Part shown: positions 1-64,000 of the stretch, one piece after another | Layout of the letters: each line of letters begins with the position of its first letter | Position numbering within the stretch: position 1 is the stretch's first letter | NCBI GenBank assembly: GCA_903813345.2 | Contig: CAIIXF020000008.1 | Location: forward strand, 24,848,822-24,912,821 | Origin: Owenia fusiformis | Taxonomy: Eukaryota; Annelida; Polychaeta; Sabellida; Oweniidae | DNA: 64,000 bases | Direction of reading: 5' to 3' | Position numbers and translations under genes: made by a program | Notes under the pieces: model-generated | Database searches by the model: none | What the model was told of the DNA's origin: nothing | The model's input: the letters and a program-made list of their open reading frames with translations, nothing else

Positions 1-1190
1 AGCACCTTGATATAGTCAATGATTCTGGGAGACTAACACTTACTCGCCCTCTTGCATCCCCACCCCACCTCCCCCTCTGGCACCCCCTCCCCCTTTGACA
101 ACCCCCAAAATATTGTGATTTTTTCAAATTTTTTATTGAGTTATATTCAGAAAGCACCAAATAGCATCTTAAAATTGTAAAATTTTCCAGGGAAGTAGGC
201 CACCCCTCACATCCCCCACAAAAAATTCTGAATTTATTTCATGCATTGTCTCAGACACTTTTAAAGTGCCCAGACTTCATCAAATAGCATCTTGATATGG
301 TCAATGTTTCTGGGGACAGATATTGGGGAAAAACATTTGCTGGCCCTCTGGCACCCTAATCTCACCTCCCCCTCTGGCATCCCCCTTTGACACCCCTAAA
401 AATTGAAAAAATGTAATTGTTTTTAAATTTTTTTTTTCGATTGACTCATACACTTTAAAAGTGCCCAGAAGCACCAAATATCATCTTAAAATTGTAAAAT
501 TTTCTAGGAGAGTTGACCACCCCTCACATCCCCCACAAAACAATTGAAAAAATTCTGAATTTCATGTACTGTCTCAGACATTTTTAAAGTGCCCAGACAT
601 CATCAAATGGCACCTTGATATGGTCACTGTTTCTTGGGAACAACCCCTTAATGCTCCCCCTCTGACACTCCACCCCACTTCACCCTTTCATTCTCTTTGA
701 CATCCCCAAAAAGAATTTGAAATTTTTTTTATCGACGACTCATTCACTTTAAAAGTGCCCAGAAAGCACCAAATGGCATCTCAAAAGTGTAAAATTTTCT
801 AAGGGGAGTGGGTCACTCCTCACAAGTTTGGAAGTTGCATTTGTTAATTTTAAACGCTTTAAAGTGCCTAGAAGTCACCAAGTGACATAATGAAATCATA
901 AAAACATAAAAATTTCTGGCAGCCAACCCCAAAAACAAAAGCATTCATTTACTCAAACACATTAAAAGTGCTCAGAATTAACCAGACAGCATCTTGAATT
1001 TGTAAAATTTTCCTTGCTGCCCCCCTAAGAATAAAATGATTGAAAAAAATTTGAATTTCTTATAAATAGATTCTGTTTCAATTAAAACACCTTGAAAGGA
1101 TCCAGAAATCACTGAATGTGATCTTGAACTGGTAAAAGTTCTCGGGCATTTATGCCCTTCTAGTACACCCTCCCCCTATTCCAGTATTTC
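1..1190. repeat. Degenerate ~300-bp tandem repeat upstream of DPP3
   Basis: A phrase beginning AGCACCAAATAGCATCTTAA recurs near positions 154, 469 and 764, and a CACCTTGATATGGTCA-like phrase near 2, 287 and 610. This gives at least three imperfect copies spaced about 295-315 bp, fading toward 1190. Each copy has C-rich runs (CACCCC, CCCCTC) and an AATTTT-rich half. No reading frame crosses it. It is either a satellite-like array or a decayed transposon cluster; the left end is cut by the window. A C14 homopolymer near 1269-1282 follows it. Confidence 0.7.
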
Positions 1191-1427
1191 TCCAAATTGC
1201 TCATACAATATTTAGTCTAAAAACAATACGAAAACAATAAAATACTACAAAATATAGGGAGTAACTGACCCCCCCCCCCCCCTTTGACTTACGCAATTTT
1301 ATTTACGCGGCAAAAAATTGACAATTTTATTTTCTCTTTAGTTAAAACCGCACCCCCCTTGGAGAAAAGTGTCTTACGGGCCTGAAGTCTATCACAACCA
1401 AGTAGACTCCCATCAATTCGCCCTAAG

Positions 1428-4400
1428 ATGTCCGACCAGTATGTGCTTCAGCCAAATACAGGCATAGTTTTGTTGGGGTGTAAGACAGCATTTGATGGTT
1501 TGACAAACAAAGAGAAACTCTATGCACACTACCTGTCTCAAGCAGCCTGGTATGGAGGCCTCATTGTTCTGGTGCAAGTAAGCCTAAATATAATACCATT
1601 TCTAGAATACTAGTATTCCGATTGGTTAAACCTTAACCTTTCTCTAGAAAGCAATATACTGATGTGTATAGTCAAAAAACAAAAAAAGTTTTGCTTGGAT
1701 TTGAACCAATTTATTAGTAAAGTGACATTCTAAATTTAGAAAGATTATTAGACTGGTGAACTTTTGAGAAAATTGCAAGCAATAGAAGGAACAATCTTCA
1801 TAATGGCACATTTATCACAAGTTTTTAAACACAGTTATTCCCCCATTTGTTCATCATTGTATATTCTCTCATTATAGCTCATTAAAATCTCACTTGAGAA
1901 ATTGGAAAATGCACTACAAAATGTACAAAAAGTATAAAAAATTTCTATTTGCAAGAGGGTATCAGGTGTGTGATAAGTGTAAGTCATAGTAATATTATCT
2001 TGTTATCTATGGGACAGGTTCACTCATAAAGTAAACCTGTACATTAAAACTTGGTTACAGTATATGAACAAGACAATCCATCCAGTGAAAACACTTGAAA
2101 TGATATGTTGAGAAAACTGATCCACTTTTATAAAAAAAACACAGAGAAAGACAATGCAAACAAAACTGAATGCTTATTTTGTTGCTGATTAGGTAACATG
2201 TTAATGACGTCAAAGAATTAGAATCAACAGTGATGTGTGATGTTTACATTGTTTGTTTATTTAGTCGCTGATGGGGCAAAAGGGTTTTGTCTGATAGAAA
2301 CCTTTTAATGTTTAAGAAATGCATGTCTCAAAGACCTTTGACACTGAAATTGTAGACATCACCAGAGGCTCCTGGGCTGTATGTGCTACTGCAGAGACTG
2401 TTTAAAGGGCAGCCACTGGCAGACTTACAGCAAACTGCTACAAATAATGGACTGACTGATGAGGAGTACCAGGTAGTCTAACTTACATGTATTACCAAGT
2501 ATATTTTCAAACGAAAAGGACAGGAAATTGATATTTAGTTTTTATTATTATTCATTAAGTGTTTAGTGTATAACCTGTGAATGGCAATATCTTCAGGCTG
2601 TATTGCTGTATGCTGCTGGCGTATTCTCAAACATGGGCAACTACAAGTCATTTGGTGACACCAAGTTCATTCCTAGCCTTCCAAAGGTAAGTTGCATATC
2701 AGCTAGAATCTTCTATTTGCAATTATCTAGAATTATTGTCTAGCACTTCACCCGTGTAGCTCAGCGGTAGCGCAGGTACCTCTTACGCAATAGGTCCCAG
2801 ATTCGATCCCCGGTTCAGGCAAGACTAAATTTGCTTGTTTGCATGAAGTACTTCAGGGTGTTTGACTGAGTGGTCCGCAACTCGTACAAAAGGCTGTGGT
2901 GTGTACTTATATGTCTATGTATAAGTGCACATAAAAGAACACAGAGCTCCTTCAAGGAGGGGTTTCTGGGTCTATCTTCCATGTTAATTACAACCATATA
3001 CCCAAGAGGTATTGCTCACCTGCATTGGTGGTAAACAAAATACAATACAATACTTGGGTATTAGTCCAGTCCATCAACCAATAGATTAGATGCGAGGAGA
3101 AATAATTTTGATTTACACCATTAAATGTTCAAATTAAATGTCAAAGTGATATCATACAGTATTTGAAATCTCCATGTAAAAGTGCAAACTGGCCTCTACA
3201 GATTAAAATTGATACTCTGCAACTTGACCCACGCAGTAAAAAGTTTCCATGGCTTAAATCCTTAGATGATCTATGTTATTTCAGGAAAAGTTCCAAAATC
3301 TCGTACTGAACAGTGCAGCATACAAGGCTGACTCTAAGTCTATAGAGAAGCTCTGGAACAAGGTATCTGGGCCTATGTACTCCTTAGGACCCAAGGTGAA
3401 TCAGCTTGGATTAGGAGATAAGGTATTATATAAGCAAATCAAAAGTATTTAACAGCAGATCCCCACTCTGATATATCCCCATTTAGATGTGAGCTCAAGA
3501 TGGCATCCCACAAGTGAAAAACTGAAATGATATATTTTGATTTGTAATTTTCTACTCTGTTTTTGCGTTTGGTGGAAATTGCTCCTATCAATCTGATTCA
3601 AATTTGAAATGATGATTTTTATTAGTATAATGCATCAAGTAAACAGTTTTTGCTCAAAGGTGACTTGCAGTTTCAATTTACTTTTGCATAGAGAATGGCA
3701 GATTTGGTGAAGTGTTTAAAGGAATATTCCTTGCAAATTTCTCACCTCATATGGTAACTATAACCATATATCTGGTGTCCCTAAAAAGGTGAGCCACTTT
3801 TTGACAAGTATTTTCTCAGCAATTGATAAAGCAAATTCACTGAAAATGTGTACAGATGAGCCTAAGAGTATTATTAGCAAGTTGAAAAAATATAAAATAG
3901 ATCATGTTTATGTGAGGCAAGTACTAAGAAATTCAAAATAGCATGTCAAAAAATCCCATACCGGAGCTCTAAGATGAGACCATTGTGTTTGTACCAGCTA
4001 TCAGGTGATAGCATCTGTCAATCAGTCAAAATAGCTCGTTTGGGTGTGACGTCTCTTTAATTCATTTCATTGTTCCCAAATATCCAAAATCCATTCATTC
4101 TCAAAATTCATTAGAGGTGATTTTGTTAGAATAAATAGGGAAAAGTATTTTGCTTGGAAATGGATTAATATTAAAGTGATATACTCTCTTAAAAATACTC
4201 ACATAATATGTAACCAATCTCTTACATATTTACAGCACTAGCTGAACATTAAGTGTTTAAAGTAAAGTTTGTAAAGAATTTGATCTATTGCTGAGAAATT
4301 ACTTGTGAAATTGCTTCCCATTTTATGGTAAAAATGCTATAAGAGTTCTCATTGCGTTGCTCTGGTATGGGATCTTTTGACATGCTCGCTTGAATTCCTT

Positions 4401-7400
4401 AGTACTCTCACAATATTTACTTGATTTTTTATCACACCATCGGTGGGATATAGTCGTCATACTGGTCGTGGTCGTGATCGTGGTCATGATCGTGGTCATG
4501 ATCGTGATCGTCCCGCTTTTTGTCATCGCCGTTTAAGGAAAACTGCTCATCAGATTTTCTCCAAATTCGCAGAGATGATAGAGCATATGAAGTACTAGAG
4601 CTGATTAACTTTTGGGTGGCCATCTTGTTTTCTGGCAGCCATTTTGAAGGTTTTTCGAAAAATCTTGTCATCGCCATTTCAGAAAATCCGCTCATCTGAT
4701 TTCCTTCAAATTTACACACATGATAGAGGATATCAAGTACTAGAGCTGATTAACTTTTGGGTGGCCATCTTGTTTTCTGGTCCTGTGCCTTGTTTCATAT
4801 TTTTATAAGGATACTAACGGGGCTACTTTGTACAAATCAATGAATTTGGTTCAATTGCTGAGAAAATACTTGTCAAAAAGTGGCTCAGTTTTTTGGGTCA
4901 CCTGATTTAATATCTCATTGTACTTTCCAATGTTTTGAAATGGTCAGCATATCGTCCTAGCAGAATAATAATGTCCCAACTCACATTTTTTTGCGAAACT
5001 AAGAAGTCAATTTTTGAAAGTTTAGACATCTATAACTTCAATAGTATCCATATAAATATGTGTAAATACACCATGGGCTTTCAAAGATTTCAAGATTTTC
5101 TAAAACAGTTTTTGAGCATATTAAAAATTGAGATAGGACAATTCAATTTCCAATTTTTGTAACATTGAAATATTAAAGATGAGGTATGTCTATTTTGGAC
5201 ACTCTATTTATTTTTACAAAAATAAATTCAAATCTCAGTTTAAAAATGTAATATAGTAAGGTCACATGATATAATTCAAACAATTTGATTGGTTAACATG
5301 CTAACAAAGTATTTTAAATTTTTTTATTGAATTAGGACTATTACAGTCTATTGAGAGTAGATAAAAATGTAAGGGAATCTCAAACGAAGAAAGAGCAGGA
5401 TGATATAAATAGGGGAAATCTTTGAAAATCTCAATTTTCTCAAAAATGTAAGTTGGGACATTATTATTTTGATAAGGCAATATCTTAAAAGATGGCAGCT
5501 TACTGGAAGTGAGCACTACTTTTTATCACACCATCGGTGGGTTATAGTCGTCATAGTCATCGTGATCATGATTGTCGCGCTTTTTTCGTCATCGCCATTT
5601 CAGGAAAACCACTCATCAGATTTTCTCCAAATTCGCACACATGATAAAGGATATCAACTTCTAGAACTGATTAACTTTTGGGCGGCCATCTTGTTTTCTG
5701 GGGGCCATTTTGAAAGTTTTTGGAAAATCTTGTCATCGCCATTTCAAGAAAACCGCTCATCGGATTTTCTCCAAATTCACACACATGATAATGGATATCA
5801 AGTTCTAGACCTGATTAACTTTAAGGTGGCCATCTTGTTTTCTAGCGGCCATTTTGAAGTTTTTTTTGGAAAATCTTGTCATCACCATTTCAGGAAAACT
5901 GCTCATCAGATTTTTCTCCAAATTCGCACACATAATAGAGGATATCAAGTTTAAGAGCTGATTAACTTTTGGGTGGCCATCTTGTTTTCTGTCGGTCATT
6001 TGCAGGTTTTCCGATAAATCTTGTCATCGCCATTTCAGGAAAACCGCTTGTTAGATTGTCTCCAAATTTGCACACATTATAGAGGATATCAAGTTCTAGA
6101 GCTGATTAACTTTTGGATGGCCATCTTGTTTTCTGTCGGCCATTTGAAGGTTTTCCGATAAATCTTGTCATCGCCATTTCAGGAAAACTGCTTGTTAGAT
6201 TGTCTCCAAATTTGCACACATGATAGAGGATATCAAGTTCTAGAGCTGATTTAATAAACTTCTGGGCAGCCATTTTTTCTGGTGGCCATTTTGAAAGTTT
6301 TTTGATGGTGTGATCTCGTACACATCATGTGCCTTGTTTAAATGATAAATACCAACCACATTAAAACATTTTCCCATGTTTTGCTAAATATGGAAAGTAT
6401 ATATATAAGTATATTATAGCAACCATATCAGGAGAGAAATGGTCTGGCAAGGAATATCCCTTTAATCTATATCAAAATAACTACATATTGTATTTCCTAA
6501 AAGTATGAGCATTGGAACTGTCTTTAAAATAATGGAAATGGATAATATACCAAACTTGTACATTGTTTCATATATTTCAGGGGACTACAACATATTTCTC
6601 TGCTAATTGCTCTCAAGTTGATGCTGATCTTGCAAACCAGTTCATTGAACAGAAGGTAACAAATAAGACAACCTTGAAACAATATTGTTTAGTCTTTGAG
6701 CAAGCCCTTGTCAGGCCCTTAAGACACATTTCAAAGGGCGCTGCAAATTCAAATACTTTTATTGGAAGTAGTTTTATGACCTCAGAGATCCTAAGAATGG
6801 GTTGAGTGGCCCTCAGTTTGTTGGACTGGGATTTTAGAAAATGAGAATATACAAGTTTGTGATCTACTACTTTGACAGAAAGATTGACGTTTTCATATAA
6901 ATACTAGTTTAATTCATAATTTGTGGTCAATTCGTCAACTTCAGATTTGTTCGATCAACACTATGGAGCTTTGATCAAGCAAATAACAGTTTACCACCAG
7001 AAGTTGAATAAATAAGATCTTTGCTCAGGGTATTGTTAATCGAATGGTACATAATATGTCACCATATCATATGATATGTAAGAGAAACGAGTGAAACAAT
7101 ACTAACGGTCATAGTGGGATCTTCATTTGCCGCCATTTTATTTCGCTCCGTAGCATTTCCGCGTGAATGAAACGCTCCGTCATGCATGTAAGAGCATTTG
7201 GGTTGGACACCGTGAAACTGCACCAACGAATTCTCCCCAATATATTCTCAGAATTTTAAGATATTGTTTGATCATGGCACTCTATGCCATGCCCAAAAAG
7301 TTCTGACTTTATTTCATTATAATCATTTGCAAATACATCTATACAATATGATTGATATATGTGATGGTAGTATATGCAATATTGATATGATTAATAAGGT

Positions 7401-10400
7401 TTTCTGGCAAAAGAATTTAGATAGGGGATCGTTTTTTCAAATAAAATTTGTACATTTCTGCATCTTATACATGTATCTTCAATATCTCAAATTCCATTAA
7501 CATGCTTTTGAAATATTTTATACTCTCCAGTCTTTGCTGCAACTTTAAAATTTGCACATAAATGAGATGTGTGAATAAAGTATCAATAAATGTCATTATA
7601 AATCCAAAAGATTTAGATTCAGTTCTAAAGCTTATAAATTAAGAATCATAGAAATCTGGAATTTTAATTATCTAAATAAATGATGCTAATCAGGTATCAA
7701 TTAGAAGACTTGTAGAATGAACCCTAAGTTCTCTAAAATATGTCTCTGATTTTCCAGTATTTCAAAATACTTCTCCATGCATATTTAAACCTTATTTATG
7801 TGAATTCCAGCATATCAGTCCATACAACACTAGATTGTTTAAGATCTCAGATTCTGAATATGAAATCAAGCTGGCCTCTGTCTGCACCACTGGTAAATAT
7901 TGTAATGTGTACACTCTATGTTTCTGAAAAGTGTAGCACTGTTAGACACTATTTCTTTATACAGTATATTAGTTTGGGAAGGTTTATTTTATAGGAATTT
8001 ATTATTTATAATGTTATATATTTATAATATCATAATGTTTCATGTAAGCAATCAAATAAAAAGCCCATACAAAGTTTGAAAATATTGTTTTCATCATTTA
8101 CATATACTGTACTATGCTGTAGTGTCCTGTCTTTTTAGATGACCCAGCTCCAATTCCTGGATTTGAAGAAAAACCAATCATAGGCTGCCATGCATTCACT
8201 CCTAATAACTCTGACAAGTCATACACATTCAAAGTAACGCGAGGGGACTATTCAAAGCTTATGAAACTAGTTGTAGACAACCTGACCAAGGCTAAGCAGT
8301 ATGCAGCAAATGAGAACCAGGAGAAAATGTTGGAGCATTATTGCAAGAGTTTTTCATGTGGTTCTATCCATTCCCATAAATCTGGCTCAAAGTTCTGGAT
8401 CAGAGACAAGGGACCAGTGGTTGAAAGGTACTGTACAGAGGTTTCTCAAACTGTCTCAACTAAGATTCCTACAATTTAAAATTTTGTGTGTGCATTTTTC
8501 TACATTTTTGTTCAGTCTTCATATGTTTTGTTTTGGTTTTCGGTTCTTCCTTTACTTTAATGAAATAAATTAAACAATTCAAACTGCCACATGTTATGTC
8601 ACCACAACTTTTTTGTGGACCATGTCTGTAACAAATGGCAGGTGTTGATGTTTAACATGTTAATGCCTTGTTTTGTGATGTATTTGAAATATTGAAAGGC
8701 CTTGCATTCAACTGTAACAGTACATTATATAAATCTATAAAATTATCCAAATAATAGTGGTGCAACTCAATGTTCAATACTCACCACTCATGCGTTAAAT
8801 CTGCATCAGATAGTTGTTCAAGTAAATTTTTTAATTTGAGACTGTTTTTATTGTTCCTAAAAAGGTATGATATTATTGTCAGCTTAGTGGACGGACAGGC
8901 ATCGGTGGTAAATCTTGTCATCGTTTATATTACTTCTCTAAAGGTAAATAACATTTCCTTGTAGTTATATCGGGTTCATAGAGTCATACAGAGATCCCAA
9001 TGGTCTGAGGGGGGAATTTGAAGGCTTCGTCTCAATGGTCAACAAAGAAATGAGTGCAAAGTTTACAGACCTCGTTGCCAAGGCAGAACATTTTCTACCT
9101 CTGCTTCCATGGGGGACAGCATTTGAAAAAGATGAATTCTTGAAGCCAGATTTCACATCCTTGGATGTCTTGACATTTGGTGGCAGTGGAATTCCAGCAG
9201 GCATCAACATTCCCAATTGTAAGTTAGCATGCCTCATGGTTAATAATGGGCTATTGGGCTAAATAACTTGCAGAGTGACAATATGTGGAAACAGGTCACA
9301 ATATCTTCCCACCCTTGACTGATACAAAATGATATTAAAACTCAACAAGACAACATTGGTTTATTTCTTTTTGGTGACCTCAACCTAAGGTCATTAAACA
9401 ACATGGCTATTCAATTCAAAATGGCAACATTTTTTCAGTTATTGTCACATATAGTTCTACAAGTATCTGAAATGCATTACATTTTGATTATATGAGATAA
9501 CACTTCACAATATTTTCAAACACACCATTTAAAATATGACCACTATGTCATTGTTTTACTTTTGAGAATACATTGTAGATGATGATATTAGGCAATCTGA
9601 TGGGTTCAAGAATGTCTCACTTGGCAATGTACTTTCCTCAGGATACAAGGACCAAATCATAACTTTTCTCACAGATGAAGACAAGGTGAGTCTAATAGAA
9701 ATATATATAAAATCAGGGTGCAATACAAGCCTTGAGCACCTGGACCTGGACCATTATCTAAGTGTGTATAGGGAAATTACATGGCAAAAGTTATTTCTTC
9801 AACCAATAGGACTGAAATACATATTGCTAATAATGATTATGGTTTTCTTAGGAAAAATCAATGTTAATGGAGATGTTATTTAAATAAATAGTTTAGCTTC
9901 TTATTTTGGAAAACAATAAACTATTCCTTTGAGAGCAAAAGTTGAAAATTAAGATTTCATATATTTTAGGAATTATATGGTACACTTAAGGCAGCATCTT
10001 TTGAAGTACAAGTAGGTCTACATGAACTGCTGGGTCACGGAAGTGGAAAGCTGTTTCACAGAAATGCAGATGGAACATTTGACTTTGACACAGAACATGT
10101 TAAGAATCCACTGACAAATGAACCTGTAAGTACATATACTTGTTATAAGCAAATGTCCTCAATGAATGTGGAAAACCTAATTTACAAAATATGTCAATTA
10201 TTTTAATCATATGTTTACTTTATGTAAAATACAATAAATTAGAATATGCATAGTCCCTCTAAATTGTTTACCAAAAATGACACGAAGAAAATGGTTCCAT
10301 ATTTCGGAAAGTTTTAAAGGTTAAGTTAGTTGTTTACTGTCAAAAGGTGACTCAATGTTATAGCACAGGAGCAATGATTTGATGAGTGTTTATTATACCC

Positions 10401-13400
10401 AGTAATGGCATTTAGTTTTGAAGCTTAAAAGCATTTTACTCCACCACATATGTTACCCAATATCTCTAAATATTCCGGGTTGGCATAAAAAAATGGGCAG
10501 TACTTTGTCACCTGATATCCATAACCCTCTTACCTCTACTTCTACATATTTCCACATGTGAAACCACTTATCTCCCTAATATGAAAATGAAATATTCAGT
10601 TTTATACTTTAAAAATTTTGGTAATCATCTCAAAATCAAAAACATGAGTCAAAAACAATTGTTCAGATAATTTCAATATGACGTTAATCCTTGTTACTGT
10701 TAAAAAATTGATCAACTGGTCCTCCATCTTCTCTGAAGATGGTGCACATTGACAAATCATTTTTTCAGGAATTGATTGAGATACAATAAATTGTTCAAAG
10801 ATTGACACATGTTTTTGATTTTGAAATTTTGAAATCAGAAATTTTAAAAGATAAAACTGAAATTTCATTTTTATATCAGAGAGATAACTTAAGTTTCACA
10901 TGTGCAAATTTTTAGAAGTAGAGGTAAGAGGGTTATGGAGATATCAGATGCCCAAGTACGGCCCATTATTTTATGCCAACCCAGTATATTTATTATATCG
11001 TAATATATTTATGTAAATGGTTATATGATATAACTATTAAAGAAAAAAAACTTTTCTTTAGATAAGCAGCTGGTATGAGCCAGGACAAACATGGGATTCA
11101 GTGTTCTCAGCTGTTGCATCCTCTTATGAAGAGTGCAGGGCAGAATGTGTGGGAATATACCTTTGTTTATCTGCAGAAATACTCAGGTAGCCACATAATT
11201 CTGTGTCACACATAGAAGTTTTTCACATCTCTCCTAGTCAATCTGGACAATTTTATTCCGAGTTGTCTCGATGAATCTTTTTTTTTTTATTAGTCATTAT
11301 GGTTTGATTTTGTTGACAGTTTCGCATGTGGCATCAAATCAATTGTCTGTGCATTATCCCACAAACTGCAAAATGGATTGATTTGAAATTTTCAAGTTTG
11401 TTTCATTATTTAATGCAGTCATCTTTAGGTACAATAGTGCTTTAATGCTTTGTTTGAGTGATCTCTAAACCTTTTTGACAGGGCATACAATCGTCTTGCT
11501 AACTCTTATCAACAAAAGTTAATCAGCAAATTTTCTAGGCAATCTTATCCATTGGCTTTGAAATATTGCAAGAAATCTTAACAGACTGGTCATTTGTCTG
11601 TTATTTAGGCCTGATTTCCCTCTTGAGTCTAAAGGAAGCTATAAGTAGAATTGCCCTTGAATTCAATTTGTATTATGAAATAGACTGGTTGAGTGTAAAG
11701 CTTTCAGATACTGTATAGATGTCACGTTGATGTCAAACCTAGGTTCATAGATGGAAAATATCGTTTATATTGACATAATGACATATAATTATTATTTGTA
11801 GGATATTTGGGCATGAAGGAGATACAGCTGATAATATCATTTACATCAACTGGTTGAATATGGTACGTGCGGGGCTCTGTGGACTCGAGTTTTACACACC
11901 AGAAAACCAGCAGTGGAGACAGGTGACTATATTTATTATTTACATTGAGAGTTGTCTTAGACTTTGTATTATATTGCAAAATCTAGCATGGTTCTTCATC
12001 CAGGATAAATATGGAACAAAGGTAGCATATTCTAGGTTCTAGCATCTTATGGGCAAAGGACCTCTGCTCAAGAAGACATTTACAATATTGTAGCTCATTT
12101 TAAAATGGCAAGACAGAGGTTATAATGAAAATGTGCACCAATTTTGAAGGCGCTGTCGCACTAACGCGCTATTCAGAATGATCGGTCCTAGGCCCATTTT
12201 TATATAGGACATTAATAAAGCTAGAAATGTAGATATTAAAGAAGCACATGGCAGCCATCATGAAAAATAGCGGCCTTTACTCGTTATCTTACGATTTTTG
12301 CTGTAACTCGAAAAGTAGTGGAGCGCTTTTGGTTCATATTTAGTATGTGAATACTATAAGCATGGCACACTGTCTAATGACACTTTAGGTAGAAGGCACT
12401 GTTCGATGGGATTTGCTACGCTTTGGCTTTTGCTGTTATTGCCTTGTCCATTAAGACTTGTATATTAAGGCTTGTATATTAAGAGGGTTCTGGACTTGTC
12501 TGGTTTAAACATCATTCTTGCCCAGTTTGCCATTCTCTCAAGACCCTCAAGAAGCCACTTCATGCCAATGACTGACTGGATGGTCGCAGTGATGTCATCC
12601 ATGAAGGCCCTACATAGTGGGTGTCGACTGCCATCCTGAGCAACTGGTCCTCTGCATTGGGCTTCTCCTGCTTTAAGAATGAGATTCATGGCAGCTATGG
12701 ACAGTACAACAGATACTGTACAGCCAGCCATGATGCCCTTTTCCAACCTCTGCCAGCGTGTGGTGTAATTCCCCACAGTGAAGCGCATCTTCAAGCTGTT
12801 GAGATGCCTCATTACGAGTGCCACTGCCGCAGGTGGTACATGGTAGTGGTTGATGGCTGTCTCTATCAGCTGATGTGGGACACTGGGGTATGCTTTGGCC
12901 AAGTCAAGCCAAACTAATTAGAGGGTGGTGTTGTTTTTCTGGGCCTCTTTAATCAGCTGGGTGATTGCCGCTGTATGCTTGAGGCAACCAGAGTGTCCTG
13001 GAATCCCTCCCTTCTGCACACTTGGATCAATGTAGTTGTTAACTAACAGGAAGTTGGTCAGCCGTTTTGCCACTTTTGTCCAGTAAATCTTCCCCTCGAC
13101 ATCCAGCAGTGATATTTCTCTGAACTGGGCAAGTGTCTGGGCAAGGGTGATGTCGGACATGGCAAAGGGTGTCTCTGGTTCAGCTGCTGGTATACAGTAG
13201 GGTGGTTCTCCTAGTGGTACATCTCTGGTTGGGTAGCTGTGGGAACCTTGTACACTTTTTTCAACTTGCTCTTGGAGACATTGGGACAATCCAGTCTACC
13301 ATTCTTGGGCTTCCCAAGGAGGTCTGAGGTATATGTAAATGGATTAGCAAAGAAGGCTTCCCTGGATCTTCTTTTTTCTCTTCGCTTCTTCCTCTTGGTT

Positions 13401-16400
13401 TCTGCTTTTCGAAGCAACAAGATTCTATGGTGTAGGTCTTGGCGTATTTGTTGTAGCCCTTCCTTCTCTCCGTATGGTGCTCTCTGCCATCTGATCTTAA
13501 GGAGGCGATTATCTTTCCTCAGGGAGACTATTTGGCTATTTGCCTGCCACCTTTACTCTCGTCTTTCACACCAAACATATCCTTACACTCGGTGTATACA
13601 ATCTTCACCATAGTTTCGAGTTTCTCCTTAGCATCACCTTTTAGCGAGTGGTCGAGTACTTCACACTTAGGTTGCTGTCTAACTCTGTCCACCTCTTATC
13701 TGTTGCTGGTGGTAATTTCAGCTTTGGTTTTCTCTCTAGAACAGGCCCTACATCTTGTCCATCTGGCTCCTGGACTGTGCTCTGATTGGCTTCGCCTTGG
13801 AGGTCCTCAGCACTGTGGTGCGCTTCCTGGCTGATATCCTCCTCCGACTTATTGGCATTACTTGGTATAATCTTCCCTGCCTGGCGCTGTCTAAGCTTCT
13901 CTTTGCACTATTTCATCTTGCCTTGGTGGATCTTTACTCTGAGGCTGTTCTTAAAGATTCGTCCGCAGCTGTTGCAATGATCGTGTCTTTTATTCTGTTC
14001 TCAATTCCGTCATTCACTTTCTTTCCCTTAGACCGTTTCTCGCATTGGTCAATATCCATCTGTAACCTAGTAGTCTTTCGAGGCCTATTAAGGACTGGTA
14101 ATTTTTCTGTACCTATTGTAGTGCTAGGGTGTGTTAGGCTGCTGACCCTAACACCTACGTAGCGGGGTTGCTGTCTTTCCAGCGTCATCTGTCTTTCCAG
14201 CGTCATCTGTCTTTCCAGCGTCAGTGGGGCTTCCACATCGGAGTAATTCATTTGTGTAAACATCAATAATGAGGCATTGCTACACTCCTTAAGTCAAAAG
14301 TACTGTGTCTCTAGAGATATTGGGAAATGTTGCCCAGTGATAGCTCGAATTTTCTCTCTACAGTTCTTGCTGCCCCTTTAATTAAGAAATACATGGCAGC
14401 CATCTTGAAATATGGCTGACTTTACATGTCATTTTTCGATTTTTTCAGTAACAGTAGTAAAAGTAGTGGAGCGATTTTGTTTATATCTGGTATGTGATTA
14501 CTTTAAGCATGGCACAATGTCTAATGACGTAGTAGGTGGCCATTTTGAAATATTGCCACCATTTGTACTTGTGTTATTTTACATTTTTTACTATAACTGA
14601 AGAACACTGTTCCACAACTAGTTACATTGACGGAACGTCAACAAAATGGATGAACTTTCTGGATACAAGTTTTTTTTTTTCTCGATTTAAACTTACGTAT
14701 ATGTCATGTTGCAGATTATCATTTGGCACAAAGTTAGACAATATAGTCTAGCTTTTAGAAATGCTCTCAGTTTGGAATTTGACTTTTAAATAAAGCTGTA
14801 ATTTATACATTTAGACCATCACTTTTGTTACATGGTAGGAAGTTCTAGAGCTGATTAACTTTTTAGCGGCCATCTTGGTGGCCATTTTGGATGTTTTTAG
14901 ATAACTCTTGTCTCCAGGAAAACAACTGAACAGATTTACTTCAAATTTTCACATATGTTACATGGTAAGAAGTTCTATAGCTGATTAACTTTTCGGCAGC
15001 CATCTTGCATTCTGGTGGCGATTTTGGAAGTTCTTAGATAAATCTTGTTATGGATTTACTTCAAATTTTTACACATGTTACATGGTAAGAAGTTCTTGAA
15101 CTGATTGTTTATTGGGCAGGCATCTTGCTTTCTGGGTCATCAAGCCCACACTGCTATGTTTTAGGTACGATATTGTTCACCCTGTGCCTTGTTTTTTAGT
15201 TTTATGTCATCTGAGTAAGAAAAAAAATATATAATAAGAATTAAAATAAAAATAATGACACTTTTCTGTTTCAAGGCACACATGCAAGCTAGGTTTGTGA
15301 TCCTGAGAGTTTTGCTGGAGGCTGGAGAAGGATTAGTGACCATAGAGAAACTGCAAGGGAAGGATGGACAACCAGATCTTATTATAAGACTAGACAGAAG
15401 CAAAATCAACTCAGTGGGGAAACCTGCAATAGGGAACTTTCTGCAGAAGCTTCAGGTATATATCCATACATACATGTATATTGGAACTCATGGTCTAATG
15501 AAAGATTAAAGGTTGAAAAATCTGAGTGAAGCAAGACTATATGAACTACTGTATTGGATGATGGGAGAAAGGTTATCTCCCTCCTATTGAGAAATCAATG
15601 ATCAACATTTATTAATTCTTTGGTCTCTGCTAACTTCAATATCATCTGAAAGTTTTACAAAAACATGCGGGTCCCATTCTTGGGGTATATCGTAACTCAT
15701 TACGCCCTGCAAAAAATGAAAAGGACTATTCTCAGTTTGGAGAATGAAGTTCATCACTCTAATTGAGCACTCTTAATTTAATTTGGGTGATGTTTCTAGA
15801 TTTTTCATAAAAAAATTATTAGCGCAGTACACTGATGAACTTTTTTTCTACAAATCGAGACTTGTATTATATTAAATCGATCCACTGAACGTTACCCCTG
15901 GTTCGGCCAATTGTGATCTTTTTAATCTTGTAAGATTTAAATGTCCCCTTTTGAATATTCATAATTTGATTTGGGTGATATCTATATTATTCATAAAAAG
16001 AATTGTTAGCCCAGGAAACTGTTCTCCAAACCGAGACTTGTCCTTTGAATTTCAAGCATACCATGGATATAGTCTTTTTAATGATAAATATGTGTTCATA
16101 TAGCAAATTATTTTATGGAACTATCAACATATTTTATGGAATAATAAATTTTAGAGGTTATTAATAGGAAAGAAATGAACTCAACCATGCATGAAAGTGG
16201 TTCAAAGAAAAATGCTAAATGCTTCTGCTAACATTGTTTGGCTCCAGGTGACATTATAATTAATTGAATACATGCACTGTTTGGTATTCTAGATTTACAA
16301 AGCCACTGCTGATCTGAAGGGTGGCAAAGATCTGTATGATCATTTCTCTGCTGTGACAGATGATGAACCCAACCATTTCCTTACCATACGCAATATTGTC

Positions 16401-16988
16401 CTTGCTCGTAAGCAACCACGTAAAATGTTTGTGCAGTGTAATACCAAGGTCAATGGTAAGTAATACTGTTCAATTAACATTCTCTGCATGGACTCTGGCA
16501 AATGGAAATGACATGTCAGAAGAATAACTTCACTTTCCATTTCCTTTTTCTTGAATGGTGGCTCTTCTGTCATGCTTAATGCAACAAAGCTGATTTTGGA
16601 GTAGCATCATGTTCGTAATTGCTAACTTGTACTTATTTTTTTCAGGATTACAATTCAAAATGAAGCAAATCATTATATTTTGAAATTGATTGTTGTCCTA
16701 ACTAAGTGTTGCACTAAGTCAATAATTTGAAAATTTACTTGCACCAAAAGTAGAAAACATTAAAATTTTGAAAAATTCTAAAAATGTTTTGTTGGACATG
16801 TTTAAAAGGGATTGAGAGAAAGTTTCAATGGAATAACTTTTCTACTTTCAGGAGATACAACAGAGCTTGTTGAATATGAGTCTTCATCAACAGGGCTTGT
16901 TCAATCATTCATGGAGCGTTTCCCAGAGGGCCTGGTCGAACCTATCCTCAATGAGCTCTGGGAGAGTGATGCTGCACATTTTTCATAA
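1428..16988 (+). CDS. DPP3: Dipeptidyl peptidase 3 (M49 zinc exopeptidase), 15 exons
   Basis: Cytosolic zinc dipeptidyl peptidase that removes N-terminal dipeptides from short peptides. Coding exons: 1428-1577, 2356-2472, 2597-2686, 3285-3422, 6581-6655, 7811-7892, 8139-8427, 8965-9218, 9579-9685, 9970-10125, 11062-11186, 11802-11922, 15276-15455, 16293-16455 and 16852-16988. All joins keep frame at GT-AG borders and give 727 codons plus TAA; vertebrate DPP3 is close to 737. Residues 452-457 are HELLGH and residues 509-514 are EECRAE. Zinc ligands are His452, His457 and Glu510 by family analogy, with Glu453 catalytic. The start follows the conserved N-terminal pattern (YVLQPN, then AAWYGG). 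A TTTCTCTTTAG acceptor-like site at 1331-1341 may mark a leader intron outside the window. The KEAP1-binding ETGE of mammalian DPP3 is absent (PLTNEP here, near residue 480). Introns 4 and 12 are swollen by mobile DNA. Confidence 0.96.
2748..3055 (+). mobile_element. tRNA-derived SINE in DPP3 intron 3
   Basis: An A-box-like TAGCTCAGCGG (2757-2767) and a B-box-like GATTCGATCCC (2800-2810) are spaced as in an internal RNA polymerase III promoter. About 210 bp of unrelated body follows, then a short tail of repeated AATAC units (about 3037-3055). The tRNA part lacks a convincing acceptor stem and has no clear 3' partner, so it reads as a SINE head rather than a working tRNA. Direct flanking repeats were not clear by eye. 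Confidence 0.75.
3715..6463. mobile_element. Composite inverted-repeat element in DPP3 intron 4
   Basis: The outer termini are inverted: TTTAAAGGAATATTCCTTGC at 3715-3734 against its imperfect complement at 6447-6465, with homology continuing about 40 bp inward. Inside is a second inverted pair, 3788-3850 against 4833-4887 (GAGCCACTTTTTGACAAG and complement), with a third weaker copy at 4273-4310. A further pair is 3910-3985 against 4340-4415, and another is 4970-5030 against 5400-5475. The block fills most of the 3.16-kb intron between exons 4 and 5. No transposase frame is visible, so it is non-autonomous. Insertion order is inferred from nesting. Confidence 0.7.
4480..6345 (+). repeat. ~130-bp tandem repeat blocks within the intron 4 element
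   Basis: A unit of about 125-140 bp containing CTCCAAATTCGCACACATGA and GCTGATTAACTTTTGGGTGG occurs roughly twice at 4540-4790 and about six times at 5525-6340. Each block starts with ATCACACCATCGGTGGG and a short GTCGTGATCGTGGTCATG-type microrepeat, and ends near CTGTGCCTTGTTT. A related, more decayed array lies in DPP3 intron 12 (14815-15165). The open frames here (His-Asp runs) are products of the repeat. Confidence 0.8.
6656..7810. other. DPP3 intron 5, no feature recognised
   Basis: AT-rich intron sequence. A short self-complementary stretch (ATCATATGAT) lies near 7065-7080, and a CCGCCATTTTATTTCGCTCC phrase near 7130. I see no exon, RNA gene or clear repeat. Confidence 0.5.
10021..10038 (+). 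other. DPP3: M49 zinc-binding HELLGH codons of DPP3
   Basis: The six codons encode His-Glu-Leu-Leu-Gly-His, the hexapeptide variant (HEXXGH) diagnostic of peptidase family M49. The other half of the active site, EECRAE, is in the next exon around 11127-11145, so an intron separates the two motifs. All residues expected for metal binding and catalysis are intact, so the enzyme should be active. Confidence 0.95.
10475..10984. mobile_element. Fold-back element (~510 bp) in DPP3 intron 10
   Basis: Arms start CCGGGTTGGCATAAAA on the left and end with the complement (TTATGCCAACCCAG) on the right. They share a long pairing stretch including ATAACCCTCTTACCTCTACT and its complement. Each arm is about 150-200 bp, with an AT-rich middle. 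Flanks (AATATT left, TATATT right) are too similar in composition to call a duplication safely. There is no coding frame; it is a non-autonomous palindromic element. Confidence 0.75.
12121..12440 (-). mobile_element. Copy of the ATCCCATCGAAC-terminal repeat, reverse orientation
   Basis: Contains the complement of phrases typical of 18904-20225: ACTCGAAAAGTAGTGGAGCG, a CATGGCACACTGTCTAATGA stretch and the terminus GTTCGATGGGATTTGCTACG. A second partial copy is at 14387-14560. The two flank the reverse-transcriptase relic, which probably inserted into or beside an older cluster of this family. Confidence 0.65.
12465..13420 (-). pseudogene. Non-LTR retrotransposon reverse transcriptase relic (R2-like)
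   Basis: Minus-strand frames match a reverse transcriptase of the R2-like group. A finger/palm lead-in (LDVEGKIYW, then [13 protein letters not shown]) is followed by a [13 protein letters not shown] segment, a GIMAGCTVS segment and the catalytic AFMDDI box (an FMDD variant of the usual xxDD core). It is broken. A TAA lies in frame at 12918-12920, between the GGIPGHSG and WLDLAKAY segments. The upstream part (13211-13420) is in another frame, the shift mapping near a T6 run at 13256-13261. No endonuclease domain was recognised downstream. Clade assignment is from remembered motif flavour and could be wrong; that it is a reverse transcriptase is well supported. Confidence 0.8.
13421..14266 (-). 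pseudogene. Probable N-terminal part of the retroelement, with 18-bp triplicate
   Basis: The minus-strand frame 14266-13934 (110 codons) carries three tandem 18-bp units at 14171-14224, reading as a repeated hexapeptide (LTLERQM type), then basic residues. Between 13420 and 13934 no single frame persists. Position and strand fit the 5' part of the same retroelement, but I recognise no zinc finger or other domain, so the link is positional only. Confidence 0.4.
14815..15165 (+). repeat. Three-copy tandem array in DPP3 intron 12
   Basis: Three copies of about 115-130 bp share AGTTCTAGAGCTGATTAACT, a GGCCATCTTG-like phrase and TTACTTCAAATTTTCACA. They are related to the units at 4540-6340 but more diverged. 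The array is followed by GGTACGATATTGTTCACC and CCTGTGCCTTGTTTT, the same closing phrase as the intron 4 blocks. That fits two insertions of one repeat family in the same gene. Confidence 0.75.
15456..16292. repeat. DPP3 intron 13 with a diverged direct duplication
   Basis: A stretch starting AATTTGGGTGATGTTTCT (about 15780) recurs as GATTTGGGTGATATCTAT (about 15970), including CAAATCGAGACTTGT against CAAACCGAGACTTGT. This is a direct repeat about 190 bp apart. Nothing else recognised. Confidence 0.55.
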
Positions 16989-17159
16989 TTGACAATTAAA
17001 ATGACTCTACAGTAATGTCAAACATGACCTGAATTAATATTTGCTGAATATCTGGGTCATTTTACCCACAAATTCTAATGAAATGACTGTTAGTTGCTCA
17101 TATGTAAATTGCCAAAATTCCAAATGTTTACTAATCAATGTGTAACTTTCAAAACATGA

Positions 17160-17165
17160 AATAAA
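17160..17165 (+). terminator. DPP3: DPP3 polyadenylation signal
   Basis: A canonical AATAAA lies 172 bp after the TAA stop, in AT-rich sequence and before any other gene. It is the first good signal downstream, so the mature 3' end is probably about 15-25 bp further on. Confidence 0.6.
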
Positions 17166-17610
17166 TTCACTAAGTGATTTTAAAGATTAACTTATCAAGT
17201 ACATTTTCTATATGTCCTCAATCAGTGGATAAGAGAAGGCACAGAGGACTAATGCAAGACTGGTTTGATTCCTAAAATAGGGGTTGAAAAAATCAGGATG
17301 AAAATTGTGGTTCTTTTCCTGGAAATTCTGGAGAAAATCAGGATTTCCGTAAACATTATTAGGATTTCTAAAGAATCAGGCTTCTTTTCTGAAAAATCGG
17401 GATAAAATCAGGGTTTCTTAAAAAAATCATGAGAAAAATTGAGATAACAAAAACTAAATCGACACCAGTCCAAGCATGTTTGTACACTTAAATATTGTTC
17501 AGTTGTCATTTGAACTTCAAAGACTGTCAATCAATGCCAATATATAAATAAATAATAACTAGAATGGTAACTAGAATGAATTGAACAAGTTCATTTTAAG
17601 ACTCCAGATT
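17166..17610. other. DPP3-RPL36 spacer, left part
   Basis: AT-rich spacer with a loose run of AAAATCAGGATTT-type phrases at about 17285-17440. I see no gene or terminal repeat. Confidence 0.4.
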
Positions 17611-17619
17611 GAAGCTGAG

Positions 17620-17775
17620 TATGCTTCTTAGTAAGTAGCTGAGTAAGTAGTTGAGTAGATATCTGAATAAGTAATTGAGTAGGTAGATGCGTAAGTATTT
17701 GAATAAATATTTCAGTAAGTAGCTGAGTAGGCAGCTGAGTAAGTAGTCGAGTATGTAGCTGAGCAAGAAGCTTGT
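17620..17775 (+). repeat. 12-bp minisatellite (AGTAAGTAGCTG type)
   Basis: About a dozen imperfect 12-bp units such as AGTAAGTAGCTG, AGTAAGTAGTTG and AGTAGGTAGATG follow without spacers. Minus-strand open frames over it are periodic artefacts (LLTQLPTQ-like) and not genes. Confidence 0.9.
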
Positions 17776-17879
17776 ATTTTTTTTCAATTTGAACTGGCGT
17801 CATTGACTTTACATGAGGATAATATTATAATGATTTTTATCGTACCTAACAAGAGGTACGATATTGTAGTCAGCGGCGT

Positions 17880-18130
17880 CTCACTTTTCAGCTTGTCTAC
17901 AGGTTTCCAGCCAAACTATTTGAGGGATTCATCTGAAATTTTCAGGGATGTTCCTACATATCAACGTCAAGAACTGATTGGTTTTTGGGCATTCTTGGTA
18001 AATTTTAAGGTGGCCATTTTAGATATCCGTCCTAAAATCTTTACTTTCAAGACTTGTCTACAGGTTTCCAGCCAAACCTTTTGAGGGATTCATCTGAAAT
18101 TTTCAGGGATGTTTCTTTTAGACAGCAAAT
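17880..18130 (+). repeat. Two direct copies of a ~175-bp unit
   Basis: GTCTACAGGTTTCCAGCCAA followed by GAGGGATTCATCTGAAATTT occurs at about 17895-17945 and again at about 18055-18105. It lies just after GTACGATATTGTAGTCAGCG, a phrase also seen near 15165. Unrecognised repeat family. Confidence 0.65.
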
Positions 18131-18903
18131 GGCTATTACTATAAGCAACAAGGAAGGATAGTGGCAAAAATAAGGAAACCCCATTTTGATCTAGATTTTG
18201 GCCTTGGCTGTGGTAGGGTTCCATTAATTTAATTTGTATTTCAGTCGGTGTCTTGTATTTTTACAATTTTAATTTTCTGCTGCCCGATTGACATAAGACG
18301 ATATTCAAATTATGTTTTTTTTAAATTGTCTTCTGAACCGGCAGTCAAATCAAAATTTGGTTTGCAGATTCTGATTCCTGAGAAAATTCTACACTTTTTT
18401 CATAACTCACACATTAAAGGAGAGCTTTTTATTTTGGCCTATTTTCTGGACATCTCAAAAGTGGGGCAAAATACCAACATTATGAGCATACTCTTAGCTA
18501 TCAGTAACCATCAGAGTGTAATGTCAGAATCATAAAAATAAAGAAAAAAAACTATGAATTTGACCTAGATCTTGACATTGACCTTTTGGTGTCCAAATTT
18601 TGAAGGAAAGAAGCTTTTCAGGTCTCCTTCTATTGAAGGTTTTCATTAAGTTTAGCTGTACTCAGTCTGCATCTCGTATTTTTACAATTCAAAGATTTCT
18701 TAGGTCCCATTGACTTTACATGGGAAACCAAAATAGTGAATTTAGAGATATCAAAATACCATTACTTCGGAACCAGGATTCCTGAGACTTTGATTAAAAA
18801 ATACCGCTTTTTCACGGCTGATAATTCAAAGAACAGTAAGAGTAGTAAAAAATGATTTGCCTTTCAGAATTAACTTTGTTTTCAAGGAACATGATGAACC
18901 AGA

Positions 18904-20225
18904 ACAACGGCAACGCCAAGCGTAGCGAATCCCATCGAACAGAAATGGCTGGCATTTTTACAAACGAAGCGCAAATATCATAAAACAACACACCAGAAAG
19001 GCCACCATTTTCAAAATGGTTGCTCACTAGCCAAGTTGTCATCAGAAGAAATAATATGCTTTTAAGTAGCCACCTCTAAAATTTTTGAAAAATGGCACAC
19101 GTACTTGTAAAATAACACACATAAAAATGGTGGCCATTTTGAAAAATGGCAGACTACTCCCCAAAGTTTTATTAGACAATGTGCCATGCTTAAAGTATTC
19201 ACATATCAAATATGAACAAAATTGCTCTACTACTTTTCGAGTTATAGTAAAATACGTTAAAATGGCTGCCATTTTTCAAAATGGCCACCTTCTACCAAAA
19301 GTCTCATTAGAAATAGACAGTGTGCCATGCTTATAGTATTCACATACCAAATATGAACAAAATCACTCCACTACTTTTCGAATTATAGTGAAATACGTTA
19401 AAATGGTGGCCATTTTTCAAAATTGTTTTCAAAATGGCCACCTTCTACCAAAAGTGTCATAGGACAGTGTGCCATGCTTAAAGTATTCACATACCAAAAA
19501 TGAACAAAATCGCTCCACTACTTTTCGAGTTATGGTAAAATATGTTAAAATGGCGGCCATTTTTCAAATTTATTTCAAAATACACAAAATACACTACTTT
19601 TCGAATTATAGTGAAATACGTTAAAATGGTGGCCATTTTTCAAAATTGTTTTCAAAATGGCCACCTTCTACCAAAAGTGTCATAGGACAGTGTGCCATGC
19701 TTAAAGTATTCACATACCAAATATGAACAAAATCGCTCCACTACTTTTCGAGTTATTGTAAAATACATTAAAGTGGCCGCCATTTTTTAAAATGGCCGCC
19801 TTCTACCAAAAGTGTCTTTAGACAGTGTGCAATGCTTATAGTATTCACATACCAAATATGAACAAAATCGCTCCACTATTTTTTGAGTTACAGCAAAAAT
19901 CGTAAAATGACGAGTAAAGGCCGCCATTTTTCAAGATGGCTGCCATGTGCTTCTTTAATATCTACATTTGTAGCATTATTAATGTCCTTAATTTTTTTTA
20001 AATTTAAAACATTGCTATTGCAGTTTTACATATTGCACCTAAATTACTGTAAAATCGTCACTAAAATGGCCGCCATTTTGAAAATCGGCTTTCGAGCAGA
20101 ACTTCTACCCCCATAGGGTATATGTGTACAAAATATGAACAAAATCGGGCCAACGGTATTTGAGTTAATGCCCGGACGGACGGAGGCGTTCCCTATATCC
20201 CTCCGGACTTCGTTCGATGGGATTA
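18904..20225 (+). mobile_element. Inverted-terminus element with internal tandem repeats
   Basis: Starts with ACGGCAACGCCAAGCGTAGC and AATCCCATCGAAC, and ends with CTTCGTTCGATGGGATT; AATCCCATCGAAC and its exact complement form the termini. The interior holds about six copies of a ~165-bp unit containing AATCGCTCCACTACTTTTCG, GTGCCATGCTTAAAGTATTC and AAAATGGCGGCCATTTTTCA. A CGGACGGACGGAGGCG run and CTATATCCCTCCG precede the right end. Related copies are 12121-12440, 14387-14560 and 33074-33800. There is no transposase frame. Confidence 0.75.
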
Positions 20226-21176
20226 AAAAAGACTGAGGAAAAATACTGGAGGATGACTGAGAAAAGTGGTAAAATAATGAAGACTCAGGATTTGACCTAA
20301 TTCTTGACGTACATAAAACTTAAAAAACATAAAACCTAATTTCCAAGTAGCCCAGGTACATTCCCTAGTTGACCATGTAAGTAGCTAAAAGTAAGCTCTT
20401 ATAGTTTGCGAGAAAACTGGTTTATAGGAAGAAAGAAAACTGGCAAAAGCAATAAAAAATAGGTATTCGGATGGGGTAGTTAACAAGCAAACTTCAAACA
20501 TATTTACAAGTTTCCCATATATTGTGATATCATGTTTTCATAGTGACCATAACTCTAATGGTACTTATCAAATGGGTTTCAACCTTTGCATTTCCAATCT
20601 CGCAACATGAAAATATATTTTAAGAAATGTTGGCCTAGAAGTTACAAATGTCAACATCAATCTTGTCTTTTTAGGATACCATGACACCCACAATTTAGTG
20701 GAGTGGAAAAAATATGGCTGTATACGTTATTCACCAGCACACTTTCTTCCAAGACTGGACATAGAATTAAGGTCAGGGTGCACTTTGATGAAGTTTCATG
20801 ACCATGTGCTATTTTCAGATAAACATAACTCATTCGACACATCATCTACATCTTTCATTCTTGCACAAAAGATGCATTAGTGTACCTATTAATTGAGGGT
20901 TGATAATTAATTCTTCAGAATGTTTGATAACTAGAATATTCAATAGTTTACTTTTCAAAATTGCAAAAAAATTCCAAAGTGCACCCTTACCTTAAAAAGT
21001 GACCTCTTTTAACATACATAAATTGATTTTAACAACCAAAGTACGGGGGAACTGGATTAAGTTAGTAGCCCTGACTTAATGACACAAACTTCATTCAGCA
21101 ATGGAGTGATTTGGTTTTGAGATACTTGCTTCAGAGGAATATAATTCACAAATTCAGATAATTCACTTTTTCGAGC
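20226..21176. other. Spacer between the 3' ends of DPP3 and RPL36
   Basis: AT-rich and without recognisable repeats apart from short homopolymers. Open frames here lack coding character and splice context. It separates two convergent genes. Confidence 0.45.
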
Positions 21177-21182
21177 TTTATT
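21177..21182 (-). terminator. RPL36: RPL36 polyadenylation signal
   Basis: TTTATT on the plus strand is AATAAA on the coding strand, 41 bp past the stop codon. This gives a very short 3' UTR, as is usual for ribosomal protein genes. Confidence 0.75.
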
Positions 21183-21222
21183 TTTGCAGTTTTTAGTTTT
21201 ACAATAATATTAGAAATGTCCA

Positions 21223-24200
21223 TTAATGTTTTGAGGCTTGGGCCTTTCTCATAGCTTGTAGGGTAGCATTCATTTCTTCCCTCTTTCGTTTGCCTCTGAT
21301 GTGTGTTCCCAACTGAAAATATACAATGCAAGATACCCTTAGATATATTATCCAATGCATTATTTCTGTTGTAAGGGATGGTGACCAAAAGTCTTTGGGT
21401 ATAGTTTCGTTTGGGGAGAGGGGATAAATGACAAGTATTTTGTGAAAAACATAAAAAATAAAATTGTATGTTTTCATCTAGTCAAAAAGCAGTTTTAGCA
21501 GGCCCCTGGCGAGGAATTACTCGACAATGTTGGTCATATTCTGGGTAAAAAGAAGTGTATACATTAGCCAAACTGTAGCAAGCACACAATTTCTTTGCTA
21601 TTTTCTTGCACAAACTTTGTTTGGCAATCATTTCAAGTTGACTCAACACTGAAATAACAGCAAACTTTGCTTTTTAATAAAGAATGATTCGTTATCAGAC
21701 GATTATTGGCAATGTTGTCGTGGTTTTTCTTGCAATTTCTCCATAAAAGTAAATGGTGAAATAAATTCACATTCTTTGACACGATTTGTTAACATATAAT
21801 TTATAAAGCATAGTCAGAAATACACATGATAACAGTAACTTGAATGGAAGTCTGCAAGGAAGACTTGAAAAATGGTGAGTGAAAGTAAAACCAATGAATT
21901 ATCACCCACTAGTAAATTATGGAGACATTATGTCAGATATCCATCATTATGTTAGAATCGATTAATTGATTTACCATCTGCATACCACTAATAATGCATA
22001 ATGAAAGTTCTGAATAAAACTGAAGGAGCAGATATCACCTGCTGTGGAAATTAAGAAGTAAATTCAATTCGATGACTGATAAAACCTACCCTCTTTTTGC
22101 AAAACTTGAGTGCCCGTTTGTCCTTAGAGATTTTCAACAACTCCATAGTTCTCCTCTCGTATGGAGCAAAGCCTGTAATTTCCCTCACAATGTCACGGAT
22201 GAACTTCACATGTTTGTTGAGTTTCTGAAATAATTCACATCATAGAATATAACCAAGGGTATTAGTAACCAGAAATCAAAAAGTGTCAATTGGTCACATT
22301 GTTACATAAAACATATTTGTGTGATTAAACATTTCCAAAATTGTACAATTCAATCAGATAAAAAGCCTCGAAATAGAAAAAATATGAAGAACAATAAAAT
22401 AATTTCAAAATCCCAGATTCTATATTCAGTTGTATCTTTAATTATAAGCTACAATGGGATCATTAATTCTGTTTAAGTGCTTTGACCTTGAAAAATAAGC
22501 AATCAAAGGACCACATTGCAAGAAAACGTGAATATTAAGAAAAAATGGAAACATATGGACCTCCGCTAACTTTCACTGGTCAGTATCAAGTGAAGGTAAA
22601 GGCCGTAACCTTTGCATCTAAGATGGCGGACAGTAATTGTCGATTTCAATATTTTTAGTTTTCATCGAATTAAACTACTTTATAGTTGATATTATGCTTT
22701 GATATCTGAACTAAATCAGGCATATATGACATAGGAACTATGGAGTATGATAATTTGCTCATATTCACCTTTCCACAAAGTAAAGAAAATCGATAATTTC
22801 CGGCGCGCTGATTGGTTGTATGCAAATGAGTCAAATCAATGACGTCAATGATGGAAAGTTTTGAAGAATTAGTACAGCCAGCATAGGAATATTTTGAATT
22901 AACTGCTATAAAAAGGCTTCTATTTGCCTAACGCACTAATTATTTTTAAAGTCCCCGTCTAAAGTTTGAAAATATTTTTTTATCATTCATTTACTATTTG
23001 TCAGGACTTAAAAAGTGATTTTAGAGAATTTTGAACAAAAAAAAATTTTGCAAAAAAAGTTGTGAGCATTTCATATCTCAAATATTCAAATTTCCCGCCA
23101 TTTTTCAAAAAAAGTTGAAATTTCTTAATCATCAAATATTTCTTAATGCATTTCAAAAAAGATTATCTTTTTAACACCAATGCAAAGGTTGAACAAAGGA
23201 CACACTATTTCAATAATAAAATACCATATTTAATTGGCCACTTCAATGTTTTAGCATATCAAAAATATTTTGAAACATTAGTGATGTCACTAAGGTACCA
23301 AAAACTTTTTGAAAAAAATTGAAATTTTTTTTTCGATGTCAATCTTTTCTAAATATGTTAGACTTTCATAAAAAACCAATGTTGATTGTCTAACCAGGTT
23401 AAAAGGAAGAATAAATTATGTTTTAGATTTCATTGTACTATTGGTTTCTATGAGAACTGAAATTTTGAAATGAATTTTTCTCAGAACCATTTTCATGCAC
23501 TGATTAGTTCATTTCTCGCTTATTTATGAACCGATTTTCTTAATTTTTTCGGCAAAAAACATGGGAGGATAAATGCTATGCATTGGTATGAATTGTGGCT
23601 AATTAGAAGATATGAGTGACCTCTAAAAGTTGGTTTTAAATAAATTCACAAATTTTGGAACAAAAAGTTTATCAAAAACCACTTTTTGAAATTAAAAAAA
23701 AAGTTTCACATATCACACTTTGATAACATTGGGTAAGACTACAATATAAGCCAAAGTGGTTTAAACTTTATATAGGCCTTTAAGCAAATATGAAATATGG
23801 ACGGGGCACTTTCTTTCCGAATCTTATGTAATTTAATTTAATCATTTTTTTGACAGAAGTATTGATTATTAAGACTTCTCAGATCAGCCTCACATACCCG
23901 GGCTCACGTGTCTCGTGCGATTGTAAACAAAACATGTAAATTGTGATGTTACAAACATCGGCTAAATTATCTGATAGTGGTCATACACTGGTTATTATGT
24001 CGTAGTAAGAAGTTCCATCAGAAATTCACCATGAGTGACATTCGCGCAAAGCGTTACCTTTTGGTATTTATTCGCCAACAGCGATGTCCATAATGATCAG
24101 CAATGTCAACATATCATCAATAAACATTATATGATATACGCTCTTTCTCTGAAATCTTCCCAGTGATCATTATTCAAAACCGATCATCACATAACTAATT

Positions 24201-27059
24201 TATCCAATGACAAGTGAGGTTTCACAAGTGAAATCAGGACACCCATATCCATGTTTGATTTCTGTTAAGCGTTCTCATTCTCATTATTTTCGAGAAATCC
24301 ATTATCATTTTGGTTAAGAAAAATTCTACGGTCTGCTGGATCTATTTTGACAGTTTTGTTTTAGCAAGATATTTTAACATTTTCCCGGGGATATTTGGAT
24401 CGGGAGATACGCAGCGGGAAATATACATTGGAATATATATACATGTTTATCCCATACTTGGACGTATATTGGGAATAAGTTGAGAGAACAGGAAAATCCG
24501 CCCACGGCCAAGAAAACAAAACTGGACATGAATATTCTAAAATATTTCCACGATTGAACAATGTGAACCAGATGACCAAGATTGGTATGAGATAAACATA
24601 TTATCCTATAGTCAGTTCAGGATATTGGTATTATCCCTTGGCATGGCCAATATAATATATTTTCCCTCGGGACCTTCGGCCCTCGGGCAGATATATTATA
24701 ATTGCCTCAGGATAATCCCAATATCCTGAACCTCATGTAGGATAATCTCTATATATGTCACGCTCCTCTAAGATATCAATTCTATATCCCAATGTTTTCA
24801 AGTATAATATTTTCAAGATACGATATGATATGACTTGCAGAAATAAATAGGGAGTAATCGTTTAGTTGATTGAATTATGGAAGTAGTGAAGACAATGATT
24901 TAATGAATAAGAGCAAATGTTTTTATTTTGAACAGGTCATTCACCAAATGAGACTGAAGATTAACTTAAAATAGATTGTCTATCTATATATTTTTATGCA
25001 TGAGAGACATGTTATTATGTTGGTGAACTAATGATTATGATAATTTCAGCTGTTCACATCCAGTTCCTATCATGATTGAAACTGACCGGGAGTAATTCTC
25101 TTCAAATTATTTACTCATTATGAACAGAAATTTAATATTTAAATCGCTTAGAAGGGCGTAAATAAATGTCAATTTGACGTTCAATAAAAATCTGTCAATA
25201 ATTTACTGATTACTTGCACATTTGAAGAGGTAAAACTTACAGCAATCAACTGAGGATTTACATGTTAACTCAATTGCATTTGTTTTTCGCGGGAAAAAGT
25301 TTCAGTCATTGACGTCACAGATTTTTAAGCAGCTCATTATAATATTCATAAGCTGACTTTGTGGAAACGTGAATATCATGCAAGGATGCCACAGTGCAAT
25401 GATATCTTCCACCGCTTAAGGGAAGGTAACTAGAAGTGTATGATACGGCTGCTATTTCAATAACGCCGTCCAAGTATTGCAAAAACGTAATGAAAAATCC
25501 ATGGACCCGGAAATAAAAAGTGATTGCGTTTTGTGGACGCAGTGCAAGCCATACTCATACAATCAACTTTGGATGAATGATTTGATAAAGATCTTACCTT
25601 CAGTCTCTTTATTTCGTCAGAATCCAATAAATAATTGAAGAAAATTCTATTTCTAAAAGAAATAAAATTTTCTTTCGAAATTTCCTTCCCGGAAGTTGAT
25701 TTCTGATCGAAATAGTACGAGGCATGTGATAGGACAAAAATTTATACAATACTCGATTTCCGAGCAGTAATCAGTATGAGTCCTACGATTGGCCGGTAGC
25801 TTAAGACCTGATTCAAACCATTTTCAATTGGTCAAGTGTGATCACGTGATCATTATTTGAGACTGCATATGCGCAAGAAACTGAACTAAAAAGTTGAACC
25901 TCGCGCAGATTGCCCCTAAACTAAACATGCTAAAGCAAAATCAATAGCAAATTGTTTCGAAATTCGCAAGGAAAAGGTGTTTTAAATGGGAGAATATAAG
26001 TTATGATGGTATCTGTATCATTCAATGACATACTAGACTTGCAAGAACGCTGATTCAGACCGATAAATAGCAAAAGCAGTGGTACAAAATTTCATCAATT
26101 TATTTCATCCAGTGTAAAAACGTGACTTTTGAATTCCCGGGAACATTTTTTCAAGGGACGCAGTTTTTTGAAGGGAGACGCATTTTTTGAAAATCATTAC
26201 GTCCAAGGGACGCAATTTTGGACAAGCCTACTGAAAACACTGATACGGTAATGGTCATGTTAGTTTTCAATACACAGTAACTGGATATCTTAGCTCTCCA
26301 TTATATACTTTCATAATGTTACCACATCAAGGCATATCAGTTATCCTATCATCTGTAAAACCAAAATCCCAGTTACCTTACCTTAAGCGGTGGAAGATAT
26401 CGTTGAATTGTGCTGCCTACAAATGGTACAGTGGAGCCAATTGGGTCATTTAATGTTTATCCGTCAGTTAACGTCATTGTAGTTGATTGACGGATACTAC
26501 ATTAATTGACCTTCTATGTTTTTCAATTGCGCATGTGTAATCAATTGCGTCAATTGACGTGTAATCGTTTAATCACGTACGGGAACGTCAATGTCAATGT
26601 TTGAAAGTGTGAGAATTGATAAAAAGCGTCTATTATAAATTCTGAAGAAGATGATAGCTTCATTCTCTTATGATTCACTTCACGATGTTCGGTTGGTATA
26701 GTAGTGTTCCAAATGGTAGAGAAAACTGGTGCCGGTATTACCACAATTCAATACCTTACCGTTACAGAATACCCCAGTTTTGGGTCTACGTTCACAAATT
26801 CGTATATTTCTGTAACTGAGTTTAGATTTTGCCAAAGTTTTTGGAAGTGAATTTGGTCCCTTTCATACAAACGCAGTTTATAGTCATGATTTATTAATGT
26901 CTTACGTGTCTCTCGTATCATAGGACCCTTACTCCATATAATCATAAAGATTTCAGTGAAACTTACTCCCTTTCTCCTTGATGGTCTTGGCTTGCGGACA
27001 TTCTTAGTTGTTTTGTGACCTTTCTCAAGGCCTACAGCCAGGTCATATCTGATTGCCAT
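21223..27059 (-). CDS. RPL36: Ribosomal protein eL36 (RPL36), three coding exons
   Basis: Component of the 60S ribosomal subunit. Coding exons in transcript order are 27059-26967, 22224-22090 and 21312-21223. All junctions are phase 0 and the product is 105 residues plus stop, the usual eL36 length. The N-terminus [20 protein letters not shown], the middle [14 protein letters not shown] and the basic C-terminus [11 protein letters not shown] align along the family without a gap. Donors are GTAAGT and GTAGGT; acceptors end CAG. The start codon is five bases inside its exon, preceded by the acceptor TTGTAATTCCAG, so an upstream leader exon must exist (candidate at 31097-31134). The two downstream introns are 4.7 kb and 0.8 kb. 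Confidence 0.97.
22225..26966. other. RPL36 intron between coding exons 1 and 2: repeat content
   Basis: A half copy of the 61267-type fold-back lies at about 22451-22560 (AAAATAAGCAATCAAAGGAC). A 24600-24747 palindrome is listed separately. Inverted 34-bp arms at 25397-25430 and 26372-26405 (GATATCTTCCACCGCTTAAG and complement) bound a ~1-kb probable fold-back. Short TTGACG/CGTCAA palindromes lie at about 26480-26600. No exon or gene was recognised in the rest. Confidence 0.55.
24600..24747. repeat. 148-bp palindrome in RPL36 intron
   Basis: TTCAGGATATTGG (24616-) pairs with CCAATATCCTGAA (to 24730), and outer TATCCTA pairs with TAGGATA. The centre CCCTCGGGACCTTCGGCCCT is itself near-palindromic. 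This would form a long hairpin with internal bulges and is likely a small fold-back element. Confidence 0.8.
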
Positions 27060-27496
27060 TATGCCTGGAATTACAAGATGGAATGATTTCAGGAATTAAT
27101 TTGAGATGAGTAACCAATTAATTAAACACGGGTGAATTGTCATATCATCATCATGCTCTGACAGTCAATGTTATGTGACTAAAGAAACTCTTCAAAATGG
27201 CATAAGCCATTTATATTCAGACTTAGGCTACTTTCCATTAATTTTGGAAGTATTAAAGTTCCAAATACATTTTTCGTCAATTACACCATCTCCCGACACC
27301 AGATAGCCCGATATGGTTAGGAAAACGATACTTTAGAATGTTATGCATCGATTGAAGTAGGGTAAATGTTCCCAACATTTCTTACATTTTTGTAAAATAC
27401 TTTTAACATGGGCTGGGAATATCAACATATGCATAGCACAGGGGCTTGTCTCGAGGCGTCGGGCAAGCCCTCCGATGAGTGTGTACTGCTTATTAA

Positions 27497-28596
27497 GAGT
27501 ATTAAGGGGGGTCGTTTTTGATGCTTCCTGAAATTTGTAGAAAATGATTGTTAGATATATCCAGTAAAAACATAAGGAATCCTTTCAATAATCAACATGC
27601 TGATTCAAACAACACTACAGTGCAAAGTTACCTAAAATGGTAGCAATCCATCCACTAATTGCTGAGAAATCTGAAGAATATGTAAAGAAGTGATTAAAAT
27701 GCAAAAGCCCACAATTTTCGCATCCTAATTATTACCTCCAGAGTCGATTTCTTCCTCAAGACACGTCCACTTTGTTTCCTTAGGTTCATTCCTGTATGTT
27801 ATTTTTAACGAAGGACAGCCTATAACAACTGCTATACGCAAAAAGATGCATGAAATTAGAAGTTTCGAAACTGAAAGTTGAAAAATGGCGACTTCCTGTG
27901 TTCTATGCGCATGCGCAAAAATGAAAGTACTTCATTCCCACGATTCAGAAGGATTCAAATTACTTTTCGGCGGTTGGTTCGGTTTTACTGAGATACCAAA
28001 TGAAAGATTATTGCCAAGGAATGGAAAACGTATTTCGAAGATGAGAATTATTTGTTTTATCACTAAAGGAAAATATTTCCGCAATATAAGGTGCATCATG
28101 GGAAGGGACTGCTGTGAAATAATGAACGCAAGTGACATCTATCTAAAAATATATGTAGTTATTGCGCATGCGTTCGCCATTTTTCAACTTTCAGTTTCGA
28201 AACTTCTAATTTCATGCATCTTTTAGCGTATAGCAGTCGTTATAGGCTGTCCTTCGTTAAAAAAAACATACAGGAATGAACCTAAGGAAACAAAGAACTC
28301 TAGGAACTACCTATTTTTAACAGTGGACGTGTCTTGAGGAAGAAATCGACTCTGGAGGTAATAATTAGGATGCGAAAATTGTGGGCTTTTGCATTTTAAT
28401 CACTTCTTTACATATTCTTCAGATTTCTCAGCAATTAGTGGATGGATTGCTACCATTTTAGGTAACTTTGCTCTGTAGTGTTGTTTGAATCAGCATGTTG
28501 ATTATTGAAAGGATTCCTTATGTTTTTACTGGATATATCTAACAATCATTTTCTACAAATTTCAGGAAGCATCAAAAACTACCCCCCTTAACACTC
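27497..28596. mobile_element. 1.1-kb palindromic element flanked by TTAA duplication
   Basis: Ends are GAGTATTAAGGGGGG and its near complement CCCCCCTTAACACTC, flanked by TTAA at 27493-27496 and 28597-28600. The opposite arm of the outer element keeps one TTAA at 30644-30647 in the context GCTTATTAAGGCGACGC, exactly the predicted empty site. The arms are about 400 bp each, with a ~260-bp unique centre. TTAA duplication is the habit of the piggyBac superfamily; a palindromic, transposase-less member is inferred. The 113-codon plus-strand frame at 27885-28226 is not similar to anything I recognise. Confidence 0.87.
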
Positions 28597-29136
28597 TTAA
28601 GGCGACGCTATATTAAATAATAAGTACAAAAAATGACTGCCATATTTTTTTGATAAAGACACATGTTTTTAAAATCTGTTTACCTTGTATATGAATTGTG
28701 TATCTTGACTAATGAAACATGTCAAAGTTAACATCACACATAAACGCATTTTTCCAAACTATGAATTGGAGGTGCATGGATCCCCAAAGCTAGCATGAAG
28801 AGTGCGAAGTGAGGCTAATTTTTGAAAGTTTCAAGGAGTAGCCTTGCAACAGTCACACATTTGCAAGAGTCTAAAGAGTCTAAAATTTCCACAAATCATC
28901 TTACCTTTCCCAGGAACAACGAAGGAGCATGAAAATGTGCACTTCTTGCATTGTTAGAGTATAATAAACCTCAAACCATTGTAAATTCCAAATATTTCAT
29001 GTCCACATTTTGTTTGCCGGAACTACTTCTAGACTTCCTGATTAATCCTCATGCAAGTTTTGTGACTACACCAAGTGGCATGGATTATCACTTGTATGTT
29101 TTATCTATTACAGTGTAATTATCATGATAGATACAC

Positions 29137-30155
29137 ACACCCGGTGATCGTGAATATGGGACGGAGGGGGGGAGCAGGCAATTTCTGCTAGGAAATTCAA
29201 CAAATCTGGAAGATTTATTTTTTCAAGAAAAAGTTTACTATTGAATTGCTAAATGGATAGGCACACGGTATGGTAGAATATGTTAGGTTTTCTGGGATTT
29301 TTTCTGAAACGATACGCATCTAAGGTATGAGATCTATTAAAAAAGGCGCAAGGCCATCAACAGGCACAAATCAACGTTTTTGCTATAAATCAAGCAACAA
29401 TGGTCTGGACGACCTGTAATAAATACTTGTAAGTGATGTTATCATAACTAAATTAATGTCATTGCTGAATTTATAAAATAAGTTTCCATATGTGAAATAA
29501 AAAATAATCGAAAATAATGAATTTGGGACGGAGGGGGGGAGGGGACGGAGGGGGGGAGCAATATGTATATAAGACATGATTAGAGATGTTTCGCGACTTT
29601 AAGTCCTTTTACTCCAAATGTCCCCATTTTTCAGTCTCCAGGGGTATATCATCCAGTTTCTTACTAAGTTAATGAGTTAATTTTTCAAATACAAGAATTC
29701 GTGTGAAGTTGTTTCACTTTATAGAATTATTACTCCCCCCCCTCCGTCCCCTCCCCCCCTCCGTCCCATTTTAATTATTTTCGATTATTTTTTATTTTAC
29801 GTATGGAAACTTATTTTATAAATTCAGCAATGACATTAATTTAGTTATGATAACATCACTTACAAGTATTTATTACAGGTCGTGTAGTCCATTGTTGCTT
29901 GATTTATAGCAAAAACTTTGACTTTTGCACGTTGGTTGGGTTGCGCCTTTTTTAATAGATCTTATATCTTAAAAGAGTATCGGTTGAAAAATAATCCTAG
30001 AATACCTAACATATTTTATCATACCGTGCGCTTATTCAATTTGCAATTCAATCGTAAACTCTGTCTTGAAAAAATAATTTTACCAGATTTGTTGAATTTT
30101 CTAGCGGAAATTGCCTGCTCCCCCCCTCCGTCCCATTTTCACGATCACCGGGTGT
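29137..30155. mobile_element. 1.0-kb palindromic element with G-rich tracts
   Basis: Termini are ACACCCGGTGATCGTGAA and the complement ending at 30155. Possible flanks are GATACAC (29130-29136) and GATACAT (30156-30162), one mismatch. The arms (29137-29560 and 29736-30155) include ATTTTTTATTTTACGTATGG-type pairing. The phrase GGGACGGAGGGGGGGAG occurs at the outer end of each arm and twice at the inner ends. Inserted near the centre of the 27429-30711 element. Confidence 0.82.
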
Positions 30156-31096
30156 GATACATGATAGAGGCTTTATGAATGATAAACAATGGAAACATGA
30201 ATGAAGATAACTCTGGACTAAAAAATAGTTCCAGGAAACAAAATGGTGGACATGAAATATTTAGAATTCACAATGGTTTGAGCTTTATTATACTCTAACA
30301 ATGCAAGAAGTACACATTTTCGTGCTCCTTCGTTGTTCCTTGGTAAGGTAAGATGATTTGTGGAAATTTTAGACTCTTGCAAATGTGTGACTGTTGCAAG
30401 GCTACTCCTTGAAACTTTCAAAAATTAGCCTCACTTCGCACTCTTCATGCTAGCTTTGGGGATCCATGCACCTCCAATTCATAGTTTGGAAAAATGCGTT
30501 TATGTGTGATGTTAACTTTGACATGTTTCATTAGTCAAGATACACAATTCATATACAAGGTAAACAGATTTTAAAAACATGTGTCTTTATCAAAAAAAAT
30601 ATGGCAGTCATTTTTTGTACTTTTTATTTAATATAGCGTCGCCTTAATAAGCAGTACACACTCATCGGAGAGCTTGTCCGACGCCTCGAGACAAGCCCCT
30701 GTGATGCATTGCCATCTATCTAAAGATGGCTATGTGCAAATATAGTAATCTGAGACTATGATGGTCTCGAATCTGTTTGATACATACTAAAGTCATGCCT
30801 AACAAGTTCAGATTTTCTATGTTAACGGTACTTCTGCTGTCAATAGACAGGTGTGTTCAGTAAGATCTAATTAAGCTAACTTTTTGACTAGCACTAAATT
30901 TACACAAATTGATTGAAAAATTTTGAGATATCTGGAAGGTAAACTGGGAGATGAAGCTCAACAAAAAGGTCAAATTACCTTAATTATGGAAGCAAACTCT
31001 AGGGAAAGTAATATATTATCTTTTGAAATGTTAAAATGTGCGAATATAATAACAAAATGTTGGGATTTTGGCCGATTTTAAAACTAAATTCCTAAC

Positions 31097-31134
31097 CTGA
31101 TTTGGTCAAACAAGTATGGCGGCTAAAAAGGAAG
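31097..31134 (-). promoter_or_regulatory. RPL36: Probable RPL36 transcription start and 5'-TOP leader exon
   Basis: On the minus strand a pyrimidine tract CTTCCTTTTT begins at 31134. It is followed at once by GCCGCCAT (31123-31116), a YY1-type site, and 38 bases later by a CAG|GTTAGG donor (intron from 31096). A C-start pyrimidine tract plus a YY1 site just inside is the known layout of animal ribosomal protein promoters. The coding exon needs an upstream leader, and no nearer sequence has this combination. Splicing to the acceptor at 27065-27067 would give a 43-nt leader. Inferred; a transcript 5' end at 31134 would confirm it. Confidence 0.55.
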
Positions 31135-31361
31135 TAGAATTGTGGGAAAATATAGGCCTAAAATTCGACGCGGGAATTTTAAATACTTTATGTAATATTT
31201 TCCAGATTCGGTAACTAGAAGTGTAAATATACATCTATTTCTTAATGTTTCTTGTAAAGCAATGCCCATTTGACTGAATTCGATATTCCAAAATGTATGA
31301 ACTTTGAACGATAATTGATTACTCCATGCTCCCCAGTTATTTACAATCGCTATGACACTGA

Positions 31362-31668
31362 CCAAGGAGGATTGGCTCCCAGGATCGAAACTCGATATTT
31401 TCCAACAATGAAAACGTCGAAATGTCGTTATTTTCTGAAATTAAAACCGACTATAAATTCAAAATAAACAGTTCAAAAGATTCGAACCAATATCTCGATC
31501 ATTTCTTGTGAGTTTTGGAATTTTTCGTTTGGAAATAAGACCAAAATTCACGATTTAAATGTTGAAGTGAACAAAATGGCGGCTGTTTGAATTCGAATTT
31601 TGTATTACGACATACCCATATATGGGACAGAATATCGGTGGTGCACTCTGGGAGCCAATCCTCCTTGG
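31362..31668. mobile_element. 307-bp MITE with perfect 21-bp TIRs upstream of RPL36
   Basis: CCAAGGAGGATTGGCTCCCA opens the element and its exact complement closes it (21 bp each). The flanks are ACACTGA (31355-31361) and ACACTGA (31669-31675). If the outermost base is counted differently the duplication is 8 bp (GACACTGA), which would suit a hAT-type element. The interior is unrelated AT-rich DNA. It sits about 230 bp upstream of the proposed RPL36 start. Confidence 0.88.
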
Positions 31669-31689
31669 ACACTGACGTCACGAATAGCA

Positions 31690-32490
31690 AGTTCTTTACT
31701 GGAAAAGTAGGACCGGATAAATTAATTTCAACAATTTCAGGTAGGCTACATTATTAATTAAGAACTTTTTATCATCGGTGTTTTTCGAAGACAATAGATT
31801 TACCAACTCGTTGCATACTTTTTAAAACTTTTGAAGTCCCAGTTTATTGATGAATTTGATGGGAAACTTTTAAAATTTTGAAAAGTCAACTCGACTTTCC
31901 GTTTTGAAAATCCCATCATCATGTATGATCGTCATCGTGTAGGCTAGAGGGTAAGGACAGGTAGACTTTAGTTCAGTGTTGTCATCCCTTCTGGGTGTTG
32001 TTGCTTTAATTGGCACTTAAGTAACTTCACAGATTTTCATTCAGAAAAAATTGAATTTTCACACAGGTGCTCTGGGTAATGAGTGTCAGACTTACAGGGA
32101 AGCCTGACACTCTTATTACCCAGGGAGCACCTGTGAATTTTCAAACTCTTCGTAAGACCAACAAAAATAAAGTCAGAGGGATGTTGGAATAGGAAAGCAC
32201 AATCAAGACCCCTCTGGACTTTTTACATGTTGAGTCGTATATCGCATATTCACCTACCAACGAAGAAGCCCCAAATCTGCCGCTGTATGTGCTAATTTGG
32301 TTATTCTAAAAGAAATTTAAAACCGGCTGATAATATGATTGATTGCTTGACTCAAGGCACATACCCAGTTTGCCGACATTTGTGTCACTTGACAGGGGTG
32401 TCCCTTGATTGCCGCGATCAAACTCAACTGTGTTCACTTCTGACAGTTGGTTTGTACTATTCCCATAAGTTGGTCTCAAGATATACTTAA
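31690..32490. repeat. Spacer with a 73-bp hairpin at 32062-32134
   Basis: CACAGGTGCTCTGGGTAATG at 32062 pairs with its near complement ending at 32134; AGTGTCAG pairs with CTGACACT around a short loop. The rest of this stretch shows nothing I recognise. Confidence 0.7.
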
Positions 32491-32496
32491 TGTATG

Positions 32497-32560
32497 GGGT
32501 TTGTGTAAAAAACGGGTGACTGGGGGGGATAGGTACAAAATATTACAAAGCAAATGCGTG
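32497..32560 (+). mobile_element. Solitary terminus of the GGGTTTGTGTAAAAAAC MITE family
   Basis: GGGTTTGTGTAAAAAACGGG, followed by TGACTGGG, matches the left end of the intact MITE at 45345-45967. I see no matching right terminus nearby, so this is a truncated copy or a related family. Confidence 0.55.
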
Positions 32561-32748
32561 GCATATACAAATTTCGAAGCAACTGCTTGACATACTGAAT
32601 TCGCATGAAAATTCCGACTGGAATGCCTTTGCTTCGTTTTCTCACCATATGGGCATTTTATAAAAAGCATAAAAAGGGGGAGATAAGTCCAACCAGAATG
32701 TGTTCACTTCGTTTTTTTACCATATCGGCATTTTATAAAAAGCTTGGT

Positions 32749-34099
32749 GGATATATCATATGCGGGTAACTTTCACTTCTGTTTGAAGTCCTATTACTCT
32801 GGGAAGAAAAGCTTTTGAAAATGGCGCCAGAGTATCATACTTTAAAATGTACCATTTCTTGTTTTAACTTGCCAATGGCAAGATATAGTGACACATGGTT
32901 TCAGCACAACTATGAAGGTATAAATGAGATGTTGATGTATTTGGTCTTTTTGATTCTTTCATAAAAATAATGTTTAATTTTTTTGTCTACTGTGACAGAG
33001 TTGCAAATGTGAACTGTGAAAATGTCTCTTGAAAGCCTATGGTCACAGCAGACAAAAAATATTAAAACTATATAACGGCAACTCCGCGAAGTAGCAAATC
33101 CAAACGAACAAAATATCAATTACCGAATTCCAATCAATTATACTCATTACTTTGGTTAAAATTGAAAAATTTAGAATTGCGAATTCCTGCAAAGCAGCCA
33201 TTTTGAATTTTCTGAGGTACAAATCTGAAAAATAATACCATAATTGTGATCTACTCCAAAATTCTTTCAATTTGAGTATTATATAGCCATACTTTGAAGG
33301 GATCGAAAAATTATTGCAAAATCGTACATTAGACGGCCATTTTGAATTTTACGAGGCTCGAATCAGAAAAAAGATACAATATTTGCAATCTACTCTAAAG
33401 CTATACTTCAGAAAGATCTAAAAATTAACAAAAATTTCTGTTTTCCTGACCCCCAATACAAGGCCCCTGGGGGTCAGGATGAAAAACAAGGAATATATGT
33501 GAAATAGATAGATATTGCAAATATACTACCAAAATTTCAAACAATAATATTAATTACTTTGGTTTTGAATGAAAAATTTATGATTTTTGCGAAAAAGTCC
33601 CTCATTTTTAAAGTGGCAGCCATTTTGAAATTTTTTTTTTTTTGCGTAAAACTATTCATCAATATACATCTTTCCACCAAATATGAAGAAAATCCGTCAA
33701 CTAATACTTGAGTTATCTTACAGACGGATGGACTGACTGACTGACTGACGGACGGACGGAGGGCTTCTCTATATCCCTACCGAACTTCGTTCGTTGGGAT
33801 AATTATTTTTTATATAAAGAATTTAAAAGACCCAATGCATTAATATCTCATTAATACATTCAGAGTTATGCTGAAAACATACTAATAGGAACATAATAGG
33901 AATTTAATAGGAACATGGGTGCCAATTACGGCAAATACGGTATGTTAATATTATCGTGTCACTATATCGTGCCATTAAATAGTTAAAAAAGAAGTGGTAC
34001 ATTTTAGAGTATGATACTCTGGAGCCGTTTTTAATAGCTTTTACTCGTAGCATTATTGGACTTCAAACAGAAGTGAAGGTTACCTGCAAATGATATATT
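32749..34099. mobile_element. Fold-back element with a nested repeat, RPL36-STMND1 spacer
   Basis: Left arm 32749-32868 (GATATATCATATGCGGGTAA, then CAGAGTATCATAC) pairs with right arm 33982-34099. A related pairing of ATGAGATGTTGATG and its partner lies further in. The AACGAAC-terminal repeat at 33074-33800 is inserted between the arms, and the original element was probably about 600 bp. Confidence 0.78.
33074..33800 (+). mobile_element. Nested copy of the ATCCMAACGAAC-terminal repeat
   Basis: Begins ACGGCAACTCCGCGAAGTAG, then AAATCCAAACGAAC, and ends GAACTTCGTTCGTTGGGAT after a CTGACTGACTGACGGACGGA run and CTATATCCCTACC. This is the same architecture as 18904-20225 but with a different interior. 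It includes a GACCCCCAATACAAGG/CCCCTGGGGGTC hairpin near 33450-33475. Confidence 0.7.
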
Positions 34100-34612
34100 C
34101 ATTGCATGGAGTAAGTTATTTTCTTTGATGTAACATTCAATGGATTGAAAGCATGATATAAGAACACATGAGTAAAAAAATAAATCGTTAAGCATTCTTA
34201 GTGTTTTTTATGAAAAATAGCATGCTCCGTCACAGCCTACAAATATTTCGATACCAGCCTGTGAATTAATAGACTTTCATTTCTCAAGAAATCAATTATG
34301 TAGATTCAAACATGCCAAGCATGGTTCAGTCAATCAGCTTAGCTAGAACATTTCAGTGTGTTGATTTATTGGTATAAGCAGAAAAATGATTTAGTTGTGC
34401 ATTTAAATTTTGATATTTAAAATGCACTGACTGAGCAGAGCTATTCTTTAAAAGGGGTGACAGTATATAATCAATATGTTAATTTCTGTCAATGCTGTTT
34501 GTGACCAAGTTTTCGTAATTGTTATGTAGGCTAATGTTTTGATAATAAAACCTTATAAATAGTTTGGGAATATCAGTTCTAACTCATCAATCCTATTTAG
34601 TAAAATGTGTCA

Positions 34613-34834
34613 TGGGCGTAGCCTGGGGGGAGGGGGGGGGGGGTCATTAGATAGAAGAAGAAAAGAGCTTTAAAATGCTTTTCATTTGAAGCTTCTAGCT
34701 CAATTTTGAAGGAAGTTGAATACATTTTTGTAAAATCTTAAATTTTGCCTTTGCTTTTGTCACGATCGCACCCTCCTGACTGAAAATCAAAAAAAGGCAA
34801 TCGCACCCCCCTGACTGAAAGCTGGCTACGCCCC
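34613..34834. mobile_element. ~220-bp MITE with GGGCGTAGCC termini
   Basis: GGGCGTAGCCTGGGGG at the left and GCTGGCTACGCCCC at the right are inverted termini. TCGCACCCCCCTGACTGAAA-type phrases occur twice near the right end, and a G-homopolymer is present at 34626-34643. Short non-coding DNA transposon relic. Confidence 0.7.
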
Positions 34835-34985
34835 TGTATATCCATAACATATTTCATGTATTTAGATCTTTATTTAAATTGATTAATCCAAAGTTCCATA
34901 TGCAATCTCAATACATGTAAATGTTTTTATGACTGACAAGGGTCATGTTTGAATTGCAGTCAAGAATGCTGTATCACTATATTGG

Positions 34986-35714
34986 AAAGGATTATATGTA
35001 TCGATATGGAGAACTGGATTCAACAATGTTTTTCTCTTAAACCAATCATTGAAAACATTCTGTAAAAGAACATGGTATTTTATGTAATGTTGACTGATTG
35101 CCAACAATTTAATGCGAAAATTATTTAGAAATATTTTATATAACTGTTTTTGTTAACATTTTTTGTTTTTTTAGTGCAATTGTTTTTGCTCCTTTCTACC
35201 AATTCTTGAGAATGAAATGAAATGTCTTTTCGAACCATGTTGGAACAAAATAGCATATACAACATGTTTTTAGACCTCTCAATATTAAAGTTATACAAAG
35301 AAATTTTTGGTTCATTTTAAAAAAGTATTCAAAAAATTAAAACAAAATCCCCCCAAAATAGATAAAAATCAAGAAAACCCTTTTATTTCATTAACAAGAT
35401 ACTTTTTTAATATCAACCAAAATTTCCTTTGTACAATTACAATATTGAGAGACCTAAACATGTTGTGTTTATGTCGTTTTGTTCCAATGAGTTTCGGAAA
35501 GATGTTTCATTTCACTCTGGAAACATGATACCAAGAACAAAACAAGTGTTTGATGTGTTTTTTTAAAACAATATAGATGAAAGTATGTTTATCTATTTCA
35601 AATTATATTGTTACCATTCAAAAGATGGCCATTAAATTGACAATTTGGAAGATTTTCAGAAATCTTTGATGACTGGTTTAAGAGAAACGAGTGCCATATC
35701 GATACCCATTCTTT
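34986..35714. mobile_element. 729-bp fold-back element just upstream of STMND1
   Basis: Termini AAAGGATTATATGTATCGAT and the complement of AAAGAATGGGTATCGATATG are inverted, followed in both arms by TTTCTCTTAAACCA-type pairing. Deeper arm pairs include TTGAGAATGAAATGAAATGT with its partner and CCTCTCAATATT with AATATTGAGAG. An inverted-orientation copy is at 61729-62550. The 73-codon frame inside is non-coding in character. Confidence 0.82.
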
Positions 35715-35964
35715 AAAAGCATTCATGCATTATGCAATATGCATATGGGTTAGTACATGCACTCAATAACATGCTTTTATATTTCTAATACAGAATGATA
35801 CAGGATTCTTTATTCCTTAAATAAATTTGGTTTCAGGTGTATGTGTTCGTACCGTTATTATTAAAAAATAACAATGTGCACAACAATCAGAATTGTCTAA
35901 TAAACATGGAGACCATACTAAAGTTTGGCTAATTGTAGCTATTAGCATTATTAAAACTTCCATT

Positions 35965-38900
35965 ATGGGATGTGGAAGTTCCAAGGCAGTCAAAACTGAC
36001 TCTGTAGCTTCAATTGGGGACCCTACATGCAACAGGACAGTCAGCAATGAAAGACTAATTGAAGTCAATGCTAATAATGAGGCAGATACAAAAGCCAACA
36101 CTGTTAAGACAAAAGCTAATGTTGAAGGGGACACAGAAAATGTTAACACCAATATTGATGTGAATACAGAGAATCAGACTGATATTGGAGGTAGGTTGTT
36201 ACACTTTCTCAAAAATACATTTAGCATTAACAACATTTCAAGAACCTGCCTATGCAGCCTTTCAGTAGGTTCGCTTCAGTTAAATATATTTCCTGAAATA
36301 GGTTCGCTATATTCCTCATATTAAAATCCCATTGCATATAGGTTTGCTTATAGGTGATGTTTCAATAAGCAAATTAGGTCTCAGGTTCACTTTAGGCAGC
36401 TACCTAAATGAACCTATAAGTTGGTTCTGCTTTAGGTAAACTACTTTTGCTGAACCTTTATTTAGGTTTGCTTTGGGTAACTTGAGTAATATCAGTGATA
36501 TAATATACATATCAGAGTCCCTTTATTAGGTTAACTCTAGGATCACTTTGGATAGTACCAAGTACATTTGAGCAATTATGAATTATTTGAATATTAATAA
36601 AACTGTTAATTTCTATTTACATCTATAATTTCAGCTGGAACCCCCAGTCCGAGAAAGGGTGGTATAGTATTTGAGGTGTCATTTGAAAAAACCAGCAAGA
36701 TAATAGCACACAATCCTCCCAAAAGACTACAGGTACATGAAAATCTATTAGTTTCTATGCAAATGAATACAAGATGAAAGTTTTATGTCAATAATAAGCA
36801 AAATCCTAAGCCTAATAGGATCCTGAAGCTATTTGGAATCTGAAAGGGAGCTTTAAGGGAAAGTGAAAGTCAGATTTCAAGGGTCATGTTATAAGGGTTT
36901 GGAAAAAAACTTATTTTGGAATAACTATCTCAATAGTGAAGGAATCTTCGTGATATTTTGCATGTAGATAGTAGTCATAGAGTGTTCAGTGGGAGAAACA
37001 TTGGTATGCTTGCACAGCATCATCAATTTTGAGATTTAGTGATGTCACACTTTCCATCCATATATCTGCTTTAAATGGGTTTATTAGCCTTTTGCGGATT
37101 ATTGATGTAAATTTAGATGTAGGTATGCTCTCAGTGAAATCGTCAATAAATGTTCAGCTATACAATTTTCTGAAATTGGGATTTCTGTCTTATCAAGTCA
37201 TTTCTTGATAGTTTTCACATATATTATATTTATCATTAATATGTCATATCTACCCTATGATTTTGTCAAATTTGATGAACTCAAACTCGCTTATTGGGTA
37301 CATTTAAAAAGACAGATTTTCTACATATACGAGGGGTGATCCAAAAGTCTTGGACACCCTGCTCTAATTTTGTTGGTTTTTGATAAAATTACTTTTAAAC
37401 TTTTTTTTTTTTTTAACTTTTTTTCGTATATACACTTTTGAGTGAATTTGTATCAGAGCATACCTCCGTGGAAAATTAGATATGTTTTAATTTCCAAATT
37501 GTTGATGCTATACAAGCATGCCATACCAATCTTTCTTCCACTGAACACTCTATGTACACATAAAAAATCATGAAGAATCCTTCATTATTGAGAAAGTTAT
37601 TTAAAATTAGTGTGTGGCATTTTTGTGTCACCCCCTATCATCCACTAGTCCTTGGTATTAGTCACTATCAGAGGAAGATAAAGCAATTCTTAAGAGTCTA
37701 ATATGTAATATTTTAGGCATTTTCTTGTCCATGAATCTTTTATATCTCTCTTGATTATTACTTATTACTTCAGCGAGACTCATCTTCTTTTTAGCCTTTC
37801 CTTTTGTTGTTATTTTTTCTTTTTCTATGGTTTGGTCACTTTTCACTTGAACTTTGGATGATTCTTTCTCCATTATTGTATCTCTGTAGTTGTCATCACC
37901 ATTATCTTCACATATGACACATATAAAACACACTTCCAAAATGTCAGCTATAATCATTGCAGTTTCATTTTAACTAAATGGACCATTTGATGACCACTAT
38001 ACAATGATTTTTCTATGCATTTTAATAAAGTATAATGGCAGGGCTGAGGCCCAGCTGCAGATTGAAAGCGTATACTAAGTTTAAGAACATGTTTTCTTTG
38101 AAGAACAATTCAAATGTTAAATGCATGTGTATTATATGTGTCAGTTCTTCCTAATGAAAGTATGTTGTGCATGACACTTATTTACACTGTTACAGCATTT
38201 GAAAGTCAAGATGAAACGTTGCAATGTTTCATACTCAGTTTGATTGTTTAGTTGGCAGCTGCTACGACCGACAACACATGTTCAGATGTTATTGACTTTG
38301 AATAGGAAAATAGGAATATGAAGTATATTCTGCATATCATTATTCAATCTTATTCAAGAAACTGGCTCTAATATGTACCATCAATGTGGTACATCTATAT
38401 AATTATTTTATATTGTACCAAAAGCTGGCCCCATTGACAACATCTTTTACAATCAATCATTCACTCATCATTCCAGAAAATAACCAAACTGACTACTGTA
38501 CATCTAATTATTTGTACCTTTTATTTCAAAAACTGCTAGCACTATTTTCTACATCTTTTAACCACATTATGAATTATGTATATCATATTCCCGATATTGT
38601 TTGCTCTAATGATATACACAATCCTATACAATATACCTCATATTCTAGAAAATGGCTGTATTGACTACATTTTACCTCATTTTCCAGAGACTTGCTACAC
38701 TAGCCATATATTGCACCTCACAACATCTTATTGTATTGACCACTTCTTATAATCTGAACCTCATATTCCAGCAATGCCCTGTTGATGACTTATCTTATAT
38801 TCTGTACCTCATATTCTAAAAACTGTTGGCTGTATTGACTACATGTTTCTGAAAGAATGTATCTTTTACTCCAGAAATTGGCTCCATTGGCTCATGTTCC

Positions 38901-41900
38901 AAAACTAACTGCTGAGATGTTAATAGAAAAACAACAACAAGTGGAAGAGAAGCGAAAACAAGAATTACAGCAAAAAGTTGAGAAGTCACGTAAAATGTCC
39001 AAACGTCAAAAAGATCTTCTGAAGGCAAAGGAATTTGAAAAAGCTCAACATCAGTACATTGAGGTAGCGTCCCTCTAACAATTGTCAGATATTATGTAGA
39101 CAATTGATTACATTAATGTGCTTTGATATCTTGGGAGTTCTTGTGCCATTTATTTATATATATTGATCAACAAACAATTGGTAATCTTTATCCAAAATGT
39201 AAATTCCATTGAAGAAATTCTATATTAAAGGGTCTCTTTTCCCTGTAAATATACAGTATAAGGAATTATTGATCAATCAAAAGGCCTTATGTCTTCAAGA
39301 TATTCTTTAAATTTGGACACATTTTGAATCGGGAATGTTTTTGGAAATAAGTCAACTACATGTAGTAAGAAATGATGAACGTCAAGTTTGTTATAATAGA
39401 TGTTTATTTTAGTAAATTTATCTTATTTTGGTCATGTTTTGTTTGAATTATTTTGTAAGGGTAGTTTTCAGAATTGATGAAGACTTCAGCCTTTATATGT
39501 GATCCATAATTCATTGTCTTTATTGCATTAAGAGATTTACTGGCTGAATACAGTTGGAATCATGCAACAAATGAGCACCCTTGATATTAACATTTTGCCA
39601 TCTGCAGTATTTACAAATTATATCATTGTTGATTTCAATTAACAATCTTTAGTATTTACATGCAAGAAAATCAAAGATCATTTATTAAAACAAACATTGA
39701 ATGAATGAAACATGAATGAATTTGTATTTCTATAGTGTGTCACTATTTATACATGTAATCAAGCATTTGAAATTAAATTTTATTTATTTTTTGTAATTTA
39801 GGTTGAAGGAAAGCTGAAATCTGCTGGTAAAAATCGTGAACAACGTCATGCAGAAATTATTGAAAAACAAAAAAGACGAGAAGAGAGGGCTAAACGAGCT
39901 CGGGAAAGGGTGAGCAATAGAATTAGTTCATGGTTTATTGATGTTCATCTAACACGCAAAATTGTGTCCAGCAATACATAATAAATCCATGACACTTCTT
40001 ATATGGTTCAATTTGAGTTAAGGAATATCACTCCTATTTGTTTAAGGAATATCACTCCTATTTATTTAATAACTACATCGAATAGAAAATGAGTCAAACA
40101 AATACATTCAGCCCACTCAAATGTTTCTCTTTCTCAAACCATGATGTAAAAATCACACACCATTCTCTAGAGAAAATCAGTTTCTTGAGATGTTTCAGAA
40201 TTTATCATGAAATCTTGCGAGAACAAATTTAATACATTGAATGAAGTTGAATTCCATAAACCCAGGGTTATACTAATGTATAATATTGAGATGAGATATA
40301 CTGTACACATACCCTAGTTATTAAAAACCTGTAAAGGATTAATCAAGAGGTGTGTTCACATGTTAGGGAGGGAATGCAGATAAAATATAGGCATAGAAAT
40401 AGCATGTAGGGTATACATTGATTTGCGCCATATGAGTTGCACATCATCATGTATCAATCTTATTTGACTTTCAATATGTGAGTTTGAAATTCATACATTA
40501 TTCTAAGTATACCTTTATCCATGTGTTATTCCTACTGTATTCTATGCTACTTGAACACATGTGGCATTTATGACATTTGTAGTGATTTGAGTTTGATGGA
40601 CACTTTGATTGACACTTGTTAGAGACATTGCGTAAGTGAATGAAAATTAATCATGAAAGGAAAGGCATAGCATATTTAAACATGTTTGTGAAATTAATTA
40701 GATGATGCAAGTTTCAGATAGGATGATTCGGGGTATCCTCACTGATAAAAGTTAAATGGGGCTATATCTGGGTTATGGGGCGCCTATTCATTATCTGTTA
40801 TCCTGCTGATAATGTGGTCGTTGAAGTGGTCTAAAACCATTCCAGTGCATCATTGGCTGTATGAGGCATGGCTCTGTTGTGTCAGAAAAACTGTTGCTAC
40901 TTATCAATCCCATTGAGTTTACCTAAAGCCCCCCTCCAAGAACTTCCTGAGAATCACAATATAGCGTTCGATGTTGTTATTGCATTTTTGCTGGCATCTT
41001 CTAAGGTAAAGAACACTATTCCTATGTGCCTAGTATACATTAAACTGTGCATCTGTTTGTGTGAATGTGCCTCTCCACTACTTCCCAAGAAAACATACTT
41101 GTTAAAGTTTCATCCGAATACCAGACCAGTTCAGACAGCCCAAAAGTGGACATACGGGGTATGTTGTTTAAAATGCTGTGACATTGTGACTATCAGTCTG
41201 ATTGTCATGAAATATGGTGGGCTGGTAGGAAATTGAATGATGTACAAATGTGCCAAATACGAGGGAGTAATTCCCTCAAATGACAAAGATATGAGGAAAA
41301 ATTGCCGTTTTTTTACCACCCTGTATCTCTGTATTCCACATTCCCCATTTGAGCATCATATATTTGTATAGGTACAAAAGCTGAAGGAAGCTGATACACA
41401 GGATCTAGAGTATGAAGTGGAGAAAGATGATGGATTCAATAAAGATGATGATGGTAAGAAATATTTGTTTTCAATTATCAAAACTGGACACAACTCAGCT
41501 CACACATATTTTTTCTTAATTAAAGCCACTCCCTCAAATTGTTCATGACTTTATAGCAGCTAGGGTCAGTTGTGAAAAAAACAGGCCAATACTTAGTTCA
41601 TGGAACCATGGGCTCTCTTGAAAGCCCTTGATGGAACGAAGCATGACACTTTCCACATCATCAGAACACCATTCCATATAATTTAAGAGCCAGAGCCAAA
41701 TTATTTTGAAACTAATTTGTTTCTACAGTAAAATTTTAAATGTTTGGAACTACTTTGAATTTAAAAAATTAGCAATCAAAGGACCATAATGAAACAGTAT
41801 ATGTAAAACTAGAAACATTTATACATGGCTCAGCTGGAAAATAACATTTTGGTAAAAAATTGCTATGCCTGGACATGTTATATTCTGGTACAAAATAAAG

Positions 41901-43729
41901 TATGAAGGCATGTGTCATTTTCCTTGCTTTTTTCAGGAAAGTATCATTACATTGTCTTCTTTTAGAATAACTGGTAGGAGTTCAATGGGAACTCCAGGAA
42001 ATTCTGATATTTCAACAGATTTTGGACAGTCATATGCTTGATTTTGGCCATTTCCTGAGGATTTAAACAGGTGCATATGTTAGGCGAATGCATTACCTCC
42101 AGGAAAATCACTTCAAGAGATGATAAAATAATTTCGACTTTGAGACAGGGTAGATGCAAACAACCCACCCACATGTTTTTTCTGAAATGTTTTCCTGATT
42201 TTCAACCCCTTCCATCCCTAAAAGGAATAAATGATTCCTTTTAGATAAAGTGGAAAACAATATTTCCCATGTTATTTTCCCATAGGGAAAATCATTGCTT
42301 TCAGCTAAGTTTGGTCACCCATAATGATAATCTTTAAAACCCCTGAAGGAATCACTTATTCCTTTAAAGTGGTTAACTATGTTTCAAAACGCAACATATT
42401 GATGCAAGAAAAATTAAAAAAGCAGGGATGGAAGGGGTCAAAAATTAGGAAAACATTTCAGAAAAAACATGTGGGTTGGTTGTTTGCATCTACTCTGTCT
42501 CAAAGTCGAAATTATTTTATCATCTCTAGAAGTGATTTTCCTGGAGGTAATGCATTGGACTAACATATGCAATTGTTTAAATCCTCAGAAAATGGCCAAA
42601 GTTTCCAGACAACACAGGAGCTACCATTGACCTGTTTCCAGGTTTACTAAAAGTAGACAGTGTAATGATACTTTCCTGAAAAAAGCAAGGAAGTACACAC
42701 ATGTCTTCATACTTTATTTGTACCAGAAAATAACATGTGCAGGTATAGCAATTTTTTACCAAAATGTTGCTTTCCAGCTGAACCTTAATCCGCCGCTAAT
42801 TTTGCGATTGTGCTGACTGGTCGGTTTCGTCGAATTTAATTATCTGAAACTTGAATCAGCTGGGAAATCCGTGTTATCTAATTGGTTGTTAAATTTGTTT
42901 ATCAGTATTGGTTATGCGACCAAAGGAACATAAATGGTAGTTCTGGACTAAAAGAAATTGACAACCACGGCTGTGCTGAGGAAATTTTTTTTTTAAAGTG
43001 CCCTATAGTGTTCTGAGCTGTTTATATAAAAATGGATGAATGACATAATACAGTAATAAGAAATGCTATTTTTATACATTTTACAACTGCAATCCAGGCC
43101 CTCAGATTTTGTCAATGTCCAGAAGTATTCCTCAAACATGTCTTTGTTATGGGTATTAAGCGCATTACAGGGAATTTAGCACAAGGAGCTTTCATGACCA
43201 GCTTCTTAACAAAGTGGGCTTTTACCCCTCTCAAAACATAAATTACATCGATGATTCTTGCACGATCAACATTTGCAATTACCTTATAGCAGGGTGAGCT
43301 GTTCTTGCATAGAAATTATTCCTTTTCGACAATATTGCCATTTCTGATTCCTTTGATTGATTATCTGACAAGTTTGATTTGGCTATCAAATCAGCAATTT
43401 TGGTATCATTGTTAATAATAATTCATGTATCATGTTTTGAAACATTTTTGATTTCAGTTGACTCATGGTTAGATGGTGGAAATAACAATGACAAATCATT
43501 AGACAGTGGAGTATCAAGTGCAGAACATGGGGATAGGCTCGACTCAGGCACTGAGCGTATTTATTCAGGACGTGAAAGTCCACACAAGAAACTAAACCCA
43601 AGAAGTAGTGCAGAAATGCGAGCAAGGGGCAGTGCGAGTACAGTTGATAGTTTTGATAACGCATTTATGCGACCTGGAAGTCCAGTGAAAATAACCAAAG
43701 GAACAAATGATGATTTTTTTGACAGTTGA
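35965..43729 (+). CDS. STMND1: Stathmin domain-containing protein 1-like, six exons
   Basis: Exons 35965-36190, 36635-36732, 38875-39063, 39802-39909, 41372-41453 and 43458-43729 join in frame to 324 codons plus TGA. The chosen ATG begins MGCGSSK: Gly2 with Ser6 is a myristoylation pattern and Cys3 a palmitoylation candidate, so the protein should be membrane-anchored. An in-frame ATG at 35893 is rejected because it would bury this motif. Residues 76-108 carry the stathmin-like strand (GGIVFEVSFEK, then NPPKRLQKL). Residues 109-225 are a Lys/Glu-rich helix like the tubulin-binding region of stathmins. Residues 226-324 are acidic and Ser/Asp-rich. Mammalian STMND1 has the same MGC start and domain order but is somewhat shorter. 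Tubulin binding is inferred from the family, not shown. Confidence 0.8.
36921..37600. mobile_element. Fold-back element in STMND1 intron 2
   Basis: Left arm 36921-37039 includes ATAGAGTGTTCAGTGG and pairs with right arm 37495-37600 (CCACTGAACACTCTATGT). The outer ends contain AGGGGGTGACAC-like sequence at 37623-37638. The middle contains ACGAGGGGTGATCCAAAAGT (37330-37349), resembling a mariner-type terminal repeat with no visible partner. Confidence 0.72.
38350..38885 (+). repeat. Decayed tandem repeats containing a splice-acceptor module, before STMND1 exon 3
   Basis: Seven or eight imperfect copies of a phrase like CTCATATTCCAGAAAATGGC, then TGTATTGACTACAT, lie head to tail, spaced roughly 40-100 bp. 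The last copy is the authentic acceptor and first bases of exon 3 (TTTTACTCCAGAAATTGGCT at about 38865-38884). Several copies retain an AG that could act as a decoy acceptor. The array probably arose by duplication of the exon's own 5' border. Confidence 0.6.
39910..41371. other. STMND1 intron 4
   Basis: Holds one short direct duplication at 40018-40066 (AAGGAATATCACTCCTATTT twice). No transposon termini or genes are recognised; the 122-codon frame at 40868-41236 has no family resemblance. Confidence 0.45.
41723..42784. mobile_element. 958-bp palindrome (41827-42784) abutting a fold-back half copy, STMND1 intron 5
   Basis: 41723-41826 is the left arm only of the family at 61267-61657 (CTACAGTAAAATTTTAAATG, then AGGACCATAATGAAACAG). 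It breaks off where a second palindrome starts: GGCTCAGCTGGAAAATAACA at 41827 pairs with the end at 42784. Arms of roughly 400 bp share AGGAAAGTATCATTACA, CTTTGAGACAGGGTAGATGC and other pairs with their complements. The right arm of the first element is missing. Confidence 0.8.
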
Positions 43730-43830
43730 TGATCTTAGTCGTATACATGTCAGTATTAGGGAATCTCAATTAATCTACATGTGATCATCATGTGTCAGAC
43801 GTGAGGATCGATTTTCATATAGTAGCACTC

Positions 43831-44654
43831 TATACAGACTGTGCTATACGAAAACAAGCGGTGCAGATATCACATGCTTAAGGTGTGGATAGTAACGGTC
43901 ATCTTTGAATTTGAATTTGTGATATTTCATAAACTAAGGCATGTTGGTTACTCAGTTATAGTCATCCATTTGTAGAGGATACCTAATAAAAGGGACATTA
44001 TGTCTATAGTTGTATTCTTCATTCTTTAAAGACGCACTTAAGCATTCATCCTTGCTCCATAGCAAAGAATTTGAAATTGCTGCTTTATAACACAGTTTAC
44101 AGCCTTCACTCAGTATTGGTGATCGAGATGACTGATCGATATAAATTATTTTTGCATTTTGAAAGTCATTAACTTTCTGTGTGAATTTTAAAAAAATTGA
44201 ACATTTATCAGATATGTGGTACCTCTAAACTAGGGATATTGTCAGTTTTCCGCCGTTTGTTTAGAGGTAGCACATTTTTGTTTAATGTTTCCCATTTTGT
44301 ATAAAATAACACAGAAACCTTTCAACTTTCAAAATGCAAATATAATTTGTATTGATAGGTCATCTCGATCACCAATTTTGAATGAATGCTGTTTATGCTG
44401 TGAAACAGCTGCATTGCAATTTCAAATCATTTGCTTTGGAGAGAGTATAATTGCTTGATATGTTGCTATAGAATGAACTACACACCTATTTACACAATTT
44501 CCTTCTTATTAGGGAACCTGTACACATTTATGAATATAACTGAGTACCCAACATGCCTTAGTTGGTGAAATATCACGAAATCAAATTCAAAAATGACCGT
44601 TACCTTGCGCAATGATATCTGCAACGCTTATTTTCGTATAGCACAGTTTGCATA
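43831..44654. repeat. 824-bp near-continuous palindrome at the STMND1 3' end
   Basis: The arms run from 43831 (TATACAGACTGTGCTATACG) to about 44230 and from about 44262 back out to 44654. The loop is only ~30 bp, framed by ACCTCTAAAC and GTTTAGAGGT. Pairing covers about 390 bp per arm with scattered mismatches. It begins 102 bp past the STMND1 stop codon and contains that gene's best polyadenylation signal, so the 3' UTR may fold into a long duplex. Confidence 0.85.
43985..43990 (+). terminator. STMND1: Candidate STMND1 polyadenylation signal
   Basis: AATAAA 256 bp after the stop, inside the left arm of the 43831-44654 palindrome. It may be used, or the transcript may continue through the hairpin; the sequence alone cannot decide. 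Confidence 0.4.
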
Positions 44655-45335
44655 AAGTGAGTAGCCAGGACATTACATCTGCCCTGATTTTAACCCTGAA
44701 TGAAAAAAAATCAGGAGAAATGAGAATAATGCTGCCCAACATAGTCATATTAGTATCACTAATCCTTGTTAATTGAAAGTTTAGATATATATATGAATCC
44801 AGTATTCTGCAATATGTGTGAAATCAAACTCACTCAAAGTTTGTGACTTAAGGAGGACATAGTGATTCTTGGTGCAAGATGTCAGTATTTAAGTCACCTA
44901 GATTCCACCTGGCCTAGCTTACAAGGCTTTCTAGAAAAGAGCTTGCTAATGAGTTATAACAACTTACAGTTTTTGTTTGATATGATCTTTGAATTCATCA
45001 TGAATTGACCAGGCATAATGCTGTCCAAGGTACAACAGAATTGGTATAATTGGTATATTAATGTATGCATGTGAACACAATTAGGAGAAGGGAAAAAGAG
45101 CTACAGTGTAGGTGTATTTACTTGAAACTTAAAATTACATGTAATTGAAAATCTCTTATACAATATAATGAATAGTATTTTATGCTCTGGAATCCTATCT
45201 TGAAATATTGTTTAGTTTAAGTATGAGATGAGGTATACATAATAACATGTACATATTAGCTAGTATTTGAATATGGATTTTTTATATTACACTGCATGCT
45301 GAGTTTTGCTTCGTATTAGATAGTATTCACTGGTT
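44655..45335. other. Spacer after STMND1
   Basis: AT-rich, with a short TATATATATG microrepeat near 44787. Nothing else recognised. Confidence 0.4.
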
Positions 45336-45344
45336 TTGAGCCTC

Positions 45345-45967
45345 GGGTTTGTGTAAAAAACCGGATAACTAGCTAACTGGGTGACCGGGTACCCTACCTT
45401 CCTACCAGGGTTAGAAATTTGATTTTTTCATTTTATGCCTCAAAACGCCCAACTGACATCCCAATCAACGTACCAGTGACGCAACCAATCAAGCAAACAA
45501 CCAAACAAGCAACAAAATTTATTAACCAATAAACCAACCAGCAAAATGACAAACAAAATTAATATAATGTCAATCAGTGAGGCAATAAATTAAGCAACTA
45601 ACGTCGTACACTAATTAACAGATAAAAACGGCAAATAACGTTTTAATTTACGCGTACGTAAATCTTCCAGATTTGTATAATATCTAGTAGAAATCGCCAT
45701 CATAGAAAACAATCATCGATATCCTGTCAATCACTCAGACAATAAATCAAGCAACTAACGTCATCGTACGTGTAAACTGTCTAAATAACTACCTAAGACT
45801 TCCGAAATTCAGTCTCTTACAGGTTCTTGGTAAAATGATAACGTAAACATATTGAAGGGTAGTCTACAAATGTGCAACTTTGAAAGTTGGTAACCCTGCA
45901 AGGAACGTTGAGTACCCGGTTACCCTGCCACCTGGCTACCCGGTCACCTGGTTTTTTACACAAACCC
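45345..45967. mobile_element. 623-bp MITE with perfect 9-bp target duplication
   Basis: The left end GGGTTTGTGTAAAAAACCGG and the right end (complement) are inverted, followed by GGTGACCGGGTA-like repeats on both sides. The flanks are identical: TTGAGCCTC at 45336-45344 and 45968-45976. A 9-bp duplication with long termini fits a Mutator-like (MULE) non-autonomous element. No coding frame is present. Confidence 0.9.
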
Positions 45968-45976
45968 TTGAGCCTC

Positions 45977-48227
45977 GATTGATTTTTATGTTGTAACTGG
46001 AAAGGATGAGTTAAGAACCAACCAAAAATTTCAAAAAGCCTTAGTTCCTGCCTTAGTTAAGCTATAATGTCCTGTTTAAGAACCCCTATTCTTATTACTA
46101 TGGATTCTAGCAATACAATCCCATATGAATGTATTCGCTGGGACTTGATCAACTTTAGTTCTAAGAAAATGAGGATTTTGTATCTATCCCCATGGTGACA
46201 TACATGATGGTATCCCAGTGCTAAGAGCCTAAGTCATTAGTCAATGGTGTATATCCCCATGTTAAGTCAATGACATTCTCAATGTCAAAAAAGATTTGAC
46301 CTTCAATGACCTTCTTAAGGTCAAAAAGGTCTTTTTCAACTTACTTCAAATTGACCAATTTTTCTCAAAATCATCTACAAGTTCTCAGAACTTGTAGATG
46401 ATTTTGAATCAGAAATTCAAATCTGACTTAAGATTGAACCAATAATTTTGTGAGCAACTACATTTGTAGATGTTGACATTTTGTCATGTTAATGCCTCTT
46501 CTAGTTATACTGATATGGCACTTTTTACATTTTGATGCATAATTAACTTTCTGCTGAGAGTCAAAATAAATATCCCAAGTAGAAGTAAATAGCGGTCACA
46601 ATAAAAAAAAACACAAATACAAAAATACAAATACAAAAATTAATGACCCATGAAGAAGAAAATCATGGAGTTTTTAATGGCTGCCATTTGATGTTAAAAT
46701 GTCAGAAAATATTGCTTCACTTTTAGTTTGCACATGGAGTACAGTTTTATGGTTTTGAATTTTTTGACTGATTTTAGCTGTTCATCATCTGAGAATAGAG
46801 ATAGTAAAATCAAAACAATAAACCTGTGGTCAGCATGAACTCAACTGAAATGCATACAACTCCACAACACAATTGAGGTGTCAAAATAGGATGGTCAGCA
46901 ACTTTGAGTGACTATAATCCCTCGATTACCAAGATAAACACCAATTCTCTATCAAGAAATACCATTCAATGTCCATACAAATAAAGTAAACAATGTTTTG
47001 GAGGTTGTGTTTCAAAATTTTTGTATAAATTAATCATTTAGTATTTGCACTTGAATTTTTTTCAATTTTTATGTCACCACAATTTCAAGTTTATAGTTAT
47101 ATATGTCCCCTACCCTTAATTTTGAACTGAGAAGAGATCTCTGAATCTGAAGGATATTACCTCAAATTTTATCACAAAATGGTTGTATTTAATCAGACTT
47201 TCACTACATACTAGTAACTGATATTTTTTACAAAGTTTTATTGGATTGAAAACTTTTTAAAATGGTGTATTCCTCTAAACGTGACTAACAATTTAATCAT
47301 GTCTCAGAAGATACCCTTCTTGAGCTCAGAGTTGGGTATAGGATTTCTCATATTTATGACGACAATTTATGGTAAAAAGTCACATTCACGATTTTGGAAG
47401 TTGTTCAATTCAATCCTCTCTAACTGTTTGCCATATTTACAAAATTGTATAGTGAAATTTTCTCCATTTGGTCAATGTTTACATATATTGTACCTCAGAA
47501 TGTTTGGTATGATAACAAATAAAAAAAAAAAAAGATTATGGTTGGTAAAGGGCAATGCACCTTTTTAGAGGGTATATTAGCTACAAGCCAAATGAGTATT
47601 ATGCTTTAATGAGCAAATGTCTATATATATTTACGAGTATGTACATGGGTTGTACAAGAAAATGTTTTTACTGCTGTATTGTATATACATCACCATTTAA
47701 ACAAGAACATGTAGTTTCAAAAAATAAATGTAATTTTTATGAAATGTAAAAAGAGAAAAGACTTTATAATAATATCACAGTGTCTATATAGTTTGCTCAA
47801 ATAAAGTACATATACAGTATTTGAATTTTTATGTTTATCCTTTTATGAGAAAAAAGAATTCATGACAAAATGCCCATTGTTGTGAATATAAGTTTGCAAA
47901 TAGTACAAGAGGAAAAGTGACACAAAAATGCAACCCATGAATAAAAAAACCTTTTGATCCCATTGTTTTAACAAAAAGTTTTAGAAGACATGAAAATAAT
48001 CCAAATATATCTTGTGTGTTTGGCAAAAACGAAAAGAAATATAAATCAAGCTTCTCAACAACTCGATTCTAGAGCGTACCTCCAGAGAATGTCTTTTCTT
48101 TAAATCTCAGTCTTAGAAGCAATATATTTTGTGTCACCCTGTTCATACCAACATGAATATCATTATTATATCATTGTAGAATCCCATGGAATAGATATAA
48201 AAACAGAAGTGTCCTTGTCTAATTCAG
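45977..48227. other. Convergent STMND1/SLC35F spacer with a 41-bp palindrome
   Basis: CAAAATCATCTACAAGTTCT at 46366-46385 is followed at once by its complement, ending 46406, with almost no loop. A-rich microrepeats lie at 46600-46640 and an A13 run near 47521. Several short open frames (47281-48026) look non-coding. No gene recognised. Confidence 0.5.
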
Positions 48228-51200
48228 CTATAACCTGGTGTTCGTATCACTCCTACATTCTTTATCCAAAAGTTTCTTCTTTTCTCCTGTTTTTGATTGT
48301 GAGTCACTCATCCCTTGTGATATTGTAATGGCTCTGCCTCCACAACATTTATCTGTAGGAATGAGTACCAGGATGAAGCCTACTATGATCATAATAGTGG
48401 CTATTATTTTTGTTACTCCAAATATTCTCCCTCTAAACATAGCATCTACACCTGTAAGAAGGACAGTGCATCTTTCACAAGTGATATTTCACGAAGCTGG
48501 ATGACTAGTGGAATATCAATTTGTGCAACAAGTATTGCCCAAAAATAGAATTAAATATTTGTTTTATTATTCAGTTATATTCCTCACTCACATTAATGGA
48601 ATAACACACTATGGATGTCTAATTATAACAATGCACTCCCAGGAATACTAGTATATATATAATTAAAATTACACTGAACTAAGTCGTAACTGGTGATATC
48701 ATTTGAAAAATGTCCAGGCATTGAATATGAATGAAAGCAAGGTCATGCAACAAACCTGCATTGAGAGGTATGCCAAGAACTGTACCAACAGAGATGAAGA
48801 GGGGAAATGTGAATGCAATGCCAAAATTCACCAGGAAGTTGAAAGCTGTAAAAATAAGGCATTGTTATTTTATTTATGTTAATTATATGTCTCTACAGAT
48901 GTTTCTTTTAGTGTGTTTTCAATCTATATCAAAAGATCTATGTTTTGCCATTTTATTTACTGTAGATACACTTATTTTGACGCTACTTAATTCAACGGAT
49001 TTGCTCAATTTCAAATATTGGCGGCTATTTAATTTGGCGGATTCAGGACTGAAGTTTAACTTTGTCTATGTTTATGTCATTAGGACAGGTATTTACTAAG
49101 GTATTCTCTGTAATTCTTTTGGAATAATGTAGACATGTTGACAGGAAAAGGGGCCCTAGGAGTTTATTTCTGAAGTGCATTGGATAAAACTGAAATTTGA
49201 CAGATTTTTAATTTGGTGGATTTCTGAATCCAAATTAAGTGTACCTACAGTATTCAAGTTGAGTTTTTACATTGACTTTCAAGCCCCTCTACTTAATTAC
49301 GACAAATGTCGTATTGTTTGCTCGATCCCCTCCCCAAGAATAAGTGATTTGGGATCACCTCAGTCATTATACCGAAGCGCGCATTGTACCGAAAACCAAT
49401 ATACCGACGCGCATTACTCCGAAAACCAATTGATACCGATGCGCGTTGTACCGAAATCCGTGCGCGTTGTACCGAAAACCATTACTGTATACCGACAGTC
49501 CGACACCATCACCATGATTTTGTGATGTAAAAAGGCTTGTCATGGAAGATTTATGATAAGAGTAAGAGTATGATAAGTATTATTGAAAATCATGCACATT
49601 TAATCAGGAAGACCAGGCAAGAAATAGCAACAGAATACTATCTAGTAAGCTTCATCAAGGAAGGGAAACTCAAAACTGCAAACACCCTAAAATCACAGCC
49701 CAAGTCAAACCATCATGTAAAGTTGTAAGTCTGCAAAATGATATCACTTATTTATTATTTAAAGAGAGAATCAGATATAGCAAGCAGGCTAAACAAAAAA
49801 TTGTCTCAATTTTAGAATATTTTTGGCTCATGTAATTCCCTGTCATGTCTATTTTCTAAAAATCACAAAAGTGCATACTTTATTCAAGGAAAACTAAAGA
49901 TTTTTACAATAATGTATTATTTTTCTATAAGAATGGTTACCATTCTTATTATTTGGGAGACTTTAAACATTTTCACTAATTTTTGCACTTTGAATCATTA
50001 ATAACTTCACCAATTTATAACATATTGTGAATCTTTTCGAAGATATTGTATTTTATATTGTAAGGAATAGATTGGTAGGTCAATTATACAACTTGCTTGT
50101 AATTTTGTCACCCCATATAGATCTGATTCTGCCTTTAAGTTGAACGTACGCTAAACAAGCTTTCCAATGGTTTGATGTACATGTGGCTCGCTATTTCAAA
50201 TCATATGTTATATTCTCAGTCAGCAAATGTTTTGTCATCTATTAATAAAGTTCAATGCGTAACAGTTGATTCACTTCTGTTAGAAAGGAGTCTAAAGAAG
50301 ACAAGATAAACTTTCCAATGGTGCGTTGAGCGTTGTATATGTGGCTAGGTATTTCAAATCATAAAAATGTCGTTAATGTTGTCAGTTCGTGAAAATATTT
50401 CATCATCTATTACACAATGCGTTACATTTAATTTCAATTCAATTTACTGTATTTTCTTTTACATTTTTATCTCGTTTTTCTGCCCTCGAGAAGGGATCCT
50501 TGAATTAAAGGCTAAACAACACGGTATAAATGTTAGAATTGTGGCGGCAACTTTTTTTTAACTGGCTTCCATTTTCGAAGATTGTTCTAAATCAGACGGC
50601 CTATGGCCATTAGGGGTATTCCTATCCAAATAGATAGACGGACAAACAGACAAACGAATGGGCGGCTTTTCTATCTCTGATGACAGGTTGTTCTAGTCCC
50701 AAAATAATGTATCAAAACTTAAAAACTGACTAATATTTTACTCAAAGTAAACTTTAAATATGTGTTCGATCGCTAATTTGTCTATCAACTAAGTTGCGCT
50801 TGCATTGTCTCCTTAAAAGTTACATCGCAGATACATACACCACGTGTGTACACGCAGGAAAACTTTACAATGTGCGTCGGTATTATTGCATTCGGTACAA
50901 CGCCTGTCAATACAATGCGCGTCGGTATAATGGGTTTCGGTATAACGCGCGTCGGCATAATGGGTTTCGGTATAATGGGCGGACCCCAGTGATTTCTTGG
51001 TTACCTAGGCCTAATACAGCTGATCCACAAAGAAAACCCCATGGAAGATTGTACCAGTCGAACTGCTCCAAGCCTGTGAAATATAGTGTAAGCATGATAG
51101 GCCACATCACTAGTAGGTCCAGAAGCCCCAATATACTTAGGAATAAGGATACTTGGGATAGTGAAGCATCCCCTATAATCCACTTGAATGAAACCTGGGT

Positions 51201-53260
51201 AAAATAATAAATATTAATGTACAATTCCCTCAAAAAGTTTGGCAACTTTAGTCCCCTTCATACCATGTGTTAAGGCACATTTATGTTATGTGATTTCAAG
51301 GATTGGCAAAAACATATTTTTCATTGCATGTTCATTCAATGAGGACTAGCTACTGGTTTTCAAACTTATTGGAGAAGGGTGTATCTATGTATGTACTAAG
51401 TGGTATCATGGTACATTATGTATATGTAAACTTACATGAAATTGGTGTTCAGGTATCTTAAAGTTTTGATAAGGTAGTCATATTTTGCTAAATATTGATA
51501 TTCCTAAGCAAAGAAATATCAATATTGAAAAGTTAATTCAAAACTTATTAAATAAAAATGGCAATTGGAAAATAAAGAGATAGTTATGAATTTGGAGAAG
51601 TCACATTAGACAAATAGAAGAGGAAAATTAACCAGCAAGTAACAATACAGGTTATGACAAACAGCAAAATGAGATAAAAGTTTACAACTTATTGAATGAA
51701 TGAAAATATTTCTTCATTAATTTTTTGGAAGACAGTTGCCTTATCTTGCCTCACCTGCTACATATCTTGCTACACCCCTGAAAACATACTTGTGAAATAC
51801 TTGTTAGTACCTTGTATAGTGCAGCCCCTATTGCTGACACAATAGATAAGATGACACCAAGAACTGATGGACCAAGAAATCCATCCTCTGAAGCCAGCAG
51901 CACAACGCCACCTAATGTTAGGGCTACAGCTATTAACTATAAACCAAATAGTGAATTTGAAAAATAATTATTTTATGAAAATATTATATCAGTGTTTTAT
52001 CGGGGCTGGAGCCAGAATCTAAAAATAGGTGTTGAGGCAGATTTAAAAAGTTGGGGCAAAAGTTAAAGCGATATAATACCAGCATCATTCGACTTCATGT
52101 ATGGATTTCTAGTCTATTCAGAAAGGTGAAATGTTGGTAATAAATATATAGTTATATATATAATACTTGTATATAGAAATAATGAATATAAATGATTCAA
52201 GTATGTAAGCTTGTAACTGAATTCCTCTCTATAATGGACAACAAACATGAGATTTTATTAATTAAATTAATTTACTAAGTTTGTAATTCACCAAAACTTA
52301 CACACAAATTTAACTGTATTTTTTATTTCATTGTAAAAACAATTCTATATTATTAAAATGCTAATTAATATTTTTAAGCTTTTAATAACAATACTATAAC
52401 ATACCCTTAGTGAATATAACTCTTCTTTCAGTATTATAATTGAGAATAAATAAACAAAGACTGTACATGATGAGAAAAGGGCTGTTACATCTGATGCTGC
52501 AATGGTACCAAGGGCTCGTACATACATGTAGTTTGTTACAGCCCATAAAATGAGAAATGGTACACCCCTGGTAAAAACAGATACCATGCAGACCCCATGT
52601 TTTCCAAATATTTCTTGACTATGTCTGCAAGTAAAATATAAATTATTAGCCATGCTCACCAATGATACAAAATATAAAGAATAAGGTAAAATAAAACCAA
52701 TGAAATCAAAATGTATATCTGTGAAACCCTTTTATATAAAAAAGTTGTTTTGATTTTTTGGTTTGAAAAATTAATAAACTATTTGTCTGAAAATTGTTAA
52801 TTATTTTATATTAATAAGCAATTGCAATAACTTCTGTTTAAAAAGTCAATCTTTGATTTTGTTGAAAATCAATATGACTATAGACTAATAACATTTGGAT
52901 TACAAAACAATAACACTTTTGTATGGAGCCACTAAATGCATTATTTTCAAGAAATTGAAAGATTGAAAAAACTTACTTAAAAATATTGTAGAAAGATTTC
53001 CCTTTGGCGAATCTCAATATTAATGCAAATATTGGATAACATAGTATCATCCATACTGTGGAAAACCAAATGTTGAAGAAGGGTGCGTTAAATGCATTTG
53101 AGTATGTGCTCTGTGAGAACTGGGTTGATCCAACCCAGCTGACAGCCATTGCAATGTTGATAACTGTTCCATAGATTAACTTTGTGCAGTGTTCATAAGT
53201 GATTGACAACATTTTGACACTTTGAAATAGACCAGCACTGACAGAGTATGAATATTCCAT
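48228..53260 (-). CDS. SLC35F3/F4-like solute carrier, six exons
   Basis: Exons in transcript order are 53260-52977, 52624-52405, 51936-51811, 51194-51005, 48845-48756 and 48451-48228. They join in frame to 377 codons plus stop. The product is a multi-pass membrane protein of the drug/metabolite transporter fold. Family matches include SWVGSTQFSQSTYS, FNAPFFNIWFST, a TNYMYVRALGTIAASDVTAL segment, SLFLSILGLLDLL, NFLVNFGIAFTFP and GTVLGIPLNA, in the order found in SLC35F3/F4 (F3 is a proposed thiamine transporter). About ten hydrophobic helices are expected. The C-terminal tail is Lys/Ser-rich and cytosolic in character. A TGA lies directly before the chosen ATG, but an unseen upstream exon is possible. 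F3 versus F4 cannot be separated by eye. Confidence 0.85.
49354..50993. mobile_element. Element with minisatellite-like inverted termini in SLC35F intron 4
   Basis: The left terminus (49354-49505) is a run of about eight ACCGA-centred units of the form TATACCGACGCGCATTATAC. The right terminus (50870-50993) is the same array inverted (GTCGGTATAATGGGTTTCGG). The outermost bases ATCACCTCAGTCATTATACC and the right complement also match loosely. The interior holds a direct duplication (CTTTCCAATGG, then ATGTGGCT, near 50160 and 50310) and an unrecognised 63-codon frame at 49537-49728. The right end stops 11 bp before the donor of the 51194-51005 exon. Confidence 0.75.
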
Positions 53261-53390
53261 TCACTTTACTAGTATAGGTTACCTCTTCCTCTGTTCACAT
53301 ATATTGTAGCTCCATTTTCATCTCTTGAACTTTTAGACTGTATGGCCTTGTTCACATTTACATTCTGTAATTCATAATGCATATACAGTA

Positions 53391-55082
53391 CAGACCTGCC
53401 AACCTAAAATGAAAAATTTGCGGGAGATATTAAAAAATTGTGGTACTTTTACAGGAGGTTTTTCCATGGGCTTTCAATTAGAAGGGTATGCAACTCTGTA
53501 TGCCCAGTTTAATAAACATGAGACTTTCAAAATGAGCAATGCCATCTTCCCTTTTTATGGTAATATTTCTAAAAGTATTAGATAAATGTGTATATATTTT
53601 AGTATTATTTTGAATTAAAATCAATTTTCAATATGATAAAGCATAAAATATGTTTAATCTCATGTAAAAGTAAACAAAAAAGACCAATAAAAATAAGAGG
53701 TATCAAGATGTTCTCTTCGAGTATTGCATTGTGGGTAATTATTCAAGAACACATTCCAATAAAAACATTATTTGTGGGAGAATGTTCACTTTCTTTATTG
53801 CCATAATTATGATGAATTCCATTTTTTAATAAATTTGCAACATGTAGATAATCATGTTTTTATTTTCAAGTTATTTCTTAAATCATCCCTTAAATGTACG
53901 AAATATGATTTTTTGGGAGTGTGTACATTCTCCAATTTTGAAAACCCAAAGGCAAGGTTATGTATGGAATACTGTAAAACGGGTATTGTTAGCGAGGGGT
54001 AATTGTTACCGATTGTTAGCGATCGCTATAGTTTCGCTAAAAATTCAATTCGCTAAAATAAACCAGGGTTTAAATAAACCGGACGCTAAAATTTGCAAAT
54101 TCCCGGGAAACTACATGAATACTAGTATTTAAGGAGCTTTTCGTTCAGTACTCGACTTCCAGTTTGTAATTTGAAAAAGGTTAATATTTTTAAATCGTAT
54201 GTTTCTTTCAATATCTGAAGGATAAATAGCCATCCATCATGAGATTACAGTAGTTTGGACCAATACCATGTGCGTTAGAAGTCTTACATTTTGATAATTC
54301 CTCTGTCATGTCCGTTATTCATTTTTCTGCCATAAATGATAAAATTTCTAATGCATTTCGCTAATTTGATTTTTTAAAGATTAATCTTCATTTCGCTAAA
54401 ATTTCCCGCGCTAAAACCCCCTAATATTGAAAAATCGCTAAAATTTCCCGGTGTCAAAAATACCCGTTTCACAGTATGGGAAGTTGCCTACTCTTCTAGT
54501 TGAAAGCCCATGGTTTTTCCAAAATCTGGTAGTTTTTATAAAAGGCGGGAATTTTAACAGCAGATTTTTGAAAAAACTGTAGGTAGATTTTGAAAAAATT
54601 GAGTTTTTATGGTAGATTCCTGAAAAAATGGGAATTTTTACAGTAGATTTTTGAAAAAACTAGTTTTAATGTAGAATTTTTGAAAAAATGGGAGTTTTTC
54701 GGGTATTTTCAAAAAAACAGGGGTTTAAGAAAAATGATAGTTTATACAGTAAATAGATTTATACATTTTCCTGGCCGTAAAACTGAGAGTAAAAGAAAGA
54801 AGTGTGACTCCAATTATCAAGGTCATAAATTTGTCAAATTCATTTTGAATATAAGGTAGATTTCGACAGAAAAACCGTGATATTACGGGTGTTTTACCAA
54901 GAATACAGGAGAATATAGGAGATTTTACTGCCATTATCACAGGAAAATCGATTTTATTAGAAATAAAAGATGGGAGATTTTAGCAGTACGGGAGTTTTTA
55001 CGGGAGAAAACGGTAGCCCTACAGGAGTTATTTTCTACGGAAAAAAAAATTCCTGTAAATAATCGGGAGGTTGGCAGGTCTG
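53391..55082. mobile_element. 1.7-kb element with CAGACCTGCCAACCT termini
   Basis: CAGACCTGCCAACCT at 53391 and its complement ending 55082 are exact 15-bp inverted termini. An inner pair (GGGCTTTCAATTAGAAGGGT, about 53470, with its partner at about 54500) shows it is partly palindromic. The right half contains a GATTTTTGAAAAAA-type microrepeat (54540-54720). Flanking octamers do not match exactly. It lies between the divergent SLC35F-like and HSP90 genes. The CAG-start termini would suit a hAT-type element, tentatively. Confidence 0.75.
53970..54476. mobile_element. 507-bp MITE nested in the 53391-55082 element
   Basis: TACTGTAAAACGGGTATTGT at 53970 pairs with the end ATACCCGTTTCACAGTA (54476). 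The interior is rich in TTCGCTAAAAT phrases (at least six). It separates the two inner arms of the host element, so it is the younger insertion. Confidence 0.82.
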
Positions 55083-55216
55083 ATATATGTGGACATTGGA
55101 CCAGGATGAGAGTTCAAGACTCCCCACAACCACACAGTAGAAACCCACACTATAATGTGTATCTTTCATGTACTTTCATGTTTTGACCCCTGAAAACGTA
55201 TTTTTATAATCTGGAC

Positions 55217-55285
55217 ACACAGATGGCAGAATTTTTCTTAGGAAGCAGAATTTTTCTTAGGGAAGAAAAATTCTGCCATCTGTGT
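55217..55285. repeat. 69-bp hairpin with exact 23-bp arms
   Basis: ACACAGATGGCAGAATTTTT at 55217 pairs exactly with the end at 55285. The loop repeats CAGAATTTTTCTTAGG, suggesting slippage. No U-run or gene context gives it a known role. Confidence 0.8.
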
Positions 55286-55483
55286 ATTCTATGCAATTGC
55301 ATATTTTTATTTCATTTACTGTTTACAATAATCTAACAATAATTGTTGCAAAATCCTCAGAAATCATTTTGATTATAGGTCCAAAGCCTTCTCTATATAT
55401 TGTAAGCTAGAGACTCAAGTATATGTTGGTGCTACACTATACCTGTAAACAGAAAGTGAAATAATCACCTTTGTATTGCCAAA

Positions 55484-56224
55484 GGGTATTTCCAAGAGGG
55501 GGATTAACCCCAGAGTTCAAAGATGACATATGCTTATAATGTAAACCTGTATTGAGATGACCCACGTCTCTGATTGGTCAAAATCGGCAAACAAAAATGG
55601 CAGATTCAAAATTTTCTAATAACGCTTAGAGGAGGATTAACCCAGAGTTTAAAGATGACATGCGCTTATAATGTAAATCTGTATTGAGGTGACATCGACT
55701 CTGATTGGTCCAAATCGATAAACAAACACGGTGGATTCAAAATTTTCTAATAAGGCTTTAAATAATATAATGTTAATTATTATCGTGCTAACCAATAATA
55801 TAGCTTGTTATTTCACATCAAGATAAAGAAAAATGTAACAAATATGCTTAAATCGAATAAAACCAACACAACAACGCGTTATATTTGAAAACTAACTGGT
55901 GAGAATTTGCGCAAACGAATGTGGTACGCAAGAGACGTAATATGTCTGTCATTGCTAATGCTCTTGGGCTTTCCCCCCTCTTATAATGCTTCGAATAATA
56001 TTATGTAAATTTCTGGCGTGTTAACCAATATCATAGCTTGTTATTTCACATCAAGATAAAGAATGGTGTAAGGAATATGCTTAAATCTATTAAAACATCA
56101 CAACGACGCGTTATATTCGAAAACTAACTGGTGAGAATTTGCGCAAACGAAGGTGGTACGCAAGAGACGTAATATGTCAGATATGGATAAAGCTCTGGGG
56201 CTTTCCCTCCTCTTGGTATTTCCC
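55484..56224. mobile_element. TIR-bounded block with duplicated halves, immediately upstream of HSP90
   Basis: GGGTATTTCCAAGAGG opens and CCTCTTGGTATTTCCC closes the block (20 of 28 terminal bases pair). Inside are two direct copies of a ~132-bp unit (55499 and 55631, GATTAACCCCAGAGTTCAAA type). They are followed by two copies of a ~220-bp unit (about 55755 and 55990, TAGCTTGTTATTTCACATCA type). Each 132-bp unit has an inverted CCAAT box (CTGATTGGTC) and each 220-bp unit has a CCAAT (TAACCAAT) and a GACGTAA. It ends 26 bp before the HSP90 heat-shock element. Mobile origin is inferred. Confidence 0.65.
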
Positions 56225-56233
56225 ATCTAATCT

Positions 56234-56262
56234 TGACGTCATTTCCGCAGAATGTTCCAGAA
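56234..56262 (+). promoter_or_regulatory. HSP90 upstream CRE and perfect heat-shock element
   Basis: 56250-56262 reads GAATGTTCCAGAA, three contiguous alternating heat-shock factor pentamers (GAA, TTC, GAA at 2-bp spacing). A palindromic CRE, TGACGTCA, is at 56234-56241. A second two-unit site, GAATATTC, is at 56477-56484. These lie within about 350 bp of the proposed first exon of a heat-shock protein gene, which argues for HSF1 control. Confidence 0.8.
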
Positions 56263-56499
56263 ATTTACCGCTCTACGCAAAAGAAAATAGGTCCTAACTC
56301 ATATTCTCTAGCAGGTATATTTATTTCATATAATGAATAAACAAACTTAGTAAATATGTTGTTTTTATCAGAAAAATAATAGCAAGTAACTACTGCTGCA
56401 TATTCTTTATTGATGAATGAAGAACTATTTCAATGCAGGAAGTGCGCACTAATCCTGTCCTTTCTCGCGTGGTCCAGAATATTCCCCATTTAATCTTTT

Positions 56500-56604
56500 A
56501 AGTGCTGGAACAAAGCCGCGAGGTTTCTAGCTTCACGCAAAAACATCAAAGAAACATCAGTCACTCGGTTACACATTACCCAAGGAAATCATAAAACATA
56601 AAAT
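56500..56604 (+). other. Probable non-coding first exon of HSP90
   Basis: A consensus donor (AAAT|GTAAGT, intron from 56605) pairs with the acceptor TTATTTAG at 56951-56958, immediately before the ATG. A leader exon with the start codon in exon 2 is the normal arrangement of animal cytosolic HSP90 genes. The 5' end is not visible; it should lie between the heat-shock site at 56477-56484 and the donor. Confidence 0.65.
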
Positions 56605-56958
56605 GTAAGTATATTTTTCATCGCTGCTTGAAAAAACGGCATCTACATTTTCAGCCGGGTCAAAAACGAAATTAAATCTCGGCCTAAAGGCTAAACGAAA
56701 ATAGCCTAGACTCTAAGCTTAGATTTCACTTAGCTAAACACGTGCTTTTAACTTACTATACATATACCCGTCTCCACCATTTCATTCAAGGCATTCATAC
56801 TTCGAAGATTTAGATGAATATGATTCTAGACCATGAACTATAACTTTTCCACACAATCGTGACACTGGTTTATATTTAATAATGTTCAAAATTCAGAGCT
56901 ACAAAATGGGTTTGTGCTATATATGATCAGTGTTATGAGACCTTTATAATTTATTTAG

Positions 56959-59900
56959 ATGCCTGAGCCAGGAGCGCAACCGCAAGAAGATAGCGAGGCT
57001 GAGACCTTCGCCTTTCAGGCTGAGATTGCTCAGTTGATGAGCTTGATTATCAACACATTTTACTCAAACAAAGAGATCTTTCTCAGAGAAATAATCTCAA
57101 ATGCCTCTGATGCCCTTGATAAAATCCGTTATGAGAGTCTCACAAACCCCTCACAATTGGATACTGGCAAAGACCTGGAGATCAAGCTTATCCCTGATGC
57201 TAATGGCAAAACATTGACCATTTGTGATACTGGAATTGGCATGACTAAAGCTGATTTGGTGAACAATCTAGGAACAATTGCAAAATCTGGAACCAAAGCC
57301 TTCATGGAGGCACTTCAGGTAATTTTCTTATATTTCCAGAATATTCTGTGGAGTTAAGCTGCCATGATACTTAACAGGAAATGACAAAACAGGAAGTGAC
57401 AAAAATATTTGCATTTTTTGAACAAAGATAACAGAGTTCTGTTTCTGAACTCTGTTATCTTTGTTCAAAAATGTCTAAAAATGCCACATTTTTGTCACTT
57501 CCTGTTTTGTCATGTCCTGTTAAGTACCACTGCACCTTAAATTGTGGGAAACCTTTTGAGGGCCATGAAGTGCTAACCGATGAATCAGTTATATTAAAAT
57601 GATATATTAGAATATTTTTCAATTTGTAAGATATTTTGACTAGAGTCCATTTCAGTGCTTCAGTTCGTCAGTAGAACGGCAAAAATAAGAAATTGGGAGA
57701 CCATTGTGCAATAATATATGGAAAAGTATATTCATAATGTACATGAATGACATTTGTATATCTTGGATTGCTTCTAGTTTGGCTTATAAAGTGTATGGCC
57801 TCTTATATTTGGATGTTTCTCTGCCATGTTATTTTCAATAAGATTAACATGGCTGAAATTCTTCAAATTACAAGACGACACAGACTTATTGCACAAAAGA
57901 CTAAAAAATCTGAAATATACAAATGTCATTCAAGTACATTATGAATATACTTTTCCATATATTATTGCACAATGGTCTCCCAATTTCTTATTTTTGCCGT
58001 TCTACTGACGAACTGAAGCAGTGAAATGGACTCTAGGGCACGCCTAACCATCGACAACGTACAGTGACAAGATATACCATTGTACACTTTAGGGTGTCAT
58101 TATTAACTGATTAGAACCGAAAACTATGTTGTAGGTTTGATTGTGGTTTTGAAAAATTAATTTGAGGAGTACATAAAGGATTTCATGTTTGATTTTGTGT
58201 GTATTCGATTCGGAAGACATTTACCTTTCTTATTATGTTAAAAGATTTTCGAGCAGTGCTCGATTTTTTCGTTGTTAATCTACCCATGTAATTCGTCGAT
58301 TGGAAAATGTGTTTTTTACACATTTCCTTTGATCATTATCTCCCTTGTCGTCTAAGGGGCGGGGTCAAAATATCGATGTTCATATGGAGACGAAAGTACT
58401 TTCGCGAGGGGGGAGGGGGTTTTTGGGCACTTTCGTTGACCAAAAAACATCGATAATTCGGATCTGATATACAAAAAATAATTGGACTTACCCACTTTTT
58501 CTGGCGCTATGTTCTGATAAAAAGGCTTGTTTTCAATAGTTCGTGAGCTTTTTTGTGTGATAGGTCCAAAATATCGGTAGATAAAGACGATAATTTGATC
58601 ATTTTTCAAATAAATTCCGTACTTTTCCCTCCTCCTTTTGAAGAGTTCAATGCAGTTAAATTGCGAACGTGTGTTAATTCACCGTAATAATAACCCGGCA
58701 AATAGGATACGATTATGCCTCTCAAAATCAATGTTTTTTTGAAGTGACCTAAGCTTTCCTCTAGAGGGGGGGGGGGTGGGGGGGTTGTTGTCCAAACGAA
58801 ATTACTTTCGTCTCCATATGAACATTGATATTTTGACCCCGCCCCTAAGAGTGCTGAATATTTTTATGAGAATATTTTTCTCTAAACTACACAATCTAAG
58901 ACTGTTGAAGGTTTTATAAATATTCATGTATTTGGTATAATTTAAAAAATCAAAAATGAACGTTGTCATTTCCAATGTACGTTGTCCCTGTAATTGAAAT
59001 GTAAACGATGCAATGCAGTGATTGCGCTAGGCCTAATAAATTTTGAGTACTTCATACCCAGGTCACTTCAAAAAATGGGGTACAAATAATTATTTTGGGG
59101 TACTTTTTGAAAATCGCTGCAGCGAGCTTTTGTGGTAAAAACATTTTTTATGTCCCCTCATGTACTCATGCATTGCAAGTCATTCCTGTTTACCTTCTTC
59201 TGAGGCCTCCACTAAGTCCCTGTAACTTACCTTCCATGGCTAAGGTACCATCCATGGAATCTCCCTCTCCCAAACACCCCACCCCATGATTCATCTTGCA
59301 ACTTTAGATTACCTCTCGAGACTAAACTGTAGCTCAAATTCTAATATCATGAAAAAACATAAAAGTCAAGGAGTCATGAACATCTGTTGCCTTCTTGATG
59401 TGCCACGCCCACCCTGAAGTGTAGTGATGTGGAACGGCACTTAAGTATAATTATCAATTTTTGACGCGAGTTTTACATAAATAACCTACCTCAATAAGTT
59501 CCTGAGTATTTTACGAACGAAGAAATTATCGTTTTTTTTATCGAAAATTTGTCGCGGCTTATGACATCCGGGTATGGTGCTTGCACCAGATTGCTGCAGT
59601 CGGTAGGCTCAAATAGCCGTGGTTATTTGAATGCAGTCCCGCCGATTCAAGTGGCCATCCAAAGTATTTAAGAAGAATCTAACATGGTGATCATCTATAT
59701 AAGGGTTAATTATCTCCATTTACCGTGAACAAGTTGATTCCTCACGGCTGTACAGTGCAGATTATAAAATAATAATCATTTCACGCCAACGGTCCTGCGG
59801 AAAACATTCTGCAGCTGCATACGTTTGCTACAAGAATTTTGATTAGCTTAATAACCGGAAGACAAATATTATGCACGAATCAGATTGATCGTTATGTTAT

Positions 59901-62900
59901 GCTGTTAGAGAGCGTGCTTAAGTTTTTTATTTTTGTTTTTTGGTTGTTTTTTGTATTATTTCATCGGTCCATTTGGGCAAAAAACAGCGTTAACGCGAAC
60001 ATAGCAATGATTTAATTTCAAAACGCATTAAGGGTTTTATGAGTAACAAATGATGTTCAACGAACATGTTCATGTATCCCTGGTACAGATAAACAGGTGA
60101 AAGTGATTTTTACCTCTTGTTGAATCCTATTTTATTTTATGAAAGTTTTGATATGGTGATTAATATTTGACCATGGGGTGTTATCTTCCACCCTCTTTGA
60201 CAATTCGGCGGCGGTACGTTACGTTATGATGATTTCTTACGAGATCCCGTTTATGCTATATCTGGAAAGTGCAGAGGTTCAATCTAGTTCAGTCAAGTTG
60301 AATTAGTAATACTGGATTGTTCCGTTTCAATTTTAAATGAATCTGATCCCCCTGCCCCTTAGTGTTATGAAAAATACGTTGTCTACATAAGGGTTAATTG
60401 TGAATTCAGATATGTAAGTTCAATGGGACAACGTACATCGAGATGACAACATACACTTACGATTTCTTTATTTTTATTATTTTAGCAAAAACGTGAATAT
60501 TTATTAAATCTTCAACCGACCTTAATTATGTAACTTTGGGAAACACATTCTCATAAAAATAATCGACACTCTTAGGCGACAGGGGAAAAAATGACCAAAG
60601 GAAATATGAAGAAAACAAAAACATTTTCCAACCGATCATTGTTGGTGGGTAGATTTACTAGGAAAAAACTCGAGCACTGCCCGAAAAACTTTTCACAGAA
60701 TTAGAAAGGTAAATGTCTTCCAAATCGAATACACACGAAATTAAACATAAAATCCCTTAAGTATTCCTCAGATTAATTTTTAAAACCTACACCACACCCA
60801 CATCATTGTTTTTGCTTCATATCAGTTAGAATAGTGACACCATACATCTAAAGTGTACGACGGTATATTTTGTCACTGTACGTTGTCAATGGTTAGGTGT
60901 GTAGGGTCGAAATCTAGATCCAGACTGAATATCCTGAGAATTCAGTCTATTGATCATCATGTCCCTCCTGTGGGAAAAAACAGGACATTTTGTGCAAAAA
61001 TTATCAATTTTAGGAAGCTTCACTTACCAAAAATAAACATTATAACAATTCAATTAAGTAGTTAGGTATATAATTAAATGCTATAAAAAGTAACACAGCA
61101 TGTTGTCCAATAGAAATAAAGCTAGGTGAAGTAACAAATATGCAAATTAATTTACTCCACTGGCCATTTTGAATGGCACTTCCTATGTTAGCAACAAATA
61201 TTTTTCAATCCCATATTTTAACATATAGTTCGAATATTTTCATTCCAAATTTCAAAAAATTTCAGACTACAGTAAAATTTTAAATGTTTGGAACTACTTT
61301 GAATCTAAAAAATAAGCAATTAAAGGACCATAATGAAACAGAATATGTAAAAATAGAAACATTTATACATGTCCTAACTTTCGTATATTTTAATTTTAAT
61401 TAAGCTATCATATCTGTGGGCTCCTATATTTTGATGCTTCTCTGCCATGTTATTTTCGAAAAAATTAACATGACTGAAACTCCCTAAATTACAAAAGGCC
61501 CAGGTTTGCTGCACATTATACAGAATTATCTGAAATATACAAAAGTTAGGACTTGGACTTATGGTTTCCATTTTTTCATATACTGTTGCAATATAGTCAT
61601 TTGATTGCTTATTTTTGAAATTCAAAGTAGTTCCAAACATTTAAAATTTTACTGTAGAGGATACAGTCTAGGTCGAAATCTATGACAATATTATTAAACA
61701 ATTAGTTAAGGTCTGGGGTAGTTATCAGAAAGGAGTGGTATCGATGGTGAACTTTTTGGACACGCATTTCTCTTAAACCAGTAATCAAAACATTCTGAAA
61801 ATTTTACACATCGTCAATTTAATGATCATCTTTTGGATGGTAACATTATAATTTGAAATATATATAAATACTTTTTTTCTATATCGTTTTAGAAAACACA
61901 TCAGACACTCCTTTTGTTATTGGTATCATATGTTCGGAATGAAATGAAACATCTATCTGAACCTCATTGGAACAAAATGACATAAACACAACGTGTTTAG
62001 TCTCAATATTGTAATTGTACAAAGGAAAGTTTGGTTGATTTTAAAAAAGTATCTTGTTAATGAAATAAAAGGTTTATCTTAATTTTTAACTATTTTGGAG
62101 GGTTTTGTTTTAAGTTTTTGCATACTTTTTCTTAAATCAACCAAAATTTCCTTTGTATAACTATAATATTGAGAGGTCTAAGAAAATGTTGTAATATGCT
62201 TTTTTGTTCCAACAAGGTTCGGAAAGTCATTTGATTTCATTCTCAATAATTGGTAGAAAGGAACAAAAAACAATTGCACTAAAAAACAAAAAAATGTTAA
62301 CAAAAACAGTTATATAAAATATATATGAATAATTTTTGCATTAAATTGTTGCCAATCAGTCAACGATACATAAAGGATCGTGTTTTTTTACAGAATGTTT
62401 TCAATAATTGGTTTAAGTGGAAAACATATATATTTCAGTTATATAATAAATATAATATATATATAATTCAGTTCGCCAGAATGTTTTCAATGATTGGTTT
62501 AAGAGAAAAACATTGTTGAATTCAGTTCACCATATCGATACCTATCCTTTATACCAAACAGGAAGTGAAAAAACCATGTGGATTTTAGATTTTTTTGAAC
62601 TAAGATAACAGACATCTGCTTTATCCTTCAATCAGTTTTACTACTACCATACATTATTTAAATGACCAGGATAACAGTGGTCATGGTCAAAATGACCCTT
62701 AGTCCCTTACCATGCTGAAATAGCTTTTTAAGCCCTCTGAAAATGTGAAAAAGTTAGCATTTTGGAAAGGTCACAGAACAGAAAATGTGCCCAATATATT
62801 GCTTTAAATGAAAGGAGCTTATTTTTTATTTAAATTCCTGTCTGATGTAATCTCTGATGACTAACCTGATACCTTAAATGTACAATATCTTCTGTTGTAG

Positions 62901-63905
62901 GCCGGCGCTGATATTTCCATGATTGGTCAATTTGGTGTTGGTTTCTACTCTGCATACCTTGTTGCTGATAAAGTGGTTGTCACATCAAAGAATAACGACG
63001 ATGAACAGTATATTTGGGAATCCTCTGCTGGTGGCTCTTTCACCATCAAGCGCGATGATGGACCTGATATAGGCAGAGGCACCAGAATCACTCTTTACAT
63101 CAAGGTATTTGCATATTTTTTTTCATTTCAAGGTAACAGACAGCGAAATTTGACCACATGGTCAAAAAGTTATAAAACTCATTTTATTTCTCTTCACAGC
63201 TGTTTCCTGCTGTTGGGGTATGGCATTTTAACTCAATTCAAATTAAGATAACCTCATTGGAAACTATAGTATTAGAGGTGTCTTGGAACATAAAATTGAA
63301 ATGATTCGGTTGGAACATTTTGTTTTTGAAGGGAACAATTTTGGTGTTTTGATCTGGCAAAATTAAGGCCTGGCATAATTTAGAAGCAGTCTGGTCCTGC
63401 TGGACCTTACTCCGATCACAGTATTATTACTTTTTGGGGTTTATAATATAGGTAAAATGTCTGTATGTGGCTTACTTTTTCTCCCCTTTTTAGCATTTTC
63501 TCTAGTTTTGCCTTATGTCCATTTGATTTAGTTGCCATGATCTCGGTATGTCCAGGTGAGACTACTCTTAAAACAATAACCCCCAATGCATTAAGCAAAA
63601 TTGATTGACTATGTGTATCTGGTTCAAACTCTTCAAATAAGGGAGTAAAAATAGAAACAACTTTCCTGCTGACTGGCCCACCTAACATGTTAGACTTTAC
63701 CAAATTTATGTTTTGATTATTTTAGGAAGACCAACAAGAATACATTGAGGAAAAGAGGATCAAGGAGATTGTGAAGAAACATTCCCAGTTCATAGGCTAC
63801 CCAATCATGTTGCATTGTGAGAAGGAACGTGACAAGGAAATCAGTGATGATGAAGATGATGAAGAGGAGAAGAAGGAAGAAACTACAGAGGGTGAAGAAA
63901 AGAAG
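56959..63905 (+). CDS. HSP90: Cytosolic heat-shock protein HSP90, N-terminal part (continues past window)
   Basis: ATP-driven chaperone dimer of the cytosol. Exons 56959-57318, 62901-63104 and 63726-63905 are all phase 0 and give residues 1-248; the donor at 63906 shows it continues outside. Residues 13-225 form the GHKL ATPase domain. The nucleotide residues are intact: Glu44, Asn48 and Asp51 ([13 protein letters not shown]), Asp90 (DTGIGM), and the [15 protein letters not shown] glycine loop after the first junction. Residues after about 218 are the Glu/Lys charged linker ([15 protein letters not shown]). There is no signal peptide, so it is neither the ER form (GRP94) nor the mitochondrial form (TRAP1). 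The alpha/beta split of vertebrates does not apply. Intron 2 is 5.6 kb and filled with nested palindromes. Confidence 0.96.
57368..57526. repeat. 159-bp palindrome in HSP90 intron 2
   Basis: TACTTAACAGGAAATGACAA at 57368 pairs with the end at 57526. The centre AACAAAGATAACAGAGTTCT is followed after GTTTCTG by its complement. Pairing is nearly complete along the length. A diverged half copy (AAACAGGAAGTG, then ACTAAGATAACAGA) is at about 62557-62612. Confidence 0.9.
57640..58036. mobile_element. 397-bp fold-back element, HSP90 intron 2
   Basis: CTAGAGTCCATTTCAGTGCT opens and its complement closes it. The arms are about 135 bp (GGGAGACCATTGTGCAATAA and partner). The ~110-bp centre (TCTCTGCCATGTTATTTTCA, then TTAACATGGCTGAAA) is shared with 61267-61657. 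Confidence 0.87.
58039..60901. mobile_element. 2.9-kb fold-back element in HSP90 intron 2
   Basis: CACGCCTAACCATCGACAAC at 58039 pairs with the complement ending at 60901. The flanks are TAGGG at 58034-58038 and 60902-60906, a possible 5-bp duplication. Long arms follow, for example AAGACATTTACCTTTCT (58215) with its partner at 60705, and GTTGTCATTTCCAATGTACG (58964) with 60430-60460. The 58356-58845 element sits in the left arm. The centre (about 59000-60400) is largely unpaired and shows no recognisable gene. Confidence 0.82.
58356..58845. mobile_element. 490-bp nested MITE with TAA duplication
   Basis: Terminal repeats are GGGGCGGGGTCAAAATATC and complement, continuing through TTCATATGGAGACGAAAGTA. 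It is flanked by TAA at 58353-58355 and 58846-58848. The opposite arm of the host keeps a single TAA (complement of TTA at 60572-60574) in GTCGCCTAAGAGTGTCG, the empty site. A TAA duplication with short GC-rich termini fits the PIF/Harbinger habit. Confidence 0.83.
61267..61657. mobile_element. 391-bp fold-back element, HSP90 intron 2
   Basis: CTACAGTAAAATTTTAAATG opens and its exact complement closes it. The arms are about 130 bp and include AAAAATAAGCAAT and partner. The centre is homologous to that of 57640-58036. Half copies are at 41723-41826 and about 22451-22560. Confidence 0.87.
61729..62550. mobile_element. 822-bp fold-back element, inverted copy of 34986-35714
   Basis: AAAGGAGTGGTATCGATGG at the left and the complement of AAAGGATAGGTATCGATATG at the right are the termini. 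The interior matches 34986-35714 on the opposite strand (TTGTTCCAACAAGGTTCGGA, GCCAATCAGTCAACGATACA, TGATTTAAAAAAGTATCTTG type). It has an extra duplication of AGAATGTTTTCAATNATTGG at 62394 and 62480. Confidence 0.85.
63105..63725. other. HSP90 intron 3
   Basis: 621-bp intron between the second and third coding exons, GTATTT...TTTTAG. The 95-codon minus-strand frame at 63416-63703 shows no family match. Nothing else recognised. Confidence 0.5.
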
Positions 63906-64000
63906 GTATAGGTTAACTATTTATTTTGTTCACTAGGCAGGGGTTTCACTGGGAAATTATTATGATGTTATGCTAATCGTACATACAACAGCTTGTTAGT

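What the first reader, a model, noticed from the sequence alone, without database searches (positions are those of the whole stretch)
27429..30711. Three palindromic elements nested inside one another, with an internal empty-site control
A fold-back element (outer arms) carries a second palindrome in its left arm and a third at its centre. The right arm is uninterrupted, so it records the pre-insertion sequence: GCTTATTAAGGCGACGC there becomes TTAA-[1100 bp]-TTAA on the left. This proves the inner block moved as a unit and duplicated TTAA. The seen facts are the arms and the duplicated TTAA; assignment to the piggyBac superfamily is inference from that target choice. The insert being itself a full palindrome is unusual for that group.
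Basis: partly seen in the sequence, partly recalled or inferred. Interest (0 to 1): 0.75.

Follow-up and report, generated by a model that had tools for sequence, protein, structure and literature searches.

The report
Three nested palindromic transposons

Summary
The nest is real, but its polarity is the reverse of what was proposed. Three repeat families of a 498-Mb genome are stacked.

E1 (27437-30703) runs CACAGGGGCTTGTC...GACAAGCCCCTGTG with 8-bp target duplications. E2 (28601-30643) runs GGCGACGC...GCGTCGCC with TTAA duplications and lies in E1's right arm. E3 (29136-30156) runs CACACCCGG...CCGGGTGTG with 5-bp duplications and lies in E2's loop.

The 1.1-kb "GAGT block" called a TTAA insert is the body of E1. 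In the 38 other loci scored (40 of 475 candidates were scored), 52 of 54 body ends join the "outer arm"; none shows TTAA followed by foreign DNA. The "uninterrupted" right arm is itself the E1/E2 junction; the intact empty site is in the left arm, CTTATTAAGAG. Empty sites elsewhere: 52 of 56 E1 loci for E2, 20 of 20 E2 copies for E3.

E2's GG...CC ends and TTAA fit the published Kolobok rule rather than piggyBac. No transposase partner was found.

Verdict: ordinary nested MITE/foldback elements. More interesting in passing: E1 copies occur as A/B, A/A and B/B arm combinations, all 12 typed with perfect duplications.

The parts
27429..27436 (.). Left 8-bp target-site duplication of E1 (ATGCATAG; right copy ATGCATTG)
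   Evidence: 8-bp duplication perfect in 23 of 26 delimited E1 copies, window (7 of 8 bases) counted as not perfect (21 of 23; L098 and L101 yes, L099 no)
27437..28596 (+).
   Evidence: outer arm and GAGT body are one contiguous repeat family
27493..27496 (+). TTAA in the intact left arm of E1 = the real internal empty site for E2
   Evidence: the joined E1 flanks of E2 run through in 52 of 56 fetched E1 loci
28597..28600 (+). Left TTAA target duplication of E2
28601..30643 (+). E2, a TTAA-duplicating palindromic element with ends GGCGACGC...GCGTCGCC (995-1010 bp in the fetched copies, 2043 bp here because E3 lies inside)
   Evidence: inserted in the right arm of E1
29131..29135 (+). Left 5-bp target duplication of E3 (ATACA)
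29136..30156 (+). E3, a palindromic element with ends CACACCCGGTGATCGTGA...TCACGATCACCGGGTGTG, inserted in the loop of E2
   Evidence: empty site in 20 of 20 E2 copies
30157..30161 (+). Right 5-bp target duplication of E3 (ATACA)
30644..30647 (+). Right TTAA target duplication of E2
30648..30703 (+). E1, outer 56 bp of its right arm, cut off from the rest of E1 by E2; ends GACAAGCCCCTGTG
30704..30711 (.). Right 8-bp target-site duplication of E1 (ATGCATTG)

Best explanation
A three-level nest of non-autonomous long-inverted-repeat DNA transposons, built from the outside in. First E1 (about 1.22 kb without its guest) inserted and made an 8-bp duplication. Then E2 inserted into a TTAA of E1's right arm and duplicated it. 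Then E3 inserted into the loop of E2 and duplicated ATACA. Shown: the boundaries, the duplications, the family copies elsewhere and the empty sites. Inferred: that each was moved by cut-and-paste by a transposase supplied from another locus, three different ones because the three duplication lengths (8, 4, 5 bp) and the ends differ, and that E2 is Kolobok-type.
For: E1 arm and body are contiguous at 52 of 54 body ends over 38 loci. The two exceptions are a partly deleted arm (L084) and a body cut off without TTAA (L087). E1 8-bp duplications are perfect in 23 of 26 copies with both ends found. E2 has TTAA on both sides in 21 of 22 copies, window and L079 included. E3 has a 5-bp duplication in 19 of 21 copies, window included. 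Host flanks of E3 joined without E3 match all 20 fetched E2 copies through the junction, 19 of them gapless at 99.4-100%. Host flanks of E2 joined without E2 run through uninterrupted in 52 of 56 E1 loci. A second E1 copy, L079, carries E2 at the equivalent TTAA of its arm, with E1 sequence on both sides. The five size-expanded copies fetched hold no long frame: of four frames of 100 aa or more, three lie in the 8-kb insert of L100 and one (104 aa, L102) runs from flanking DNA into the end of E3.
Against: No autonomous partner was found for any of the three, so the transposases are inferred. The window's E1 duplication is 7 of 8, not perfect. L061 and L099 have E1 ends without matching duplications, and L034 and L038 lack the 5-bp E3 duplication. 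Searches scored only 40 candidates each (of 475 for the E1 body, 524 for E2, 3195 for the whole region), so odd copies may be unseen. Long reads were not available, so the assembly could only be checked by the logic of the junctions.
Confidence: 0.95

Rival explanations
1. One reading: the 1.1-kb GAGT palindrome is a piggyBac-type TTAA transposon that inserted into the left arm of a fold-back element whose right arm kept the empty site.
For: TTAA on both sides of the block in the window; the block is multi-copy.
Against: In the 38 other loci scored the block never occurs as an independent TTAA-flanked unit. The right-arm family (E2) ends at the supposed empty site in its other copies. The E1 8-bp duplications lie outside arm + body together.
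Confidence: 0.02
2. Insertion was directed to palindrome centres (cruciform loops), which would explain why guests sit inside palindromes.
For: E3 lies in the loop of E2. L098 carries a further palindromic block of about 4 kb in the loop of an E1 copy.
Against: Flanks of E3 copies are mutually inverted over 20 bp or more in 1 of 21 (the window only), and flanks of E2 copies in 0 of 20. E2 in the window and in L079 sits in an arm, not the loop.
Confidence: 0.04
3. Assembly artefact: collapsed or misjoined repeats produced the nest.
For: All three families are multi-copy and palindromic, which is hard to assemble.
Against: All three levels are bounded by duplications of the length usual for their family (the outermost 7 of 8), and the empty sites exist elsewhere. 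L079 repeats the E2-in-E1 join at another locus.
Confidence: 0.03

Closest known systems
Kolobok superfamily, non-autonomous (e.g. the T2-MITE family of Xenopus) - for E2
   Same: TTAA duplication; ends 5'-RR...YY-3' (E2: GG...CC); non-coding, multi-copy (PMC9587614 and PMC6004289, passages).
   Different: E2 does not show the AGGRR motif of T2-MITEs. Its two arms make up nearly the whole element. No Kolobok transposase partner was identified.
piggyBac superfamily - considered for E2 and for the GAGT block
   Same: TTAA duplication.
   Different: E2 ends in GG; the piggyBac elements delimited in this genome begin with CT or CC (2 of 6 loci). The GAGT block shows no TTAA duplication of its own.
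Foldback / long-TIR elements such as Galileo (P superfamily) and Tetris (Drosophila) - for E1
   Same: Long inverted arms, variable non-coding centre, duplications of similar length (E1 8 bp, Tetris 8-10 bp, Galileo 7 bp), signs of arm exchange between copies (PMC3573991, PMC4079207, passages).
   Different: E1's end motif was not found at the 4 P-type and 6 hAT loci examined. Mixed-arm E1 copies keep perfect duplications, whereas the chimeric Galileo copies described do not.
Non-autonomous elements with 5-bp duplications (hAT5-like, Transib/RAG-like; names partly recalled) - for E3
   Same: 5-bp duplication; ends begin with CAC/CA (recalled for these groups).
   Different: E3's duplications are A+T-rich. 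PF12940 (RAG1) gave no match, but its control rang nowhere, so this tests little.

Membership tests
Kolobok (E2) | TTAA target-site duplication | tested here: met
   21 of 22 copies have TTAA on both sides; one (L007) TTAA/ATAA
Kolobok (E2) | termini 5'-RR and YY-3' | tested here: met
   GG...CC in the 22 examined copies, which were delimited by their end motifs, so this is not independent of the choice; rule from PMC9587614 (passages)
Kolobok (E2) | moved by a Kolobok DDD/E transposase | not tested
   no autonomous relative with the same ends identified; no Kolobok model searched
piggyBac (GAGT block) | TTAA target-site duplication of the block itself | tested here: not met
   0 of 54 ends in 38 loci show TTAA next to foreign DNA
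piggyBac (E2) | ends shared with an autonomous piggyBac element of the genome | tested here: inconclusive
   6 loci with long PF13843 frames examined; none has the exact 7-base E2 end, 2 delimited with CT/CC ends, 4 not delimited; L108 has diverged E2 fragments on one side of its frame; 6 of 113 matches fetched
hAT (E1) | 8-bp duplication | tested here: met
   23 of 26 copies perfect
hAT (E1) | ends shared with an autonomous hAT | tested here: inconclusive
   6 loci around PF05699 matches; 3 delimited, all TAG-ended; none has CACAGGGG; 6 of 138 matches fetched
P superfamily (E1) | ends shared with an autonomous P element | tested here: inconclusive
   4 of 13 PF21787 matches fetched; none delimited, none has CACAGGGGC
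Transib / RAG-like (E3) | RAG1/Transib-type transposase in the genome | tested here: inconclusive
   PF12940: no match, but no control rang either

The most novel reading that the evidence does not exclude
E1 remakes its own palindrome. Within one subfamily, two arm types (A and B, 58 diagnostic alignment columns) occur as A/B, A/A and B/B elements, and each form is flanked by its own perfect 8-bp duplication, so each was mobile as such. That would mean arm-to-arm conversion or template switching is part of, or tightly coupled to, this element's transposition cycle rather than a later scar, and that perfect palindromes are continually regenerated.
Probability: 0.25. Interest if true: 0.5.

Novelty: new member of a known kind. 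Interest (0 to 1): 0.25.

Why it matters
The case corrects an insertion polarity that looked proven from one locus: a TTAA on both sides of a block does not show that this block moved, and copies elsewhere decide it. It yields three bounded repeat families with duplication lengths 8, 4 and 5 bp and their order of insertion, useful for annotating this genome. The A/B, A/A, B/B arm combinations of E1 offer a natural test of how palindromic transposons keep their arms alike.

Tried and rejected
GAGT block as an independent TTAA element: rejected. Palindrome-centre targeting: flanks of E2 (0 of 20) and E3 (1 of 21, the window itself) are not palindromic.

Autonomous partners by size: five widely spaced pairs of exact ends were fetched (L098, L099, L101 for E1; L100 for E2; L102 for E3), chosen from the listed places only (the first 100 of 149, 132 and 653); other wide pairs, such as a 2.3-kb one of E2 on C6 and 2.1-kb ones of E1 on C2 and C5, were not fetched. 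The five hold further insertions or expansions. Their only open frames of at least 100 aa (three in L100, one in L102) look like no transposase by eye and were not searched.

Autonomous partners by transposase family: the piggyBac, P and hAT loci fetched show none of the three end pairs. Single matches were a 9-base E1-like motif in L111, a 7-base one in L113, a neighbouring E3 copy in L110 and diverged E2 fragments on one side of the frame in L108. RAG1 gave nothing and no control rang.

Two E2 insertions at the equivalent TTAA of E1 (window, L079): the window's E1 has 9 TTAA and L062 has 8, two of which are the equivalent arm sites, so two hits there need no hotspot.

Text search for four end strings found only two papers, both on mouse or human biology by title or abstract start (listing only). 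So the families were not found under those strings in that library; other names or strings were not searched. Sola3, another TTAA group (recalled), was not tested.

Full report
Setting. The window is G000:C8:24848822-24912821 of a 498-Mb assembly in 525 contigs, by its size a eukaryote. The window also holds a reverse-transcriptase fragment and an HSP90-like exon.

The observation. Inverted arms, a palindromic block on the left, a palindromic centre and TTAA on both sides of the left block are all there.

Which piece moved. A genome search with the right arm alone (40 of 524 candidates scored) shows otherwise. In 37 of the 39 other top places the match stops at query position 488-492, that is, window 30647-30651, at the end of ...GCGTCGCC-TTAA; in the other two it stops at 471 and 474. 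Twenty of these copies were fetched. They lie in different flanks, begin GGCGACGC and end GTCGCC; 19 have TTAA on both sides and one (L007) TTAA/ATAA. So the inner part of the 'arm' is an element of its own, E2, and the supposed empty site GCTTATTAAGGCGACGC is the E1/E2 junction.

The GAGT block. A genome search with the block (40 of 475 candidates scored) listed, besides the window, places in 38 separate loci; all 38 were fetched. Of 54 block ends present in them, 52 are directly joined to the 60-bp 'outer arm'. In L084 the joint is there but the arm is cut after some ten bases, and in L087 the block itself is cut, without TTAA at the edge. A search with the outer arm alone (40 of 165 candidates scored) found many of the same loci and others that, when fetched, mostly also carry body sequence. 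Arm and block are therefore one family, E1, with ends CACAGGGGCTTGTC and 8-bp duplications outside. Of 58 sequences scanned (57 loci and the window), 23 had both ends by my motif and 21 of these a perfect duplication; the window has 7 of 8 bases and L061 none. Of three more, two are perfect. The TTAA beside the GAGT block is an internal sequence of E1.

Order of events. The left arm of E1 in the window keeps the empty site CTTATTAAGAG (27489-27499). The right arm holds E2 between two TTAA. The E1 flanks of E2, joined with one TTAA, match 52 of 56 other E1 loci without interruption; the exceptions are L065 and L073 (centre-deleted copies) and L084 and L087 (truncated) (L079 was left out because it carries E2). 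L079 is a second E1 with E2 at the equivalent TTAA; its body start (GAGAAAAAGGG) is of another E1 type than the window's, so the two insertions look independent. E3 lies in E2's loop between two ATACA. The E2 flanks joined without it match all 20 E2 copies, 19 without gaps at 99.4-100% and one (L016) at 93% with gaps. E3 copies elsewhere have 5-bp duplications in 18 of 20; L034 has four bases and L038 none.

Copy numbers. Exact end motifs: E1 149 (reversed-pattern control 1), E2 132 (0), E3 653 (0). These count ends, so complete copies are fewer.

What they are. E2's TTAA and GG...CC ends meet the two features that PMC9587614 (passages) gives for Kolobok and by which it separates Kolobok from piggyBac. 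The piggyBac elements of this genome that I could delimit (2 of 6 fetched, of 113 matches) begin with CT and CC. E1's 8-bp duplication fits hAT, P and some foldback elements. The three hAT elements that could be delimited (of 6 fetched, 138 matches) begin with TAG, and the four P-type loci (of 13 matches) showed no E1 ends, so E1 stays unassigned. E3's superfamily is open. The mechanism, cut-and-paste in trans, is inference from the duplications and the lack of coding capacity.

Arms. Within-copy arm identity averages 0.89 for E1 (20 copies, 330 bp; two of them, L060 and L101, near 0.56, probably because one arm is rearranged), 0.94 for E2 (20) and 0.88 for E3 (20). Between copies it is 0.84 for E1 (left against left, orientation not matched, so not strictly comparable) and 0.988 and 0.979 for E2 and E3 (orientation matched). 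So the fetched E2 and E3 copies amplified with arms that already differed. E1 behaves otherwise. L050 was compared only and belongs to neither type closely; copies without both ends (such as L048, L055, L056) were not typed. All twelve have perfect 8-bp duplications. Chimeric Galileo copies in Drosophila, the nearest published case I saw (passages), lack matching duplications and were put down to recombination or conversion between copies. Here the forms were mobile as such. A single ancestral conversion followed by amplification explains this as well as repeated conversion, and I did not separate the two.

Verdict. The nest is ordinary and explained down to the transposases, which remain unknown; the interpretation given was inverted in polarity and, most likely, wrong in family.

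Noticed in passing
L042-L047, L049, L051-L054, L098 (E1 copies): One E1 subfamily occurs with arm combinations A/B (6 copies), A/A (5) and B/B (1), switching at 58 diagnostic columns nearly as a block, all 12 with perfect 8-bp duplications.
   Followed up: partly
L065 (G000:C6:17648216-17648653) and L073 (G000:C9:6229600-6229950): Minimal E1 derivatives: L065 is a 132-bp near-perfect palindrome made of the two arms and a short loop, with a perfect 8-bp duplication; L073 is about 100 bp and asymmetric.
   Followed up: partly
L079 (G000:C11:33186108-33187666): Second, apparently independent insertion of E2 into the equivalent TTAA of an E1 arm.
   Followed up: yes
L098 (G000:C2:15248457-15254131): An E1 copy with a palindromic block of about 4 kb in its loop (arms 556 at 87%), with further short inverted pairs inside; no E2 or E3 match.
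   Followed up: partly
window 29136-30156: E3 carries a G-rich motif GGGACGGAGGGGG, three copies per half in inverted orientation (two of them 17 bp apart near the loop); also in L021 and L030, and in L040 with two in one half.
   Followed up: no
window 12465-12917 (-): Reverse-transcriptase fragment (PF00078, E 1.7e-9), probably a retrotransposon remnant.
   Followed up: no
window 56959-57357 (+): Exon resembling the ATPase end of HSP90 (Pfam HATPase matches slightly under the curated cut-off; HSP90 by eye).
   Followed up: no
L108 (G000:C12:32187400-32192200): Diverged E2 fragments lie beside a long open piggyBac-type frame, all on one side of it.
   Followed up: no
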